Positions 1 to 64,000 of a stretch of DNA of 64,000 nt are shown here, piece after piece. Origin of the DNA: Methanofollis ethanolicus. Lineage in GTDB: Archaea > Halobacteriota > Methanomicrobia > Methanomicrobiales > Methanofollaceae. Numbering within the stretch: the first letter of the stretch is position 1; each line of letters opens with the position of its first letter. The position numbers and the translations under genes were made by a program. The DNA lies in assembly GCF_001571385.1 (NCBI RefSeq), contig NZ_BCNW01000001.1, positions 2,519,470 through 2,583,469 of the forward strand. Direction: 5' to 3'. The notes beneath the pieces are model-generated. The model was given only the letters and a program-made list of their open reading frames with translations. It had not been told where the DNA came from and made no database searches.

Positions 1-1687
1 GGGCAGGCACAGGCTCGACGTAGCCGGCGACCTCCTGTTCGGGCGGGCGGTAGGCCATCCCCTTGCCCATCGTGTAACTCTGCTTGGCGTACAGAATGGT
101 GTCGTGGCGGAGTTCTGTCCAGGAGGCGAGGGAGGTGGCGAGTTCCTTCTCCTGCCAGGCCGTCGTCTGCATGAAGGTCGGGTAGCCCTCCCCGAAACCG
201 GCAAGGAGGGGTTGGAGAGTGTAGAGCCAGCCGATGGCAAGGTTCCTGTTCCACGCACTCTCGTTCTGCGGGAGTTCCCCGGCAAGACGGCCGGCGATGG
301 CGTCATAGTGCTCGTACCGACTGTCGCCATTCTCGTCCAGGATCGCGTCGGCCCTCTCGGAGCCGAGGAGGGCCATCACGTCGAGGGCTGTCGGAATGGA
401 GCGCTCGCCGTCATGGAGGGTAAAGGGCGTGCCCGTGCTGGTGAAATCACCGGTGTACGGGTACACGAGTTCTGAGAAGATGTACGAGTCAAGGAGGAAG
501 CGCTGACCCATGAAACGGAACCCCTGCGTCGCATTGAGGCAGGTGCGTGCCTCTTCAGGGGTAAAGGCGATGCAGTCGGCGGTACCGCCGTAGATCGCGG
601 GGGCGCGGTACGTGCCGAGTTCCCGCTGCAGGGCCGCCACCTGGTCCTGAGAGAGGTCGGTTTTCGGGCCGCCGAAGAGGGCGGACATCGCCGCGAGATA
701 GTCGCGGGGGCCGAGATCGTCAGCGTAGCCTGTATAGAAGGCGGTGACCTCATAGATCCGGTCCCACCTCTCCATCAGGGCCGGGTCGTCGGCGAGGGCC
801 GTCGAGACCTGGGCGGCGCCGATCGTCTGGACCCTCGCGTCCTCAGGGGTCACGAGGGTACCGTTGAGGAGGAAGGCCATCCGGCCGTGCCACATCATCG
901 CCAGGAAGTAGTTCTCCAGTCTCTCCGACCGGGTGTAGTGGCCGCGAGGAAGGTACTGCGAGTAGTCCTCCTCGTACCTGAAGAGGGGCGAGGCGTCGGT
1001 GCCGGCATGGCCGCGGATCAGGAGGAGTTCGGCCTCCACGTCGGGCCTGATCTCCTCAGGGACAGCAACACCGTAGCGCTGCACGTCTCCGGCTTCAAAC
1101 CCGGTGCCGGCACCGACCTGCTGTGCCTCAGGGGCGAGAAGACTGGTTGCCACGCCGAAGTACACCGCATTGCGCCGGGCCGCCTCCTTCGCCTCGCCGC
1201 TCGACTGCTCGTAGGTCTCCATCGAGATATTGAGAAGGGCGGAGTCGAGGACATACAGGTCGTCGTACAGCCTCTCCTCCTCGACCGCCCGCATCGTCTC
1301 GTCGAACTGGATATGGTAGAGGTGCAGGAGAGAGTCGGTGCTCACAAAGACCGGGACGCCCTCTTCTTTCAGGGCGGCATAGGGCCTGACCATGTCGGCG
1401 CCGCCGGGACCGAGGGGATTTTCGACGACGACGAAACCATGTGCCGCCAGGAGGGCCTCGGCCCCGGGGCCGAGGGAGAGGGCGGCGTCGACCTCCTGCC
1501 AGTTGGTGACATTCACCGTCTCAAGGGGGAGGGGGTACTGCGGCGCGGAGAGGTTCACCGCCAGAGGTGCGGGGGTCGGGTACGCGGAAAAATTCGTCTC
1601 CGGTTGGGGCGCTTCCGGGGAGGTCACGCACCCGGCAAGAAGAGCGACCGCACAGAGGAGCAGGGCAAGAAGGGCAGTCCGGTCCAT
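1..1687 (-). CDS. DUF3160 family lipoprotein (3' end outside window)
   Basis: Reading the minus strand from the ATG at 1687 gives one open frame that runs off the window edge (more than 560 residues). The N-terminus is a lipoprotein signal peptide: MDR, a Leu/Ala-rich stretch and the lipobox LAGC at about residues 17-20, so the protein should be anchored outside the membrane. Segments such as 'VPVFVSTDSLLHLYHIQFDE' match what I recall of the large secreted DUF3160 family, which has no known function. Thr/Asn/Pro-rich sequence follows the lipobox. It is divergent from trm1, with tRNA-Arg between them. The family call is from memory of its conserved core; the C-terminus cannot be judged. Confidence 0.8.
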   Translation of the reverse strand, partial: MDRTALLALLLCAVALLAGCVTSPEAPQPETNFSAYPTPAPLAVNLSAPQYPLPLETVNVTNWQEVDAALSLGPGAEALLAAHGFVVVENPLGPGGADMVRPYAALKEEGVPVFVSTDSLLHLYHIQFDETMRAVEEERLYDDLYVLDSALLNISMETYEQSSGEAKEAARRNAVYFGVATSLLAPEAQQVGAGTGFEAGDVQRYGVAVPEEIRPDVEAELLLIRGHAGTDASPLFRYEEDYSQYLPRGHYTRSERLENYFLAMMWHGRMAFLLNGTLVTPEDARVQTIGAAQVSTALADDPALMERWDRIYEVTAFYTGYADDLGPRDYLAAMSALFGGPKTDLSQDQVAALQRELGTYRAPAIYGGTADCIAFTPEEARTCLNATQGFRFMGQRFLLDSYIFSELVYPYTGDFTSTGTPFTLHDGERSIPTALDVMALLGSERADAILDENGDSRYEHYDAIAGRLAGELPQNESAWNRNLAIGWLYTLQPLLAGFGEGYPTFMQTTAWQEKELATSLASWTELRHDTILYAKQSYTMGKGMAYRPPEQEVAGYVEPVPA

Positions 1688-1747
1688 GGACGATCAAAGG
1701 GCGGCAGGGCCAAAAAAAGTATGCTTCAACACGGCGCGAAAAAGGAG

Positions 1748-1822
1748 CGGGCTTGGGGGGATTTGAACCCCCGGCATTCAGCTTAGGAGGCTGACGCCAT
1801 GTCCTGGCTAGGCCACAAGCCC
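1748..1822 (-). tRNA. tRNA-Arg (anticodon CCT)
   Basis: The minus strand folds as a cloverleaf. The acceptor stem GGGCTTG pairs with CAAGCCC, the anticodon stem TCAGC/GCTGA encloses the loop CTCCTAA (anticodon CCT), and the T arm is GGGGG-TTCAAAT-CCCCC. The discriminator is G and CCA is not encoded. No intron is seen. A G sits at the position-26 equivalent, the residue methylated by the neighbouring Trm1. Confidence 0.95.
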
Positions 1823-1888
1823 AATGATACTCTCTAGTGTGGGTGCCGGGAAGGTATTAAGGTTTTGAAGGCCCACTTTTCTCCCGCA

Positions 1889-3007
1889 ATGGAGAAGGTT
1901 CCGGTCACCGAGGGGAGGACCACGTTTTTTGCGCCGGTTCAGGATGAAAATGCCGCTTTCCCACCGGGTTCGGCTCCGATCTTTTATAACCGGAGGATGG
2001 AGGCGAACAGGGACGCCACGGTGCTCTATCTCTCGGTGATGCAGCCCTCAGACTACCTCGACGCCATGGGCGCAATGGGCGCGCGTGGCCTGCGTGTCGC
2101 CCACGAGGTCGGCATCCCGGTGACGGTCAACGACATCAGCCCCGCGGCCGCGGCCGAGATCCGGGAGAATGCCGACAGGGTCGGCGGGGAGATCGAGGTG
2201 ACCTGCATGGACGCCAACGCCCTGATGAGCACGAGGAGGTTCGACGCCGTGGACCTCGACCCCTTCGGCACGCCCGCCCCCTTCACCGACGCCGCCTGCC
2301 GGAGCGCAAAACGTTTCCTCTGCGTGACCGCGACCGACACCGCCCCCCTCTGCGGGGCCCACCTGAAGGCCGGGATGCGCCGGTACTTCGCACGGCCGAT
2401 GAACACCGAGTACCACCGCGAGGTGGGGCTGCGCATTCTTCTCGGCTTTGTGGCAAGGGAGATGGTGAAGTACGACCGGGGCATCACCCCGATCTTCTGC
2501 TTCGCGCACGAGCACTTCGTCCGCCTCCACCTGCGGGTCTGGGGGCGGGTCAAGAACGCCGACCAGACCATGGCCAGGATCGGCTACGTGATGCAGTGTC
2601 CGCACTGTTTCTACCGCGAGGAGCAGGCGGGCCTGCTCCCGGAGACGGCGACCTGCCCGGTGTGCGGGGCGGCCCTGCGGCCGGTCGGCCCGCTCTGGCT
2701 CGGGGCGGTGAACGACCCCGGGACCATCGGGGCGATGATCGAGCGCCTCCCCACGATGGGCCTCGGGACAGAGACCTACCTCTCCCGCCTCCTCCCCCTC
2801 CTCGCGGAGGAACTCCCGACCGCGAGTTTCTACGACTACCACAAGGTCGCCCAGAGGCTGCGGGCCTCGCCGCCCGCGATCGACGTCGTGATCAACCGCC
2901 TGCGGGACGCGGGATACCAGGCGACGCGGACCCACTACGAGGGGACCGGGATCAGGACGGACGCACCGCTCTCCGTGCTCGAAGAGGCTATCACGCGGCG
3001 CAGGTGA
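1889..3007 (+). CDS. trm1: tRNA (guanine26-N2)-dimethyltransferase Trm1
   Basis: Trm1 dimethylates N2 of G26 in tRNA using S-adenosylmethionine. The protein has the family N-terminus (TEG...FYNRRMEANRD), a Rossmann SAM-binding region (YLDAMGAMGARGLR) and a DLDPFGTPAPF catalytic segment near residue 120. A C-terminal zinc ribbon (CPHC...CPVC) lies near residues 240-265. Its 372 residues fit archaeal Trm1. I chose the ATG at 1889 because it gives the same short N-terminus as archaeal homologues. An in-frame TTG at 1865 would add eight residues and cannot be excluded. It is transcribed away from tRNA-Arg, with a repeat copy downstream. Confidence 0.93.
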   Translation: MEKVPVTEGRTTFFAPVQDENAAFPPGSAPIFYNRRMEANRDATVLYLSVMQPSDYLDAMGAMGARGLRVAHEVGIPVTVNDISPAAAAEIRENADRVGGEIEVTCMDANALMSTRRFDAVDLDPFGTPAPFTDAACRSAKRFLCVTATDTAPLCGAHLKAGMRRYFARPMNTEYHREVGLRILLGFVAREMVKYDRGITPIFCFAHEHFVRLHLRVWGRVKNADQTMARIGYVMQCPHCFYREEQAGLLPETATCPVCGAALRPVGPLWLGAVNDPGTIGAMIERLPTMGLGTETYLSRLLPLLAEELPTASFYDYHKVAQRLRASPPAIDVVINRLRDAGYQATRTHYEGTGIRTDAPLSVLEEAITRRR

Positions 3008-3062
3008 GATTAGATCAGGGGAAATACCCCGGACCTGAGAACCTACGTTTTTTGACTTTTTT

Positions 3063-3275
3063 GGTCGTCCCACATAAGATAGGACAGGGGAAGTGCGAAT
3101 ACGAGATCTTGCAGGGAGATTACCATCTCACCCCTATCCTACTGGCAGGGTGCGAACGAAGTGAGCATGAGAAATACGGGAAAATCGAAGATTTTCCTGT
3201 TCCGGCAAATTTAGATTTTTCAAGCGGCAGTCCCCGGACAAGCCACTTCGGAACCGGATTGTACAGAACGCAAAA
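3063..3275. repeat. degenerate copy of interspersed modular repeat R1
   Basis: The 312-bp gap between trm1 and the DRG gene holds no gene. It contains the ordered blocks seen in other R1 copies: a 'gacaggggaag' region, 'accatctcacccctatcct', 'tggcaggg', the palindromic 'gcgaacgaagtgagcatgag', a short AT hairpin (gaaaatcgaagattttc), and 'gcggcagtccccggac..gccacttc'. It is more diverged than the 37.7 and 48.9 kb copies. Confidence 0.6.
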
Positions 3276-3319
3276 AAAGTGCATGACGGCCGGGCAGAGG
3301 GCCCGACCGGGATGATCCC

Positions 3320-4432
3320 TCAGAACCTGGTGACGATGGTGATGATGTCGCTGTCGGCGAGGGTGTGCTGGAGGCCGACACGCTGGGCGTCGTGCTTCAC
3401 AGACTTGCCCCAGACCTTCGCATACCTGAACTTGTCCACGAAGTCGCGGTGGAGGCGGCGGCAGACGTCCTCGACAGTCGAGCCTGACCTGACGATCATC
3501 GGTTCGTCCATGTCGGCCGCACCGCCGAGGGGCTTCATGTACAGGCGCATGAAGCCGAGGTGCTCGTAGATCGCGTCCTTCAGCTCCTCGACATTGTAAC
3601 CGGAGTGGGCCGAGATCATGTGAGGTTCCTCGCCGAAGCGCTCGACAAGGTCGGTCTCGATCTCCTTTCTCGTCTTCTCGTCGACCAGGTCGACCTTGTT
3701 GATCGCGATGAAGGCCGGGACATAGATACGGTTTCCGATCATGGCGTCGATGAAATCGTCCTGGTTGACGTTGCCGCGGATGAGGACGTCGGCGTTCATG
3801 ACCTTGTTCTCGGCGAGGATGGACCGCACTTCCTCGATGTCGAGGGCCTCGTCACCGACATAGTTGAGCCTGATACCTCCGTTCCCGCTCTTCTTGATGG
3901 TGATGTCGGGCTTCGGCTTGTTGATCCTGATGCCTGCGTCGTACAGTTCCCGCATCAGGACATCGATATGCCGGCCATTATAGACGTCGCCGAGGATGAG
4001 GATCAGGTCGGCGCTCCGCACCACGCCGATGACCTCCTTGCCGCGCCCCTTGCCCATCGCCGCACCCGCGATGAGGCCCGGGATATCGAGGACCTGGATC
4101 TTCGCGCCCCGGTGCTCCAGGATGCCGGGCACGACCGTGAGGGTCGTGAAGGCATAGGCCGCGACCTCGCTCTCCTGGCCGGTGAGCTGGTTCAGGAGCG
4201 TGGACTTACCGACAGACGGGAAACCGACGAGCACGACCGTCCCGTCCCCGGATTTCTTGACCGAATAGCCCTCGCCGGTGCCCGAGGACTTCATCGCCCG
4301 CTGGACGGCTTCTTCCTTGATCTTGGCGAGCTTCGCCTTCAGGCGGCCGATGTGTTTGGATGTGGCCTTGTTGTATACCGTGCGCTGGAGTTCGTCTTCG
4401 ATCTCCTTGATCTCATCTTCAAGACCACTCAT
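3320..4432 (-). CDS. DRG-family GTP-binding protein
   Basis: A 370-residue OBG/DRG translation-associated GTPase. An N-terminal coiled region (about 1-60) carries Lys/Arg-rich sequence. The G domain then shows G1 GFPSVGKS (about 69-76), the G2/G3 region with DIPGLI (about 116-121) and NKVD (G4). The C-terminal about 80 residues form a TGS domain ending in DSDIITIVTRF. Length and order match archaeal DRG. These GTPases associate with ribosomes and translation factors. The gene stands alone, with tRNA-Glu divergent to its upstream side and the convergent trm1 beyond its end. Confidence 0.93.
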   Translation of the reverse strand: MSGLEDEIKEIEDELQRTVYNKATSKHIGRLKAKLAKIKEEAVQRAMKSSGTGEGYSVKKSGDGTVVLVGFPSVGKSTLLNQLTGQESEVAAYAFTTLTVVPGILEHRGAKIQVLDIPGLIAGAAMGKGRGKEVIGVVRSADLILILGDVYNGRHIDVLMRELYDAGIRINKPKPDITIKKSGNGGIRLNYVGDEALDIEEVRSILAENKVMNADVLIRGNVNQDDFIDAMIGNRIYVPAFIAINKVDLVDEKTRKEIETDLVERFGEEPHMISAHSGYNVEELKDAIYEHLGFMRLYMKPLGGAADMDEPMIVRSGSTVEDVCRRLHRDFVDKFRYAKVWGKSVKHDAQRVGLQHTLADSDIITIVTRF

Positions 4433-4603
4433 TCCTCATAGATCTGTTAGCTGACTACATAAGGATCATGGATAGGGAACGCCGGCGCTCCCTCGCGCGG
4501 CCCCTACCGCAGAGATACGGACACCGCCGGATCGGGAGGCGCAGACAGGAATGGTTAAATACCGACATATCCTACATTGTAGAGCACTTAGGTGCCAACG
4601 ATT

Positions 4604-4678
4604 GCTGCTATAGTGTAGACCGGCCAATCATGCAGGACTCTCACTCCTGCGACTGGGGTTCGAATCCCCATAGCAGCA
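4604..4678 (+). tRNA. tRNA-Glu (anticodon CTC)
   Basis: Cloverleaf with acceptor GCTGCTA/TAGCAGC, anticodon stem CAGGA/TCCTG around the loop CTCTCAC (anticodon CTC), and T arm TGGGG-TTCGAAT-CCCCA. The discriminator is A and CCA is not encoded. A TATA-like 'ggttaaata' lies about 45 bp upstream and may be part of its promoter. Confidence 0.95.
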
Positions 4679-5306
4679 TCCGATTTTCTGATGATTTATC
4701 TGTCCTGACCGATGTCAACATTTTCGGATATTATTTCATCATACCGAGAAGGAGCAGCGGACCGTTCCCTTGCTTGGGGTTACAGCAGCATCACCTTCAG
4801 CGTCGTCCACTGGATCTCCACAAAGTTGTCGGGGATGGCATAGACATTGACCATGAGCATATCCCAAAACTCACCCGGGATGGCCATCTCCTCGAACCGA
4901 AGCACTTCCTTCCTGAAATTTTGAACCCTCTCCTCCACCGGGGGGCTGGCCGCCCCCCGGACCCCCCGCCGATGAAGATTGACGGGGGATCGCATCCCGT
5001 CTTCACAATCATCGCTCTGCCTTCCCGCTCCAATCGCAATCCCGGGGGTCCGGGGGCAGCGACCCCGGCGCGGTGGTGTGGGAAGGCATGAATGCATGGG
5101 TGCGCAACAAAAAGGGGAAGATATTTTCTCCACATCCACTGCTATTTTCTGAGAGGGAGAGGACTGAAGAGTTTTGGGATGACCTCCATGAGAGTCGCGG
5201 TGACGGTGTCGCCCGGCGACGAGAGAGTCCACCGGATCCTTCAGGACCCACACCGCCCCAACCCGACCCTTTTTCTCCCCATGACAGAGACACAGAGTAC
5301 CAGCCC
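4679..5306. other. gene-poor gap with a repeat R2 copy and a possible gene remnant
   Basis: No convincing intact gene lies here. At 5020-5092 is a copy of the R2 module: 'tctgccttcccg' followed by a GC hairpin (gggggtccgggggc...gccccgg-like) and 'gggaaggcatg', also found at 38034-38110 and 49563-49637. Around 4925-4970 is another strong GC inverted repeat (cggggggc..gccccccgg). On the minus strand 4780-4910 reads like the tail of a real protein (FEEMAIPGEFWDMLMVNVYA and more) before a stop at 4780. It has no start, so it may be a decayed gene end. Confidence 0.5.
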
Positions 5307-6182
5307 ATGCACTTCGGAGACACCCCCCTACCCCCCCTCAGGCCCGAACCCGGCGAGATCCTCTTCAGACCCCCGACAAGAGAGGACCTCTCAGGCCCCG
5401 GCCTCTTCGCGGCCGACCTCCATGTCCACACCAACCACTCGGACGCCCCGACGAGGGTGAGGGACGCCCTGAAATTCGCCGCACGGCAGGGCATCGGGCT
5501 TGCGATCACCGACCACAACCAGGTCAGCGGCGCCCGGGAGGCGTGCCAGGCCGGTACCGCCGTCCCTGTCATCCCGGGCATCGAGGTGAGCGCGGACGAC
5601 GGCCCCCACCTCCTCCTGTACTTCGCCGCACCCTCCGACCTCAGGGACTTCTACACCAGACACATCGAGACGAAGAAGAGAGACGGACCCTTCATCGCCA
5701 TCAGGATGAGCACCGAGGAGGTCCTGGACGCACGGGAGGGCTACCACTCCGTCGCCGTCGAGGCGCACCCCTGCGGTTATGCCTTCCTGAACCGGGGCAT
5801 CCAGCGAGGCCGGGACAGTACCGGAACCTTCTCCCGCCTCGACGCCCTCGAAGTGATCTCTGGCGGCATGGCCCGCACCCACAACCTGAAGGCCGCGGCC
5901 CTGGCCAGGCGGCACGGCCTCGGGCAGACAGGCGGGACAGACGCCCACCTCCTCCGCGATATCGGGGGCGTCGTCACCTGTGCCCGGGCCGGAACGGTGG
6001 AGGAGTTCCTGGACGCGATTGTGCGCCGCGAAACGCTGGTTATCGGGGAGGAGACGAGCGTCCTCCGGAAGGCGGCGATGGGGGCGGCCGTCCTCCCCCG
6101 CCACCTCCCGTACGCCCTGCCCATCCTGCGGGACCGGGGAGAACGCCTGCTGAAGCACGCCCGGTACAGGCTGCACTCCTGA
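5307..6182 (+). CDS. PHP-domain metal-dependent phosphoesterase
   Basis: This 291-residue protein has the PHP metal-binding motifs in order: DLHVHTNHSD, ITDHNQ, PGIEVSADDGPH, EAHPCG and GGTDAH. PHP proteins of this type hydrolyse phosphoesters with a di- or trinuclear metal centre; the substrate is unknown. I start at the ATG at 5307 (MHFGDTPLPP), because the in-frame extension upstream runs into repeat-derived sequence with no family resemblance. The Shine-Dalgarno sequence is weak. It converges with the ABC-2 permease gene, leaving only 10 bp between them. Confidence 0.85.
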   Translation: MHFGDTPLPPLRPEPGEILFRPPTREDLSGPGLFAADLHVHTNHSDAPTRVRDALKFAARQGIGLAITDHNQVSGAREACQAGTAVPVIPGIEVSADDGPHLLLYFAAPSDLRDFYTRHIETKKRDGPFIAIRMSTEEVLDAREGYHSVAVEAHPCGYAFLNRGIQRGRDSTGTFSRLDALEVISGGMARTHNLKAAALARRHGLGQTGGTDAHLLRDIGGVVTCARAGTVEEFLDAIVRRETLVIGEETSVLRKAAMGAAVLPRHLPYALPILRDRGERLLKHARYRLHS

Positions 6183-6192
6183 GGGGGCCCTC

Positions 6193-6942
6193 TCATACTG
6201 TGATCTTTCTGAAGAGATAGGCCCCGACAACCGCCGTCGCGACGGCACACCCGCTCAGCACGATACCGCAGAGGACCGGGTCGATCTGGGCCGATCCTGT
6301 CAGCCCATAGCGTATCCCCTCCACCCCGTAGGTGAGGGGGTCCAGGAGCGTGAGCGGCTGGATCCAGGACGGCAGACTGCTGATCGGGAACAGCGCACCG
6401 GAGAGGCCGAAAACCGGGAAGACGACAAAGTTCATGACGAGCTGGAACCCGTGCATGTCCTCCATGCGGGATGCGATGGCGATGCCAAATGCAGTGAAGG
6501 TCACACCGATGAGGAGCATGAAGAAGAATGCGATCACGAACCCGGCCGGATTCGCAAGGTGCAGCCCGATGAAGAGCGAGAGCACCAGCATGATCACGCC
6601 CTGGATGAACGCCGTCGTGGCGCCCCCCATCGTCTGGCCCAGCATGATCTCGATCCTGGAGACCGGGGCGACCAGGGTCTCTTTGAGGAACCCGAACTGC
6701 TTGTCCCAGATCACCTGGATCCCTGAGAAGATGGAGGTGAACAGGACGCTCATCGAGACGATGCCTGGGATGAGGAATGTGGCATAGTCCTCCCCGGCTC
6801 CCGGGATCCGCACCACCCCGTTCAGCCCGAAGCCCATGATCACCAGGAAAAAGAGGGGCATCCCCAGGCTGCCGACGATCCTGCTCCGCGAACGCAGATA
6901 AAGTTTGAGGTTTCGCAGCCAGATGGTAGAGACGATGTCCAT
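6193..6942 (-). CDS. ABC-2 type transporter permease (DrrB-like)
   Basis: A 249-residue integral membrane protein with about six hydrophobic segments: one near residues 25-45, then five between about 60 and 245. It has the DrrB/ABC-2 family layout, including the central GQTMGGATTAFIQG region. It is the last gene of a three-gene operon (PadR regulator, ATPase, permease), one base after the ATPase stop. With the ATPase it should form an exporter for a hydrophobic compound; the substrate cannot be read from sequence. Confidence 0.9.
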   Translation of the reverse strand: MDIVSTIWLRNLKLYLRSRSRIVGSLGMPLFFLVIMGFGLNGVVRIPGAGEDYATFLIPGIVSMSVLFTSIFSGIQVIWDKQFGFLKETLVAPVSRIEIMLGQTMGGATTAFIQGVIMLVLSLFIGLHLANPAGFVIAFFFMLLIGVTFTAFGIAIASRMEDMHGFQLVMNFVVFPVFGLSGALFPISSLPSWIQPLTLLDPLTYGVEGIRYGLTGSAQIDPVLCGIVLSGCAVATAVVGAYLFRKITV

Positions 6943-6943
6943 G

Positions 6944-7930
6944 TTACCGCCTCATCCGCGGGTGCATCCGCATCTGGTCCGTGCCTGACGCGTGTTCGTC
7001 CCGCATCGCCCGCCCGGTCATGTGCAGGAAGACGTCCTCAAGGGTCGGAGTGTGCATGGAGACCGACCTGATGCCGAGGCCCTGCGAACTGAGGAGGGTC
7101 ACGATCCCGGCGATCTCCTCTCCGGCGTGCTTGAGGCGCACGCTCACCGCCCCGTCCTGCCTTTCCACCAGGCCAGGCCACACCGCATCGAGGCTGGCAT
7201 AGACCTCCCCAGCGTCAGGTGAGTCGATGGCGATGATGTCTCCCCCGATCCCGGACTTGAGATTTTTCGGCGTGTCCATGGCAACGATCCTGCCATGATC
7301 GATGATCGCAACCCGGTCGCAGAGGCGGTCGGCCTCCTCCATGTAATGGGTGGTGAGAATGATCGTGATCCCGTCCTCGGCGTTCAGGCGCTCGATATAT
7401 CCCCAGAGATGGTTTCTCGTCTGCGGGTCCAGGCCGATGGAGGGTTCGTCCAGGAAGAGCACGGCCGGCCGGTGCAGGAGGCCGCGCGCGATCTCAAGGC
7501 GTCGTTTCATCCCGCCCGAGAAGGTCTTGACCTGGAGGTCTTTCTTCTCGCTCAGGCCGACCAGGTCGAGGAGTTCGGCGGTCCGCCGTTCACGCACCTC
7601 TTTCGGGATCCGGTAGAGGCGGCCGTGGAAGTCCATGTTCTCGGCGGCGGTGAGTTCTTCGTCCAGGGTCTGGTCCTGGAAGACGATCCCGATGGACCGG
7701 CGCACCCCGTCCTCGTCGGTCATGATGTCGTGGCCGTCGACGGTCGCCCGGCCGGACGTCGGCCTGAGCATGGTCGCCAGCATCGAGATGGTGGTGGTCT
7801 TGCCGGCGCCGTTCGGCCCGAGCAGGCCGAAGATCTCGCCTTTCCGGATCGCAAACGAGATGTGGTCGACAGCCACGAAGTCGTCGAAGCTCCTGGTGAG
7901 CGCCTGCACGTCGACGGCAGGGGCGGTCAT
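6944..7930 (-). CDS. ABC transporter ATP-binding protein (DrrA-like)
   Basis: A 328-residue ATPase with Walker A GPNGAGKTTT, the signature FSGGMKRRLEIARGL, Walker B AVLFLDEPSIGLD and a switch His (TTHYMEEAD). A C-terminal extension is typical of DrrA-type exporters. I chose the ATG at 7930 because it overlaps the PadR stop as ATGA (7927-7930), implying translational coupling. A start nine codons upstream would cut into the PadR frame. It energises the adjacent permease. Confidence 0.92.
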   Translation of the reverse strand: MTAPAVDVQALTRSFDDFVAVDHISFAIRKGEIFGLLGPNGAGKTTTISMLATMLRPTSGRATVDGHDIMTDEDGVRRSIGIVFQDQTLDEELTAAENMDFHGRLYRIPKEVRERRTAELLDLVGLSEKKDLQVKTFSGGMKRRLEIARGLLHRPAVLFLDEPSIGLDPQTRNHLWGYIERLNAEDGITIILTTHYMEEADRLCDRVAIIDHGRIVAMDTPKNLKSGIGGDIIAIDSPDAGEVYASLDAVWPGLVERQDGAVSVRLKHAGEEIAGIVTLLSSQGLGIRSVSMHTPTLEDVFLHMTGRAMRDEHASGTDQMRMHPRMRR

Positions 7931-8418
7931 GCTATCCTCCGCAGGTCTTCGAGGCATTGCCTGAGAATTTCTGCCGCCCGTTCATCTTTTTCAGGCGGGA
8001 GTGCGTCGATGACGCTTCTGATATCGATGACCAGGGAATTCAACCCGGGTTTTTCGTCTCCAAACATCTCGAGGATCAGATTTTTCATCTGCAGCATCTT
8101 CTCTCTCGACTCTCGCCGGTGCCGTCGGTGAACCTGCAGCGCCTCCTCGCCGCTCCCGGTCAGTTCGTAGACCTGCTTCGAACGCTTCTCGGTCTCAAAG
8201 ACGCGTATGAGTCCTTCTTCTTCGAGGTGTTTCAGCAGGGGATAGAGGGCCCCCTTGCTCGGGACCCATGCCCCTTCGGTCTTCCCTTCGATCTCCTTGA
8301 GGAGGTCGTAGCCCGACTTCGGGCTCTGGGAAAGAGAGTGCAGGATGTAGAGCGCGAGAAAGCCCCGCCCCCGTCCGCCATGCGATGGAAAATGCGAGAT
8401 ACCTGTCATGATGGTCAC
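7927..8418 (-). CDS. PadR-family transcriptional regulator
   Basis: A winged-helix repressor of up to 163 residues. The PadR core LAL YILHSLSQSPKSGYDLLKEI, KGALYPLLKHLEEEGLI and YELTGSGEEAL is clear. A charged helical C-terminal part probably forms the dimer interface. It heads the exporter operon and very likely autoregulates it through the palindrome at 8413-8458. A TATA box at 8441-8446 predicts transcription starting at or just before the GTG at 8418; the ATG at 8409 (three codons in) is the alternative start. Confidence 0.9.
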   Translation of the reverse strand: MTIMTGISHFPSHGGRGRGFLALYILHSLSQSPKSGYDLLKEIEGKTEGAWVPSKGALYPLLKHLEEEGLIRVFETEKRSKQVYELTGSGEEALQVHRRHRRESREKMLQMKNLILEMFGDEKPGLNSLVIDIRSVIDALPPEKDERAAEILRQCLEDLRRIA

Positions 8419-8458
8419 ACAGTACTTAATTGAACCGTTCTATATAGCACTGTGTACC
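8413..8458 (-). promoter_or_regulatory. promoter and probable PadR operator
   Basis: An inverted repeat, ggtcacacagtactta ... tagcactgtgtacc, brackets the TATA box TATATA at 8441-8446, read on the minus strand. The arms share ACACAGT/ACTGTGT. A regulator bound here would cover the TATA box and the start site of the padR operon, so autorepression is likely (inference). Confidence 0.6.
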
Positions 8459-8493
8459 CCGGGAAAATATAATCTTATCCCCGCCCCCGGCCC

Positions 8494-9924
8494 CTACCCG
8501 AGGGGCGAGAAGAGACGGGAGATCGATTCCTTGACCCTGACCAGGAGGGGACGGTTCGCATAGCTCTCGGCCGTGATCTCGGTGCAGACGGCGAGGTCCT
8601 CGACAAAGCGCCTCTTCAACTCGGCCCCGACGGCCGGGTCATAGAAGAAGGCGTTCGTCTCGAAGTTCAGCCGGAAACTCCGCACGTCCCAGTTGGCGCT
8701 ACCGACCGACCCCGCCGTCCCGTCGACGACGATCGTCTTTGCGTGGATGAAACCATTGTCATAGGTGTACGCCCGCACCCCCGCGTCGAGGAGGTCGGCG
8801 ACGAAGGAGAGGCTCGCCCAGTAGACGAAGGGGTGGTCTGGCTTGCAGGGGATCATCACCCGCACGTCGACGCCCGAGAGGGCCGCAAGGCGGAGGGCGT
8901 CGGTGACGCTGTCGTCCGGGATGAAGTACGGGCTCTGGATGTACACCGACTCCCTGGCCGCGTAGATCAGCTTGATGTAGCCCTCCTTGATCGGGCTCCA
9001 CCGGGTGTCGGGGCCACAGGAGACGACCTGGACCGGGGTGGCCCCGGGCGTGCCGGCGACAGGGAAATAGGCCTGCTCATAGCCGAGATACTCCCCGGTG
9101 ACATAGTTCCAGTCGAGGAGGAAACGGAGTTGCAGCAGCTTCACCGCGTCGCCGGCGATCCTGAAGGCGGTGTCCCGCCAGTAGCCGAGCGGGCCCGTCC
9201 CCAGATACTCGTCCCCGATATTGAACCCGCCGATGAACCCGACAGTCCCGTCGATGACGGCGATCTTCCGGTGGTTGCGGTAGTTCACCCGGTAGAGAGA
9301 GGGGAAGAAGACCCCGATCCTGCCGCCGGCATCGGTCAGTTCGTGGAAGGCCTCCTTCGACCCCTTCCCGGCCCGCGTCCCCATGGCGTCGAAGAGGAGG
9401 CGGACCTCGACGCCCTCCTTCGCCTTCTCCGCAAGGGCGTGGACGACCGCACGCCCGAGGTCGTCGTTGTTGACGATGAAGTATTCCAGGTGGATATGGT
9501 GGCGGGCCGCACGGATCGCGGCGAAGAGGGCGTCGAACTTCTCCTTCCCGTCCGTATAGACCTCGACATAATTGTTCTCGGCCAGGAACGCACTGTTGTT
9601 CCTGAGGAGGGCAAGGATCGTACCGCGGTACGGCTCTGCTGCAGGGTTCGAGAAGCGGGCAGACTGGTCGGCAAGTTCTCGGTGCTGCTTCTCGAAGATT
9701 TCCCTGAGGGCAAGATCTTCTTTCTCCTTCACGGTGAACATCTTCTGGCGCGTGAAGTTCTGCCCGAAGATCAGGTACAGGAAAAACCCGAGCGTGGGCA
9801 GGAAGAAGAGCACCATCAGCCATGCCAGGGCGGCCGTCGGGTTCTTCCTCTCGAAGAAGATGACAACGATGGCAAAGAGGATGTTGAAGAGGAAGATGAT
9901 GCTGAGGAGAGAAGACCAGTCCAT
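8494..9924 (-). CDS. cardiolipin synthase-type phospholipase D protein
   Basis: A 476-residue membrane enzyme of the bacterial Cls type. Two N-terminal transmembrane helices (about 5-25 and 30-60) come first. Two PLD catalytic motifs follow, HRKIAVIDG near residue 220 and HAKTIVVDG near residue 395, each the HxK(x4)D signature. It should join two polar lipids through a phosphatidyl transfer, in archaea making dimeric archaeal cardiolipin analogues. It is transcribed alone on the minus strand. Confidence 0.9.
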   Translation of the reverse strand: MDWSSLLSIIFLFNILFAIVVIFFERKNPTAALAWLMVLFFLPTLGFFLYLIFGQNFTRQKMFTVKEKEDLALREIFEKQHRELADQSARFSNPAAEPYRGTILALLRNNSAFLAENNYVEVYTDGKEKFDALFAAIRAARHHIHLEYFIVNNDDLGRAVVHALAEKAKEGVEVRLLFDAMGTRAGKGSKEAFHELTDAGGRIGVFFPSLYRVNYRNHRKIAVIDGTVGFIGGFNIGDEYLGTGPLGYWRDTAFRIAGDAVKLLQLRFLLDWNYVTGEYLGYEQAYFPVAGTPGATPVQVVSCGPDTRWSPIKEGYIKLIYAARESVYIQSPYFIPDDSVTDALRLAALSGVDVRVMIPCKPDHPFVYWASLSFVADLLDAGVRAYTYDNGFIHAKTIVVDGTAGSVGSANWDVRSFRLNFETNAFFYDPAVGAELKRRFVEDLAVCTEITAESYANRPLLVRVKESISRLFSPLG

Positions 9925-10046
9925 TCAGACCACTCCGCAGGAGTTTATCGGCAGGAGTCGACACGGCATGGAGTGTCTCTCGTACGGGGGACATATAATG
10001 CCATCGTTTGAGCGCCGTCACCGGAAAAAAGGGCTGACCCCGCAGA

Positions 10047-10075
10047 GAAAAAAAGAACGATTGCGTGAAGCACGC
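10047..10075 (-). terminator. probable terminator hairpin with T tract
   Basis: On the minus strand a perfect hairpin GCGTG-CTT-CACGC (10063-10075) is followed by AATCGTTC and seven T residues. It lies about 28 bp after the stop of the small zinc-ribbon gene. The opposite strand also has a T8 run, so the element could end transcription both ways. Confidence 0.5.
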
Positions 10076-10102
10076 TTTTTTTTCACGATTCAACTGCTCC
10101 GG

Positions 10103-10270
10103 TCACTTCCCCACCATACCAGCACCGCACTTCGGGCATTTCATCTCCCGGCAGGGTACGCCCCGCGTCTTCGGTTCCTGGTATCCGCACTTCACACATA
10201 CGCAGGTCTCAGGCGGCACCCCGCGCCGTCCGAACCCCCGATCCGGCATCTCTCCCTGACCATCGGGCAT
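10103..10270 (-). CDS. small zinc-ribbon protein
   Basis: A 55-residue protein with two CxxC knuckles (CVKC and CPKC) separated by a short basic loop, so it should bind one zinc. I chose the ATG at 10270 because GGGGTGG lies a few bases upstream; longer frames give a Cys-rich N-terminus that looks like noncoding sequence. It is divergent from the MarR regulator gene and the region between carries the putative MarR operators. Function unknown; such mini-ribbons are common in Methanomicrobiales. Confidence 0.7.
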   Translation of the reverse strand: MPDGQGEMPDRGFGRRGVPPETCVCVKCGYQEPKTRGVPCREMKCPKCGAGMVGK

Positions 10271-10330
10271 GATTGATCCACCCCGGACAGGAGAAAGGCC
10301 GGGAGACAGAAAAAAGATCCGGTCGGCATT

Positions 10331-10359
10331 GTTGCTCACACAACAGTTGCACAGACAAC
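10331..10359. promoter_or_regulatory. two tandem MarR-type operator sites
   Basis: Two 14-bp sites of form GTTG-N6-CAAC lie one base apart: GTTGCTCACACAAC (10331-10344) and GTTGCACAGACAAC (10346-10359). Each is an imperfect palindrome, and the outer ATTGTTG...CAACAAT is palindromic as well. They sit in the divergent region about 34 bp before the marR start, a usual place for autorepression by MarR (inference). Confidence 0.6.
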
Positions 10360-10392
10360 AATTATCACCTTCCGGAACCAATCTGATCCTCC

Positions 10393-10878
10393 ATGCGGCT
10401 CCCCCAGGATACGGTCCCGATCGGGGCCCTCATCTCCCTCATCCACCGGACTCACCACATCTTCGTCGACGAGCAGATGAAGCGGTTCGGCCTCTCGTCA
10501 GGGCAACTCTTCACCCTCCTTCACCTCGCCCACGAGCAGGGCATCACCCAGGACACGCTCGTCCGCCGCTTCCGCGTTGATAAGGGCACCGTCGCACGGG
10601 CCGTGCGGAAACTGGAGGACGCCGGGTATATCAGCCGTACCGTCGACCCCGATGACCGTCGGGCCGTCAGGATCTTCCTGACAGAGAGAGGGGAGGAGAT
10701 CGTCCCCGAGATCATCAGGATCAACCAGGAGTGGGAAGAAGAGGTCTGTACAGGGCTCAGCGCAGAAGGACGCAGAGAAATAGAGGTTATCCTTCTGAAA
10801 ATCGCACAGAACAGTCTCAAGCTCGCAGAGACAGGCAGGTACACCGACTATGCACGATACTGGAAAGAAAAACTCTGA
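10393..10878 (+). CDS. MarR-family transcriptional regulator
   Basis: A 161-residue winged-helix protein. The HTH region reads LVRRFRVDKGTVARAVRKLE, followed by the wing DPDDRRAVRIFLTERG typical of MarR. The flanking helices form the dimer interface. It overlaps the first MATE exporter gene by 29 bp and so is co-transcribed with it. Expected to repress the multidrug exporter genes until a ligand binds, probably at the tandem sites at 10331-10359. Confidence 0.9.
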   Translation: MRLPQDTVPIGALISLIHRTHHIFVDEQMKRFGLSSGQLFTLLHLAHEQGITQDTLVRRFRVDKGTVARAVRKLEDAGYISRTVDPDDRRAVRIFLTERGEEIVPEIIRINQEWEEEVCTGLSAEGRREIEVILLKIAQNSLKLAETGRYTDYARYWKEKL

Positions 10879-12259
10879 ACTGACAGAAACAACAGAAGGC
10901 GTCTCCCTCATCACCGGCGACCCGAAGAAGGCGATCGTCAAACTCTCCATCCCGATGATCGCTGCGATGTTTCTCCTCTCGACCTACAACCTTGCCGATG
11001 CCATCTGGGTCGCGGGCCTCGGTTCGGATGCCCTCGCCGCCGTCGGTTTCATGACCCCGGTTTTCATGATCCTCACCGGCCTCGCCGTCGGCCTCGGGGC
11101 CGGCGTCACCTCCGCCATCGCCCGCCGGATCGGCGCGGGGGACAGGGTAGGGGCGGACAATACCGCAGCCCACGCCATCCTCATTGCACTCGGCCTTGCC
11201 GCCATCCTCACCATACCCCTGGTTCTCCTTGCAGGACCGGTCGCCGCACTCCTCGGCGCCGGGGAGACGGCAGGTCTGGCGGCGGCGTACGGCCAGACCC
11301 TTTTTGCGGGCACGGTCTTTGTCCTCTTCACCAACATCGCCTACGCGATCCTCCGGGCCGAAGGCGACACGAAGAGGACGATGTACGCGATGGCTGTCTC
11401 CTCGGTCCTGAACATCGTCCTCGACCCTATCCTCATCTACGGGGCGGGGATGGGCGTCACCGGAGCCGCCCTCGCCACCGTCATCTCCATTGCGGCCGTC
11501 TCCGCGGTGCTCGTCTACTGGTTCCGGGTCAGGAAGGACACCTATGTCTCTCTTTCCCGGGAGAAGTTCTCCCCCGACCTCCGCGTCGTCGGGAACATCC
11601 TGGGGGTCGGCCTCCCGGCAAGCCTGGAATTCTTCCTGATGTCGGCCCTCGCGATCATCGTCAACGGCCTCCTGGTGCGGGTCTCCGGCACCGACGCCGT
11701 CGCCGTCTATACTACCGGATGGCGGGTCGTGATGTTCGGGATCATCCCCTTCGTCGCCATCGGCACGTCGGTGACCTCGGTCAGCGGGGCCGCATACGGC
11801 GCCAGAAAATACGAGAAGATCAGGACCGCCCACACCTTCGCCGTCGGCCTCGGGGTGGCGATCGCCCTCGCAATGAGCGTCATAACATGGGTCTTCGCCC
11901 CGCAGATCGCCCTCATCTTCACCTACTCCACGGAGAGCGCCCACCTCGCCCCCGCGATCACCGCCTTCCTGATGACGATGTGCTTCTTCTACCCCTTCGT
12001 CCCACCGGGCGTCATGTCCGGTTCCGTCTTCCAGGGGACAGGGAAGGGCCTGACATCCCTCGCGATCACTTTCCTGAGAAACCTCCTCTTCATCGCGGTC
12101 GCGGCATGGGCGCTCGCGATCCCCCTGGGCATGGGGGAGACCGGCGTCTGGTGGGGCATCGTCACGGGCGACATCCTCGGAGGCATCGTCAGTTTCCTCT
12201 GGGCGCGGGTCTATATCGCGCGCCTCATCGCCACCGCGAAGGGTCAGGAGACCGTATAA
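10850..12259 (+). CDS. MATE family efflux transporter
   Basis: A 469-residue polytopic protein with about 12 hydrophobic segments in two internally similar halves, as in MATE Na+/H+-driven multidrug exporters. The N-terminal part has the family's 'PxxxAMFLLSTYNLADAIWVAGLG' style start (PMIAAMFLLSTYNLADAIWV). The gene begins inside the end of marR. A T-rich tract (ctttttcccc) follows the stop. It is about as similar to the next gene as expected of a tandem duplicate. Confidence 0.92.
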   Translation: MHDTGKKNSELTETTEGVSLITGDPKKAIVKLSIPMIAAMFLLSTYNLADAIWVAGLGSDALAAVGFMTPVFMILTGLAVGLGAGVTSAIARRIGAGDRVGADNTAAHAILIALGLAAILTIPLVLLAGPVAALLGAGETAGLAAAYGQTLFAGTVFVLFTNIAYAILRAEGDTKRTMYAMAVSSVLNIVLDPILIYGAGMGVTGAALATVISIAAVSAVLVYWFRVRKDTYVSLSREKFSPDLRVVGNILGVGLPASLEFFLMSALAIIVNGLLVRVSGTDAVAVYTTGWRVVMFGIIPFVAIGTSVTSVSGAAYGARKYEKIRTAHTFAVGLGVAIALAMSVITWVFAPQIALIFTYSTESAHLAPAITAFLMTMCFFYPFVPPGVMSGSVFQGTGKGLTSLAITFLRNLLFIAVAAWALAIPLGMGETGVWWGIVTGDILGGIVSFLWARVYIARLIATAKGQETV

Positions 12260-12295
12260 CTCTTTTTCCCCGACCGGACAGAACCATCCCACAAG

Positions 12296-12348
12296 GCAGA
12301 CTGCAGGACGCTATCTCCCCGTGCGACGGATCGTATCAGGCAGTCTGC
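12296..12348. repeat. inverted repeat upstream of second MATE gene
   Basis: GCAGACTGC at 12296-12304 is the exact reverse complement of GCAGTCTGC at 12340-12348, with 35 bp between. It lies in the 248-bp gap between the two MATE genes and may be an operator or mRNA stem. It does not resemble the GTTG-N6-CAAC sites upstream of marR. Confidence 0.4.
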
Positions 12349-12507
12349 TGTCGGGACGATCGACGACACCCTATGCCGGAACCCTTATCCGCACGGACGG
12401 CGATATGATCCGCTCCTGCCCGGCAAGGCTCGAAGACGCTCAGGAGAGATAATAACCCTGTTTTCCTGAGACATCTGGACGAACAACCCCTGATTGAAAG
12501 GATACTT

Positions 12508-13941
12508 ATGACAGAAACCACCGCCATCACCTCCTATCCGGACGCAAAAAAGACAGAACGCGAGGACGCGATCACCGAAGGCGTGGCCGTCCTCACCGGC
12601 GACCCGAAGCGGGCGATCCTGAAGATAGCCGGCCCGATCATGGTCGCCATGCTCTTCCAGGCAGTCTACAACCTCGCCGACGCCGTATGGGTTGCAGGAC
12701 TCGGTGACGACGCCCTTGCCGCCGTCGGCTTCATCACCCCCATCTTCATGATCTTCATCGGCCTGGGGAGCGGCCTCGGGGCCGGCGTCACCTCGGCCGT
12801 CTCACGCCGCATCGGCGCGGGGGACAGGGCCGGAGCAGACAACGCCGCGATGCACGGCATCGCCGTCATCTTGGTCCTCTCGGCCGTCATCACTCCTCTC
12901 CTCTTCCTCTTCACCGAACCCCTCGTCCTCGCCCTGGGGGCAGGGGAGACGGCGAGATACGCGATAGAATACGGCCGCATCATCTTTGCCGGGACCGTCT
13001 TCATCCTCTTCGCCGACATCCTCTATGCCCTGTTCACGGCAGAAGGGAACACAAAAAGGTCGATGTACGCCGCTGCCGCCTCCGCGGTCCTGAACATCGT
13101 CCTCGACCCCATCCTCATCTACGGTGCCGGTATGGGCATCGCCGGTGCGGCATGGGCGACTCTCATCTCAATAGCCGCCGTCTGCGTTCTCCTCCTGTAC
13201 TGGTTCCTGGTCAGGAGGGACACGTATATCGCCGTCGACTGGGGGCGCTTCTCCCCCGACCGGCGTACGGCCATGGACATCTTCACCGTCGGCATCCCTG
13301 CAAGCCTGGAATTCGTGATGATGTCGGTTGCCGCGATCGTCATCAACGGCCTCCTGGTGCAGGTCTCCGGCACCGATGCCGTCGCCGTCTACACCGGCGG
13401 GTGGCGGATCGTCTTCTTCGTCCTGATCCCGTTCATCGCCATGTCCATCGCCGTCGTCTCGGTGTCGGGCGCGGCCTACGGCGCGAGGAAGTACGACAAA
13501 CTCAAGGTCGCCCACTCCTTCGCGGTACAGTCGGGCACTCTCATCGGCCTCGGCCTCTCCCTCGCTACCTGGTTCCTCGCGCCCTTCATCGCCTGGATCT
13601 TCACGTACTCGGCAGGGAGCATGCACCTTGCTGGAGGGATCACCGCCTTCCTGATGACGATGTGCTTCTTCTATCCCTTCATCGCACCGGGCATGATGTC
13701 TGCCGGGGTCTTCGAGGGGACAGGGAGGGGCATCTTCGCCCTTGCCGTCGAGTTCCTCAGGAACCTCGTCTTCATCGCCCTCTTCGCCTGGGTGCTCGCG
13801 GTGCATGTGGGCCTCGGAGAGACGGGCGTCTGGTGGGGTATCGTCGTGGGCAACATTCTCGGCAGCACCGCCGGGTACCTCTGGGCGCGGTTCTACATCG
13901 CGCGGCTCATCGCCGCAGGGAAATGCCCGGAGACCGCATAA
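12508..13941 (+). CDS. MATE family efflux transporter (tandem paralogue)
   Basis: A 477-residue paralogue of the preceding MATE protein, with matching blocks throughout (for example YNLADAVWVAGLGDDALAAV and GLGAGVTSAVSRRIGAGDRA). It has about 12 transmembrane segments. The Asp in the first helix and the GAG...RRIGAGDRA loop are shared. Its own leader of about 250 bp suggests separate control from the first copy. It ends before a pyrimidine tract (cccttttttacccc) shared with the convergent ZIP gene. Confidence 0.92.
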   Translation: MTETTAITSYPDAKKTEREDAITEGVAVLTGDPKRAILKIAGPIMVAMLFQAVYNLADAVWVAGLGDDALAAVGFITPIFMIFIGLGSGLGAGVTSAVSRRIGAGDRAGADNAAMHGIAVILVLSAVITPLLFLFTEPLVLALGAGETARYAIEYGRIIFAGTVFILFADILYALFTAEGNTKRSMYAAAASAVLNIVLDPILIYGAGMGIAGAAWATLISIAAVCVLLLYWFLVRRDTYIAVDWGRFSPDRRTAMDIFTVGIPASLEFVMMSVAAIVINGLLVQVSGTDAVAVYTGGWRIVFFVLIPFIAMSIAVVSVSGAAYGARKYDKLKVAHSFAVQSGTLIGLGLSLATWFLAPFIAWIFTYSAGSMHLAGGITAFLMTMCFFYPFIAPGMMSAGVFEGTGRGIFALAVEFLRNLVFIALFAWVLAVHVGLGETGVWWGIVVGNILGSTAGYLWARFYIARLIAAGKCPETA

Positions 13942-13948
13942 CCCTTTT

Positions 13949-14758
13949 TTACCCCAACCCCACGTCCAGCACCATCATGACCACAAACCCCACCAGGGCG
14001 CCCATCGTGGCGAGGTCGGCATGGCCGTTTATCTGGGACTCAGGGATCACGTCCTCGACGACCACGAAGATCATGGCACCCGCGGCGAAGGCAAGGGCAT
14101 AGGGGAGGAGAGGAGCCGCGACGATGACGGCAACAGCCCCCAACAGTGCGGCGACGGGTTCGACGACACCTGACACCTGCCCATACCAGAAGCAGCGGAG
14201 GGGGGAGAGACCCTCCCGCCGCAGGGGGACGGAGACCGCCATTCCCTCGGGAAAGTTCTGGATGCCGATGCCGAGAGCAAGGGCAAGGGCGGCAGCAAGG
14301 CTCGCGGTCGGGTGACCGGCCGCAAGGGCGCCGAAGGCCACCCCCACGGCAAGGCCTTCCGGGATGTTGTGGATGGTGATGGCGAGGACGAGGAGGGTGC
14401 TCCTCCGCCAGGACGTCGCCGGCCCTTCGGTACGGGAGAGGCCGGGGTGGAGGTGGGGGAGGAGCATGTCCACACCCCGGAGAAAGATCCCGCCGGCAAG
14501 AAACCCTGCCGCTGCGGGCATCCACTCGGGCAGACCAGTGCCGGCCGACATCTCAATCGCCGGGAGGAGGAGAGACCAGAAACTGGCGGCGATCATCACG
14601 CCCGCGGCAAAACCCAGCATCCCGTCCAGCACCCTCCTGTCGACCTCACGGGTCAGGAAGACGGTCGCCGCACCGAGCGCGGTCAGCGTCCAGGTGAAGA
14701 GGCCGGCGAGGAGCGCCTGCACGACGGGGTCAAGTGCCAGGAACTGCCCCATCACCAT
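13949..14758 (-). CDS. ZIP-family metal transporter
   Basis: A 269-residue protein with about eight hydrophobic segments. It has the ZIP motifs [13 protein letters not shown] (helix IV) and [14 protein letters not shown] (helix V), whose His, Asn and Glu line the metal site, and a metal-rich loop near LPHLHPGLS. It should import Zn2+, Fe2+ or a similar divalent ion (ZupT/GufA type). Start may be 14758 (MVMGQ) or the ATG at 14752. It converges on the second MATE gene with 7 bp between. Confidence 0.9.
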
Positions 14759-14905
14759 CCGCTGCCCCCATATATGCCCCTTTTTTCCTCAGAGCCATAC
14801 GCCTTCCGCATTATTAAGGCGTTTTACGCTCCCAGGGATAAGGATTGTGACGCCCTGATCCATCACCTCGATATACCCTGCCCCAGAGAGATCAGAGGGA
14901 CAATC

Positions 14906-15712
14906 ATGTTCGGAGAAAAAGTCCTGGACGGGATTAGGAAATTTGTAGAGTCGAAAGAGGGCATCCGCGCCATGGTCCTGACCGGGTCCTGGGCGCGGGG
15001 CGAGGCGACAGAACAGTCCGACGTCGACGTCTTCCTGGTCACCGCGGAGGAGAGGGAGACCGTCTTTTCCGATCTGGCCGCCGCCCTCACCGGGGTACAG
15101 GACGTCCTCGCCCCGATCCCGGAGAAGAGGGTCTTTTTTCTGGGGGACGAGTACCTGAAGGCCGAGGTCACGGTCATCCCCGCACTCGCGGAGATGGAGG
15201 GGCTGTACCGGGCGTCGCGGGTCAGGGACTCCTCACGGTCGGTGCCTGTCGATAAGGACGGCACGGCCCGCGCCACCGTCGCCGGATGGTGCTTCGACGG
15301 CAGGGAGACCGACCTCTCCTTCCTGATCGCCCGGACCGTCGAGGAGTTTCTCGAAGGCTTCGAACTCGCCTCCCGGTATGCGGGGAGGTGTGATGCCTAC
15401 CGGTTCTACCATACGTACAACGAGGCCCTCGCGGCATATGCGGCCCTCCTGCTCCTGAAGCAGGGGTCTGCCGCCCACATCGACCTGCCACGGGGCCTCG
15501 TCGAGGGAATGGGGCCGGCAGAGAGAGAGGCGTTCCTTACCCTTGCCGGGAGCCTGGACCTCTCCGACGCCCCCGGACTCCTGCGGGATCTGGCGGCGGC
15601 ATTCGGAGAGACCTATGCCGACGTGTATGTAGCGGTCACCGGCCTTCCCAGGGCGCCTGAGACCATCGCACGCTGCACAGGCAGGTTCCTGCAGCGGGAC
15701 AGGATGACATAG
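14906..15712 (+). CDS. nucleotidyltransferase-domain protein
   Basis: A 268-residue protein whose N-terminus has the minimal nucleotidyltransferase signature: TGSWARGEATEQSDVDVFLV gives the GS...DxD metal-binding acids. The rest is helical, as in kanamycin-nucleotidyltransferase-like proteins. I start at the ATG at 14906, with GAGGG 5 to 9 bp upstream; the long upstream extension of this frame lies over the antisense ZIP gene. Substrate unknown. Could be part of a toxin-antitoxin-like or tRNA-modifying group, but nothing nearby supports this. Confidence 0.75.
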   Translation: MFGEKVLDGIRKFVESKEGIRAMVLTGSWARGEATEQSDVDVFLVTAEERETVFSDLAAALTGVQDVLAPIPEKRVFFLGDEYLKAEVTVIPALAEMEGLYRASRVRDSSRSVPVDKDGTARATVAGWCFDGRETDLSFLIARTVEEFLEGFELASRYAGRCDAYRFYHTYNEALAAYAALLLLKQGSAAHIDLPRGLVEGMGPAEREAFLTLAGSLDLSDAPGLLRDLAAAFGETYADVYVAVTGLPRAPETIARCTGRFLQRDRMT

Positions 15713-15720
15713 CGGTAGAT

Positions 15721-15728
15721 TTTATATA
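15721..15728 (+). promoter_or_regulatory. TATA box
   Basis: TTTATATA 37 bp before the ATG at 15765; the predicted start site would leave a leader of about 10 nt. Confidence 0.5.
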
Positions 15729-15764
15729 GCGCCGGCACCCAGGGGCAGACAGGTCCGCCCCGCC

Positions 15765-16718
15765 ATGAAGATCTGCCCGCGATGCAGTTATGCCAACCCG
15801 GACGACAGGGAGGTCTGCACCCGCTGCGCGTGCGACATCAGCGACAAACGCCCGCTCCGTACGGTGAGGGAGTACCTCCTGGAGAACGCATCTCTTTTCG
15901 TCGTGCTCGGCGTCTTCGGCGCCCTCGCCTTCTACCTGACCGGCCTCCTCTCGAAGACGACCGACCCCATCAACACAGTCCAGATCGCCGGCGACGTCGC
16001 CCTTGGCGGGGAGGCAGTACCCTCGAATGTCTCCTTTGCCGGGAATGTCACATATATCGCCCGGACCGTGGAGGCGGGAGGGGACTCCCTGAACATCCTC
16101 CTGAACCTCAACCTCGGACAGATCATGGAGTTCTCAGTGATCTGCGCCTATGTCATCCTCTTCGTCGTCTCCTATGCGGTCCTGAAGGAGGCGGTCCAGA
16201 CCATCGACGCAAACAGGAAAGAAAACACCTTTTCCGGGTACCTCTCCCTCATCCACCACAACTTCTCCATCATCATCTTCGTCATCACCTTCGCGTATCT
16301 CCTGGCAAACCTCCTCGTCTTCCTCATCCTGACGTACACCCTCCCGATCACCAACTTCATCCACTTCCTCGCCGGCAGCGCCACGGTCCTCGTCTGCTTC
16401 GAGATCAGGGACAACATCATCTCGCGACACTGGAGCCCGATACGGCAGGAATTCGTCCAGGTGGCCATCATCTCCGCCGCTATCGTCCTCCTCGTCATCT
16501 CCTTCGAGTTCCTCATCAACACCGCCATCCTCCCGGTCCTCGTCTCTCTCGGCATCTCGGAGTCGGTGATGGTCGCGGTCTCCCTTTTCCTGGTCACCGA
16601 CGCCATGATCATCATCTTCACCCTGATCCTGATCCTGGCCCTCTTTCTTGCCCTCCTCTCCTGGAAGATCGTGCAGGCGGTCAGGGAGAGGGTGCGGGGT
16701 GCGTGGCGGGAGAGGTGA
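15765..16718 (+). CDS. membrane protein with N-terminal zinc ribbon
   Basis: A 317-residue protein. The first 30 residues form a zinc ribbon (CPRC...CTRCAC). A transmembrane helix (about 45-65), an extracellular stretch of about 60 residues, and some five to six further hydrophobic helices follow (about 120-310). I do not recognise a characterised family. Its layout, a cytoplasmic zinc ribbon followed by a bundle of helices, is common among hypothetical archaeal membrane proteins. It has its own TATA box at 15721. Confidence 0.75.
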   Translation: MKICPRCSYANPDDREVCTRCACDISDKRPLRTVREYLLENASLFVVLGVFGALAFYLTGLLSKTTDPINTVQIAGDVALGGEAVPSNVSFAGNVTYIARTVEAGGDSLNILLNLNLGQIMEFSVICAYVILFVVSYAVLKEAVQTIDANRKENTFSGYLSLIHHNFSIIIFVITFAYLLANLLVFLILTYTLPITNFIHFLAGSATVLVCFEIRDNIISRHWSPIRQEFVQVAIISAAIVLLVISFEFLINTAILPVLVSLGISESVMVAVSLFLVTDAMIIIFTLILILALFLALLSWKIVQAVRERVRGAWRER

Positions 16719-16827
16719 TAACCGTCGGCCGGCACGGTGCAGAATGACACTATTTATCGGATAAGGGCATACCGATCCAGTAACAATTGTGAACCCGCCC
16801 GCGGAGGGCAGAGAGGAGCGAAGAAAC

Positions 16828-17106
16828 GTGAACGTTCGGGTCAGAGCATTTGCACAGTTGCGTGAGGCCCTCGGGGCCGACCGCACGATGGACGTCCCGG
16901 CGGGGGCGACGATGAATACCTTGCTCGCCCTGCTCGGGGCAGAGTCGGTGCAGGCAAAAGAGGCACTTTTCGAGGATAACGGCGACCTGAAAGGCCACGT
17001 GATCCTGATGAGGAATGGGAGACGGGTCCCGCGGTCTGAGGTAGGAGCCATCGCCCTCGGCGAGGGGGACGAGGTCGCCCTCTTCCCACCGGTCGCCGGA
17101 GGATGA
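16828..17106 (+). CDS. MoaD/ThiS-like ubiquitin-fold sulfur carrier (SAMP-like)
   Basis: A 92-residue beta-grasp protein ending in the diglycine VAGG, the activated terminus of MoaD, ThiS and archaeal SAMPs. The sequence pattern VRVRAFAQLREALGADRT...GDEVALFPPVAGG is typical of MoaD. I chose the GTG at 16828 because GGAG lies 9 bp upstream; a GTG at 16789 would add a low-complexity extension. It lies 3 bp before ycaO and is probably co-transcribed with it. It may carry sulfur for molybdopterin or for the thioamidation pathway encoded next door. Confidence 0.85.
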   Translation: MNVRVRAFAQLREALGADRTMDVPAGATMNTLLALLGAESVQAKEALFEDNGDLKGHVILMRNGRRVPRSEVGAIALGEGDEVALFPPVAGG

Positions 17107-17109
17107 AGG

Positions 17110-18321
17110 ATGAGACTGAACTCCTGCAAAAAAGCCTACAGGCACGAGACCCAGAGAACGGTTCCGCCCGAGGAGACGCTTCAGAGGGTCAGGGAAAAAC
17201 TCCCGGCCGCCGGGATCACGCGGGTCGCGGACATCACGAGCCTCGACCGCATCGGCATCCCGGTCTTCTCCAGCATCAGGCCGACGGCCGGGGACGGCGC
17301 CATCTCGGTGTACAACGGTAAAGGGGCGACGCCGACCGAGGCCGAGGTCTCCGCGATGATGGAGGGGATAGAGCGCTACTCGGCCGAGATGAACAGCATG
17401 CTGGTCCTGACCGGGACATACAGGGAGATGCAGAGGGAAGGCAACCCCGTCGACCCGGCAGACCTCATCCTCCCCCCGTACGCCGACCCGGAGAGGTGCA
17501 TCCCCTGGGTTGCGGGCTATGACATCGCCGGCGACGAGGAGGTTCTCCTCCCGGCCCATGCCGTCTTTCACCCGGTCGGGCGCGAGCACGGCGACCTCTT
17601 CCGGACCAACACAAATGGCATCGCCTCAGGCAACACCCGCGAGGAGGCGATCTTCCACGCCCTCATGGAGGTCGTCGAGAGGGACGCCTGGTCCCTGGTC
17701 GAGGTGACCAGGAACACCGGTCCCGCGGTCACCGGCATCACGGACGGGATGGCGGGCGACCTCCTCGCAAAGTTTGCCGCCGCCGGCGTCGAGGTCCACC
17801 TCAAGGACATCACAAGCGACATCGGCATCCCGACAATGGCGGCAGTCGCCGACGACGTGGTGCTCAGGGACCCGGCCCTCCTGACGATGGGGATGGGTAC
17901 CCACACGAACGCCGGCATCGCGGTGCTGCGGGCTCTCACCGAGGTGGCCCAGAGCCGCCTCACCCAGATCCACGGCGCACGGGAGGACACCGACCAGGCC
18001 GACTTCAGGAAGAAGATCGGCTACGAGAGGACGAAGAGGCTGAACAAATACTGGTTCACGGACGACGGCGAGGAGGAGATCGACACGGTCCCGTCCTTCG
18101 ACTCAGACGATTTCCTCACCGACATCGGCCACGTCGTCGGCCGCCTCAGGGAGGTCGGGCTGGACCGGGTGATCGTCACCGACCTGACGCGGGCGGAGAT
18201 AGGCATGCCTGTGGTACGGGTGGTCGTGCCCGGCCTCGAAGTCTTTGCAATGGACAGGGAGAGGGCAGGAGCGCGGTGCCGGCATGCCGGAGATCATCGT
18301 CTTTCTCGGTCCGAGTCTTGA
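17110..18321 (+). CDS. ycaO: YcaO-type thioamidation enzyme (methanogenesis marker protein 1)
   Basis: A 403-residue YcaO protein of the methanogen-specific type. It has the ATP-binding helices SAMMEGIERYSAE (about residue 80) and TREEAIFHALMEVVERD (about residue 178), with the GIPVFSSIRPTA segment before them. In Methanosarcina, YcaO together with TfuA is required to convert a backbone glycine of McrA to thioglycine. The next gene, tfuA, overlaps its end by 38 bp, and a ubiquitin-like sulfur carrier precedes it by 3 bp. The order supports a thioamidation operon. Confidence 0.92.
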   Translation: MRLNSCKKAYRHETQRTVPPEETLQRVREKLPAAGITRVADITSLDRIGIPVFSSIRPTAGDGAISVYNGKGATPTEAEVSAMMEGIERYSAEMNSMLVLTGTYREMQREGNPVDPADLILPPYADPERCIPWVAGYDIAGDEEVLLPAHAVFHPVGREHGDLFRTNTNGIASGNTREEAIFHALMEVVERDAWSLVEVTRNTGPAVTGITDGMAGDLLAKFAAAGVEVHLKDITSDIGIPTMAAVADDVVLRDPALLTMGMGTHTNAGIAVLRALTEVAQSRLTQIHGAREDTDQADFRKKIGYERTKRLNKYWFTDDGEEEIDTVPSFDSDDFLTDIGHVVGRLREVGLDRVIVTDLTRAEIGMPVVRVVVPGLEVFAMDRERAGARCRHAGDHRLSRSES

Positions 18322-18934
18322 CAGGGAGGAGGCCCGCGCCATCCTTGACGCGGACTTTCGTCCCCCGGCCGCACGCGGCGACATCAGGAAGGCGGCCGAC
18401 GAGGGGGCACGTATCATCGGCCTCATCGACGGGGTCTTCTTCCAGGCGTGCTCGGTCGCCCACAGAGAGGTGCTCTACGCCCTCCGCAAGGGAGCGAGGG
18501 TTCTCGGCGCGTCGAGCATGGGGGCCCTCAGGGCCGCGGAACTCGACAGCCTCGGCATGGAGGGAGTGGGCGAGGTCTACCAGGCATACAGGGACGGGGC
18601 CCTGGTCTCAGACGACGAGGTCGCCCTCGTCTTCGACCCGGAGAGCGGGACACCCCTCTCAGAGCCCCTGGTCAATATCAGGTGGACGATCAGGAAGGCT
18701 GAAGAGGAGGGCGTGGTCAACGCGGCGGAGGGCACGGCCCTCCTGGAATCAGCGCGGGCCCTCTATTTCCCCGAGCGGACATACGAGGCCGTCTGCGACG
18801 GCGCGACAGCGGCGATCGGTGAGGAAAAGGCAGGGCAATTCCTCGCCTTCGCCCGTACAGACGGCGTCGACAGGAAAAGGGAGGACGCAGTGCTCTGCCT
18901 CCGGCGGATCAGGGAGATCGCCGGGCAGGGCTAA
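18284..18934 (+). CDS. tfuA: TfuA-related McrA-glycine thioamidation protein
   Basis: A 216-residue TfuA protein. The N-terminus MPEIIVFLGPSL and the central block HREVLYALRKGARVLGASSM are conserved family features. TfuA partners with YcaO in making thioglycine in methyl-coenzyme M reductase, probably by delivering sulfur or positioning the peptide. I chose the ATG at 18284, which gives the conserved start and overlaps ycaO by 38 bp. Its stop overlaps the stop of the convergent DUF3566 gene in CTAA. Confidence 0.92.
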   Translation: MPEIIVFLGPSLDREEARAILDADFRPPAARGDIRKAADEGARIIGLIDGVFFQACSVAHREVLYALRKGARVLGASSMGALRAAELDSLGMEGVGEVYQAYRDGALVSDDEVALVFDPESGTPLSEPLVNIRWTIRKAEEEGVVNAAEGTALLESARALYFPERTYEAVCDGATAAIGEEKAGQFLAFARTDGVDRKREDAVLCLRRIREIAGQG

Positions 18935-19227
18935 CCATGCACGTCGATCTCGACCTCGATCCCCCCTGACGCCGCAAAGACAAGGTTATAGATGACGGCG
19001 GCGATACACCCGCCGATAAACCAGACGATCGCAAAGACGAACGCACCGGCCACGGCGCTCAGCGCCACCGCACCGACCGAGGCGATCGTCCCCATACTCA
19101 TCCCGGGGATGATCCCGAGGCCGGTGGCAAGACCGGACAGAAGCCCGTAGATCGCTCCCAGCACGGCGAAGAACATCCCGACCGAGACCACGCCAAGCCT
19201 TTTGACGGTAATGATCTGGTGTGTCAT
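18931..19227 (-). CDS. DUF3566-like small membrane protein
   Basis: A 98-residue membrane protein with two hydrophobic segments. The first contains VGMFFAVLGAIYGLLSGLA and the second VAGAFVFAIVWFIGGCIAAV, with a Gly-rich stretch between them. It resembles the DUF3566 family of unknown function. I use the ATG at 19227, with GGGG 8 bp upstream; an ATG at 19233 is too close to that site. It is convergent with tfuA, overlapping its stop by 4 bp. Confidence 0.75.
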   Translation of the reverse strand: MTHQIITVKRLGVVSVGMFFAVLGAIYGLLSGLATGLGIIPGMSMGTIASVGAVALSAVAGAFVFAIVWFIGGCIAAVIYNLVFAASGGIEVEIDVHG

Positions 19228-20121
19228 CTGCATGACCCCGCAGGGGGATGACGCGCCGGGGGATATAATCATTGGGTCGGGAGTGTTTTTCCTCGGGAAC
19301 GGCTGGGGTTGGCGTTTTCGGGGAATATTTACAGATATCCAGAGTTCGCTATCTTTCGCAACCTGAAAACCTGTGATTTACTAACTCAGGAGAATTCCTG
19401 TTCTGGCATGCTTGTGCCGGGGGACTACCCCCCCCCCTCAGCGAAAACCTTCGGTTCGTGGCACATCGAAGATGTGCCCGAATAGGAAAATCTTCGATTT
19501 TCCATACATGGCAAATGGAACATTTGCCTGCTCAGAGAATCCTTGATTCTCTGTGTTCTCGAACTCGCTGACGCTCGTTCGGCGAAGGTCTTGACCTTCT
19601 TGACCTCACTCCGTTCGGTCCTCAAAGACTTCATCTTCTCGACCGTGCTATCGCTCGTTTCTTGAAAATCAAAGATATTCTCATGCGCCCTTCGGTCGCA
19701 CCGCCGGACCCCGGCCATGAGGATGGAGACGGAGATGATATTTTCCCTTTTTCGAACTCTATAGAAACACCCATCCACGAGTCGATGAGTCTCCTGATCC
19801 ACAGAGGTGACGAGTGGACCAACCGCCCTCCCCCTCAATTGAGACCGGGGACTACGCCGAAAATCAGAGATTTTCTTGAACTCGCTGTTGCTCGTTGCCC
19901 CCGGACCCCCGCTCAGGATTGGGTCAGGTAAGCGTGAATCGGATATTCTGCAGGGGAAACTGCCATCCCCTGTCTATCCTGTACCGGGGGGCCGGGGGCG
20001 GTAGTCCCCCGGTACAGGCACTTCAGAAAAGGATTTCTACACAGCCTTTTTTCGAATGATCGATCATCGCAGATGATCACCCCATCTTCCCGACATGAGA
20101 CCCCACACGGACCACCACCCC
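19228..20121. repeat. gene-free region with R1-type repeat modules
   Basis: About 890 bp without a convincing gene. It holds many short palindromes: gaaaatcttcgattttcc (about 19480), aaatggaacatttgc (19510), and 'gaactcgctgacgctcgttc' (about 19560), a motif also present in repeat copies elsewhere. From 19890 to 20046 it follows the R1 order: 'cccccggacccccgctcaggattgg', then 'gccatcccctgtctatcctg', 'ggcggtagtcccccgg' and 'caggcacttc'. It ends in GGATTTCTACACAGCC (20031-20046), the R1 terminal motif. No left terminus is recognisable. Confidence 0.6.
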
Positions 20122-20706
20122 TCACACCACCTTCATCTCCCAGAGACGCCGGCCGGATATCCCTTTTTTTTCGAGGTGCTCCAACTCGTGCGCCACATTG
20201 AACGCAGTCGACCCTTCGTAGGCGAACTCCAACCCGGTCACCTCTTCGGCCGCGATCTCACTCCTCTCCGGGTCGACACGCACCCGCACCGCCCTGTCGG
20301 CCCGGACCCTGATCCTGAATGGCCGTGTCACGATGAGTCTCTCGGCCTCGTTCCCACACTTCTCCAGGCGGGAGACGGCCCCCTCTTCCGAGAGGACAGT
20401 GGGGTTCAGCAGGAGGGTGACCTCTTCAAGAGTGACGCCGGTCTTTGTTCTCTCGTCCCAGAGCGTTCTTTTCCGGACGACAGAGACGGACCGCCCTCCC
20501 TCTGTCGCGTAACTCCATGCCCCGCCGAAGCGCAGGGAGAAGAGGAGGGGCAGGATCGTCTCGGCAGGGAGGCCGAACCTCGCCGCAATGTCCCTTTCAG
20601 CCGCAAGATACGCGAGAACCTCACGCATGTCCCCTGGCCCGCAGACAGGCATGGGAGGGCAATCGTATCTCTGGCAGAAAAAAGGTTCGGTTGAAAGAGA
20701 GACCAT
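20122..20706 (-). CDS. divergent peptide-deformylase-like metalloprotein
   Basis: A 194-residue protein whose second half follows the peptide deformylase pattern. LLLNPTVL (about 98-105) comes first, then a Cys motif (KCGN, Cys117, where canonical enzymes have EGCLS). After that come TRPFRIRVRAD and a final HELEHLEKKG (His173, Glu174, His177), which is the HExxH zinc motif in PDF context. The N-terminal half is poorly conserved. Archaea do not formylate initiator Met, so a classical deformylase role is doubtful. Start at 20706 lies 25 bp from the shared TATA box at 20731. Confidence 0.6.
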   Translation of the reverse strand: MVSLSTEPFFCQRYDCPPMPVCGPGDMREVLAYLAAERDIAARFGLPAETILPLLFSLRFGGAWSYATEGGRSVSVVRKRTLWDERTKTGVTLEEVTLLLNPTVLSEEGAVSRLEKCGNEAERLIVTRPFRIRVRADRAVRVRVDPERSEIAAEEVTGLEFAYEGSTAFNVAHELEHLEKKGISGRRLWEMKVV

Positions 20707-20730
20707 GGTGGTGTTCTCTCTGACCCCTGA

Positions 20731-20740
20731 AAATATATAC
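20731..20740. promoter_or_regulatory. bidirectional TATA box
   Basis: AAATATATAC lies 24 bp before the ATG of the plus-strand LEA-type gene (20764) and 25 bp before the minus-strand ATG at 20706. One AT-rich box could therefore serve both divergent genes, each leaderless or nearly so. Confidence 0.55.
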
Positions 20741-20763
20741 CGCAACACCCCGTATGAAGGACC

Positions 20764-21231
20764 ATGAAACTCGCACCGGCCCTTGCCATCCTGGTGATCA
20801 CAGCCTTCATCGCCGGGTGTGCCGGCGGGCCGCCCCTCAGGCCGCCCGAGGTCACGGTGACGGGTATCGCCGTCACCGGCCTCACCCTGGAGAGCATGGA
20901 CCTGGAGGTCATCCTCGCCGTGGACAACCCGAACCCGGTGGGGGCGACGATCCAGGACGTGTCCGTGAATGTCTCCTACTCGAAGAACGGAAGAGAAGTG
21001 TTCCTCGGGTCAGGGAGAGGTGAAGAGATATCTATCCCGGCGTACAACACGACCGAGATCGTCATACCGGTCACCATGGACAATCTGGCCATGCTCTCCG
21101 CTGCCGGAACCCTGGCCCTCTCCGGGGAGCTGGAGGTAACGGCAGAGGGTACGATGACCGTCGATGCAGGCATCATCTCCTTCGACGTCCCCTTCGGGAA
21201 GACGACGACGGTCTCTGTCAGGGGGAGGTAG
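20764..21231 (+). CDS. LEA type 2 family lipoprotein
   Basis: A 155-residue secreted lipoprotein. The signal peptide ends in a lipobox (FIAGC, about residues 15-19). The remainder is a WHy/LEA14-like beta domain: it contains VTVTGIAVTGLTLESMDLEV, and then AVDNPNPVGATI, which is the conserved 'N-P-N' signature of the family. The family is linked to desiccation or stress tolerance in plants; its role in archaea is unknown. It probably uses the TATA box at 20731. Confidence 0.8.
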   Translation: MKLAPALAILVITAFIAGCAGGPPLRPPEVTVTGIAVTGLTLESMDLEVILAVDNPNPVGATIQDVSVNVSYSKNGREVFLGSGRGEEISIPAYNTTEIVIPVTMDNLAMLSAAGTLALSGELEVTAEGTMTVDAGIISFDVPFGKTTTVSVRGR

Positions 21232-21284
21232 GGCCATGCCTGCGGCAGCAAGTCTTATAAGCACCCTCCCCACCCCTCTTCCCC

Positions 21285-22042
21285 GTGCAGCCTCAGAGCG
21301 GGATCGCCCGGCCCCTTGACCTGTCCTATCAGACGAACCGCATTATAGTCCTCCTCGCCCTGGCCACTTTCCTCGTCTCAGCCGCAGCATCTACCCTCGC
21401 CGGCACGGGCATAGTGGAGACATTGATACTCGGCTCTGGCGCCGCTCTCGCCGTCTTCCTTGCCTGGGCCCTTTGCCGGGAAGCAGACCCCGACCACGAC
21501 CTCTCCGCCCTGCTGGCGGCGGTCATGACGACCGGAGCCCTCGTCGTCCTGCCCATCCCCGACATCCTCACCCTGCTCTGGGCCCTCCTCGTCATCAGGG
21601 TCGTGCCGCCACGACGACCGACCGTGTCCTCGTCCTCATCCTCACCCTGTGGCCCCTGTCACGGGGCTTTCTCCCTGCGGGCCCCATCGCCGCCGCGGCA
21701 TTCTTCCTCGACGGCCGATTGAAGGATCCCGCACGGCACCGTCTCCCCTTTGCCGCCGTCGCTCTCCTCGCCACGACGGTCGCACTCCTTGCAACGCCCG
21801 TACACCTCGACATACCCTCCCCCGCGGCAGGCATCGGCATCGCCGCCGCAAAGACCGTCCATTCAAGAGAAGACAGTGGGGGCCGACCCCTCGACCCGAG
21901 CAGGGTGATGGCCGGGCAGGCCCTCGCCCTGGCAACGGCGGTATCAGCCGTGACAGCCGATCCCGCAGCACTCGCACCACTATGGGCTGCGATCCTTGCC
22001 GCAGGGTTCTGGCACGCCGCCCTCGTCGTGTGGGGGAGGTGA
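21285..22042 (+). pseudogene. membrane protein gene broken by a 1-base deletion
   Basis: The first frame (from a GTG at 21285, TATA box TTATAA at 21255) encodes hydrophobic helices to about residue 105. It then turns into a Ser/Pro-rich artefact and stops at 21722. From 21602 the frame one step away continues the membrane protein (helices with TDRVLVLILTLWPLSRG and AAILAAGFWHAALVV) to a TGA at 22042. Adding one base near 21600 would restore a protein of about 252 residues. Either the gene is decayed or the sequence has an error. No slippery motif is visible. Family unrecognised. Confidence 0.65.
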
Positions 22043-22050
22043 CCCGCAGC

Positions 22051-22058
22051 ATATATAT
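22051..22058 (+). promoter_or_regulatory. TATA box of BofA-like gene
   Basis: ATATATAT 21 to 28 bp before the ATG at 22079, which predicts a leaderless transcript. Confidence 0.55.
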
Positions 22059-22078
22059 CATGCAGCAGACAGTAGGGC

Positions 22079-22342
22079 ATGCTCGGACAGATCCTCGGTA
22101 TTATCCTCGCCGTCATCGTCGCGGTGCTGCTGTACTACTTCGTCAAAAATGTCTTCGCCCTGGTCATCAACGCAGTCCTCGGCATTATCGTCCTCTTCCT
22201 GATCAACCTCTTCAACCTGATGGGGCTCTTTGGCAAGCCCGACATCCCGATAGACATCATCACGATCCTGATCAGCGCTCTCGGCGGCATTATCGGCGTG
22301 ATCATCGTCGTCGTGCTCCATCTGATCGGCGTTCCCCTGTGA
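22079..22342 (+). CDS. BofA-family small membrane protein
   Basis: An 87-residue, almost wholly hydrophobic protein. It matches the sigma-K-processing inhibitor BofA family. The order is VKNVFALVINAVLGIIVLF, a short loop (GLFGKPDIPID), then TILISALGGIIGVIIV. In Bacillus, BofA blocks an intramembrane protease. Archaea have no sigma K, so here it may regulate another membrane protease or do something else. It is downstream of the broken membrane gene and has its own promoter. Confidence 0.75.
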   Translation: MLGQILGIILAVIVAVLLYYFVKNVFALVINAVLGIIVLFLINLFNLMGLFGKPDIPIDIITILISALGGIIGVIIVVVLHLIGVPL

Positions 22343-22446
22343 CGCCACCCGGGGAGCGGCCCGGATGCGCAGAGAGAGGGGACGACGTGCCGATCGACAA
22401 ACCGGCAGGAATATATCCTAATTTTTAAAATGCAGATGCGATAACA

Positions 22447-23232
22447 ATGCCGTTTATATACTATGGTCAGGGTGTGGCCGACTGGTACGACGACTTTCTG
22501 GAACGCCTGGTATCCCATCTCGCCCTTGAAGGGACCGAGATCACCGGCGAGAGGAGAGATGGCCAGAATGCCACGATGGACGTCAAAAGGACAGGCGAAC
22601 AGGGGACACTGCTGGTGGCGCCCTCGGAAAAGAACGTGAAGGTCACCTACACCGTTGTCAGGGAGAAAAAAGAGGTCGCACGGGGTCTGATGGGGGCCCT
22701 CGTCGGTGCCGGGGTCGGGAGCGTCCTCGGCGGCATCATGCGGCGCGAGGAAGGGAGCATCACCGACGCCCTCGGCGGGGCCGCCGCCGGCGGGGCGTAC
22801 GAGGCGTACCATGGATATGAGGACTCACGCGAGGACAGAACCGCCTTCGCCGCCCTCCTTGCAGAGAAGGTGAAGGAGGTGGAGGACGAGATCTGGGAGA
22901 TCAAAAACGCCCAGGCAGAGGCACAGGAGGCGGCCCGCGAGCGGACACGGGAGAAGAGGGCCGAAGTCGAGGCCGAGGAGGACGAGGTCAGGGCCGAACT
23001 CGAAGAGGTCTCCGGCGACCTGCTGACGCTCAGGGAGGAGATCGATCTTCTCGAAGAGGACGGGCAGAAAGGGAAGGTGAAAAAGGTGCGGGCACGAACC
23101 GAACGGGCAGAGCGCCTCTATACCGAGGCTGAAGACGCGTGCGACGGCGGCGAGTACGGCGCGGCCAGGTCAAAGATCCGGGCGGCACGTTCGATGATCG
23201 AAGGGGCGATGGCGGCACTCGAGGAGGAGTGA
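22447..23232 (+). CDS. coiled-coil protein with glycine-zipper segment
   Basis: A 261-residue protein that I do not assign to a named family. Residues 1-75 are mixed alpha/beta. Residues about 80-115 carry a glycine-rich hydrophobic segment (GLMGALVGAGVGSVLGGIM), which may insert in a membrane as a glycine zipper. Residues about 145-225 form a long charged coiled coil (Glu/Arg/Ala-rich), and a helical tail follows. The start ATG at 22447 follows a TATA-like region near 22410. Confidence that it is expressed is high from its codon pattern; its role is unknown. Confidence 0.75.
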   Translation: MPFIYYGQGVADWYDDFLERLVSHLALEGTEITGERRDGQNATMDVKRTGEQGTLLVAPSEKNVKVTYTVVREKKEVARGLMGALVGAGVGSVLGGIMRREEGSITDALGGAAAGGAYEAYHGYEDSREDRTAFAALLAEKVKEVEDEIWEIKNAQAEAQEAARERTREKRAEVEAEEDEVRAELEEVSGDLLTLREEIDLLEEDGQKGKVKKVRARTERAERLYTEAEDACDGGEYGAARSKIRAARSMIEGAMAALEEE

Positions 23233-23301
23233 CCATCCCCAGGTTACATTTTCACCCTGCCCGGTAGCAGAATTATGTGACCTGAGGTGCCATATCCTGC
23301 C

Positions 23302-23601
23302 ATGGAGACAGATCTCATCACCGCGGTCTGCGGTATAATCTGCGACGAGTGCGAGCACAGGGAAGAATGCGGCGGATGCGACCACGTACAGGGGCGGCCC
23401 TTCTGGACGGCTTTTGTCGACACCGACACCTGTCCGGTGTATGCCTGCTGCACGGGCGAGCGACACCTCCCTCATTGCGGCGAATGCCCCGAACTCCCCT
23501 GCGAACGTTTCACGCGCTATAAGGATCCGGGAATGGACGAGGAGGAAATCAGGGCAGTACTGGAGAAGATGAAGGCGCGGCTCCTCGCCCGGAGAAAATA
23601 G
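23302..23601 (+). CDS. DUF3795 cysteine-rich protein
   Basis: A 99-residue protein with the DUF3795 arrangement of cysteines: CGIICDECEHREECGGC, then a CPVYACC segment, and a CPELPCERF motif. A charged helix (about 70-99) follows. Such proteins probably bind a metal or Fe-S cluster; their function is unknown. The ATG at 23302 has GAGGTG 12 bp upstream; a GTG at 23287 lies within that site and is less likely. Confidence 0.8.
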   Translation: METDLITAVCGIICDECEHREECGGCDHVQGRPFWTAFVDTDTCPVYACCTGERHLPHCGECPELPCERFTRYKDPGMDEEEIRAVLEKMKARLLARRK

Positions 23602-23610
23602 GAGTTTATA

Positions 23611-23910
23611 TCAGTCCTTTTTCTCAATGGTCCGGCGTGCCGCCTCGGCGACCTCGCCGATCGCCTTCTCCAGTTCGGCGCCGGCGGCCCGCGCCTTCTT
23701 CTCCAGGTGGTCGCGCCCCCCTTTTGTCCCGAAGAGGTGTTTGCCGAGGTGGACGACGTCGTCGATCGCTTTTTTCACCGACGTCGAGGCCTCGTGCACC
23801 ATTTCGTCCACCTGCGGAGCCTTCGGCGTTTCCGGGGTCTCCGGGACGGCCTCGGGTTCCCTGTCCTCGACCCACCGACCGGATTCAAAGTGTCCCTTCT
23901 GTTCGCTCAT
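23611..23910 (-). CDS. acidic helical hypothetical protein
   Basis: A 99-residue protein with an acidic, proline-rich N-terminus (Glu/Pro/Thr, about 10-40) and an amphipathic helical C-terminus rich in Lys, Ala and Glu. No membrane segment or catalytic motif is seen. I do not recognise the family. The start at 23910 gives MSEQKGHFESGRWVEDREPE; upstream sequence in the frame looks noncoding. The gene converges with the DUF3795 gene, 9 bp apart. Confidence 0.65.
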   Translation of the reverse strand: MSEQKGHFESGRWVEDREPEAVPETPETPKAPQVDEMVHEASTSVKKAIDDVVHLGKHLFGTKGGRDHLEKKARAAGAELEKAIGEVAEAARRTIEKKD

Positions 23911-24217
23911 GGTTCTCAGGGATAGGTTTCCGCGGGGGAAATAAAAAGGGATGCATGGTGTTCCGGGACAGGAACAGGGGCAGGTCTCAGGAGTGGATGA
24001 CCAGGATTCCGATGATCGCCACCGCCAGGACACAGGCCACCTCCGGGCAGAATACACGATCTATCATCAGAACAGGTGATTGTTGCTGCACAGGATATAT
24101 TTTTCGAGAAATACTGCACCATACAGGAAATAATCACCATCAGAGACATAAAATAAGACAAAACACGAATCAAAAAGTATATCTTCAGTCCAACCGATCG
24201 GGAGACACAGGGATACG

Positions 24218-24421
24218 ATGGGACAGGACCTCCTGAAACTGGGGATCGGATCGGCATGGGCAGCGGCAGGCTGCCTCCTCCTTATCGGGCTCGGCAGTTA
24301 TGCCGTGACAGGGAAGGCCGAGGTGCTGGCCAGGTACATCTCCTCCCTCTGCGTCGTCGCCGCCCTTATTGCAGCATTCAGCGGCATTGCCCTGACAGGC
24401 AGGGTATATTTACGGCGATGA
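24218..24421 (+). CDS. two-helix small membrane protein
   Basis: A 67-residue protein with two predicted transmembrane helices (about 10-30 and 40-60) and a basic tail (YLRR). It ends one base before the hxlB stop on the opposite strand. An AT-rich stretch with 'gtatatc' lies about 40 bp upstream. No family is recognised; it is supported only by its codon usage, its helices and the promoter-like sequence. Confidence 0.5.
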   Translation: MGQDLLKLGIGSAWAAAGCLLLIGLGSYAVTGKAEVLARYISSLCVVAALIAAFSGIALTGRVYLRR

Positions 24422-25066
24422 TCACTGGATATTCGAGATCCTTCCCTTGATCTCATCGAGACTGCAGTGCTTCAGTTCCATCAGGGCCGAGAGGACCGCA
24501 TCAGAAAATATGAGGGACGTCATCTCGAAGAGCGTCCCGAAGGGAGCGAATTCAGGAGAGACGGAGCGGTACTGTCCGGTGAGTTGCCGCACCTCGTATT
24601 GTCCGGGAGTCTCGGGAACAGGCGGCGCTGCCACGCCAAGGTCCACGACGATCTCGGCGATCCGGCCGAGGGTCGAGTCGGGCGTCGCAGTAAGGAGGCA
24701 GACCAGGCCGCCGAGGGCCTGCGCCGTGGCGCAGAACTCGACGATCGAGTGCGTCTCCCCCGACCCGGAGAAGGCGACAAGGAGGTCGCCCTCCTGCAGG
24801 GCCGGGGTGATCGTCTCCCCGACCACATAGGACTCCATCCCGAGGTGCATCAGCCGCATCGCAAATGCCCGGGCGACAAGGCCGGACCGCCCGGCACCCA
24901 CCACATAGATCCTCTGTGCCGCAAGAATGGCGTCGACAAACGCGCTCGTCTCGGTATCGTCAAGAACTCTCGCCGTCTCGCCGATCCTGTCGGTCATGAG
25001 GAGCATGAGGTCGGCGATACTGTAGCATCCCTCTGGCATCACCATCCCTTCGACCGCCCCCCACAT
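24422..25066 (-). CDS. hxlB: 6-phospho-3-hexuloisomerase (SIS domain)
   Basis: A 214-residue SIS-domain protein. The sugar-phosphate loop includes YVVGAGRSGLVARAFAMRL and AFSGSGETHSIVEF, as in HxlB/PHI, which interconverts fructose 6-phosphate and arabino-3-hexulose 6-phosphate. In archaea this enzyme works with HPS to make ribulose 5-phosphate. The ATG at 25066 overlaps the stop of iscU as TGATG, implying coupling. It is the last gene of the sulfur-relay operon; a metabolic link is not obvious. Confidence 0.85.
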   Translation of the reverse strand: MWGAVEGMVMPEGCYSIADLMLLMTDRIGETARVLDDTETSAFVDAILAAQRIYVVGAGRSGLVARAFAMRLMHLGMESYVVGETITPALQEGDLLVAFSGSGETHSIVEFCATAQALGGLVCLLTATPDSTLGRIAEIVVDLGVAAPPVPETPGQYEVRQLTGQYRSVSPEFAPFGTLFEMTSLIFSDAVLSALMELKHCSLDEIKGRISNIQ

Positions 25067-25488
25067 CAGCGTGCCGGTTCTTCGATCGCCTCCTTTTTGC
25101 CCTCTCTCTTCGCACGGTAGTCCTTGATCGCCTCGTGCAGGGCGTCGGCCGCCAGGTTCGAGCAGTGCATCTTCACCGGCGGCAGGCCTTCGAGTTCGTC
25201 GGCGACGTCCTGCCGCGTGATCTTCAGCGCCTCGTCGATATGCTTCCCTTTCGCCATCTCGGTGACCATGCTCGCGGTGGCGATCGCCGACCCGCAGCCG
25301 AAGGTCTTGAACTTGATCTCGGTGATCACATCGTTCTCCACCCTGATCGAGACCTGCATCAGGTCCCCGCAAACAGGGTTTCCCACCGTCCCGATGCCGT
25401 CGGCATTCTCGACATCGCCGACATTGCGGGGGTTCATGAAATGCTCCATCACCTTTTTCGAATAGCCGATCTGCGGCCTGTCCTCCAT
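25066..25488 (-). CDS. iscU: iron-sulfur cluster assembly scaffold IscU/NifU
   Basis: A 140-residue IscU-like scaffold on which Fe-S clusters form. The three ligand cysteines are all present: PVCGD (about Cys40), GCGSA (about Cys64) and HCSNLA (about Cys108), plus the Asp in CGD. Its charged C-terminal tail is longer than in bacterial IscU. It lies 18 bp after iscS and overlaps hxlB by one base. Confidence 0.93.
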   Translation of the reverse strand: MEDRPQIGYSKKVMEHFMNPRNVGDVENADGIGTVGNPVCGDLMQVSIRVENDVITEIKFKTFGCGSAIATASMVTEMAKGKHIDEALKITRQDVADELEGLPPVKMHCSNLAADALHEAIKDYRAKREGKKEAIEEPAR

Positions 25489-25506
25489 ATCCTACACCTC
25501 CATACA

Positions 25507-26655
25507 TTACAGGGGAGAGATCGATCGCAGCCTCATCACCGTCTCCTTCATCGCCCGGCCGACGAGAGGCACGTCCTCCGTCGAGTTCGACCGCCCAAGG
25601 CTCATCACCACCGAGCCGTGGGCCTCCTCGTGCTTGAGGCCGATGGCGATGAGCACATGGGACGGCTCCAGCGTCCGCGAGGTGCAGGCCGAACCGGTCG
25701 CCACCTGGATGCCGAAGAAGGTGTCCAGGTTCAGGAGGATGCTCTCCCCCTCGATCCTCGAAAACCTGAAACTGGCGTGGTTGGGGAGGCGGAAGTCAGG
25801 GTGGCCGGTGAGATAGGACTCCTCGATCGTCAGGACCTCCTCGATCAGGCGGTCCCGGATCGCCTTTTCCCGTGCCATCTCGTCCTCCATCTCCATGGCG
25901 GCAATGCGTGCCGCTTCCCCCATCCCGGCGATCGCAAACACGTTCTCGGTCCCCGACCGCAGGCCCTTCTCCTGGCCGCCGCCGGGCATCACGGTCTGGA
26001 CCTTCACGCCCGGCCCGATATAGAGGGCCCCCGCACCGCGCGGTCCGCCGAGGTCGTTGCCCGAGAGGGTGAGGAGGTCGATCCCGTCCTCCTGCACGTC
26101 GATCGGTATCCGGCCCGCGGCCGCCGTGGCGTTGACGTGGAGGTACGCCCCCTTCTCGTGCACGATCGCGGCCGCCTCCCGGATCGGCTCCACCGTCCCG
26201 ATCTCGTCGTTCGCATAATGGACCGAGACGACGGTCGTCTCAGGCGCGAGGTTCTCCTCCAGGAAAACGAGGTCGACGACCCCGTACCGGTCCACGGGCA
26301 CGAAACCCAGGTCGAACCCCTGCTTCTGGAGGTCCCTGGCCGGGTTCAGGACGGAGACGTGCTCGATAGCACTGACAAGGATGCTTTTTCCTTTTTTCCG
26401 GTTCCTGAGGGCCGTCCCCCTGACCGCCAGATTATTGGACTCGGTGGCGCTGCCGGTAAAGACGATCGTGGACGGCGTTTCGGCATGGACCAGGGCCGCC
26501 ACCCGCGCCCGGGCCTCTTCCACCGCCTGCTTCGCAGAAAGGCCGAGCGCATACAGGGACGACGGGTTGGCGTACTCCTCCTTCAGGTACCGTCCGGCAA
26601 AGGCAAGGGCACGGGGGTCGACAGGAACAGACGACGCATGATCCAGATAGACCAT
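25507..26655 (-). CDS. iscS: IscS/NifS-like protein lacking the PLP lysine
   Basis: A 382-residue cysteine desulfurase homologue that keeps the fold motifs. NPSSLYALG is at about 30-38, IEHVSVLN includes His99, RSGTEN is at about 233-238 and TGSACTS carries the catalytic Cys324. However, the PLP site is altered: the lysine motif SGHK is SGND, so Asp201 replaces the lysine and Asn200 the histidine. HVDAVQA has become HVNATAA, so Asn175 replaces the PLP-binding Asp and Ala178 the Gln. It is therefore unlikely to be a PLP-dependent desulfurase. An Archaeoglobus IscS with a similar Lys-to-Asp change has been described. It sits in one operon with TusA, DsrE and IscU. Confidence 0.9.
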   Translation of the reverse strand: MVYLDHASSVPVDPRALAFAGRYLKEEYANPSSLYALGLSAKQAVEEARARVAALVHAETPSTIVFTGSATESNNLAVRGTALRNRKKGKSILVSAIEHVSVLNPARDLQKQGFDLGFVPVDRYGVVDLVFLEENLAPETTVVSVHYANDEIGTVEPIREAAAIVHEKGAYLHVNATAAAGRIPIDVQEDGIDLLTLSGNDLGGPRGAGALYIGPGVKVQTVMPGGGQEKGLRSGTENVFAIAGMGEAARIAAMEMEDEMAREKAIRDRLIEEVLTIEESYLTGHPDFRLPNHASFRFSRIEGESILLNLDTFFGIQVATGSACTSRTLEPSHVLIAIGLKHEEAHGSVVMSLGRSNSTEDVPLVGRAMKETVMRLRSISPL

Positions 26656-26666
26656 CCTCCCCTCCC

Positions 26667-27026
26667 TCAGAAGGTCATCACCGCGTCGGCGTCCAGGGCC
26701 AGGTCATTGAGAGTCGCACCGCCGGCGATGGTCCCTTCAGGGATGAAGTCTCCCCTCGGAACCCCGAGGAGCTGCGTGCTCTGCTCGCAGATGTAGATCT
26801 TCACCCCCGCGTCGAGCGCCTGCCGCATCGCCTCCGCAAGCGTCGGGAAGGCCCCGATCCGGATCTTTTCGGCCTCTCCTCTCCTGACCGCGGTGATCCC
26901 CTTGATCATGAAGAAGATCGCCGCCTCCACTCCCATCGCGGCGGCTGTCGCCCCCAGGATAAAGGGGGCGTACAACCTCTCCGGCGTGTCTGTCCCACTT
27001 GTCTGGACATAGAGTATCTTTGCCAT
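26667..27026 (-). CDS. DsrE-family sulfur relay protein
   Basis: A 119-residue DsrE-like protein. It begins MAKILYVQTSGTDTPERLY and carries a conserved Cys in KIYICEQSTQLLG, the likely persulfide carrier. Proteins of this family pass sulfane sulfur between partners such as TusA. It lies 10 bp downstream of tusA and 11 bp before iscS, so these genes very probably form one operon. Confidence 0.88.
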   Translation of the reverse strand: MAKILYVQTSGTDTPERLYAPFILGATAAAMGVEAAIFFMIKGITAVRRGEAEKIRIGAFPTLAEAMRQALDAGVKIYICEQSTQLLGVPRGDFIPEGTIAGGATLNDLALDADAVMTF

Positions 27027-27035
27027 TTTTCCGCC

Positions 27036-27296
27036 TCACTTCGTCCTCCTGATATAAAACATCAGAATCCCCTCGTCTTTTTCGAACTTCACGATCTCAT
27101 GGCCGGTCCGCTTCGCCCACCGCGTGATGTCCTCCTCCGCGGCCGGGTCGTCGGCCTCCACCTTCAGGACCTCGCCCACCCCGATCTTCTCGATCTCCTC
27201 CTTCGTGCGGGCGATCGGCACCGGGCAGTAGAGGCCGACGCAGTCGAGTTCGCGGGCAGGCCTGACCTCTTCGGTCGCACCTTCTCCAACACCCAT
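27036..27296 (-). CDS. TusA/SirA-family sulfur carrier
   Basis: An 87-residue-class protein (86 plus stop) with the TusA signature DCVGLYCPVPIART: the Cys in CPxP carries the persulfide. A beta-alpha-beta fold follows, ending in LMFYIRRTK. I start at the ATG at 27296 because GGGGA lies 8 bp upstream; a further in-frame ATG at 27332 gives a Gly/Pro-rich stretch unlike the family. First gene of the TusA, DsrE, IscS, IscU, HxlB operon. Confidence 0.9.
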   Translation of the reverse strand: MGVGEGATEEVRPARELDCVGLYCPVPIARTKEEIEKIGVGEVLKVEADDPAAEEDITRWAKRTGHEIVKFEKDEGILMFYIRRTK

Positions 27297-27532
27297 GACA
27301 CCGTCCCCAGGTTCACCCGTCGGTGGACGCACGCACAGATATAGTTTGCCCGGAGGAGTGGGGCGACTGCGGACTCAGATCTCATGGAACCGCTCTCACT
27401 CGTTCAGAGAAAAGTCGGACGCAAAGACAGGAGAACAAATCACGTGCCGGCACGCATACAGGAAATCCAACACACGATCCGTAACATTTTCGCAGATAAT
27501 AAATTTGATGGGGACGCCCCAATCTGGAAAAT

Positions 27533-27543
27533 ACTATATATTA
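27533..27543 (+). promoter_or_regulatory. TATA box of giant surface-protein gene
   Basis: ACTATATATTA, 20 to 30 bp before the TTG start at 27563. No Shine-Dalgarno sequence is visible, so the mRNA is probably leaderless. Confidence 0.5.
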
Positions 27544-27562
27544 TTACATTGATTTCATAAAA

Positions 27563-30500
27563 TTGAGTTATAAACGGAATAAAATTCCATTCAAGTCATT
27601 CTATCTGATCATTGCAACATTCCTGTTGCTTGTGGGCATGGCAAGCGCGGCGGCCCCGACCGCGGACTTCACCGCAGGCCCGACCGCGGGCACGGCACCT
27701 CTCGCCGTCTCCTTCACCGATCACTCCACCGGCGACCCGACCGGGTGGGCCTGGTTCTTCGGCGACGAGGACTACACCGAACCCTGGACTGAGGTGACCG
27801 GCAGCGCCGGGTGGCCGGCATGCGATAGCTCTGCGGCGGCCGCACTCCCGAACGGCCACATCCTCGTCATGGGCGGCACGGATGACAACGGGTATCCTCA
27901 GAACGACACCTGGCGCTCCACAAACGGGGGCGAAACCTGGACAAAAGTGAATGCAAGCTCTGGATGGACGGGACGCTACAACCCTGCGGCGGTCGCACTC
28001 CCTGACGGCAGCGTCATCATCATGGGCGGCATGGATGTCCACGGGTATCCTCAGAACGACACCTGGCGCTCGACAGACGAGGGCACAACCTGGGAGCAGT
28101 TACCCAACGCCACCTGGACGGGACGCGAGGGCTCTGCCGCGGTCGCACTCTCCGACGGAAGCGTCCTCGTCATGGGCGGGTATTATGGATACCCGCAGAT
28201 CTATCTGAACGACACCTGGCGCTCCACAGACAAGGGCGCAACCTGGGAGCAGTTACCCAACGCCGGATGGTCGGCACGGGAAGGCATGAAGGCGGTCGCA
28301 CTCCCTGACGGCAGCGTCATCGTCATGGGCGGCGGATATGGTGGATACCCGGAGACATGTCTGAACGACACCTGGCGCTCAACAGACGGGGGCGAAACCT
28401 GGACAGAAATGACCGACAGCGCCGGATGGACGGCACGGTACGGCTCTGCCGCGGCCGCACTCCCTGACGGCAGCGTCATCGTCATGGGCGGGTATGACGG
28501 GTATTCTGTCTCCGGTGACCCGATCAATCTGAACGACGTCTGGCGCTCCACAGACAGGGGCACAACCTGGGAACAGTTACCCAGCGCCAACTGGACGGCA
28601 CGGTACGGCTCTACCGCGGCCGCACTCCCTGACGGCAGCGTCATCGTCATGGGCGGCGCGGGGAGCCCAACCAATCTGATGAACGACGTCTGGCGCTTCC
28701 AGCCGGAAGGGTCGAATGAGCAGGACCCGAACCACACCTACGCAAGCGCCGGGACCTACACCGTCACCCTCCAGGCGTACAACAACGACGGGGCCATGCG
28801 GGCGACTGAAAACATCACGGTCCCCGTCCTGATCGCTCCGACCGCGTCCTTCACCGCAGACCCGATTTCGGGTACCGCTCCCCTCACCGTCACCTTCAAC
28901 GACACCTCGGCAGGCAAACCGACCGGGTGGTCATGGAACTTCGGCGACGGCATCATCGCCACCGGGCAGAACCAGACCCACACCTACGAGGATGCAGGCA
29001 CCTACACCGTCTCCCTGACCGTCGAGAACGGAGCAGGCACGAACGCATCCTCGCAGGCGATCACGGTCCTGCCCCCGCCCCCCACAGCAGCATTCACCGC
29101 CGACCCGACCACGGGCACGGCACCTCTCGCCGTCTCCTTCACCGACACCTCGGCAGGCGACCCGAGCGGGCGGGCATGGTTCTTCGGCGACGAGAACTAC
29201 ACCGAGGCCTGGACCGAGGTGACCGACAGCGCCGGATGGTCGAAACGGTTCCGCCATGCGGCGGCCGCACTCCCCGACGGCAGCGTCATCATCATGGGGG
29301 GGTGTGATGGCTCGAACTATCTGAACGACACCTGGCGCTCGACAAACGGGGGCGAAACCTGGACCAAGGTGAACGCAAGCGCCGGATGGACGGTACGCGA
29401 CGGCCATGCTGCGGTCGCACTCCCCGACGGCAGCGTCATCATCATGGGGGGGTGTGATGGCTCCGGAAACTATCTGAACGACACCTGGCGCTCGACAAAC
29501 GGGGGCACAACCTGGACCGAGGTGAACGCAAGCGCCGGGTGGCCGGCACGCGACGGCCATGCCGCGGTCGCACTCCCAGACGGCAGCGTCATCGTCATGG
29601 GCGGGTATGATGGCAACAACTGTTTGAACGACACCTGGCGCTCCACAAACAATGGCAAAACCTGGGAGCAGGTACCCAACGCCAACTGGACGGCACGCTA
29701 CGGCTCTGCCGCGGTCGCACTCCCCGACGGCCACGTCCTCGTCATGGGCGGTGACTCCGGGAACTATCTGAACGACACCTGGCGCTCCACAGACGGGGGC
29801 ACAACCTGGACCGAGGTGAATGCAAGCGCCGGATGGTCGGCACGAAAATACCTGGCGGCGGTCGCACTCCCTGACGGCAGCGTCCTTGTCATGGGCGGGT
29901 ATGATGACTCCTGTAACGATCGGAACGACGTCTGGCGCTCGACAGACGAGGGCGAAACCTGGGAGCAGTTACCAGACGCAAACTGGACGGAACGCGAGAG
30001 CCATGCCGCGGTCACGCTCCCTGACGGCAGCGTCATCATCATGGGCGGGTGCTGGTATGATGGCGATAAGAACAACTATCTGAACGACGTCTGGCGCTTC
30101 CAGCCGGAAGGGTCGAACGAGCAGAACCCGACGCACACCTATGAGTCGGCGGGCACCTACACCGTCACCCTCCAGGCGTACAACGACGGCGGGGCCACAC
30201 GGGCGACCGGAAACATCACAGTCGCCGTCCCGGTCGCTCCGACCGCGGCATTCAATGCAACCCCGACCGACGGCAACGCTCCTCTGACGGTGAACTTCAC
30301 CGATAACTCGGTCGGCGACCCGACCTCGTGGTCATGGAACTTCGGGGACGGCACAAACTCGACCGGGCAGAACCAGACCCACACCTACACTGTTCCGGGA
30401 ACCTACACGGTTTCCCTGAACGCGAGCAACGCCCACGGGTTCAACGTCTCCACGGTCACCGATGCCGTCCGCGTCCTCCCGGCGCCGGTGGCAGGGCTCA

Positions 30501-33346
30501 CCTTCACTCCCACCGACGGCAACGCTCCCCTGACGGTGAACTTCTCCGACAGCTCCACCGGGAACGTCACCGCCTGGGCGTGGGACTTCGGGGACGGGAC
30601 AAACTCGACCGAGCAGAACCCGAACCACACCTACACTGTTCCGGGAACCTACACGGTTTCCCTGAACGCGAGCAACGTCTACGGGTTCAACGTTTCAACC
30701 GTTTCCGATGCGGTTGCCGCCCTTGCTCCGCCGGTGGCAGGGTTCACCTTCACTCCCACCGACGGCAACGCTCCCCTGAACGTCACCTTCTCCGACAACT
30801 CCACCGGGAACGTTACCGCCTGGACGTGGAACTTCGGGGACGGCACAAACTCGACCGAGCAGAACGCAACGCACACCTACACTGTTCCGGGAACCTACAC
30901 CGTCTCCCTGAACGCGAGCAACACCTACGCGTTCAACGTCTCCACGATCGCTGAGGCCGTCCGCGTCCTCCCGGCACCGGTGGCAGGGTTCACCTTCAAT
31001 CCCACCGAAGGCAACGCTCCCCTGACGGTGAACTTCTCCGACAACTCGACCGGGAACGTCACCGCTCGTCTCTGGGACTTCGGGGACGGTACCACCTCAA
31101 TTGAGCAGAACGCAACGCACACCTACGCTGTTCCGGGGACCTACACCGTCTCCCTGAACGCGAGCAACACCTACGGGTTCAACGTCTCCACGATCGCCGA
31201 TGCGGTTGTCGCCCTTGCTCCGCCGGTTGCGGGTTTCACCTTCACTCCCACCGACGGCAACGCTCCCCTGAACGTCACCTTCACCGATAACTCCACCGGG
31301 AACGTGACAGCCTGGGCATGGAACTTCGGGGACGGCACAAACTCGACCGGGCAGAACCCGAACCACATCTACACTGTTCCGGGAACCTACAACGTCTCCC
31401 TGAACGCGAGCAACGCCCACGGGTTCAACGTCTCCACGGTCACCGATGCCGTCCGCGTCCTCCCGGCGCCGATCGCTGGATTCACCTTCACCCCAACCGA
31501 AGGCAACGCTCCCCTGAGCGTCACCTTCTCCGACAACTCGACCGGGAACGTGACAGCCTGGGCGTGGAACTTCGGCGACGGCACAAACTCAACCGGCCAG
31601 AACCCGAACCACACCTACACTGTTCCGGGAACCTACACCGTCTCCCTGAACGCAAGCAACGTCTACGGGTTCAATGTCTCCACGGTCACCGATGCGGTTG
31701 TCGCCCTTGCTCCGCCGGTGGCAGGGTTCACCTTCACTCCCACCGACGGCAACGCCCCCCTGAACGTCACCTTCACCGATAACTCCACCGGGAACGTGAC
31801 AGCCTGGGCATGGAACTTCGGCGACGGCACCACCTCAATTGAGCAGAACCCGAACCACACCTACGCAAGCGCAGGAACCTACACGGTCTCCCTGAACGCA
31901 AGCAACGCATACGCGTTCAACGTCTCCACGATCGCTGAGGCCGTCCGCGTCCTCCCGGCACCGATCGCTGGATTCACCTTCAATCCCACCGAAGGCAACG
32001 CTCCCCTGAACGTCACCTTCTCCGACAACTCGACCGGGAACGTGACAGCCTGGGCGTGGGACTTCGGGGACGGTACCACCTCAATTGAGCAGAACCCGAA
32101 CCACACCTACGCAAGCGCGGGAACCTACACGGTTTCCCTGAACGCAAGCAACGTCTACGGGTTCAACGTCTCCACGATCGCTGAGGCCGTCCACGTCCTC
32201 CCGGCGCCGATCGCTGGATTCACCTTCACCCCAACCGAAGGCAACGCTCCCCTGAACGTCACCTTCTCCGACAACTCCACCGGGAACGTGACAGCCTGGG
32301 CATGGAACTTCGGGGACGGGACAAACTCGACCGAGCAGAACCCGAACCACTCCTACGCAAGCGCGGGAACCTACACGGTTTCCCTGAACGCAAGCAACGT
32401 CTACGGGTTCAACGTCTCCACGGTCACCGATGCCGTTCACGTCCTCCCGGCACCGGTGGCAGGGTTCACCTTCACCCCAACCGAAGGCAACGCTCCCCTG
32501 AACGTCACCTTCTCCGATAACTCCACCGGGAACGTGACAGCCTGGGCATGGAACTTCGGGGACGGGACAAACTCGACCGAGCAGAACGCAACGCACACCT
32601 ACACTGTTCCGGGAACCTACACCGTCACCCTGAACGCGAGCAACACCTACGGGCTCAATGTTTCAACCGCAAACATCACCGTCTCAAGCCCCTCATCCCA
32701 TAGCGGCAGTTCCAGCGGGGGTTCTTCCAACCTCGCTGCCAGATCGGCGAGCAACATCCCGGCAGGCGGGGACGCCTCCCTGACGTTCTCAGGTCAGGCC
32801 ATCTACGGGATCGGCGTGACGGCCGGCGAGAGCATCCCCAATCTTCTGGTCACGATCGGAGAGAGCAGTCTGCCCTCCAACGTGACAGCCCCGGCCGAAA
32901 CGGTCTATGAATACGACGAGGTGACACTCTACCACACGACCGACGATGCGATCGAGAGCGCCTCCCTCCTCTTCACGGTCCCAAAGACGTGGCTGGAGGA
33001 GAACAACCTCGACCCGGCTGACGTGGTGCTGTACCGCTACCACGACGGCGAATGGCAGGCCCTGCCCACCGAAGCCGCCAGTGAGGACGCGACCTCCTGG
33101 CACTTCTCGGCACAGAGCCCTGGCTTCTGCCTCTTTGCGATCGGCGGAGACAGGACGACGCCCGCCGCGGTCGAAACCACGAGTGCCGGCGCACAGGCAG
33201 GGACGACCGAAACCACCCAGCCGGTGACGACAGTCGAAACGACCTCTACCCCAACTGAGGCTGCAGAGCCCTTCCCCATCACGCTCCTCATCTGCGGGGC
33301 GGCAGTCCTCATCGTCACGGCCTTCGTCCTCAGGAAGAGGGGATAA
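27563..33346 (+). CDS. giant surface protein with PKD domains and two inserted Kelch propellers
   Basis: A 1927-residue secreted protein. Signal peptide about 1-30 (FLLLVGMASA). The first PKD domain (about 32-69) is broken by six Kelch-like blades (LPDGSVIIMGG...NDTWRST) and resumes at about 383 (DPNHTYASAGTYTVTL). A complete PKD domain follows (about 426-506). Next is a second split PKD with six blades inside (about 508-890), then ten tandem 82-residue PKD domains (about 892-1709). The C-terminus has a PGF-pre-PGF-like domain (about 1725-1861), a Thr-rich linker and a final helix (PFPITLLICGAAVLIVTAFVL) with basic tail RKRG. No PGF motif is seen, so anchoring may be by the helix alone. Probably an adhesin or cell-wall component. 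The start is TTG because no other start precedes the signal peptide. Confidence 0.9.
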   Translation: MSYKRNKIPFKSFYLIIATFLLLVGMASAAAPTADFTAGPTAGTAPLAVSFTDHSTGDPTGWAWFFGDEDYTEPWTEVTGSAGWPACDSSAAAALPNGHILVMGGTDDNGYPQNDTWRSTNGGETWTKVNASSGWTGRYNPAAVALPDGSVIIMGGMDVHGYPQNDTWRSTDEGTTWEQLPNATWTGREGSAAVALSDGSVLVMGGYYGYPQIYLNDTWRSTDKGATWEQLPNAGWSAREGMKAVALPDGSVIVMGGGYGGYPETCLNDTWRSTDGGETWTEMTDSAGWTARYGSAAAALPDGSVIVMGGYDGYSVSGDPINLNDVWRSTDRGTTWEQLPSANWTARYGSTAAALPDGSVIVMGGAGSPTNLMNDVWRFQPEGSNEQDPNHTYASAGTYTVTLQAYNNDGAMRATENITVPVLIAPTASFTADPISGTAPLTVTFNDTSAGKPTGWSWNFGDGIIATGQNQTHTYEDAGTYTVSLTVENGAGTNASSQAITVLPPPPTAAFTADPTTGTAPLAVSFTDTSAGDPSGRAWFFGDENYTEAWTEVTDSAGWSKRFRHAAAALPDGSVIIMGGCDGSNYLNDTWRSTNGGETWTKVNASAGWTVRDGHAAVALPDGSVIIMGGCDGSGNYLNDTWRSTNGGTTWTEVNASAGWPARDGHAAVALPDGSVIVMGGYDGNNCLNDTWRSTNNGKTWEQVPNANWTARYGSAAVALPDGHVLVMGGDSGNYLNDTWRSTDGGTTWTEVNASAGWSARKYLAAVALPDGSVLVMGGYDDSCNDRNDVWRSTDEGETWEQLPDANWTERESHAAVTLPDGSVIIMGGCWYDGDKNNYLNDVWRFQPEGSNEQNPTHTYESAGTYTVTLQAYNDGGATRATGNITVAVPVAPTAAFNATPTDGNAPLTVNFTDNSVGDPTSWSWNFGDGTNSTGQNQTHTYTVPGTYTVSLNASNAHGFNVSTVTDAVRVLPAPVAGLTFTPTDGNAPLTVNFSDSSTGNVTAWAWDFGDGTNSTEQNPNHTYTVPGTYTVSLNASNVYGFNVSTVSDAVAALAPPVAGFTFTPTDGNAPLNVTFSDNSTGNVTAWTWNFGDGTNSTEQNATHTYTVPGTYTVSLNASNTYAFNVSTIAEAVRVLPAPVAGFTFNPTEGNAPLTVNFSDNSTGNVTARLWDFGDGTTSIEQNATHTYAVPGTYTVSLNASNTYGFNVSTIADAVVALAPPVAGFTFTPTDGNAPLNVTFTDNSTGNVTAWAWNFGDGTNSTGQNPNHIYTVPGTYNVSLNASNAHGFNVSTVTDAVRVLPAPIAGFTFTPTEGNAPLSVTFSDNSTGNVTAWAWNFGDGTNSTGQNPNHTYTVPGTYTVSLNASNVYGFNVSTVTDAVVALAPPVAGFTFTPTDGNAPLNVTFTDNSTGNVTAWAWNFGDGTTSIEQNPNHTYASAGTYTVSLNASNAYAFNVSTIAEAVRVLPAPIAGFTFNPTEGNAPLNVTFSDNSTGNVTAWAWDFGDGTTSIEQNPNHTYASAGTYTVSLNASNVYGFNVSTIAEAVHVLPAPIAGFTFTPTEGNAPLNVTFSDNSTGNVTAWAWNFGDGTNSTEQNPNHSYASAGTYTVSLNASNVYGFNVSTVTDAVHVLPAPVAGFTFTPTEGNAPLNVTFSDNSTGNVTAWAWNFGDGTNSTEQNATHTYTVPGTYTVTLNASNTYGLNVSTANITVSSPSSHSGSSSGGSSNLAARSASNIPAGGDASLTFSGQAIYGIGVTAGESIPNLLVTIGESSLPSNVTAPAETVYEYDEVTLYHTTDDAIESASLLFTVPKTWLEENNLDPADVVLYRYHDGEWQALPTEAASEDATSWHFSAQSPGFCLFAIGGDRTTPAAVETTSAGAQAGTTETTQPVTTVETTSTPTEAAEPFPITLLICGAAVLIVTAFVLRKRG
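30236..32690 (+). repeat. ten tandem 246-bp PKD-coding repeats
   Basis: Ten near-identical units of 82 codons (246 bp), starting with the 'AGFTFTPTDGNAPL' motif, lie head to tail inside the giant gene. Repeated DNA strings such as 'cgctcccctgaacgtcacct' recur in most units. Differences are few and alternate between units (Asp/Glu in TDGN or TEGN, TVPG or ASAG in the next strand), which points to unequal crossing-over or gene conversion. Confidence 0.9.
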
Positions 33347-33436
33347 AAAACCACATCTTTTTTTCGCGGCACAGACCCGCACCCGATGATCCCGTGCCGC
33401 CGTGCTCGGGGTCCGGTGGGACAACCAGAACAGGAA

Positions 33437-33478
33437 GCCCTGTACCGATCCCCTGTCGCCCTGTACCGATCCCCTGTC
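33437..33478 (+). repeat. 21-bp direct repeat pair
   Basis: The 21-bp unit (GCCCTGTACCGATCCCCTGT plus C) occurs twice without a gap in the intergenic space after the giant surface-protein gene. An overlapping 'CCCTGT...ACAGGG' palindrome follows. No function is evident; it may assist termination. Confidence 0.6.
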
Positions 33479-33558
33479 ATACAGGGACATACCCTGGACA
33501 CCAGGGATGGCCTTTCAAAACGGTCAGGGAAGCGACAGAAAAAAAGAGAACCCGTCCC

Positions 33559-34215
33559 TCATGTCGGGACGGCGAACTTCTTCTCGATCTGGTTGGCGGC
33601 GATGGTCGTCACCGTGACCAGGAAGAGGTAGACGACCGCGATCACCGCAAAGGTCTCGTTGAAGAGGAAGTACTTCGTCGCCACCAGTTTTCCGGCCCCG
33701 GTCAGTTCGATGGCCGTGATCATGAACGCGAGTGAGGAGTACTTGATCAGGTAGATGAACTCGTTCGTCATCCCCGGGATCGCACGGCGGAGGGCCTGCG
33801 GGAGGATGATATACCGGATCGACTGCCAGCGGCTCATGCCGAGGGCCTGGGCGGCGATCATCTGTCCTTCCTTCACCGAGAGGAGGGCGCCCCTGATATA
33901 CTCAGAATTATAGGCCGAGTTGCAGAAGACGAACCCGATCACCGAGGCAAGGATGGGAGAGAGCCTGATCCCGATAGAGGGGAGGCCGAAGTACAGGATG
34001 AAGAGGAGCAGGAGGAGCGGACAGCCCTTGATGAAGGCGACATACCCCCGCAACAGCAGTGAGAGCCAGCGGCCCCCGTAGGTTCTCCCGAGGGCGACGC
34101 CGATCCCGAGGATGGCACCGAAGGGCGCCGCTGCCACGATCAGTTCGAGGGTCACGATCAGCCCTTCGAAGAGGGCCGGCAGGAGGATCGTTGTCAGAAA
34201 GACGAAGGTGTCCAT
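33559..34215 (-). CDS. polar amino-acid ABC transporter permease (copy 1, distal)
   Basis: A 218-residue HisM/GlnP-type permease with about five transmembrane helices. It has the EAA loop conserved in this class (NSEYIRGALLSVKEGQMIAA and GMSRWQSIRYIILPQALRRA), where it contacts the ATPase. It is the last gene of ABC operon 1: substrate-binding protein, permease, ATPase, permease. A close paralogue is at 38278-38946. The pair of permeases should form the heterodimeric channel for a polar amino acid. Confidence 0.92.
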   Translation of the reverse strand: MDTFVFLTTILLPALFEGLIVTLELIVAAAPFGAILGIGVALGRTYGGRWLSLLLRGYVAFIKGCPLLLLLFILYFGLPSIGIRLSPILASVIGFVFCNSAYNSEYIRGALLSVKEGQMIAAQALGMSRWQSIRYIILPQALRRAIPGMTNEFIYLIKYSSLAFMITAIELTGAGKLVATKYFLFNETFAVIAVVYLFLVTVTTIAANQIEKKFAVPT

Positions 34216-34226
34216 TTTCTCGCCGT

Positions 34227-34982
34227 TCAGTCCCCGTTATAGTCTCTGAACTTCCCGATGAAGTTCTTCGTTCTCGTAAACGCCGCGTCGTTCAGGAGTT
34301 GTGCGGGCGTCCCCTGCTCCACGACCTTCCCGTGCTCCATGAAGAGGACCTCGTTTGCCACCGACAGGGCGAATCCCATCTCATGAGTGACGACGAGCAT
34401 CGTCATCCCCTGGCGTGCAAGGTTCTTCATGACCTCGAGCACCTCGCGGGTCAGTTCCGGGTCAAGGGCCGAGGTCGGTTCGTCGAAGAGGATCACGTCG
34501 GGGTCCATCGCAAGGGCGCGGGCGATCGAGACGCGCTGCGCCTGGCCGCCGGAGAGTTCGGCAGGATAGTGGTCGGCCCAGTCCTCCATGCCGACACGCC
34601 GCAGTTCCGCAAGGGCCTTCTCCCGCGCCGACGCCGCGTCCATCTTCTTCACCTTCAGGAGTGCGACCTCCACATTCCGCACCGCGGTCAGGTGGTCGAA
34701 GAGGTAGAAGTTCTGGAAAACCATCCCGATCTTCTGCCGGAAATAGTTGATCCGGGCGCCGGAGTTCGTCACCTCCTCGTCGTTCAGGAAGACGCGGCCC
34801 TGGTCGGGCAGGGTCAACTGGTTGATGCACCGGAGAAGCGTGCTCTTCCCTGTGCCCGAAGGCCCGATGAACACCTTCGTCTCCCCTTTCCGCACAGCGA
34901 AGGAGACGCCCTTCAACACCTCACGGTCGCCATACGCCTTGTGGATCTCCTCGACGCGGAGGATATACTTGTCTGCACCCAT
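34227..34982 (-). CDS. polar amino-acid ABC transporter ATPase (copy 1)
   Basis: A 251-residue GlnQ/HisP-type ATPase with Walker [10 protein letters not shown], signature [15 protein letters not shown], Walker [13 protein letters not shown] and switch VTHEMGFA. Its first 211 residues are identical to those of the ATPase in the second operon, and its DNA is nearly identical from 34331 to 34984. After residue about 211 the two diverge sharply. It lies 11 bp after its partner permease in the operon. Confidence 0.95.
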   Translation of the reverse strand: MGADKYILRVEEIHKAYGDREVLKGVSFAVRKGETKVFIGPSGTGKSTLLRCINQLTLPDQGRVFLNDEEVTNSGARINYFRQKIGMVFQNFYLFDHLTAVRNVEVALLKVKKMDAASAREKALAELRRVGMEDWADHYPAELSGGQAQRVSIARALAMDPDVILFDEPTSALDPELTREVLEVMKNLARQGMTMLVVTHEMGFALSVANEVLFMEHGKVVEQGTPAQLLNDAAFTRTKNFIGKFRDYNGD

Positions 34983-34984
34983 TT

Positions 34985-35662
34985 TTATAGAGCCCCCTGT
35001 CCGAAGCCTGGAATGCTGGTCTTCTTTTCAAGCACGGTGAGCACCTTCATGCCCGCGTAGTTCAGGAGGATATAGATCCCGGCCGCGGCCAGATAGATGG
35101 GCATTGTGATATAGGTCTGCGCCACGATGTATGTCGTCCGTGTCAGGAGTTCCTGCACCCCGATCGCATAACAGATGGCCGTATCGGTCAGCACCGTCGG
35201 GTACTCGTTCGACCATCCGGGCAGGGCGATCCGCATCGCCTGCGGCAGGATGATGTGCCTGATCGCCTGGAAGCGGGTCATGCCAAGGGACCGCGCCGCA
35301 GTCATCTGCCCCTCGCTGATCGACTGGATCGCACCCCGGAAGATCTGGGACTGATACGCCGCCCCGCGGAGACCGAGTACCACAACGGCCACAACAAAAG
35401 GAGGGGCGTTACCCATGTTCAGCGAGGGGAAGATGCCCAGGAAGAAAAGGAAGAGGAGCACGAGCACCGGTAGACCCCTGAAGAACCAGACATATACCGA
35501 GATCACACTTTTTATCAGCCTGCTCCCGTAGATCTGGCCGAGAGCCATGGGAAGGCCGAAGATCAGCCCGACCCCGAGAGAGGCCAGGACAAGACCCAGT
35601 GTTTCTATAAGACCCCCGAAAAGGAAGGGGAACCAGTCCAGCAGGATAGCTATGACGTCCAT
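34985..35662 (-). CDS. polar amino-acid ABC transporter permease (copy 1, proximal)
   Basis: A 225-residue permease of the HisQ/GlnP type, with about five helices and the loop QSQIFRGAIQSISEGQMTAA...ARSLGMTRFQ that docks to the ATPase. It shares this operon with the binding protein at 35817, across a 154-bp gap, and ends 2 bp before the ATPase start. Its counterpart is at 39715-40392. Confidence 0.92.
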   Translation of the reverse strand: MDVIAILLDWFPFLFGGLIETLGLVLASLGVGLIFGLPMALGQIYGSRLIKSVISVYVWFFRGLPVLVLLFLFFLGIFPSLNMGNAPPFVVAVVVLGLRGAAYQSQIFRGAIQSISEGQMTAARSLGMTRFQAIRHIILPQAMRIALPGWSNEYPTVLTDTAICYAIGVQELLTRTTYIVAQTYITMPIYLAAAGIYILLNYAGMKVLTVLEKKTSIPGFGQGAL

Positions 35663-35816
35663 GTTCAGTCCCTATCGACCGTGTCCGGGATCGGCCAGAC
35701 CCTCAGAATTTCGGAAATCGTTTCGAATACTCATACTTTGCCCGCATTTGAGAAAAGGTTTGGGGTTTGCCGCTGCTTCCGGTTGGCGAAAAATGGGGAA
35801 TGACGGGGATACCGCC

Positions 35817-36638
35817 TCAGTTCATCTCGTATTTCTCAAGGAGTTCCTGCCACTTCGGCGATGCCATCAGTTCGGTGAGTCCCTCATTGATGGTGGCGAG
35901 GAGTTCGGAGTCATCCTTGCGGATGGCGACACCATAGTTCTCGCCGGTGTAGATCTCGCCGATGATATGGGCGGGCTTGCCCTCGATCGCACTCAGGTGG
36001 GGGGGCCGGTCATAGACCGTGGCATCGATCCTCTCGTTAACGAGGTCGGTGATGGCCAGCGGGAAGTTGTCGTAGAGCTTCAGGTTCTCCTTCGGCATCT
36101 TGCCCGTCTCGATCAGGTTCTCCTCGACCCAGTAGGCACCGGTCGTCCCGCGCTGGGCACCGATCACGGCCTTGCCCGCCTCGATATCGGCCATCGTAAC
36201 GGCGGAGTTGTTGCGGATGGCAAAGGACTGGTTGATCGTCAGGTACGGAATGGAGAAGTTCACCGCTTCCAGGCGCTCGGGGGTGATGGTCATGCCCGAG
36301 TAGACCATGTCGATCTTGTGGGCATTGAGTGCCGGGATGATACCGTCCCAGTCCATCGGCTGGATCTTCACGCGGAAGCCTTTCTTCTCGGCGATCCACT
36401 GGATGGACTCGACATCGAGACCGGTGATCGTGCCGTCCTTCTGGATGGATGCATAGGGCGGGTACGCCCCGTCGACACCGACCACATAGAGGGGCGTCTC
36501 ATTGACGCCGCCGGTTTCAGAACCCGGGCCCGCAGGAGTCTGGCTACCGGTACAGCCTGCAAAACAGGTTGCAACGGCGAGCACGAGCACCAGCAGGACA
36601 CCGCACATCTTCGCGTTCATTGATGATGAGTTAGGCAT
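35817..36638 (-). CDS. polar amino-acid ABC substrate-binding lipoprotein (copy 1)
   Basis: A 273-residue extracellular binding protein. It has a signal peptide ending in the lipobox CFAGC (about residues 24-28), a Gly/Pro/Ser linker, and the bilobed SBP_bac_3 domain (LYVVGVDGAYPPYASI, VESIQWIAEKKGF, YSGMTITPERLEAVNFS). The substrate is probably a polar or basic amino acid. The ATG at 36638 is the longer start; the ATG at 36620 (MNAKMCG) is an equally likely one and leaves the lipobox intact. First gene of operon 1. Confidence 0.9.
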   Translation of the reverse strand: MPNSSSMNAKMCGVLLVLVLAVATCFAGCTGSQTPAGPGSETGGVNETPLYVVGVDGAYPPYASIQKDGTITGLDVESIQWIAEKKGFRVKIQPMDWDGIIPALNAHKIDMVYSGMTITPERLEAVNFSIPYLTINQSFAIRNNSAVTMADIEAGKAVIGAQRGTTGAYWVEENLIETGKMPKENLKLYDNFPLAITDLVNERIDATVYDRPPHLSAIEGKPAHIIGEIYTGENYGVAIRKDDSELLATINEGLTELMASPKWQELLEKYEMN

Positions 36639-36811
36639 GAGGTTAATTTATCCTTTATGACTTGATGAGGGACAGGCCCCGCCGGGCAGCAGGGGAGAGG
36701 AACAGAGAGATTATCCGAAGATATGGCAAATTGTGCGACATAAACATAAATCATCAGATATTTGAAGAGCAATGAGCAGAAAATCACGCAAAAAAGAGGG
36801 GGACGAAAGGG

Positions 36812-37245
36812 TCAGTCAGAGGCCTTTTTCTCTGCTTCCACGCCATTGCAATTCCTGAGGGCGTACGAGACGAGGAGCGAGAGAACGGGGAGGACGATGA
36901 CCACTCGCCCAGCCGACGAGGTTGGCAGGAGAGGGTGCCGTCGCCATAGGGGTTGGCGATACCGTCGATAGTGTTGAGCACGATGGCGGTCCCGAGGAAA
37001 AGCGGGAGGACGACCCAGATACAGAGGTCCCACCAGCACCCGACCTTCCGGTCGGAGAACCGGTTGACGAACTCGCACATTTTCGGGGCGCCGTAGATAT
37101 AGCCGATGACAATAGCCTCACAGAGGCCGATGAAGAGGATCAGGAAGTTGTTGATGTAGTGGTCGATGATTTCAAGCCAGTACAGGCCTGCATTGGTCAT
37201 GAAGAGCAGGCCGACGACAGAGCCGACGACCGCGAGGATAAACAT
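36812..37245 (-). pseudogene. decayed sodium:neurotransmitter symporter (NSS) C-terminal remnant
   Basis: From 37245 the minus strand encodes the C-terminal third of an NSS (SNF-family) transporter: FMTNAGLYWLEIIDHYINNF, LFIGLCEAIVIGYIYG, FSDRKVGCWWDLCIWVVLP. Around 36925-36940 the frame shifts by one, and the tail (VVIVLPVLSLLVSYALRNCN, ending EAEKKASD) continues in another frame to 36812. The N-terminal about 300 residues of the family are missing. It is therefore truncated and frameshifted. It stands between the two ABC operons, next to the repeat block at 37.4-38.2 kb. Confidence 0.75.
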
Positions 37246-38277
37246 GGTCCGTGAACTCCATTACTGGTTGTCTGCCATAAATATACCGGGAAATAGGTTT
37301 CCGTCACACTAAGAGGTCATCCCATAACTCTCGTTCACTCCCCCCACCTCTTCATGCAGGGATCGGGAGAAAATTCATGATCGGGTCGATATCTTCCTGA
37401 ATTCCCTGAAGAACTGTGCGAAACCACCCCCTTCCCCTACCTCTCTGCCGGGGGACTGACGCCCCCGGACCCCCGAAACAGGATCGGGTCGGGGAAGAGA
37501 GAGATCCTGATGAAGGAGATTGCCCTCCGCCCCCTATCGCAATGAGGGGGGGTGCGAGCGTTAGCGAGCATGAGAAGACGAAGTCTTCGAGGGCGGGGGG
37601 TGAAACACCCCGGACAAGACGCCAGAACAGGATTTTTCGGCTTTGTAGAAATCCTCCTCCATCGGTTGATAGTGCGTGCCGATCCTCTGCCTTCCCCTTC
37701 CCATTCGCCGGGGGACTTTTGCCCCCGGACCCCGCGCGAGGATTGGTCCCGGGAAGAAAGGGTCGGAGTCCTGGAGGAGGAGGCCATCCCTGCCCCTATC
37801 GTAATGGCAGGGGGTATGGGAGGGCGACCGACGGGAGTCGAGAAAAACGTAGTTTTTCGAGCGGCAGCCCCCCTGGACCAGGCACTTCTGAACAGAATTT
37901 TTTCCCCTATCACGTCAGGAAGTACTTTCCCGCAAGGGTTTACCATGAAAATGATCCCGAAGAACGTCTCTCCGGGTTTGCACGGAACTCTGACTCTCAT
38001 CGAGCATCCCCTTTCAGAGATGGGAGGTCCGCATTCTGCCTTCCCGGCCCTATCGCACTGCGGGGGTCCGGGGGCAAAAGTCCCCCGGCGCGAGCGTGGG
38101 GGAAGGCATGTTGACCAGCAGACCACAAAAACAATTTTCATAGCGTATGCTTGAGTCCCCCGAGACTCATGCCCGATTCTACAGAGCCGATTTTTCAGAA
38201 CCGAATGTGCGTCCTTTCATCGGCGTGCATGAAGGTTCGGATCAGTTCTGGGATGACCTCAGAGAAAAACAGGGGGT
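37246..38277. repeat. intergenic block of R1 and R2 repeats
   Basis: About one kilobase without a supported gene. It contains two R1 units in the same orientation (37447-37655 and 37639-37940) and an R2 module (38034-38110). R2 is the reverse complement of the core hairpin in R1 (CGCCGGGGGACTTTTGCCCC and following bases). The left edge GGCTTTGTAGAAATCC (37639-37654) and the right edge CGATTCTACAGAGCC (38174-38188) form terminal inverted repeats. The R1 unit here has an extra hairpin (gagaaaaacgtagtttttc) absent from the 48.9 kb copy. Confidence 0.75.
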
Positions 38278-38946
38278 TCATCTCCCGGAAAAACCGGGGA
38301 TGGCAAGTTTCTTCTCCAGGACGCCGGCCGCGACCGTCGCAATGCTGACGAGAATGAGGTAGAAGATCCCGACGAGGGTAAATGCCTCGAAATAGACGAA
38401 GTACTTCGCGGCGGCAATCTTCGCGGCCCCGGTCAGTTCCGTGACCGTGACCAGGTACGCGAGGGAGGAGTACTTGATCAGGTAGATGAACTCATTGGAG
38501 ACGCCGGGGATCGCACGGCGGAGGGCCTGCGGGAGGATGATATAGCGGATCGACTGCCAGCGGCTCATGCCGATGGCCTGGGCTGCGATCATCTGCCCCT
38601 CCTTCACCGAGAGGAGGGCGCCCCTGATATATTCGGAGTTATATGCCCCATTACAGAGGATGAAACCGATCACCGCCGCCACAAAGGCCGGGAGGGTGAT
38701 GCCGAGAGACGGGAGTCCGAAGTACAGGATGAAGAGGAGCAGGAGGAGCGGACAACCCTTGAAAAAGATGATATAGCCGCGGCAGAGGCCGGAGACGATC
38801 GGGCCGCCGTACGTCCTGCCGACGGCGATGGCGATCCCGGCCATAAGACCGAAGGGGGCGGCAAGGGCGATCAACTGGAGGGAGACGATCCCGCCCTTCA
38901 GGAGGGCGGGGAGAAGGACCCCCGTAAAAAAAGTAACGTCAGTCAT
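38278..38946 (-). CDS. polar amino-acid ABC transporter permease (copy 2, distal)
   Basis: A 222-residue permease paralogous to the one at 33559-34215. The docking loop is nearly the same (NSEYIRGALLSVKEGQMIAA, GMSRWQSIRYIILPQALRRA), but the surrounding helices differ substantially, unlike the ATPases. It overlaps the end of the copy-2 ATPase by 8 bp. Last gene of ABC operon 2. Confidence 0.92.
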   Translation of the reverse strand: MTDVTFFTGVLLPALLKGGIVSLQLIALAAPFGLMAGIAIAVGRTYGGPIVSGLCRGYIIFFKGCPLLLLLFILYFGLPSLGITLPAFVAAVIGFILCNGAYNSEYIRGALLSVKEGQMIAAQAIGMSRWQSIRYIILPQALRRAIPGVSNEFIYLIKYSSLAYLVTVTELTGAAKIAAAKYFVYFEAFTLVGIFYLILVSIATVAAGVLEKKLAIPGFSGR

Positions 38947-39712
38947 TCTCTTGTCCAGAACCGTCTCCGAAATCTCCGAACTTCCCTATGAACTTCCGCA
39001 TCCGTGCAAATGCCGGGTCATCCCTGACCTGTGCAGGAGAGCCGCGTTCGGTGATCTTCCCGTGCTCCATGAAGAGGATCTCGTTTGCCACCGACAGGGC
39101 AAATCCCATCTCATGAGTGACGACGAGCATCGTCATCCCCTGGCGTGCGAGGTTTTTCATCACTTCGAGCACCTCGCGGGTCAGTTCCGGGTCGAGGGCC
39201 GAGGTCGGTTCGTCGAAGAGGATCACGTCGGGGTCCATCGCAAGGGCGCGGGCGATCGAGACACGCTGCGCCTGGCCGCCGGAGAGTTCGGCAGGATAGT
39301 GGTCGGCCCAGTCCTCCATGCCGACACGCCGCAGTTCCGCAAGGGCCTTCTCCCGCGCCGACGCCGCGTCCATCTTCTTCACCTTCAGGAGGGCGACCTC
39401 CACGTTCCGCACCGCGGTCAGGTGGTCGAAGAGGTAGAAGTTCTGGAAAACCATCCCGATCTTCTGCCGGAAATAGTTGATGCGGGCGCCGGAGTTCGTC
39501 ACCTCCTCGTCGTTCAGGAAGACGCGGCCCTGGTCGGGCAGGGTCAACTGGTTGATGCACCGGAGAAGCGTGCTCTTCCCTGTGCCCGAAGGCCCGATGA
39601 ACACCTTCGTCTCCCCTTTCCGCACAGCGAAGGAGACGCCCTTCAGCACCTCACGGTCGCCATACGCCTTGTGGATCTCCTCGACGCGGAGGATATACTT
39701 GTCTGCACCCAT
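38939..39712 (-). CDS. polar amino-acid ABC transporter ATPase (copy 2)
   Basis: A 257-residue ATPase with the same motifs as copy 1 ([40 protein letters not shown]). The first 211 residues are identical to copy 1, and only about a dozen base differences are visible by eye between 39061-39714 and 34331-34984. The C-terminus ([20 protein letters not shown] and after) is unrelated in detail. I chose the ATG at 39712 to match copy 1. A GTG at 39718, overlapping the upstream permease stop as GTGA, is possible. Confidence 0.93.
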
Positions 39713-39714
39713 TT

Positions 39715-40392
39715 TCACAGAGCTCCTTTTCCAAATCCGGGGATGCTGATCTTCTTTTCAATCCAGGCAAAGAGCCACATCCCGCCATAGTTGAGAAGGA
39801 TATAGATCACCGCCGCAATGAGAAAGACGGCCATCGGTTCGGCGGTATTCGAAACGAGCTGATACGACTTTGCCAGGATCTCGGCCACTCCGATCGCGTA
39901 GCAGACAGCCGAGTCGGTGAGGAGGATTGGGTACTCGTTCGACCATCCGGGGAGCGCGATACGCATCGCCTGTGGCAGGATGATGTGCCTGATCGCCTGC
40001 GGCGTACTCATGCCAAGAGAGCGCGCCGCGGTCATCTGCCCCTCGCCGATCGACTGGATCGCACCCCGGAAGATCTGGGACTGGTACGCCCCTGACCGCA
40101 GACCGAGCACCGTGAAGGCGACGATAAAGGGGTCGTCGGGAAGGCCGAGAATCGGGAAGATGCCGAAGAAGAAGAGAAAAAGAAGGACAAGGTTCGGCAG
40201 ACCCCTGAAGAACCAGACATACACCCCAATGAGAGCCCTGAGGGGACGAGGGCCGTAGACCTGCCCGACGGCCATCGGCACTCCCATCAGGAGGCCGAGC
40301 AGGATGGACGCAAGGACCAGAGAAAGCGTCAGCACTATACCCGGTGCAAGATACAGAAGTGTCTGGACGATAAAGGCTGATACGTCGGTCAC
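39715..40392 (-). CDS. polar amino-acid ABC transporter permease (copy 2, proximal)
   Basis: A 225-residue permease paralogous to the one at 34985-35662, sharing QSQIFRGAIQSIGEGQMTAA and MRIALPGWSNEYP. It differs in many other positions, including the region near the C-terminus. Its stop is 2 bp before the copy-2 ATPase ATG. It lies 120 bp after the binding protein at 40513. Confidence 0.92.
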   Translation of the reverse strand: MTDVSAFIVQTLLYLAPGIVLTLSLVLASILLGLLMGVPMAVGQVYGPRPLRALIGVYVWFFRGLPNLVLLFLFFFGIFPILGLPDDPFIVAFTVLGLRSGAYQSQIFRGAIQSIGEGQMTAARSLGMSTPQAIRHIILPQAMRIALPGWSNEYPILLTDSAVCYAIGVAEILAKSYQLVSNTAEPMAVFLIAAVIYILLNYGGMWLFAWIEKKISIPGFGKGAL

Positions 40393-40512
40393 CCGGCTTC
40401 ACTCCACTGCCAGGCGGCTTGGTACACACATCATGGCGGCACTACTCACGTTAGATTATAAATTGGGCACCATCCTTGAAAAATGTAGAGGGGGAGGTCC
40501 GGCCGGGCCGGT

Positions 40513-41349
40513 CTACTCCATCTCGTACTTCTGCTTCAGCTCTTCCCACTTCGGGGAGGCCATCAGCCGGTCCAGGCCTTCGTTGATGGTGGCAAGGAGT
40601 TCGGTGTCGTCCTTGCGGATGGCGACGCCATATTCCTCGTCGGTCTGGATCTCGCCGAGCATCACGAGGGGCTTACCCTCGATGGACTTCTTGATCACCG
40701 GGACATCGTACATCACGGCGTCGACCCGCTTGTTCTGGAGGTCGGTGAGGGCGAGCTGGATGTTGTCGTAGAGCTTGAGATTGTCCTCGGTCATCTTACC
40801 GGTCTGGATCAGGTTCTTGTCGAACCAGTCGTGGGCGGTGCAGCCGCGCTGGGTGCCGAGGACGACCTTGCCCTCTTTCACGTCGTCGAGGGTGACGGTG
40901 GACCCGTTACGGACGGCGACAGACTGGTTGACGATCCAGTACGGCCTGGAAAAGTTGACTTTCTCGAGGCGCTCGGGGGAGATGGTCATGCCGGAGTAGA
41001 CCATGTCGATCTTCTTCTGCTGGAGCGATGGGATGATGCCGTCCCAGGCCATCGGCTGGATCTTCACGTCAAAGCCCATTTCTTCGCCGATCCACTGGAT
41101 GGACTCGACATCGAAGCCGATCGGGTTGCCCTTCTCGTCCATGTACGAGTACGGCTTGTAATCGCCGTCGATGCCGACGATATAGAGGGGCTTTTCGGCA
41201 GGAACTGTCACGTTTGCCGCGGGGGTGGTGTTCTCCCCTGGGGTGGGGGTTGGCACGGGAACCTTCGTGTCCGTGCCGGTACAGCCGGCGACGGCGAGCA
41301 TACAGAGGATCGCCACAGAGATCAGGGCGGTCAGAATCTTTACGTTCAT
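40513..41349 (-). CDS. polar amino-acid ABC substrate-binding lipoprotein (copy 2)
   Basis: A 278-residue binding protein: signal peptide with lipobox AVAGC, a Pro/Thr/Asn-rich linker, then the SBP_bac_3 fold (LYIVGIDGDYKPYSYM, VESIQWIGEEMGFDV, SGMTISPERLEKVNFS). It resembles copy 1 in the core but not in the linker. The ATG at 41349 follows the TATA box ACTATATATG at 41371-41380 by 22 bp, so the mRNA is probably leaderless. First gene of operon 2. Confidence 0.92.
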   Translation of the reverse strand: MNVKILTALISVAILCMLAVAGCTGTDTKVPVPTPTPGENTTPAANVTVPAEKPLYIVGIDGDYKPYSYMDEKGNPIGFDVESIQWIGEEMGFDVKIQPMAWDGIIPSLQQKKIDMVYSGMTISPERLEKVNFSRPYWIVNQSVAVRNGSTVTLDDVKEGKVVLGTQRGCTAHDWFDKNLIQTGKMTEDNLKLYDNIQLALTDLQNKRVDAVMYDVPVIKKSIEGKPLVMLGEIQTDEEYGVAIRKDDTELLATINEGLDRLMASPKWEELKQKYEME

Positions 41350-41370
41350 AAAGTAAGTTCTGCCCATGGC

Positions 41371-41380
41371 CATATATAGT
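41371..41380 (-). promoter_or_regulatory. TATA box of ABC operon 2
   Basis: ACTATATATG on the minus strand lies 22 to 31 bp upstream of the ATG at 41349. Confidence 0.55.
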
Positions 41381-41531
41381 CATTATGAATCTTCGGCGAG
41401 GAGGAGGACGCCGTTAAAAGAATCACATGCAAATCAACACCCATTAGTTTCCCGTCCCGCGAGTACAGGAACGGGGGGGCCGACCGGCATCGATAGGCAA
41501 ATGCTATCTCCCCGCAGGCCGAGGGAGGGGT

Positions 41532-42029
41532 ATGCTCATCGGGATCATGGCCGACACCCATGACCGCCTCCCCCTGGTCGAAGAGGCGGTCAGAGTGCTG
41601 AACAAGGAAGGGGCGGAGCTTGTCCTCCATGCAGGCGATTTCATCGCACCTTTCACACTGGACACCCTTGCAGGGCTGAAGGGAAACCTGATCGGGGTCT
41701 TCGGGAACAATGACGGGGACCGGATTTTCCTGTCGAAGAAGGCCGCGGGGTATGGCAACATCGATCTGCATAGCGCATGCGCAGAGGTCGATGCAGGCGG
41801 CCTGGCCATCGGCCTCGTCCACGGCGACGACCCGGCCCTCCTCGCCGCCCTCCTGGAGGAGGGAACCTACGACGTCCTGGTCTCGGGCCACACCCACCGT
41901 CCCCTTATCGGGCGCTATGGCCGGACCCTTACCATCAATCCCGGCGAGGTCTGCGGCTATCTCACCGGGACGCCGACCGTCGCCCTCCTCGACACCGAGA
42001 CGAAGGAGACACGTCTGATCAGGCTGTAA
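41532..42029 (+). CDS. YfcE/MJ0936-type metallophosphoesterase
   Basis: A 165-residue phosphodiesterase of the calcineurin-like superfamily. Its metal motifs are GIMADTHDR (Asp, His), LHAGDF, FGNNDGD, VHGDDPALLA and GHTHRPLIG. Members of this small family cleave phosphodiester bonds using Mn2+ or Ni2+; the natural substrate is unclear. It is divergent from the ABC operon 2 promoter. The R1 repeat fragment at 42132-42238 follows it. Confidence 0.9.
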   Translation: MLIGIMADTHDRLPLVEEAVRVLNKEGAELVLHAGDFIAPFTLDTLAGLKGNLIGVFGNNDGDRIFLSKKAAGYGNIDLHSACAEVDAGGLAIGLVHGDDPALLAALLEEGTYDVLVSGHTHRPLIGRYGRTLTINPGEVCGYLTGTPTVALLDTETKETRLIRL

Positions 42030-42131
42030 AGATTTCGCGCGGGTGTCTTTCACTCTCTCGGGCGTTCCATTGGGCCAGAAAGAAGTGGTCGGGGTGAAAC
42101 CTCTCGCCGGGAAGACGGGGAAAGAGGTGCG

Positions 42132-42238
42132 GGAGGTGCGAGCTTGAAAATAATCTTTGATATGCCACGAACCGTAGGTTTTCGAGCAGCAGTCCCCCGG
42201 GGGGCGAGGCCCCCGGACCCCCATCATTATGATAAGAG
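42132..42238. repeat. partial R1-type repeat fragment
   Basis: In the 260-bp gap after the phosphodiesterase gene is a fragment with 'gtgcgagctt', 'gttttcgagcagcagtcccc' and the GC hairpin (cccccggggggcgaggcccc). It is followed by 'ccggacccccatcattatg', the order seen in R1. No terminal motifs are visible. Confidence 0.5.
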
Positions 42239-42289
42239 GGGATGGCAATCCCCCTTCTCAAAGCAGAGACGATTATACCCAGAGGAGAA

Positions 42290-43132
42290 TTAACTCTGCC
42301 TTCTCCGCAAAAGAATCCCGACAAGCCCGGTCGCTATAAGAGGGAGCAGGGCCGGGAGGGCCAGCGTCGTCGGCGCTGGCGTCGACAATTGGGTCGAGGG
42401 TGCAGGGAAACCGATCGGCGGGTTCACGACGACGACGAAGCTCGATACAGGCTGCGGACCCGGAGGGATGATCTGCCCCCCGCCCGAGCAGTCGTACGCC
42501 GATGCCTGTCCTCCGAGGAAGGTGACCGAGACGCTGGAGTTGTCGTTCCTCCCGTTGAAGAATGCGGTCTCGCCCGGTGCAAGGGTCTGCTGGAGCACGG
42601 TCTTCCCCTCGCTTGTGATCGTGACATTCGCTACCATTGCCGGGCAGACCGATCCAGTGGAGTTCGCACAGTCGGGACGCGTATCATAGCGGAGGGCATA
42701 GTCGCCGGCAAGGGAGACGGGCAGTTTTGCAGGGTCGCCGACAATCATGGTGGCGTACGGCACATCGGCCGACTCAACGGTTCTGCCCACGGCGATCCAG
42801 CGGCCCCCCTCGGCATTGACGGCGGTGGCCGCGACCGCGTCACCGACGTGGAACTCTGAAAAGACACGGGCGTCAGGGACCGCACCGGTCACCAGACGTC
42901 CAGACACCGGTGACCAGCCGCACAGGCGGGTGTCGTTCTCGTAACCACACTCATACATCCCGTCGGGGGCGATGGTCATCGTGCCGTTCTCCGTATCGAA
43001 AGACACAATAGACCCTTTCTCTTTCACTTCAAGAAACACCGCCGACACCGGTGCCAGGAGGCACAGGCAGAGCACGGCTGCGATCAGGGCACGGGGCAGG
43101 GCACCAAAGAACGATTTTCTCCTCTCTATCAT
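42290..43132 (-). CDS. secreted, C-terminally anchored hypothetical protein
   Basis: A 280-residue-class protein (280 codons plus stop from the ATG at 43132). An N-terminal signal peptide (ALIAAVLCLCLLAPVSA) is followed by a large extracellular part with six Cys (CGYENDTRLC, DCANSTGSVC, YDCSG). A Pro-rich linker, a hydrophobic anchor (LALPALLPLIATGLVGILL) and a basic tail (RRRQS) follow. No PGF motif. I do not recognise a named family. Several N-glycosylation sequons (N-x-S/T) support an S-layer or surface location. Upstream ATG/GTG at 43159 would add nine residues. Confidence 0.7.
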   Translation of the reverse strand: MIERRKSFFGALPRALIAAVLCLCLLAPVSAVFLEVKEKGSIVSFDTENGTMTIAPDGMYECGYENDTRLCGWSPVSGRLVTGAVPDARVFSEFHVGDAVAATAVNAEGGRWIAVGRTVESADVPYATMIVGDPAKLPVSLAGDYALRYDTRPDCANSTGSVCPAMVANVTITSEGKTVLQQTLAPGETAFFNGRNDNSSVSVTFLGGQASAYDCSGGGQIIPPGPQPVSSFVVVVNPPIGFPAPSTQLSTPAPTTLALPALLPLIATGLVGILLRRRQS

Positions 43133-43225
43133 ACCAGCGATGTCGACCTGCGGCCTCAAAAAAGCGGCGGCTTTGATACTGCTCTCACCATTACTTCATC
43201 AGCGATCGGGCCCCATATTCCCGGG

Positions 43226-43663
43226 ATGGAACGGGCAGCACGCGGCGACACCGTCCGTGTCACCTACACCGGGACACGGGAGGACGGGACAGTCTTCGAC
43301 AGGTCGGAAGAACCACAGGAGATCGTCATCGGGGAAGAGACGATCAATCCGGCCTTCGAGGAGGCGCTCGTCGGCATGGCGCCGGGGGAGACAAAGACCG
43401 TCTATCTCCCGGCGGAAGAGGCCTACGGCCCGTACAGGAAGAGGTTGGTCTTCAAACTGAAGAGAAAAAATCTCACCATCCCTGGGGAATTGGTACCCGG
43501 AGGAATCGCCAGGATCAGCCTTGCAAAGGGCAACACTTCCCTCGTCACCATCAAAGAGGTCACCGAAAAGTGGGTTACCGTGGACGCAAACCGTCCCCTC
43601 GCAGGCCACGACCTCACCTTCGCACTCACCCTCGTCGGGATCGAAAGGAAATCCGGGGAGTGA
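43226..43663 (+). CDS. FKBP-type peptidyl-prolyl isomerase (SlyD-like)
   Basis: A 145-residue FKBP. The FK506-binding core ([39 protein letters not shown]) is followed by the inserted flap typical of SlyD (about 70-130), then a C-terminal strand ([13 protein letters not shown]). It should isomerise prolyl bonds and act as a chaperone. It is short and lacks the His-rich tail of bacterial SlyD. It lies 57 bp before msrB. Confidence 0.9.
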
Positions 43664-43719
43664 AGATGGCGCGGTGCGGGGCCGCAACTCTTATCCCCGG
43701 CCACCGAAGAGGGGGTGCG

Positions 43720-44193
43720 ATGGACCAGACAGAGAACGTCCGCATCTACGACGCCCTGACCGGCGAGGTACGCGAGAGGCAGAGGTGCCGTCTCACCGAG
43801 GACGAGTGGCAACAGAGACTCTCCCCGGGGGCATTCAGGGTGGTGCGGCAGGCCGGGACAGAACCGCCCTTCACCGGCCTGTACCACGACTGGAAGGAAA
43901 AGGGACTCTACGTCTGTATCTGCTGCGGGACCCACCTCTTCTCCTCGACGGCAAAGTTCGACTCAGGCACAGGCTGGCCGAGTTTTTCCGCACCTGTCTC
44001 CGCCCTCAACATCAGGACACAAACAGACCGGAGTCATGGGATGGTGCGGACCGAGGTGCTCTGCACCCGGTGTGGCGCCCATCTCGGCCATGTCTTCGAC
44101 GACGGACCCCGACCGACAGGCCCGCGGTACTGCATGAACTCAGCCGCGTTCAGGTTCGTCCCGGCAGACAGGGAGTTATATAACCAGAAATAG
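43720..44193 (+). CDS. msrB: peptide-methionine (R)-S-oxide reductase MsrB
   Basis: A 157-residue MsrB. Its catalytic Cys lies in [11 protein letters not shown]. The zinc cysteines are CICCG and [13 protein letters not shown] conserved SGTGWPSF motif is present. It repairs the R form of methionine sulfoxide. The ATG at 43720 has GGGGG within 5-9 bp upstream; the extension upstream in this frame looks noncoding. It is 57 bp after the FKBP gene. In a strict anaerobe it probably handles oxidant exposure. Confidence 0.92.
44176..44183 (+). promoter_or_regulatory. TATA box
   Basis: TTATATAA inside the end of msrB, 26 to 33 bp before the ATG at 44209; predicts a separate, leaderless transcript for the next gene. 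Confidence 0.55.
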
Positions 44194-44208
44194 CGATTTT
44201 CTTCTGAC

Positions 44209-45309
44209 ATGGACACAAAAGGCGGCGAAGCAGATACCCTCAGAACACGGACAGAGGAGGCGATCTGGGAAGCCGAAGCCGACCGGCAGAAAATCCTGGA
44301 GCCGCACAGAGTCCACACCATCGAGAACATCATCCTCGTGGGGAGCATCCTCCTCTGTCTCATCCTCCTTCTCCTCCTCCCTGCCTTTCACCTCTTCTGG
44401 ATCGTCGCAAGTTTTCTCCTGTACATGGTCCACCCCTTTGTCATGTTCATCCCCTCCGGCGGAACCGGGACACGCCCGAAAAAGGAGGACATCCTCGCGT
44501 ATACCCGGCTCCTGAAAGATATCGGAGCAATAAAAGATAGCGTCAGGGCCAACACGAGCGGCATTGCCGAGATATTCTGGAACCTCTTCTTCGTCAACAG
44601 CCAGCCCCTGACACCGGGGTTCATCCTGATCTATGCCGTCGACATCCTCGTCACCCTCATCCTCTTTATACGGGGGGAGTTCACCATGAAGCTTGCCGCC
44701 CTGATATCCCTGCAGGCCATTGCTATCATCGCGTTTTACGGTGTCATATGGGGGATGAAACCCTACTCTCCCGGGTTCTTCAAAAAACTGATCAACCTCC
44801 ACCATGACCTGAAGACCGAGTTCGGCGGCGGGGCATGGACCATCCTCCCTGTCCTCCTCATCATCGGTGCTGGCGCCGCCTTCTCCGGCACCATCATTAT
44901 TGCGGCGATGCTCCTCCCGGGCATGACCTTCGGCCGCCTCATGGACGTCGAGGAGATCACCATCCTCGGTACCCTCCTCCCGGTCGTGCCTATCCTTCTT
45001 GCCCAGTTCGTGATCGTCCGTTCACTCCAGGGACGGTACTCCCGCGTCCTCCTTGAGACTATGATCGCAGACAAGATCCGGGTGCTAAAAGAGGAGATCC
45101 TGCCGGAAACAGAGGGGAGGCGGGAGATCAGTCTCGAAGCCCGGGAGTCTCTCGGGAGAGAAGTGACCGCCCTGCGGGCGTACCGGCCTGACACCCACCA
45201 TATCGGGGGATATTTCAGGGTTTATATGATTGTCCCGAACGTCAGGCTGATCTTTGAGCGAAAGAGTGACGAGAGCGGAACAGGTCGCCTGAAAGAAAGG
45301 GGCGCCTGA
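44209..45309 (+). CDS. membrane protein of unknown function
   Basis: A 366-residue integral membrane protein. An acidic N-terminus (1-40) is followed by about six hydrophobic segments. The first two (about 42-90) are contiguous, and the others fall at about 140-165, 170-190, 205-240 and 245-275. A charged cytoplasmic C-terminus (about 285-366) follows. It has no motif I can tie to a family. It has its own TATA box and is convergent with the zinc-ribbon gene at 45322. Confidence 0.75.
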   Translation: MDTKGGEADTLRTRTEEAIWEAEADRQKILEPHRVHTIENIILVGSILLCLILLLLLPAFHLFWIVASFLLYMVHPFVMFIPSGGTGTRPKKEDILAYTRLLKDIGAIKDSVRANTSGIAEIFWNLFFVNSQPLTPGFILIYAVDILVTLILFIRGEFTMKLAALISLQAIAIIAFYGVIWGMKPYSPGFFKKLINLHHDLKTEFGGGAWTILPVLLIIGAGAAFSGTIIIAAMLLPGMTFGRLMDVEEITILGTLLPVVPILLAQFVIVRSLQGRYSRVLLETMIADKIRVLKEEILPETEGRREISLEARESLGREVTALRAYRPDTHHIGGYFRVYMIVPNVRLIFERKSDESGTGRLKERGA

Positions 45310-45321
45310 CCAGTCCCCTGA

Positions 45322-45672
45322 TCAGTAGGCATCAAGACGGTCGAATTCGTCCTCGTACCCATCTTCACCATCGTCACGCCGCCAGTCCTGGTCTTCATAG
45401 CACTCGGGACAGAGGTCCTGCGGCCAGCGGTCGGTCCTGTACGGGCGTTCACAGTACGGGCAGATCCTGACGTAGGCACGGCGACACTCAGGGCAGAGAG
45501 AAGAGCCCTCATCGTCATCTGATCTGGGTGTGAATGATTCTCCGCAGAGCTCACATTGAACCTGCCTTCTGGCTGACTGCCGATGGCTGCCACAGCCTCC
45601 GGCCGCCTCACACCCACATGCCGAAAGACCGTCTCCATCGGTTGTTCTTGTTTTTCGTGGCATAAATTCCAT
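45322..45672 (-). CDS. multi-zinc-ribbon protein
   Basis: A 116-residue protein with several cysteine pairs: CELCG, CPECRRAYVRICPYC and CPEC, giving at least two zinc ribbons (about 38-105). The C-terminus is acidic (DDGEDGYEDEFD). It is probably an adaptor or a nucleic acid-binding protein; I do not recognise it. The ATG at 45672 has GAGAGG 3-8 bp upstream, which fits a ribosome-binding site; an ATG at 45663 is the alternative. Confidence 0.75.
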   Translation of the reverse strand: MEFMPRKTRTTDGDGLSACGCEAAGGCGSHRQSARRQVQCELCGESFTPRSDDDEGSSLCPECRRAYVRICPYCERPYRTDRWPQDLCPECYEDQDWRRDDGEDGYEDEFDRLDAY

Positions 45673-45901
45673 GTACCTCTCAAATTTTTCGTGGTATTAA
45701 AGTTTTCATTCGGGGAAAAGCAGGTACAAAAAAAGAGGGAAAAACCATGAGCAATTCCCATCCCTGCCCACAAAAATCACGGTGCTCCATGGCCGTACAT
45801 CCCCCTGCCGTCAGGGCGCGTATCTGTCTCGCTCCCACCCACCGCAAATGCCACATACCAGGGGCGCATATCGACCCGCACCGATGGCCGGAGAAGGAAA
45901 T

Positions 45902-46639
45902 ATGGTGCATGAGGCAGGGGCGGTGGCCGGGGGCATCCACCAGAAACTCAGGAGGAGAAAATATCTCATCCTCACCGTCTCACTTGTCCTCCTCCTCGTC
46001 CTCTATCCCTATATCGGGACCATCACCCAGGCGAACGCCTTTCTCAAGGCCCTCACCTCCGCGGTCCTCGTCGCCGCCGTCTATGCAGTGAGCGAAAGGC
46101 GGGGGACATTTATCATCGCCATTGTCCTCGGCGCCTTCGCCTTCATTGCAGGGTGGTCGGGTCTCCTCATCCCCGGAGAGGAGATCAGAACCGTGGAAAG
46201 CATCATCAACCCCATATTTTTTGCCTTTGCAACCGTGGCCGTCCTGCGGTCAATCATCAGGGGGAAAGTGACCGACGACGTCATCTACGGGGCGATCGCC
46301 GTCTACCTCCTCCTCGGACTGACATGGGGGTCGACCTACACCTATCTGGAGGCCGTACACCCGGGGTCTTTTCTGGTCGCACACGCCACAGAGATCAGCG
46401 GGCAAACTGGCTTCTCCGACCTCCTGTATTACAGTTTTATCACCCTCACCACCGCGGGTTACGGCGACATCGTGCCTCTCACCTCTCAGGCCCGTTCCCT
46501 TGCCTTTCTGGAAGCCGTATCAGGCGTCCTCTTCATGGCCGTCTTCATCTCACGGTTGATCGGGGCGCTCTCCTCCTCGAAAGATCCCGCCAGTGAAGAA
46601 AGGGAAGAAAAGGATATGGATAGGAAAACAGAACGATAA
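45902..46639 (+). CDS. ion channel with K+ selectivity filter
   Basis: A 245-residue membrane protein. About four N-terminal helices lead into a pore region. LLYYSFITLTTAGYGDIVPL contains the K+ selectivity filter GYGD, and a final inner helix follows (LEAVSGVLFMAVFISRLIG). No RCK domain is attached. A short charged tail follows. I start at the ATG at 45902, with GGAGAAGG 5-12 bp upstream. The upstream extension in the frame is poor sequence. It should conduct K+; gating is unknown. Confidence 0.85.
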   Translation: MVHEAGAVAGGIHQKLRRRKYLILTVSLVLLLVLYPYIGTITQANAFLKALTSAVLVAAVYAVSERRGTFIIAIVLGAFAFIAGWSGLLIPGEEIRTVESIINPIFFAFATVAVLRSIIRGKVTDDVIYGAIAVYLLLGLTWGSTYTYLEAVHPGSFLVAHATEISGQTGFSDLLYYSFITLTTAGYGDIVPLTSQARSLAFLEAVSGVLFMAVFISRLIGALSSSKDPASEEREEKDMDRKTER

Positions 46640-46707
46640 TAACTGCGAATTTTTTGGAAGTCTTGGGAAGATATTTGTAGCCGCACGACCGACTACAGGT
46701 GATTATC

Positions 46708-47448
46708 ATGCGGACACGAACCATTTTCCTCTGTGCCGCCCTCATGGTGCTGCTGGCCGCCGGCGTCTGGAGCGCCAGTGCCGCGACAGACACCACACCT
46801 GAGGAGCGACTGATCCATGCCTCGGGAACCGGCGAGGTCACGACCACCCCCGACCGCGCCGTCATCTCCGTCGCCGTCGAGAACGAGCACACCGATCCAA
46901 AGGAGGCCCAGGCCATCAATGCCCGTGAGATGGCGAGAGTGACCGACGCCCTCAAGGCCGCGGGCATCGCCCCCGAGGACATGAAGACGACCGGGTACTC
47001 CATCCGGCCCGAGTACCCGGAGAACGACAAGCCCTTCAGTTCCCAGAAAGTGACCTACCATGTCACGAACACCCTTGAGATCACCCTGAAGGACGTGGCC
47101 CGGGCGGGCGAGATCGCCGATCTTGCCGTATCGAACGGGGCCAACCGCGTCAACAACGTCTACTTCACCCTCAGCCCGGAGAAGGAACAGCAGTTCAGAG
47201 GCGAGGCCCTGATCAATGCCGTCCAGAAGGCGAAGGCCGATGCCGACGTCGTCGCGGCGGCCTCCGGTGTGAACATCACTGGCATCCAGGACATCTCCAT
47301 CGGCGGGATCTATGTTCCCTTCTACGAGAACACGCAGTACAGGATGGCGATGGACACAAAGGGAGGGGTGGCCCCGGTCACGACGCCGGTCGAGACGGGC
47401 ACTATCAAGGTCACCGCCTCGGTCACCATCGCCTACATCATCCGCTGA
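46708..47448 (+). CDS. SIMPL-domain (DUF541) secreted protein
   Basis: A 246-residue protein with a signal peptide (residues about 1-27, ending AGVWSASA) and a SIMPL domain: IHASGTGEVTTTPDRAVISV, then the repeated beta-alpha units, ending in VTASVTIAYII. SIMPL proteins are exported and oligomeric, with unknown function. The ATG at 46708 is preceded by AGGTGA at 6-11 bp; a GTG at 46699 overlaps that site. It is transcribed in the same direction as the channel gene, 68 bp later. Confidence 0.9.
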   Translation: MRTRTIFLCAALMVLLAAGVWSASAATDTTPEERLIHASGTGEVTTTPDRAVISVAVENEHTDPKEAQAINAREMARVTDALKAAGIAPEDMKTTGYSIRPEYPENDKPFSSQKVTYHVTNTLEITLKDVARAGEIADLAVSNGANRVNNVYFTLSPEKEQQFRGEALINAVQKAKADADVVAAASGVNITGIQDISIGGIYVPFYENTQYRMAMDTKGGVAPVTTPVETGTIKVTASVTIAYIIR

Positions 47449-47498
47449 AAACCTTCCCCCCCCTCCCCTTTTTTTCAAATTTCCAGAGGATCGGATGC

Positions 47499-47581
47499 AT
47501 GATCTCCCAACCTCCGGCAGGCAGTCTGTGCCCCTGCACCTGAAGATAGAATTGCTTCATACCCGGATGATCTCCCAACCT
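47499..47581 (+). repeat. 15-bp direct repeat in leader region
   Basis: ATGATCTCCCAACCT occurs at 47499-47513 and 47567-47581, spaced 68 bp, in the 246-bp gap before the NusA-like gene. A TATA-like 'acatatatagg' lies near 47602-47612. A regulatory role is possible but unproven. Confidence 0.4.
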
Positions 47582-47694
47582 TTTTTAGCGCCCCCACCCA
47601 CAACATATATAGGAAAACCGTCAAGAAATCTCTACAAAATACGGGATTCGAATCGAAATACAGATACAATCATCATAGATCAGGGATTTTGAAC

Positions 47695-48144
47695 ATGGAA
47701 AGAAGCATTGGATTCAAAGAAAGACGATATATCGAGGAGTTGAGGATCCTCACCAGATCTGTTGCAGTGGACTGCCTCGTCGACGAGCGGTTCGACCGGA
47801 TCATCTACGTCATAAAACCCGGGGATATGGGCCTCGCAATCGGTAAAAAAGGAGAAAATATCAGGAAGATGCAGAAGGTGCTCGGCAAGAGGATCGAGAT
47901 GGTCGAATACGCCGAGGAGGAGAAGGACTTTATCACCAACATCTTCAAGCCCGCAGAGGTTGTCGCTGTCCGTGCTGACGAGACCGGCGAGAAACTGGAC
48001 GTCTTCGTCGGGGAGAAGAGCCATCTCGGCATCGCGATCGGGAAGGGAGGGAGCACCGTGGAGAAGGCGCGGATGCTTGTAAAACGCTTCTTCGGCCATG
48101 AGATCGGGGATGTCATCCTCAACGGGGAGGAGGAAGAGGCATGA
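47695..48144 (+). CDS. NusA-like KH-domain RNA-binding protein
   Basis: A 149-residue protein made of two KH domains, with the signature GXXG loops at about residue 50 (AIGKKGENIRKM) and 119 (AIGKGGSTVEKA). It corresponds to archaeal NusA, which keeps only the KH part of bacterial NusA and binds RNA in transcription elongation or termination. I start at the ATG at 47695; an upstream TTG at 47689 is less likely. It overlaps hisE by 4 bp. Confidence 0.85.
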   Translation: MERSIGFKERRYIEELRILTRSVAVDCLVDERFDRIIYVIKPGDMGLAIGKKGENIRKMQKVLGKRIEMVEYAEEEKDFITNIFKPAEVVAVRADETGEKLDVFVGEKSHLGIAIGKGGSTVEKARMLVKRFFGHEIGDVILNGEEEEA

Positions 48145-48434
48145 AAGACCTTGCCGTGATCGAAGAACTCTGGACCGTGATCAATGACCGCGCCGCACAC
48201 CCGTCGCCAGACTCCTATGTCTCGTCCCTCCTGATCCACAGGAAGGGCATCGACAAACCCCTCGAAAAAGTCGGAGAAGAAGCGACCGAGTTCATCCTCG
48301 CGGTCAAAAACGGCGTCGACCAGAGGACCGTCGAGGAGGGCGCGGACCTCTTCTTCCACTTCCTCGTCGCCCTGAAAGCCGCGGGCATAGATTTCGAGGA
48401 CGTCCTCGCCGAACTGAAATCCCGGCGGAAGTGA
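48141..48434 (+). CDS. hisE: phosphoribosyl-ATP pyrophosphatase HisE
   Basis: A 97-residue, all-alpha MazG-like nucleotide pyrophosphatase. The motif KVGEEATEFILAVKN with Glu/Asp residues and the later EEGADLFFHFLVAL are the metal-binding signature of HisE. It carries out the second step of histidine biosynthesis. The ATG overlaps the NusA-like stop as ATGA, so the two are coupled, although their functions appear unrelated. Confidence 0.92.
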   Translation: MKDLAVIEELWTVINDRAAHPSPDSYVSSLLIHRKGIDKPLEKVGEEATEFILAVKNGVDQRTVEEGADLFFHFLVALKAAGIDFEDVLAELKSRRK

Positions 48435-49896
48435 GGGCTGGGAAAGCGCTCTGTGAAAATGCCGCGGGGCATTTTCAGGGATCCCGATCACCCCCGTATT
48501 GATGATCTTTTATCCTGGAAGAATTCAATTTCAGGAGGGACGGAGATTTTTTCCGCGAAGATCGATCCTAAAAAAACCTAGAGAGGTATCACTTCCCGGA
48601 GAAAACTCTGGAGAGTTTCTGTTTTTGATTCTCTGTATTCTTGAACTCGCTGGCGCTCGTCCAGCGAAGACTTCGTCATCTCGATTCCCTTCGGTCGTCC
48701 CCCATTGTGATTGGTCCGGGAAGAGAGAATAGGACATTCGGAGGAGGGATATTGCCGTATCCCGCCCATCCAGAGCGGGGTGCGAGCGATAGCGAGTTCA
48801 AAAAAATCTTTGATTTTTGGGCTTTGTAGAAATCCCCCTACATCAGTTGATAGTGCGTGCCGATCCTCTGCCTTCCCCTTCCCGTTCGCCGGGGGACTAC
48901 TCCCCCGGACCCCCGCGCGAGGATTGGTCCCGGGAAGAAAGGGTCGGAGTCCTGGAGGAGGCGGCCATCCCTGCCCCTATATTAATGGCAGGGGGTATGG
49001 GGGGCGGCAGCCCCCCTGGACCAGGCACTTCTGAACAGAATTTTTTCCCCTATCACTTCAGGAAGTACTTTCACGCAAGGGTTTCTACAGAGCCGATTTT
49101 TGAGGTCTGCAGAAATTCCCCGGGTCCTATCTCCATGACGCCTGCAGGTCAGACCATGAAGGTGGAGCCTGCGGGACACGGCGGCCCAGATACGCCCGCA
49201 TTTGCCTCCAAACAGGGGATCTCGCATCTCATTCGGGGCCATAGAGAGGAGATCCGGCGATCCGGGTGTATCGGCGTCCGTGCGCGAAACAGAATGAAAT
49301 CCGGCAGGACTCAACGCCTCCAGGCCGCCGTTATGATTGCAGGTAATATCTGCCCTTCCCGGCATCCTCTGGTGCCGGGGAGGAGGAGGGAGTGGGGGCG
49401 GAAAATGCCCGGATCCGGGCTCTGGAGATACTCCGGTATGAGGGTTTACCATGAAAATGATCCAGACGTTCAATTCTGGAATTATGGATGAGAATTTGAA
49501 CACACAGATTTCTCTCATACCTGATATACGGAGAAAAAAACCACCCTCAGAACTATCGGGCTCTCTGCTTTCCCGCCCCTATCTTCGTCCTGGGGGTCCG
49601 GGGGCAACGCCCCGGCGTGAAGATGCGGGAAGGGGTGATGATCAGGCGTGCCGCCCCGACCGCAGAATCTTCACCGCCGTCTCGCACCGGGGGGCGTTGC
49701 CCCCCGGACCCCCCCACGGATGAAGATAGCCGAGGGGCGGCAATTGAACAGTATCCTTCAGGTGCCCTGTTGCAAGGAGAGGAATCAAGTATCCCTCCGC
49801 ACCCAGGAGAACTGCAACGAGACATTTTCATCACGTATGCTTGAGCCAGGGGTTCATGCCCGATTCAACAAAGCCCCTTTTTCAAAAATCTCTCTC
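48435..49896. repeat. 1.46-kb gene-free repeat block
   Basis: No supported gene. Two R1 copies run from 48705 to 48840 and from 48820 to 49094. The stretch 49441-49463 shares 'agggtttaccatgaaaatga' with 37935-37957. An R2-type copy follows at 49563-49637, and 'cgtatgcttgag..catgcccgattc' near 49838-49866 matches 38145-38179. The small open frames here are artefacts of repeats. A GC-rich hairpin (ggggggcgttgccccccgg-like) near 49690 is present. Confidence 0.75.
48820..49094 (+). mobile_element. MITE-like element with terminal inverted repeats
   Basis: The 275-bp unit begins GGCTTTGTAGAAATCC (48820-48835) and ends GGGTTTCTACAGAGCC (49079-49094); these are inverted at 14 of 16 positions. It aligns with 37639-37940, apart from an extra hairpin in that copy. 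No transposase is encoded, so it would be non-autonomous if mobile. No clear target-site duplication could be defined by eye. Confidence 0.55.
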
Positions 49897-50346
49897 TCAG
49901 GAGAGATAGGTGGCAAGATCGACAAAACCCGGGAGATCTGCCTCTTCTATCCCTGCATCCGTGGCCACCCTCTCCTCGACCGAGATCGGCGCTCCCGCCC
50001 TGAGGGCGATCGCGATCCCATCGCTCGGTCGGCAGTCCAGGCTCTCCTCGGCACCGTCCCGTGTCGAGATCAGGCGGGCATAGAAGATACCCTCACGCAG
50101 GTCATCGATGTGCAGCCTGACCACACCGATGCCGAAGCATTCCAGCATCGCAAGGAAGAGGTCATGGGTTCCCGGGCGCGGGAGGACGTCATGGTTCAGG
50201 GCATTGTTGATCGATATCGCCTCCCACAGGCCGATATAGATGGGGATCGACCTCCCCGCCGAAAGGGCGAGGAGGACGGCCGGCACAGCCCCGGCCGCTC
50301 CGGTCGCCAGAAAGACCCCCTTCACCTGCACCTCCATCGTGCCCAT
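49897..50346 (-). CDS. DUF151 bifunctional nuclease-type protein
   Basis: A 149-residue member of the DUF151 (BFN) family: PIYIGLWEAISINNAL in the first half and LDCRPSDGIAIALRAGAPI in the second are the conserved blocks. The plant and bacterial homologues have nuclease activity; the archaeal role is not known. The start may be the ATG at 50346 or the ATG at 50337 (MEVQVKG), which gives a more typical N-terminus. The gene lies downstream of the UPF0104 gene by 42 bp, on the same strand. Confidence 0.88.
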   Translation of the reverse strand: MGTMEVQVKGVFLATGAAGAVPAVLLALSAGRSIPIYIGLWEAISINNALNHDVLPRPGTHDLFLAMLECFGIGVVRLHIDDLREGIFYARLISTRDGAEESLDCRPSDGIAIALRAGAPISVEERVATDAGIEEADLPGFVDLATYLS

Positions 50347-50388
50347 AGGAGGGGGAACATCCTCATCTGAGTTAAGGGTTGTGGCAGG

Positions 50389-51414
50389 TCAGTGCCTGGC
50401 CACCTCGCGCTTGAGGATGCCGATGCTCGCCGCAAGGCCGACGGCGATATTGAAGTAATAGAAGATCATCCGCCAGAGGAGGACGAAAACACCGACGATC
50501 GACGAGTTCACGAATATCCCGTATATCGAGGTGGCGCTCACCTCGGCAATCCCTGACCCGCCCGGCGTCAGGGGTATCATCATCAGGAGGGCGATGATGA
50601 TCTGGGCGATGAACGACTCCACCAGGTACGGTTTTTCCCCGAGGCCGACAAGGATGATCGAGGCGATACCAAACTCCACGATCCAGAAGAGGGCCGTGAA
50701 AACCGCTCCCCAGACCAGACCCGCCTTCCCGTGGTTGACAAACCTGCTCAGGCCGCCATGAAAGTTATCGACCTCGGTATCGATACGCTCAAGGAGGAGG
50801 TTCAGTTTCTCCACATTCCGCCTCGCCTTCCTCCGCTCCAGCCACACCGAGATCCGCCGCAGCCAGCCCTTCAACACCTCCGGGTTCCTGACAGAGTAGA
50901 CAAAGAGGAGCACGAGCGTGGCGATGATTGCCCATGATGCATAGACCAGCGTCGAATTCCCACCCCCAAGACTCTGCCACTGCTGGCCCAGAAGGACCAT
51001 CGTGACGACGCTGATGGCTGCAAGGACCACGCCGTCCAGGATCCGCTCCATGATCACGACAGCCGTGGCATCGCCGAGGCTCACACCGGCACGGTAGAGT
51101 TCATGGACCCGGACCGGTTCCCCTCCGGCCTGGGAGGGCGTTATCGCCGCAATGAGGAGGTTTGCAAAGACCGCATTGAGACAGTGGAAAAAGCCGACAT
51201 CATACCCGAGAGACCGGGACATCGCCTTCATCCGGAGGGCCCAGAAGCCGAGTGCGACGATATGGGCCAGCAGGGCAAGGAGAAGGTAGAAAGGATTGAG
51301 CCGTGCGAGGTATTCCAGCGTGGTCTCGTCGAACGTAAAATACAGGACAAGTATGAGCACGATAGTGCTGAAGGCGATGGATACCCCGAGCCACTTCCAC
51401 TGAGACTTTTTCAT
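50389..51414 (-). CDS. UPF0104 / lysylphosphatidylglycerol synthase-like membrane protein
   Basis: A 341-residue polytopic protein with about eight transmembrane helices. It has the family blocks FFHCLNAVFANLLIAAITPS and QAGGEPVRVHELYRAG, and later PLTPGGSGIAEVSATSIYG. It belongs to the UPF0104/YbhN family of flippase-like proteins. In bacteria it is linked to lipid transfer; in archaea probably to membrane or glycan precursor flipping. It is single and upstream of the DUF151 gene. Confidence 0.88.
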   Translation of the reverse strand: MKKSQWKWLGVSIAFSTIVLILVLYFTFDETTLEYLARLNPFYLLLALLAHIVALGFWALRMKAMSRSLGYDVGFFHCLNAVFANLLIAAITPSQAGGEPVRVHELYRAGVSLGDATAVVIMERILDGVVLAAISVVTMVLLGQQWQSLGGGNSTLVYASWAIIATLVLLFVYSVRNPEVLKGWLRRISVWLERRKARRNVEKLNLLLERIDTEVDNFHGGLSRFVNHGKAGLVWGAVFTALFWIVEFGIASIILVGLGEKPYLVESFIAQIIIALLMMIPLTPGGSGIAEVSATSIYGIFVNSSIVGVFVLLWRMIFYYFNIAVGLAASIGILKREVARH

Positions 51415-51521
51415 CCGGCCTCCGCACGCACCCCCGGATCAGCAGGGTACGGTATTTGCTCCTCTAAGTTTACGGGACGGTACTATAAACCCTTTGAGGA
51501 TTGACGGCACAAAACGGGCAT

Positions 51522-52091
51522 TCATACCGTGAATATCTCCCGTGAGCCGGTAATCGCAAAAAGTCCGGCCTGGACCCCGGCATCGAGCCACCCATACCCG
51601 TAGGAGTACCAGCCAAGGGCCTCGGCCAGCCGCCCGCACCCGGCATGGCCCTGCCCGTCTGTAAGGGCCGCCCGGCCAGCCGCCCGCACCCGGCATGCGG
51701 CGGAGAACATCGGGGTCTCCGCGTCGGGTGCCGGTTCGACAGATGAGAGGGCCTGCGAGAGGAGACGCTCGTACCGGGCAGTCTTTTCCTCAAGGTGGCC
51801 GGCAAGGGACGGCGGGATATGTGCCGCAAAGTCGTACGAGGGGGGGACAGTCCGACCGCCGTACAGGCCGAGATATGCCCCGGCATCCAGCCAGCCAGAG
51901 GCATAGGCAAAACTTGCGTGGGCATTCACGAGGTCGCCCCGCGCCGCAAAGACCCGCCCGTCAGAGAGGTACGACTCAGCCATCCTGAGGACGCAGGCCT
52001 CGACCCGTGCAAGCGCCGATCCCTCCGGGACGGCAGGGACAATCTCATCGAGAGCCGCTTCCAGGGCGTCGCCGGAGAAGGGAGAGGTCAT
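51522..52091 (-). CDS. DUF357 protein with internal duplication
   Basis: A 189-residue protein with two DUF357-like parts: [20 protein letters not shown] (about 63-82) and [20 protein letters not shown] (about 160-179). A 25-bp stretch recurs 50 bp apart near 51624 and 51674, in two different reading frames, so part of the linker may have been inserted. DUF357 has no known function. It overlaps dphB by 4 bp, the dphB stop lying downstream, so the two are coupled. Confidence 0.8.
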
Positions 52092-52837
52092 AGGCCAGCA
52101 AAGGCCGAGAGGTACTCCCTCTCCATCACGTGGAGTTCGCCCGGGACGACGAGGATATGGAGGGGGCCGCCGAAGTCCACGCCGGCAAGCGCCTCAGCCG
52201 TACCGGCCGCGACGACAGGCGCAGGCGACCCGGCCCGCGCCACGCCGATATACAGCGGGACCGAGATGCCGCGGTCCGCTGCCATCTTCTCCAGCATCGC
52301 CACCGCCTCAGGGATCCGCATGTACCGGTCCGGCTGGATGTCCAGGTACACCAGGGTGTGGAGATTTTCGGCCATATTGTGCTCGATTACCTCGATCGGC
52401 GTCGTCGGCGCCCACTTCCCGTACGGGAACGGAAGGGAGCAGGACTTGCCGAACCGGTAGTTCTGGAGCCCGGTCAACCCGCAGACTGCGCTCACGATCG
52501 AGGCGCCGTGGATGATCGCCGTCTCGACCCCCATCGCCGACGCCCTGATCCGCAGGTCGATGTGAGTGGTCGAGACCATCGGGTCACCTGCCGTCAGGAA
52601 AGCGACGTCCTCGTCCTTCGCCAGCGCAAGAAAAGACTCAGGATGTCCCTCGACATCGTCACGGTACAGGTACCGCACCTTCTTCCCGAAGAGTGCTTCC
52701 ATCTTCTCGGGCGTCGCCCCGGTCAGCACCGAGGTATAGTGTTCGAGAAAAACATGATCAGCCTGCCTGATCCGTTCCAGACCCTTCAGGGAGAGGTCGG
52801 TCTCGTCATAGAGGCCAAGTCCGATAAATGTCAGCAT
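52088..52837 (-). CDS. dphB: diphthine synthase DphB
   Basis: A 249-residue SAM-dependent methyltransferase of the tetrapyrrole-methylase fold. [16 protein letters not shown] starts it, [19 protein letters not shown] is the SAM-binding region, and [11 protein letters not shown] follows. It makes diphthine on the His of elongation factor 2, an archaeal and eukaryotic modification. It is coupled to the DUF357 gene by an ATGA-type overlap. Confidence 0.93.
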
Positions 52838-52899
52838 AGTGCATCACTCATGGGGGGTACAGGGCACATCTATCTTGTGGAGAGGAGGAAGACGCGGCC

Positions 52900-54075
52900 T
52901 CACGCCGGGTCTGTGCTCCGGGTGATCAGACAGACCAGGGCGTCGAGCACGCCCATCGCCCCGTCCGGGTCCAGGGCCGAGAAGGGATGGAGCGGCGTCT
53001 CCTCGGGGAGAGAGAGGGCCACCCGCAGGTCCCGGTCAGGCACCCTCTCTGGAAGATCCCCTTTGTTCACCGCCACGACAAAGGGCGCGTCCATCTCCCT
53101 GATCTCGTCCAGGATCGCACGCGCCCGGCCGAAAGACGCCGTGCTGGTGCCGTCCACCATGAAGACGACGCCGGTCGCGTTGGTGAGCAGGTGCCTGATG
53201 ATCGGCCCGAAGTGCTCCTGACCGGGCGTACCCATCAGGGTGAGGTCAAAACCCCGGCAGGTGACATGGAGATGGCCGACGTCCATCGCCACCGTCGTCG
53301 GTGACCCCGACATACTTATCCGGTCGGACGAGACCGACGTCTCCGAAAGTGTCCTGATGAATGTGGTCTTCCCCGCGTCCACCGGGCCGGTGACGACGAT
53401 CTTCGGGAGATAGGGGATGAGGTAGCCGTCGTCCCCGACCACGAAGGGGAGGGGCATGTCAGGGGCGCGGGTCCAGGACAGGTGTTCTATCCTGAAGTGG
53501 TTCAGAAAAAGGAAGTTCTCAAACCCCTCGCCTGCCGAGAGCACCAGGTCGAAGGGAATGCCGGCCGAAAGCGCCCCGAGGTGGTCGCGGTCATAGAGGT
53601 TGAGGTACTCCACATAGAGGGTCAGACCGAGCCTGCGGCACATCCCGACAAAGAGAGAGAGGGCCTCCTCGGTCCCGAGGGCGTCGCAGATCCGGTTGCA
53701 GTAGAGGAAGACGGTATCGATCCCGCAGTCCGCGGCAAGGGAGGTGACGAGGTCATCCCACGCCCCGGCCTCAGAAGAGGGAGTGGCCGCCCTGCTCCCA
53801 TGGATCGCGTCGAAGGCGGAGGCATCGAGGAAGACAAGATTTTCCTCCGAGGAAAGGGCATAGGGCGTCCCCGAGAGGTCGGCACAATACGCGCCTGCCG
53901 TCGTGTACGGGACGATCACAAGGCAGCGTCGGCCAAGGCCGTGCCCACTCCTGAGGGCGCTGTACAGTAACTGCTGACCGTCGACACCGGGGGCAAGAGA
54001 AAAGAGCGCCATACCTCCCGGCGGTATGCCGCCGCCCAGCATTTCGTCGAGCGCCGGGATACCGATCGGGATCAT
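52900..54075 (-). CDS. degenerate KaiC-like domain fused to a small GTPase
   Basis: A 391-residue fusion. Residues about 1-215 resemble a KaiC/RAD55 RecA fold (GIPALDEMLGGGIPPGG) but have APGVDGQQ where the Walker A lysine-Thr should be, so it probably does not bind ATP. Residues about 224-391 form a small GTPase. GPVDAGKTT (230-238) is G1, GTPGQEHF (282-289) is the G3-like motif and NKGD (about 334) is G4. The GTPase resembles the COG2229/CvnD-like group. It overlaps the upstream gene as ATGA and closes the feo operon. Confidence 0.8.
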   Translation of the reverse strand: MIPIGIPALDEMLGGGIPPGGMALFSLAPGVDGQQLLYSALRSGHGLGRRCLVIVPYTTAGAYCADLSGTPYALSSEENLVFLDASAFDAIHGSRAATPSSEAGAWDDLVTSLAADCGIDTVFLYCNRICDALGTEEALSLFVGMCRRLGLTLYVEYLNLYDRDHLGALSAGIPFDLVLSAGEGFENFLFLNHFRIEHLSWTRAPDMPLPFVVGDDGYLIPYLPKIVVTGPVDAGKTTFIRTLSETSVSSDRISMSGSPTTVAMDVGHLHVTCRGFDLTLMGTPGQEHFGPIIRHLLTNATGVVFMVDGTSTASFGRARAILDEIREMDAPFVVAVNKGDLPERVPDRDLRVALSLPEETPLHPFSALDPDGAMGVLDALVCLITRSTDPA

Positions 54076-54770
54076 GGCTCCACCACCAGGTCGTCGCCTT
54101 CAAAGTGGTAGCGCACCCGCGGGGAGACCCTGCCCGAGAGGTCCTGGTAGCGCAGGGCATGGACCCCGGGGTCGCCGTCACATGCCTCCACCTCGATGAT
54201 CCCGGTCATCAGTTGCTTCAGGGTGGAAACCGTCTTCTCGTCGACAGATTCCGGATTGAGGAGGTAGACCCCGACGCCGTTCATCCTCCTGATGCGGGCA
54301 GAGAAGATGTGGAAGAAACGATAAATCGCTTCGAGCTTCGTATAGATCAGAAAACTGGAGAGGGAGTTGACACAGACCCTCACCTGCCCGGGCGCCGCGT
54401 CCCCTGCATCCCCGGCCCTCTGGACACCGTCCAGGATCTTCGTGAACTTGATCCCTATGCCTGTCAGATCGGCCGGACTGCCGACGTACTTCACCCATTC
54501 GGTGTCGGTGGCGCCAGGGACCACGCTCTTCGTGATGCAGTCCAGGACCCAGACCCGCCCGTCGTCCTCGCCAAAAGCAGTGCAGACGCTCGGCGCGTCC
54601 TCGTCTGTGGAGATGACGACAGTATAATCGGCCTCTGCCGGGCGCACCAGGGCATAGGCGAGGCGTTCGGCGTCGGAAAATGGCGGGGCAAGGAGGAGAA
54701 TATTGGAGGGCGGCCTGATCTCGCCGATCCGACCATCTATCTCCCTGACACCTGCACAGATCCTGTCCAT
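54072..54770 (-). CDS. degenerate KaiC-like protein
   Basis: A 232-residue protein. It resembles RecA/KaiC folds at VRVCVNSLSSFLIYTKLEAI and VYLLNPESVDEKTVSTLKQL, but it has no Walker A motif (LLLAPPFSDAE instead). It probably lost ATPase activity. The ATG at 54770 is preceded by GGGGTAA; a GTG at 54776 directly after the feoB stop is possible. It is co-transcribed with feoB, and the downstream KaiC-GTPase gene overlaps its stop. Confidence 0.75.
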   Translation of the reverse strand: MDRICAGVREIDGRIGEIRPPSNILLLAPPFSDAERLAYALVRPAEADYTVVISTDEDAPSVCTAFGEDDGRVWVLDCITKSVVPGATDTEWVKYVGSPADLTGIGIKFTKILDGVQRAGDAGDAAPGQVRVCVNSLSSFLIYTKLEAIYRFFHIFSARIRRMNGVGVYLLNPESVDEKTVSTLKQLMTGIIEVEACDGDPGVHALRYQDLSGRVSPRVRYHFEGDDLVVEP

Positions 54771-54776
54771 CGCCAC

Positions 54777-56627
54777 TTACCCCGCGATCAGATGTATGAG
54801 TGCCCCGACACAAAATCCGATCGCAATCGTGTAGGCCGAGACCGCGACCGTCACCCTCGCACCCATCTCCTTCAAGAGCACGGCGATCGTCGAGATGCAG
54901 GGGACGAAGAGGACGCTGATAACGGCGAAAGTGTAGAGCTGGACCGCGCTCATCACCGAGGCAAGATCCGCGGTCCCGGCAAGGACGGCAAGGGTCTCAA
55001 AGGCCATCTCCTTCCGGAGGATGCCGAAGAGCAGGGCGGTCGTGGCCGATGCAGGCAGGCCGAACAGGCCCTCGGAGATCGGGGTGACCGCCTCGGAGAA
55101 CGCGGCGACCCAGCCGAAATAATCGAGGGCGCCAAGGACGACGCTCCCTGCAAGGAGCAGGGGCATGGCGATGAAGAGAAACTCCTTGATCCGCTGCCAG
55201 GACTTTTTGATGACGAGCGCGGCGTCGGGCCGCCTGAGAGGGGCCATCTCCAGGATCATGCCGTACTGCCCGCCGGGGATCGAACGGGCAAGGAAGATGC
55301 CGGTCAGGATAATGAGGGTAAGGACGATGAAATAGACGGAAAGCGCGGCGCCGAGGCCGACGAAGGCGGCGACGATCCCGGTGATGATCACTGTCCGCGC
55401 AGAGCAGGGGACCATCGTGATCAGGAACGCGGCGATCGTCCGTTCCCTCGTCGTCCGCAACTGCCCGGCCGCCATCACCGCGGGCACATTGCAGCCGAAG
55501 GCCATCACCATCGGAATGATGGCGCCGCCATGAAGGCCGAGGCTGTGCATCGCACGGTCGGCAAGGAAAGCCGCACGCGTCAGGTAGCCGGAGTCCTCGA
55601 CGATGGAGAGGAGGATATAGTAGATGAAGACGAAGGGGAAGGCGATCCCGAGGCCAGCGACAATGGCAAGGAGCGCCGCCATCCCGATGGTGTGGAGGAG
55701 GGGAGGGAGGGCGAGGGCCGAAAAGGGCTCGATCAAAAAGACGGAGAAGGCCTCCACGATCACTCCCTCGATAAACGATCCGGCGGTAAAGACTACGAGA
55801 AGCATCGAGAGGAGGACGGCAAAAAGGATCGGTATCCCGGGAAAGGACTTCGTGAGCAGCCGGTCCAGGGAAAAACGGCGGTCCGGTTCCCGCGCCCCGA
55901 CGACCTCGCCGCAGATCTGCCGGGCGCAGAGGTGGCGGTTGGCGGCGATGATCTGGCCGGGCGCCATGTGATTGCGGGACTCGATCTCTGCGGCAATCGC
56001 CCGCGCCCCTTCGAGAAGGTCAGCATCGTGCCCGATCCCCTGAAGGGCCTGAAGGGCGGGAAGGCGCGGCGCCCCGTACATTTTCTCCATGCTCCGCACG
56101 GCCGCCTCGATCTCAGGGGTGTACGGCACGGACAGCCCGGAGACGGTCGCGTCATGCACGGCCGCCGGGACGATCCGGTCGATGTTCTGCCCCAGGGAGG
56201 CGGCGGTCTCGATCACCGGCAGACCGAGCAGTTCTGAAAGCCGCTCGCGGTCGATGGAGAGTCCCTGCTCCATCGCTTCGTCGATCATGTTCAGGACAAC
56301 GACCGTCGGGATCCCGTACTCGGCCAGCTGGAGGAGGAGGTAGAGGTTCCGCTCCATCCGGGTGGCGTCGAGGACGGCGACCACCCGGTCGGGAGGTTCA
56401 TTGACGAGGTACGAGCGCACCAGTTCTTCTTCCTGCGAATCGCCGTCAAGAGAATAGATCCCGGGGAGGTCGACGACCTCCAGGGGGAAACGGCGGTAAC
56501 AGAGTTTCCCCTGCAGCAGTTCCACGGTCGTGCCCGGATAGTTCGAGACCTCGACACCGAGGCCGGTGAGCTGGTTGAAGATGAGCGACTTGCCGACGCT
56601 CGGATTCCCGACAAGGGCGCACTTCAT
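54777..56627 (-). CDS. feoB: ferrous iron transport protein FeoB
   Basis: A 616-residue Fe2+ transporter. The N-terminal G domain shows GNPSVGKS (G1), VDLPGIYSLD (G3) and NMID (G4). The C-terminal membrane core has Gate motifs with TRAAFLADRAMHSLGLHG and MAFGCNVPAVMA, and about eight helices. It drives iron uptake. Its ATG overlaps the stop of the DtxR-FeoA gene by 4 bp. No separate feoA is present in the window; the upstream protein carries the FeoA domain. Confidence 0.95.
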   Translation of the reverse strand: MKCALVGNPSVGKSLIFNQLTGLGVEVSNYPGTTVELLQGKLCYRRFPLEVVDLPGIYSLDGDSQEEELVRSYLVNEPPDRVVAVLDATRMERNLYLLLQLAEYGIPTVVVLNMIDEAMEQGLSIDRERLSELLGLPVIETAASLGQNIDRIVPAAVHDATVSGLSVPYTPEIEAAVRSMEKMYGAPRLPALQALQGIGHDADLLEGARAIAAEIESRNHMAPGQIIAANRHLCARQICGEVVGAREPDRRFSLDRLLTKSFPGIPILFAVLLSMLLVVFTAGSFIEGVIVEAFSVFLIEPFSALALPPLLHTIGMAALLAIVAGLGIAFPFVFIYYILLSIVEDSGYLTRAAFLADRAMHSLGLHGGAIIPMVMAFGCNVPAVMAAGQLRTTRERTIAAFLITMVPCSARTVIITGIVAAFVGLGAALSVYFIVLTLIILTGIFLARSIPGGQYGMILEMAPLRRPDAALVIKKSWQRIKEFLFIAMPLLLAGSVVLGALDYFGWVAAFSEAVTPISEGLFGLPASATTALLFGILRKEMAFETLAVLAGTADLASVMSAVQLYTFAVISVLFVPCISTIAVLLKEMGARVTVAVSAYTIAIGFCVGALIHLIAG

Positions 56628-57259
56628 GCCGTCTTCTCCGCAAAGATCGTCGAGGCAATCTCGGGCGAGAGAGCGATGTCGGCACCCTTCACCGTCACGA
56701 CGACGGCGTTATTCCCGAGTTTACGCTGAAGAACAATCTTTTCACCGGGAATGACGCCAAGATCGATGAGCCGCCGGTTCTTGCCGATACACCGGATCAT
56801 CGTGACCTCCATGATGTCCCCCTCGGCGAAATCAAGGAGCGTGTGCCGGGAGTGTCGACCGGCCCCCGCCCCCCGCCGCATCGCCCTGTGACGACCGGGG
56901 TCCTGGATATATGTCGAGAGACGGTCGATCGTCTCTTCGGAAACGCCGTGCTCGAGGACACATGCCTCCTTCGAGGCCGCACCCGTGTCCATACCGAGCA
57001 TCTCGGAGAGGAAGCACTCGAGGACGCGGTGTTTCCTGAACACAATCTCCGCAGCCGTCTTCCCCTGCGGAGTGAGCAGGTAGCCGCCGTCCTGCAGGAC
57101 GATGTCCTCGTCGGCGACGAGAGTCCGGAGTGCCGCCACGACCTCGGCGGTGTCGGCATCCACCGCCCCCCCGATCCCGGCTTCGCTCACAGGCCGGCAA
57201 CCTTTGCCGGATAGGGTGAGGATCGCCTCAAGGCAGTCTTCCCGGACAGAAGAACTCAT
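56624..57259 (-). CDS. DtxR-family regulator with FeoA (SH3-like) domain
   Basis: A 211-residue protein. Residues about 1-125 form a DtxR metalloregulator: a winged helix, then metal ligands in SKEACVLEHGVSEE (Cys, Glu, His), and LLTPQGK before them. Residues about 140-211 form an FeoA/SH3-like domain (DIMEVTMIRCIGKNRRLIDL, GVIPGEKIVL). It may sense Fe2+ or Mn2+ and control the operon, and its FeoA part may act on FeoB. The start at 57259 is an ATG; the upstream 'ATGTATGTATG' gives alternative starts. Confidence 0.88.
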   Translation of the reverse strand: MSSSVREDCLEAILTLSGKGCRPVSEAGIGGAVDADTAEVVAALRTLVADEDIVLQDGGYLLTPQGKTAAEIVFRKHRVLECFLSEMLGMDTGAASKEACVLEHGVSEETIDRLSTYIQDPGRHRAMRRGAGAGRHSRHTLLDFAEGDIMEVTMIRCIGKNRRLIDLGVIPGEKIVLQRKLGNNAVVVTVKGADIALSPEIASTIFAEKTA

Positions 57260-57328
57260 ACATACATTGTAGGGGCCGGTGATTTTATGGATTTGCTTCC
57301 CTGCAGAACCGCACGCCTCCGCCAACCC

Positions 57329-57336
57329 CTATATAG
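57329..57336 (+). promoter_or_regulatory. TATA box of polX
   Basis: CTATATAG, 21 to 28 bp before the ATG at 57357. A GGAGG at 57337-57341 lies between, so the mRNA may have either no leader or a very short one. Confidence 0.5.
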
Positions 57337-57356
57337 GGAGGAGACCACCCTCATGC

Positions 57357-59042
57357 ATGGCGATGGCGAACCGGCAGGTGGCCGCGGTGCTCGAAGAGAT
57401 CGGTCAGTTGCTGGATATCCACGGCGAGAATCCCTACAAAGTCAGGGCCTATGCCAGGGCCGCCGAACTCATCGGCATGCTCGACCGCCCTGTGGCGGCG
57501 ATGGACAGGGAGGAACTGGAAGCGATCCCCGGCATCGGAAAGGCCCTCGCCGAAAAGATCCGGGCGATTGCCACGACCGGCACCTGCCCTGAAAGGGACC
57601 GCCTCCTTGCAGCGACGCCGGCCGGTCTCCCCGCCCTCCTCGCCCTCCAGGGCGTCGGACCAAAGACGGTCGGCCGCCTCTGGAGAGACCTCGACATCGA
57701 GGGGATCGACGACCTGGAGGCGGCGGCACGGAACCGCCGGCTCAGGGCGCTGAAGGGGTTCGGCCCGAAGAAGGAGCAGGAGATCCTGCGAGCCGTCGAG
57801 GAGGCCAGGAAGGGCGCGGAAAGGATGACCGTCGCCGAAGCAGGCGCGATCGCCGCCGCGATCCTCGCCGTCCTCCCCGGCGAGGCGCGTGTTGCCGGGA
57901 GCCTGCGCCGCGGCCGGTCCACGGTCGGCGACATCGACATCGTCACCACCGCACCCTCCGGCCCCGCGAACCTGGCCCTGCGGGCTCTCGCGGAGAGTGT
58001 CGTCGAGGAAGGGGAGAAAAAGACCACCCTGCGGATACGGGGGAGGCAGGCAGACATCAGGTACGCCCGCACCGGCGAGGAGGGGGCGATGCTCCTCTAC
58101 CTCACCGGTTCGAAGGCCTTCAACATCCGCCTCCGCGAGATCGCCCGGACACAGGGGATGCGGCTGAACGAGTACGGCCTGACAGACCTGGCGACAGGGC
58201 GACTGTCTGTCTACCGGACAGAAGAAGAGATCTTTGCCGCCCTCGGCATGGCGCCTGTGCCCCCTGAACTGCGGGAGGACCGCGGCGAGGTCGAGCGCGC
58301 CCTCCGCGGCGATCTCCCCTCCCTCGTCAACGAAGCCGATATCAGGGGCGACCTCCATGTCCACTCTGACTGGAGCGACGGAGCCATGAGCCTCGACGAG
58401 ATCGCCGCCGCGGGAGAGGAGAGAGGATACGAGTATGTCCTGGTCACCGACCACTCGGCAAGCCTCGGGGTCGCGCACGGCCTCGATGCCGAACGCCTGC
58501 AGAAACAGCAGGAAGCGATCAGGAGGGTCAACCGCGCCGCCGCCTGCACCCTCCTCTCAGGCGTTGAGGTGGACATCCTTGCCGACGGGAGGCTTGCCCT
58601 GCCGGCGGCCGTCCTCGACGACTGCGACCTTGTCGTCGCCTCGGTCCACTCGGCCTTCAGGCAGGACGCCGACACCATGACCCGCCGGGTGATCGCGGCG
58701 ATGGAACACGAGCAGGTGGACATCATCGGCCACCCGACCGCGCGACTCATCGGGAGGCGGCCGGCCACGGCGATCGACATGGCACGGGTGATCGATGCGG
58801 CGGCAACGACAGGGACCGCCCTTGAGATCAATGCCTCGCCGGCGCGCATGGATATCGATGATATTTATATCAGGCAGGCAAAAAAGAAAGGCGTGAAACT
58901 GGCAATCGGGACTGACGCGCATTCTGCCGGCGAACTCGGCCACCTGCACTACGGCGTCGCCCTCGCCCGGCGGGGCTGGTGCGGTGCCGGAGACGTCCTC
59001 AATACCCGGCGGCCTGCCGATCTACCGGGGCGGTGCCGGTGA
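57357..59042 (+). CDS. polX: DNA polymerase/3'-5' exonuclease PolX
   Basis: A 561-residue family X DNA polymerase. Helix-hairpin-helix motifs (AIPGIGKALAEKI, LQGVGPKTVGRL, LKGFGPKKEQEI) come first. The polymerase palm LRRGRSTVGDIDIVTT carries the metal acids. The C-terminal PHP exonuclease has DLHVHSDWSDG, VTDHS, SGVEVDIL, VHSAF, IGHPTARL and GTDAHSAGE. It fills gaps and proofreads in base excision repair. Its stop overlaps the start of the next gene as GTGA. Start at 57357 (MAMANRQ) or six bases later (MANRQ). Confidence 0.93.
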   Translation: MAMANRQVAAVLEEIGQLLDIHGENPYKVRAYARAAELIGMLDRPVAAMDREELEAIPGIGKALAEKIRAIATTGTCPERDRLLAATPAGLPALLALQGVGPKTVGRLWRDLDIEGIDDLEAAARNRRLRALKGFGPKKEQEILRAVEEARKGAERMTVAEAGAIAAAILAVLPGEARVAGSLRRGRSTVGDIDIVTTAPSGPANLALRALAESVVEEGEKKTTLRIRGRQADIRYARTGEEGAMLLYLTGSKAFNIRLREIARTQGMRLNEYGLTDLATGRLSVYRTEEEIFAALGMAPVPPELREDRGEVERALRGDLPSLVNEADIRGDLHVHSDWSDGAMSLDEIAAAGEERGYEYVLVTDHSASLGVAHGLDAERLQKQQEAIRRVNRAAACTLLSGVEVDILADGRLALPAAVLDDCDLVVASVHSAFRQDADTMTRRVIAAMEHEQVDIIGHPTARLIGRRPATAIDMARVIDAAATTGTALEINASPARMDIDDIYIRQAKKKGVKLAIGTDAHSAGELGHLHYGVALARRGWCGAGDVLNTRRPADLPGRCR

Positions 59043-59629
59043 TCAGGTGGTTGTACGAGCAGATCCTCCGCCGCGACCTGGAAAAACTCCCTGGCCAGGT
59101 CTGTTTCATGATCACCGGCGAGGACATGGTCGAGGCCCCGGAGAAGGTCTTCGAGGTGAGCGAGTGGTGCCGTGAGATCGGGCTTGGCGGCGCCACCTTC
59201 CATATCTCGACACAAGACCCCTCCGAGATTGTGCCCTATCTCCCGGCCATACGAAAGATCGCGACGATCGCCTGCCTACGCCTCCATGTGGGCGACCAGA
59301 TCGAGACGAGCGGAGAGGGAATGTGCGTGACCATCGCGGCGGGCAAGAGCGGGCGCGAGGAGATCGCCGAATGCATCAGGAAGATCGCGGAAGAGGGCAC
59401 TCCACCGGAGGCGATCGACGAGGAAACGATCGAGTGCCACCTCACCTATCACTGCGCCCCTGACCTCGTGATCAAGACCGGAGGCAGCCATCTCACCGAC
59501 TTTCTCATCTGGCAATCGGTCTACTCGGAATTTTTCTTCTCAGACGTGAACTGGAAATGGTTCAGGAAAATCGATTTTCTCAGGGCACTGAGAGACTTCC
59601 AGGCACGGGCCAGGCGCTACGGCGCCTGA
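59039..59629 (+). CDS. cis-prenyltransferase-like protein lacking the catalytic aspartate
   Basis: A 196-residue relative of undecaprenyl diphosphate synthase. The C-terminal pattern DLVIKTGGSHLTDFLIWQS is present, with Lys in place of the usual Arg of RTG, followed by FFFSDVNWKWFRKIDFLRAL. The N-terminal IIQDGNRRYA block that holds the catalytic Asp is missing, and so is most of the first third of the fold. It resembles the noncatalytic NgBR-like subunit of heteromeric cis-prenyltransferases. The GTG overlaps the polX stop. It converges with uppS. Confidence 0.8.
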   Translation: MIRWLYEQILRRDLEKLPGQVCFMITGEDMVEAPEKVFEVSEWCREIGLGGATFHISTQDPSEIVPYLPAIRKIATIACLRLHVGDQIETSGEGMCVTIAAGKSGREEIAECIRKIAEEGTPPEAIDEETIECHLTYHCAPDLVIKTGGSHLTDFLIWQSVYSEFFFSDVNWKWFRKIDFLRALRDFQARARRYGA

Positions 59630-59630
59630 C

Positions 59631-60395
59631 CTACCGGGAACCCCGCATCCTCTGGTCGTACACCCTGATCGCACGTAAAAGGTCGATCTTTCTGAAGACC
59701 GGCCAGTAGGGCGCGCAAAAATAGACCGCACACTCGTTGCCGTTTGCCATCCAGGGGAGAAAGTTCGAGGTCCGGCGTTCATTCCCTGTCCTGAGGATGA
59801 GGTCGACGGGAGGGAGATGGATGCCGTCATAGAGGTTGCTCTCCACGGTCTGCGGGGTGATCTCGTCAGGGGAGATGCTCCCGTCCTGCACGCCTGCTGC
59901 GATCTTCCTCGCGGCATGGACGATCTCGTTCCTGCCGCCATAGGCGAGGGCGATATTCAGGTAGTACCGGCTGTAGTTCCTCGTCGCCTCTTCCGCGGCC
60001 TCGATGGTCTGGAGGAGGTCGGGCGGGAGCATCGAACGGTCACCGATCATCTGGACCCGGATCTGGTTTGTGTGGACGCGTTCGTCGGTTTTCAGGGCGG
60101 CGAACTTCTCCTTGAAGAGTGAGAAGAGATACTCCACCTCGGCACGGTCGCGGTTGAAGTTCTCGGTCGAGAAGGAGTACAGGGTGATCGTCCGGACACC
60201 GATCTCCCGCGCCCATTCGAGCACCCTCTCGGTCACCCCGGCGCCCGCGCGATGGCCTTCGATGGTGTCCAGGCCGAGAAGCCGGGCGTACCTCCGGTTT
60301 CCGTCCTGGATGATGGCGATATGACCGGGGATCTGGACGCACTGCCACTGGAGATAGCGCTCGTACAGGGGTTCGATCCTCTCCCTCAGACTCAG
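59631..60395 (-). CDS. uppS: cis-prenyltransferase (UppS-like), catalytic subunit
   Basis: A 254-residue polyprenyl diphosphate synthase: HIAIIQDGNRRYARLLGLDT with the catalytic Asp, GHRAGAG, TLYSFSTENFNR, LNIALAYGGRNEI, DLILRTGNERRTSNFLPW and the C-terminal tail. It should make the long-chain lipid carrier for glycosylation. The frame has no ATG, GTG or TTG near the N-terminus. A CTG at 60395 has GGAGGTGA 7 bp upstream and overlaps the stop of the radical SAM gene as CTGA, so I take it as the start. It ends one base from the convergent paralogue. Confidence 0.88.
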   Translation of the reverse strand: MSLRERIEPLYERYLQWQCVQIPGHIAIIQDGNRRYARLLGLDTIEGHRAGAGVTERVLEWAREIGVRTITLYSFSTENFNRDRAEVEYLFSLFKEKFAALKTDERVHTNQIRVQMIGDRSMLPPDLLQTIEAAEEATRNYSRYYLNIALAYGGRNEIVHAARKIAAGVQDGSISPDEITPQTVESNLYDGIHLPPVDLILRTGNERRTSNFLPWMANGNECAVYFCAPYWPVFRKIDLLRAIRVYDQRMRGSR

Positions 60396-61393
60396 AGTGG
60401 CGTCACCTCCAGGACGATACCGCCATTCGGGTAGCGCTCCACGATCTCCTTCTTGCCCGGGAGGCGTTCCCTGAGTTCGGCAAGCACCCACCAGGCCATT
60501 TCCACATGGGTACCGGAGACTTCGAGATCATAAATATCTTCCTTGAGGGCCTGCGGGACCTCCCCGCCCTCGATTTCCAGGACGCCATAGACGATCGTGC
60601 CGTCGTCGGTGATCTCGTCGAAGGGCCGGGCCGTGTTCTCCGCGATCCTCTTCAGCCTTTCCCGCAGCTGGACCGAGTCCTTGAAGGCCGACGAGCAGAC
60701 GTGGACCTTCTCATCGCCGAGGAGAGGGGCGGCCCATGCCACCGCACCGCCAACGGCATTGTGGAGGCCGTCCTCCAGATCGAGGTTCCGCTCGCGCATG
60801 GCATCGGCGTTCGTCTCGCTCCACTCCAGTTCATTTATATTGAGGAAGTCGAGTTCAGGCAGGATCGCGGCGAGGGCTTCGAGGCCGGGAAGGGACGGGA
60901 CCTCGATCCCGACGGAAAAGCCGAGGTCGCGGGCGGTCCGCACCGAGGCGGCGTACGGGCTTTTCAGGATCCCGGCCCAGGCCTCCTGCGGGGGGTGAAG
61001 GCGGACCTCGTCCACAAGCCCGCGGAGGGGTTCGAGCTGCGCCTTTCCGGGGGCGATACCCGTATAGAGGTGGATGTGGTGGTCGGGCCCGAAGTGCTCC
61101 TTGAGGAGACGACAGTACCTGACGACGTCGTCGAGGACCAGGAAGGGTTCGCCGCCGGTGACGCCGGTGCCGAGCGCGCTCATCATCTCGGCCTCCTCGA
61201 TGATGTCGTCGAGGCGCCTGACCAACCGGTCGTTTGCGTAGACGACATCCAGATTCCGGCGCGTGTCTGAGAGGGGGCAGTACCAGCAGTTCCTGCCGCA
61301 CCGCCCGGTCACGAAAAGGACCATCTTGGCCCCTTCATAGCAGAGGACGCAGCCGTCGGCAAGACGCGGCATCCGGTCGTCAGGTTCGATCAT
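60392..61393 (-). CDS. radical SAM protein
   Basis: A 333-residue radical SAM enzyme: CGRNCWYCPLS is the CxxxCxxC cluster motif, followed by GTGVTGGEPFLV and a SAM-binding TIM barrel. The last about 90 residues form a C-terminal domain not tied to a known reaction. It lies directly upstream of uppS and its end overlaps the uppS start region, so it may act in a linked pathway. The start is the ATG at 61393. Confidence 0.88.
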   Translation of the reverse strand: MIEPDDRMPRLADGCVLCYEGAKMVLFVTGRCGRNCWYCPLSDTRRNLDVVYANDRLVRRLDDIIEEAEMMSALGTGVTGGEPFLVLDDVVRYCRLLKEHFGPDHHIHLYTGIAPGKAQLEPLRGLVDEVRLHPPQEAWAGILKSPYAASVRTARDLGFSVGIEVPSLPGLEALAAILPELDFLNINELEWSETNADAMRERNLDLEDGLHNAVGGAVAWAAPLLGDEKVHVCSSAFKDSVQLRERLKRIAENTARPFDEITDDGTIVYGVLEIEGGEVPQALKEDIYDLEVSGTHVEMAWWVLAELRERLPGKKEIVERYPNGGIVLEVTPL

Positions 61394-61484
61394 ATCAATA
61401 GTCTCCAGAGATCAGATGGAGCATATATGTGACCGCGTGCAATCTTAACGCTATCCCACAAGGCAGGTGCATCCGTCTGAAAGG

Positions 61485-61493
61485 CATATATAG
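61485..61493 (+). promoter_or_regulatory. TATA box of pilin-like gene cluster
   Basis: CATATATAG lies 23 to 31 bp before the ATG at 61516, so the transcript is probably leaderless. Confidence 0.55.
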
Positions 61494-61515
61494 TGTCTCC
61501 GGAAAAACGCGATCC

Positions 61516-62409
61516 ATGCATTCCCCCCAGGACGAAGACGCCCTCTCGGAGGTCGTCGGCTTTGTGCTCCTTCTCGGTGTCCTCGTCCTCGCCCTCTCGG
61601 TCTACCTGCTCTATGCCGTGCCGGCAGAGGGGCGGGAGAACGAGATCACGCATATGAACATGGTGAAGGACCGGTTCACCGACTACAAGATCGCGCTTGA
61701 TTCTCTCTGGGTGAATGAAAAGAGCGGAGTGCTCCTCTCAACGGCCTTCGACCTCGGAACCGGCGCGGCGGCGACGGAAGGCGGAGGTTTTGCGCTGCCC
61801 ATCCTCTCGCCGGTGGGATCGGGTGGGAGCGTCGCAGTGAAGGGCGACGGGGCGGCCCTTACGATCACGGCAGGGGAGAAAGAGGCGACCATCCCTCTCG
61901 GCAGTCTCACCTACACGTCTTCGAACAACTACTGGGTGGACCAGACCTGGACATATCAGATGGGAGCGGTCTTCCTCTCGCAGGAGGGGGGAACAACGGT
62001 GCGGGTCGGACCTTCGATCGCAGTGGCACGGGCCAGGGAGAACATTACCCTCACCATCACCCCGATCAGTCTCAATGGCTCAGCGAAGATCGGGGGGTCA
62101 GGGCCGGCGCGGATAGAGACCAGGATGCGTGGGAGCGATCCCTCCTCCCTTGACGGCACCTACGACCGGGTGGACCTGGTTGTCATGACCAAAGATATGG
62201 AAACGGCATGGGCATGGGAGAGGGCCTTCAAAGAGGTGCAGCAGAGGGCGAGGGCAGAAGGGGTCGATCCCTTGCAGTGCCTGCCCGGTCTGAGCGAAGA
62301 CGGGGCCACACTGATGATTCAGCCGCAAGAGGGCAAGAAAGTCATCCTCAAACTCTATCCGGCAAATTACACGGTGACGATCCACAACGCGGCGTCCCTG
62401 ATGGAGTGA
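61516..62409 (+). CDS. type IV pilin-like protein 1
   Basis: A 297-residue protein with a class III signal peptide-like N-terminus: acidic EDALSEVVG before a hydrophobic helix (FVLLLGVLVLALSVYLLYAV). This is the pattern of archaeal type IV pilins and archaellin-like proteins, cleaved by a PibD-type peptidase. The rest is a beta-rich extracellular domain with no named family. It begins the pilin-like cluster, with 4 bp to the next gene. Confidence 0.8.
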   Translation: MHSPQDEDALSEVVGFVLLLGVLVLALSVYLLYAVPAEGRENEITHMNMVKDRFTDYKIALDSLWVNEKSGVLLSTAFDLGTGAAATEGGGFALPILSPVGSGGSVAVKGDGAALTITAGEKEATIPLGSLTYTSSNNYWVDQTWTYQMGAVFLSQEGGTTVRVGPSIAVARARENITLTITPISLNGSAKIGGSGPARIETRMRGSDPSSLDGTYDRVDLVVMTKDMETAWAWERAFKEVQQRARAEGVDPLQCLPGLSEDGATLMIQPQEGKKVILKLYPANYTVTIHNAASLME

Positions 62410-62413
62410 GAGC

Positions 62414-63229
62414 ATGACACACGACACCCATGAAGAAGGAGTCTCCGAGGTGATCGGGGCCGTTCTCCTCGTCGGCCTGACAGTCCTCGGCGTGGCGATC
62501 GTAGCGGCCGTCCTCCTCTCCGGCCCCCAGACCACGGAGATCCCCCATGCCACGATCGTCGCGGGGAATGAGAGCGGCAACATTGTCCTTGTCCACGAGG
62601 GAGGCGACCCCCTCCAGAAGGGGGAGTACAGGATCTATCTCGATACAAGGAATGGCCTTGTGGACGGGACCGGTGACTTCACCGGACCTGCAGACGGCGT
62701 CTGGTCGATCGGTGAGGCCATCACCTATACGGGGAGTGTAAAACCCCATCGTGTGGTCGTCACCGCCGTCACAGGGGGCGGGGAGACGTTCCTTGCCGAA
62801 CCTGCATTCGATGGCGGTGGGGCGGCGGTCTTCGCGCCCGACCCGGTGGACCCGGGGGCAGGCGGAGGAGCGGTGACGCCGGGTGGAGAGAATGAAACAC
62901 CCCCCGTGGTTATCGTCATTCCAGAGCTCGGTACAGATCTAAAATTTGAAAAAAACGGCCATTATTATTCAAACGTAAATGCTAACGTCACTGATCCAGA
63001 CATTAAACGGGTGGATTTTGTAATGTACGACTATGATACAAGGCCACCAAAAGTAGTTGACATTCAACCCGCATCCAAAGATCCCGCAACTCAAGAGTAT
63101 TCAGCAAAATTTGAGTTCCCACCGGGTCAGATAAAGGGAGTAAAACAGGTCGTCATTATGGCAATTGCCTTTAATGATACTGCAGTTGTCGGAAAGGACG
63201 CATGCAAAGTAAATATCACAGGGACATAA
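62414..63229 (+). CDS. type IV pilin-like protein 2 with AT-rich C-terminal part
   Basis: A 271-residue pilin-like protein. The N-terminus EEGVSEVIGAVLLVGLTVLG is a typical archaeal pilin start, and SGNIVLVHEGGDPLQKGEYR is a conserved domain of the family. After a Gly/Pro-rich linker (about 145-165), the DNA from about 62935 to 63229 becomes markedly AT-rich and its codon choice changes (AAA, GTA, AAT). This part encodes a beta-rich domain unlike its neighbours, so it may have been acquired. Confidence 0.8.
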   Translation: MTHDTHEEGVSEVIGAVLLVGLTVLGVAIVAAVLLSGPQTTEIPHATIVAGNESGNIVLVHEGGDPLQKGEYRIYLDTRNGLVDGTGDFTGPADGVWSIGEAITYTGSVKPHRVVVTAVTGGGETFLAEPAFDGGGAAVFAPDPVDPGAGGGAVTPGGENETPPVVIVIPELGTDLKFEKNGHYYSNVNANVTDPDIKRVDFVMYDYDTRPPKVVDIQPASKDPATQEYSAKFEFPPGQIKGVKQVVIMAIAFNDTAVVGKDACKVNITGT

Positions 63230-63249
63230 AATTTTTCGGAGATATTCTC

Positions 63250-64000
63250 ATGACGCACACAGACACCGCCGCCAGCGAACTCACCGCCGTCATGGCCCTC
63301 ATCGCCATCTTCATGACAGCGGCGGCGGTCGTCGGCGTCATGGTCCTCTCGAACCCGCCGGGCGACAAGGCGCCCGCGATGCTTGCGCATGTCGAGGAGG
63401 AGAACGGGAGCGCCTATCTCTACCATGACGGCGGCGACCCCCTCGAAAAAGGGCACTTCACCCTTCTCGTCGACGGAGCGCCCTGGACTAACGCCACCCT
63501 CGTCGATGCGTCGGGTATTGAGCCTGAGGCCGGGATGTGGACGACATGGGGGACCGGGCAAGCCCTCGTCCTTTCAGGCGTCTCTTCGGCGGCAGAGATC
63601 AGGATCGTCGCCGACGGCGTCGACCGGAGAGGCGGCTCTTGGCTCATTTTCGAGAACGGCACGGCGGCAACACCGACAACCGTCACAACAGTACCGACGA
63701 CCACAACGATAGTGCCGACAACAACAGTCACAGCAGTACCGACGACTGAACCGACCCCGGTGCCCATCGACACCGACTTCGTCGCCAATATGACCCTGGG
63801 CACGGCACCCCTGACCGTCGGGTTCACCGACCTCTCCACCGGCGATCCCACAGCGTGGTCCTGGGACTTCGGCGACGGCGTCAACTCGACGGAACAGAAC
63901 CCGACGCATATCTACACCACACCGGGCATCTATACCGTCAAACTCACCGCCTCGAACACATACAGCTCCGACAACGAGACGAAGACCGCATACATCATCG
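63250..64000 (+). CDS. type IV pilin-like protein 3 with Thr linker and PKD domain (partial)
   Basis: The frame stays open to the window edge (250 codons seen). It starts MTHTDTAASELTAVMALIAIFM, a pilin-like signal and hydrophobic helix. The domain with YLYHDGGDPLEKGHFTLLVD is shared with pilin-like protein 2. A Thr/Val/Pro-rich linker (about 138-172) follows, then a PKD domain (APLTVGFTDLSTGDPTAWSW) resembling those of the giant surface protein. It may be a pilin that displays a PKD adhesin. The C-terminus is missing. Confidence 0.8.
   Translation, partial: MTHTDTAASELTAVMALIAIFMTAAAVVGVMVLSNPPGDKAPAMLAHVEEENGSAYLYHDGGDPLEKGHFTLLVDGAPWTNATLVDASGIEPEAGMWTTWGTGQALVLSGVSSAAEIRIVADGVDRRGGSWLIFENGTAATPTTVTTVPTTTTIVPTTTVTAVPTTEPTPVPIDTDFVANMTLGTAPLTVGFTDLSTGDPTAWSWDFGDGVNSTEQNPTHIYTTPGIYTVKLTASNTYSSDNETKTAYII

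Follow-up and report, generated by a model that had tools for sequence, protein, structure and literature searches.

We show that a predicted ferrous iron uptake operon of Methanofollis ethanolicus ends in two genes coding KaiC-like proteins, the second of which is fused to a small Ras/MglA-like GTPase, and that this layout recurs across the order Methanomicrobiales. We consider the pair a good candidate for a control layer on iron uptake in this order.

Results

Within the 64,000-nucleotide stretch analyzed here (hereafter, the window), the genes for a DtxR-FeoA fusion, FeoB, a KaiC-like protein (KAI) and a KaiC-like/GTPase fusion (FUS) are tightly packed on the minus strand, from position 57259 down to 52900 (Table 1). 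All four open reading frames of the original prediction were recovered at these coordinates and supported by Pfam and NCBIfam matches. The model of the DtxR N-terminal helix-turn-helix had no match for the dtxR-feoA product among the matches listed, and no RNA family reached the gathering score at the locus. The divergent neighbor of dtxR-feoA presumably codes a PolX/PHP-domain protein. Packing by ATGA overlaps, as originally described, is found between dtxR-feoA and feoB (56624-56627) and between KAI and FUS (4 nt; 54072-54075), but feoB and KAI merely abut, as the TAA of feoB ends at 54777 and the GTG of KAI begins at 54776. Homologues favor an ATG at 54770 as the KAI start (232 aa, against 234 aa from the GTG), such that the feoB-KAI gap in the window is 0-6 nt depending on the start chosen. 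Downstream of FUS follow dphB and a DUF357 gene, which are kept together with the pair in relatives.

Table 1 Features of the feoB-KAI-FUS locus in the Methanofollis ethanolicus window.
Feature	Position	Strand	Length (aa)	Evidence
DtxR-type regulator fused to FeoA domain	56624..57259	-	211	PF02742 (Fe_dep_repr_C), 69.5 bits; PF04023 (FeoA), 44.3 bits
FeoB ferrous iron transporter	54777..56627	-	616	TIGR00437, 450 bits (cut-off 315.65); Pfam FeoB_N, Gate (two), FeoB_C
KAI, KaiC-like pseudo-ATPase, DUF7504	54072..54776	-		PF24336, 106.8 bits (cut-off 27)
FUS, KaiC-like domain and Ras/MglA-like GTPase	52900..54075	-	391	Full-length orthologues; predicted model
FUS N-terminal KaiC-like domain (aa 1-223)	53407..54075	-		Predicted fold; without Walker A lysine
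FUS C-terminal small GTPase (aa 224-391)	52903..53406	-		TIGR00231, 52 bits; PF00025 (Arf); PF00071 (Ras); Pfam GTP_EFTU
dphB-like diphthine synthase	52088..52837	-	249	PF00590, 75 bits
DUF357 gene	51522..52091	-	189	PF04010, 135.7 bits; ATGA overlap with dphB
Putative PolX/PHP-domain gene, divergent neighbor of dtxR-feoA	57357..59042	+		Locus maps; context only

Conservation and spacing in Methanomicrobiales

By its named homologues, the genome falls next to Methanofollis within Methanomicrobiales. Across 150 genomes of the order, a dtxR-feoA orthologue was present in 140 (E<=1e-6), a KAI orthologue in 62 and a full-length FUS in 37. By our reading of the search results, with one genome (G131) set aside because of a contig end, 55 of the 61 assessable genomes with KAI had FeoB at most ~3 kb from it, and 33 of the 37 with FUS had FeoB that close to FUS. 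The expectation that the pair would stay next to feoB in relatives is thus borne out within the order, and, as far as sequence allows, the pair reads as part of the feo transcript rather than of one with its own promoter. The commonest gene order is polX (divergent), dtxR-feoA, feoB, KAI, FUS, dphB and DUF357, with polX divergent beside dtxR-feoA in much of the order according to the locus maps; the recurrence of this layout across an order suggests an arrangement beyond chance. Methanoculleus retains feoB-KAI and lacks FUS, and several families carry feoB-dphB-DUF357 with neither gene. In one genome (G112), KAI is truncated or damaged, with feoB and dphB still flanking it (L073:9554-10132), apparently a loss in progress.

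The feoB-KAI gap had a median of 11 nt and fell between -8 and 19 nt in 63 of 69 tandem loci, and the typical KAI-FUS gap was -4 nt; FUS and dphB were separated by a variable gap (median 49 nt), and dphB and DUF357 by -4 nt in most loci. These figures come from two overlapping locus sets, and the counts are not independent. KAI and FUS share the strand of feoB at tight, conserved spacing, the features by which we assign genes to a feo operon, whereas FUS and dphB lie ~50 nt apart, a spacing that links the pair more closely with feoB than with dphB. The spacing suggests two units, dtxR-feoA-feoB-KAI-FUS and dphB-DUF357, the latter probably separate. KAI was present in 55 of the 96 genomes in which feoB lies no more than 8 kb from dphB and in 7 of the 42 others (Fisher P = 1e-5), a test that ignores phylogeny, in which a few families weigh heavily and one of the 7 represents a contig break.

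Loss and replacement of the neighboring FeoB

Methanocalculus (G012, G018, G036) and G017 have lost the local FeoB and keep an intact pair, including the GTPase motifs of FUS. In two Methanospirillaceae genomes (G047, G148), FeoB and dtxR-feoA are located elsewhere, FUS is gone and KAI is still at dphB. A tree of the FeoB proteins beside the pair resolved two deep clades, the usual tandem one and a distant one in Methanoregulaceae, whose members are 37-40% identical to the window FeoB and lie either in tandem or divergently with their own DtxR in between. At five Methanoregulaceae loci (L079, L080, L095, L096 and L097), the distant-clade FeoB with its own DtxR lies divergently beside KAI-FUS, replacing the usual FeoB. 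G068 and G132 carry the distant DtxR-FeoB cassette at another location, and so does G084, as a second copy. That the pair came to adjoin a second FeoB type favors a functional tie between the two, although the re-association may represent one event plus an inversion. The Methanofollis ethanolicus genome itself holds a second FeoB-like locus (C1, ~1498.2-1500.2 kb; L109:8250-10159) in two overlapping reading frames, one coding the N-terminal G-domain (231 aa) and the other, in a different frame, the membrane part (416 aa), which could be a natural split or a frameshift.

KaiC-like folds and the ATP site

AlphaFold models built from orthologue alignments reached a pLDDT of 87.8 for KAI and 86.8 for FUS. 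The KAI model matched KaiC-family structures in a structure search at Z 20-23 (22.9 to 2dr3, 21.5 to KaiC 8zn5), and residues 1-223 of the FUS model aligned with KaiC 2gbl (VIA-align Z 21.6, rmsd 2.8 over 210 residues), indicating a predicted KaiC/RecA core fold in both. At the sequence level, KAI is a member of DUF7504 by score, and the FUS N-terminal half had a weak, sub-threshold KaiC match; a PDB sequence search with KAI gave no meaningful match, and its KaiC fold emerged from structure comparison only.

As originally described, neither KaiC-like part carries a Walker A lysine, in the window or in any order-level orthologue, and neither would thus be expected to act as an active KaiC ATPase. 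In KAI, the Walker A position reads LAPPFSDAE, and Walker B is altered in most aligned KAI sequences (CVNSLS and similar). Tallied from the labels on the KAI tree, the lysine occurs in 0 of 83 KAI sequences inside Methanomicrobiales versus 38 of 39 outside, the order-level sequences forming a single clade (support 0.88). None of the FUS relatives, 52 inside the order and 23 outside, has the lysine in its KaiC half, which was thus probably inactive at the outset. The notion of two inactive RecA folds therefore holds for the window, but for KAI the loss is confined to this order. Both proteins are under purifying selection, with dN/dS against genus relatives of 0.08-0.29 for KAI and 0.19-0.42 for FUS, and values well below 1 for each FUS half, although both evolve faster than FeoB in every comparison. 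KAI residues invariant across the order include N23, P29, D77, P99, K108, H154 and D177.

GTPase domain of FUS

The motifs originally read in the fusion are all present, i.e., G1 (GPVDAGKTT), a G3 without the aspartate (GTPGQ) and G4 (NKGD), a combination (GxxxxGK[ST], NKxD and a TPGQ-type G3 lacking the conserved aspartate) that identifies a putative MglA/COG2229-like GTPase. Its proposed pairing with inactive RecA/KaiC folds is upheld by these motifs and by the predicted folds, the structure matches listed for FUS all coming from the KaiC half and the GTPase half being assigned on sequence alone. G1 is intact in 51 of 51 readable FUS sequences of the order; G4 (NKxD) is intact in 44 of these and lost in 7, versus 23 of 23 intact outside the order. 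Some of the sequences without G4 belong to other members of the window's genus, and some adjoin a replacement FeoB. We rejected a stand-alone GTPase of Methanoculleus as the displaced FUS domain, as it looks like a separate paralogue and is also present in the window's genome.

The module outside the order

In other families of the same phylum, Methanoperedenaceae GB37 and Met33H among them, KAI-FUS is mostly followed by a Roadblock/LC7 gene. The outside loci checked had no FeoB within 4.5 kb of KAI, and dphB was not a neighbor of the pair there. Since the module there is a KAI-FUS-Roadblock cassette away from feoB, the pair is not an innovation specific to iron uptake; the predicted iron link is conserved within Methanomicrobiales and does not extend to the outside loci. 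Conversely, no Roadblock/MglB gene is found at the window locus or beside KAI in the order, whereas one adjoins FUS at most outside loci. One outside locus codes a KaiC-like/GTPase/Roadblock-like triple fusion of 546 aa (L220:6752-8392), in which, as we read it, the Roadblock-like segment forms the C-terminus of FUS. Elsewhere, the cassette or KAI may adjoin CRS1_YhbY and S19e genes. KAI without FUS, next to CRS1_YhbY, occurs in some families; in one of these (f8; L223, L224, L225), KAI is followed by the gene for the RNA-binding CRS1_YhbY, a translation-related neighbor.

In the Methanofollis ethanolicus genome, the Roadblock protein closest to that of the cassette (C1:986331-986690; L251:6329-6709) adjoins a receiver-domain-like gene and is a possible in-trans partner of FUS. 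We found no specific link between the two, and Roadblock proteins also occur in most genomes without FUS, which led us to reject a specific in-trans partner.

Discussion

Our preferred reading, in which our confidence falls a little short of even, is that an old KaiC/Ras-GTPase/Roadblock switch was captured by the feo operon and has acquired an iron-linked function. The cassette would have come first, as two KaiC-fold proteins, the second fused to a Ras/MglA-like GTPase, plus a Roadblock/LC7 partner. The module would have landed between feoB and dphB in the ancestor of the whole order, or of its pair-carrying part, and become the tail of the dtxR-feoA-feoB transcription unit, with the Roadblock gene lost from the locus and the ATP-binding lysine lost from KAI. 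Co-produced KAI and FUS might form a KaiC-like scaffold on which the FUS GTPase domain switches with GTP, possibly aided by a Roadblock protein encoded elsewhere. Such a complex, made in proportion to FeoB, could act on iron uptake through contact with the cytosolic part of FeoB or by tuning the iron response.

The iron-linked reading is favored by the tight feoB-KAI packing, by the second FeoB beside the pair and by the rarity of KAI where feoB is not near dphB. It is weakened by the persistence of the pair, or of KAI, beside dphB without feoB in several lineages, by Methanoculleus, which keeps feoB-KAI without FUS, by the loss of G4 in 7 of 51 FUS sequences and by the absence of a Roadblock gene from the locus. 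The original suggestion that the pair regulates FeoB or iron status is reasonable as a lineage-specific hypothesis, but not as an inherent role, because the pair is more widely spread than the feoB link and survives losses and moves of feoB. The iron link within the order is stronger than could be known from the window, and the module is more widely spread than the link. A more specific version, in which the order recruited a Ras-like GTPase switch on a KaiC scaffold as an iron-status control on FeoB, the switch giving up its Roadblock partner and ATP site and gaining a coupling to ferrous transport in return, appears rather doubtful to us.

It is quite possible, if less than probable, that the pair is an autonomous KaiC/GTPase switch with a non-iron target, which a single insertion in the ancestor of the order placed between feoB and dphB, and that its closeness to feoB reflects an inherited, slowly rearranging block rather than shared function. 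The module lies away from feoB in the outside loci checked, the feoB-dphB-DUF357 block occurs without the pair in many genomes, making the pair an optional insert, and KAI remains beside dphB even after the departure of feoB. However, such a passenger accounts less readily for the very tight feoB-KAI spacing maintained across families, for a distant FeoB having again taken the place next to the pair in Methanoregulaceae, and for the scarcity of KAI where feoB is not near dphB.

In bacteria, FeoA and FeoC have been proposed to gate FeoB transport via its cytosolic domain. By analogy, KAI and FUS might be dedicated accessory subunits that bind the cytosolic GTPase/helical domain of FeoB and gate transport, as their operon position and coupling to feoB, the second GTPase that FUS would supply beside FeoB's own, and the re-association with a second FeoB type would fit. 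We regard this as unlikely, and less credible than either reading above, although it can in part be counted as a special case of the iron-linked one: several lineages retain the pair with no FeoB beside it, many FeoB-bearing genomes of the order lack the pair, Methanoculleus does without FUS, and GTPase motifs decay beside a replacement FeoB.

That the pair is an inactivated module heading for loss is very improbable; the missing lysines, the absence of FUS in Methanoculleus, the damaged KAI of G112 and the G4 losses point that way, but dN/dS well below 1 for KAI, FUS and both FUS halves, the invariant KAI residues and the retained start/stop overlap argue against it. We give hardly any credence to a role with dphB and DUF357 in diphthamide or translation, for although KAI or FUS adjoins dphB at every order-level locus with a contig long enough to include both, and translation-related genes may flank the cassette or KAI in other lineages, nearly all genomes of the order have dphB, often without the pair, the gap between FUS and dphB is longer and more variable than that between feoB and KAI, and dphB is no neighbor outside the order.

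Comparison with known systems

KaiC-like proteins have been proposed as archaeal signalling hubs (cited in PMC5847659), and few have an assigned target. One lineage links such a module to feoB across most pair-carrying genomes, which offers a concrete, testable target, and methanogens have a high iron demand (PMC8516115). The same module occurs with and without the ATP-site lysine, a Roadblock gene and a FeoB neighbor, providing a natural experiment. We found no literature linking KaiC-like proteins with FeoB and no paper under the name DUF7504 (PF24336), a family to which Pfam assigns no function; Makarova et al. (2017) may already describe KaiC-GTPase fusions. If the more specific version above is true, KaiC-scaffolded GTPase control of FeoB would represent a kind of Feo regulation that the literature examined does not describe.

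Inactivated KaiC-like (iKaiC) domains are known from archaeal signal-transduction proteins, according to a passage in PMC5847659 that cites Makarova et al. (2017; mBio e01959-17). KAI and FUS resemble them as archaeal KaiC-family domains judged inactivated, and differ in the fusion to a Ras-like GTPase, in the pairing of two KaiC-like proteins within a feo operon and in having no receiver or PAS domain. KAI shares its fold with ArlH/FlaH of the archaellum motor (4yds, Z 20.1), with a weak sequence match, but lies in a feo operon rather than an archaellum cluster and has lost the Walker A lysine. As in bacterial Feo systems (FeoA, FeoB, FeoC), the window has FeoB and, as a DtxR fusion, FeoA, whereas its extra genes code a KaiC-like protein and a KaiC-GTPase fusion instead of FeoC. 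A survey of MglA proteins found no conserved neighbors for the archaeal Group 4 MglA of methanogens (PMC4316618); it covered single-domain proteins of 150-240 aa, a range that excludes FUS, a 391-aa fusion behind a KaiC-like domain. FUS otherwise resembles the GTPase of MglA-MglB/Roadblock modules in its G1-G4 motifs, including a G3 without the usual aspartate, and in the Roadblock neighbor of the outside cassette, which the window locus lacks. By analogy, FUS and KAI may work like an MglA/Roadblock-type switch mounted on a KaiC-type scaffold.
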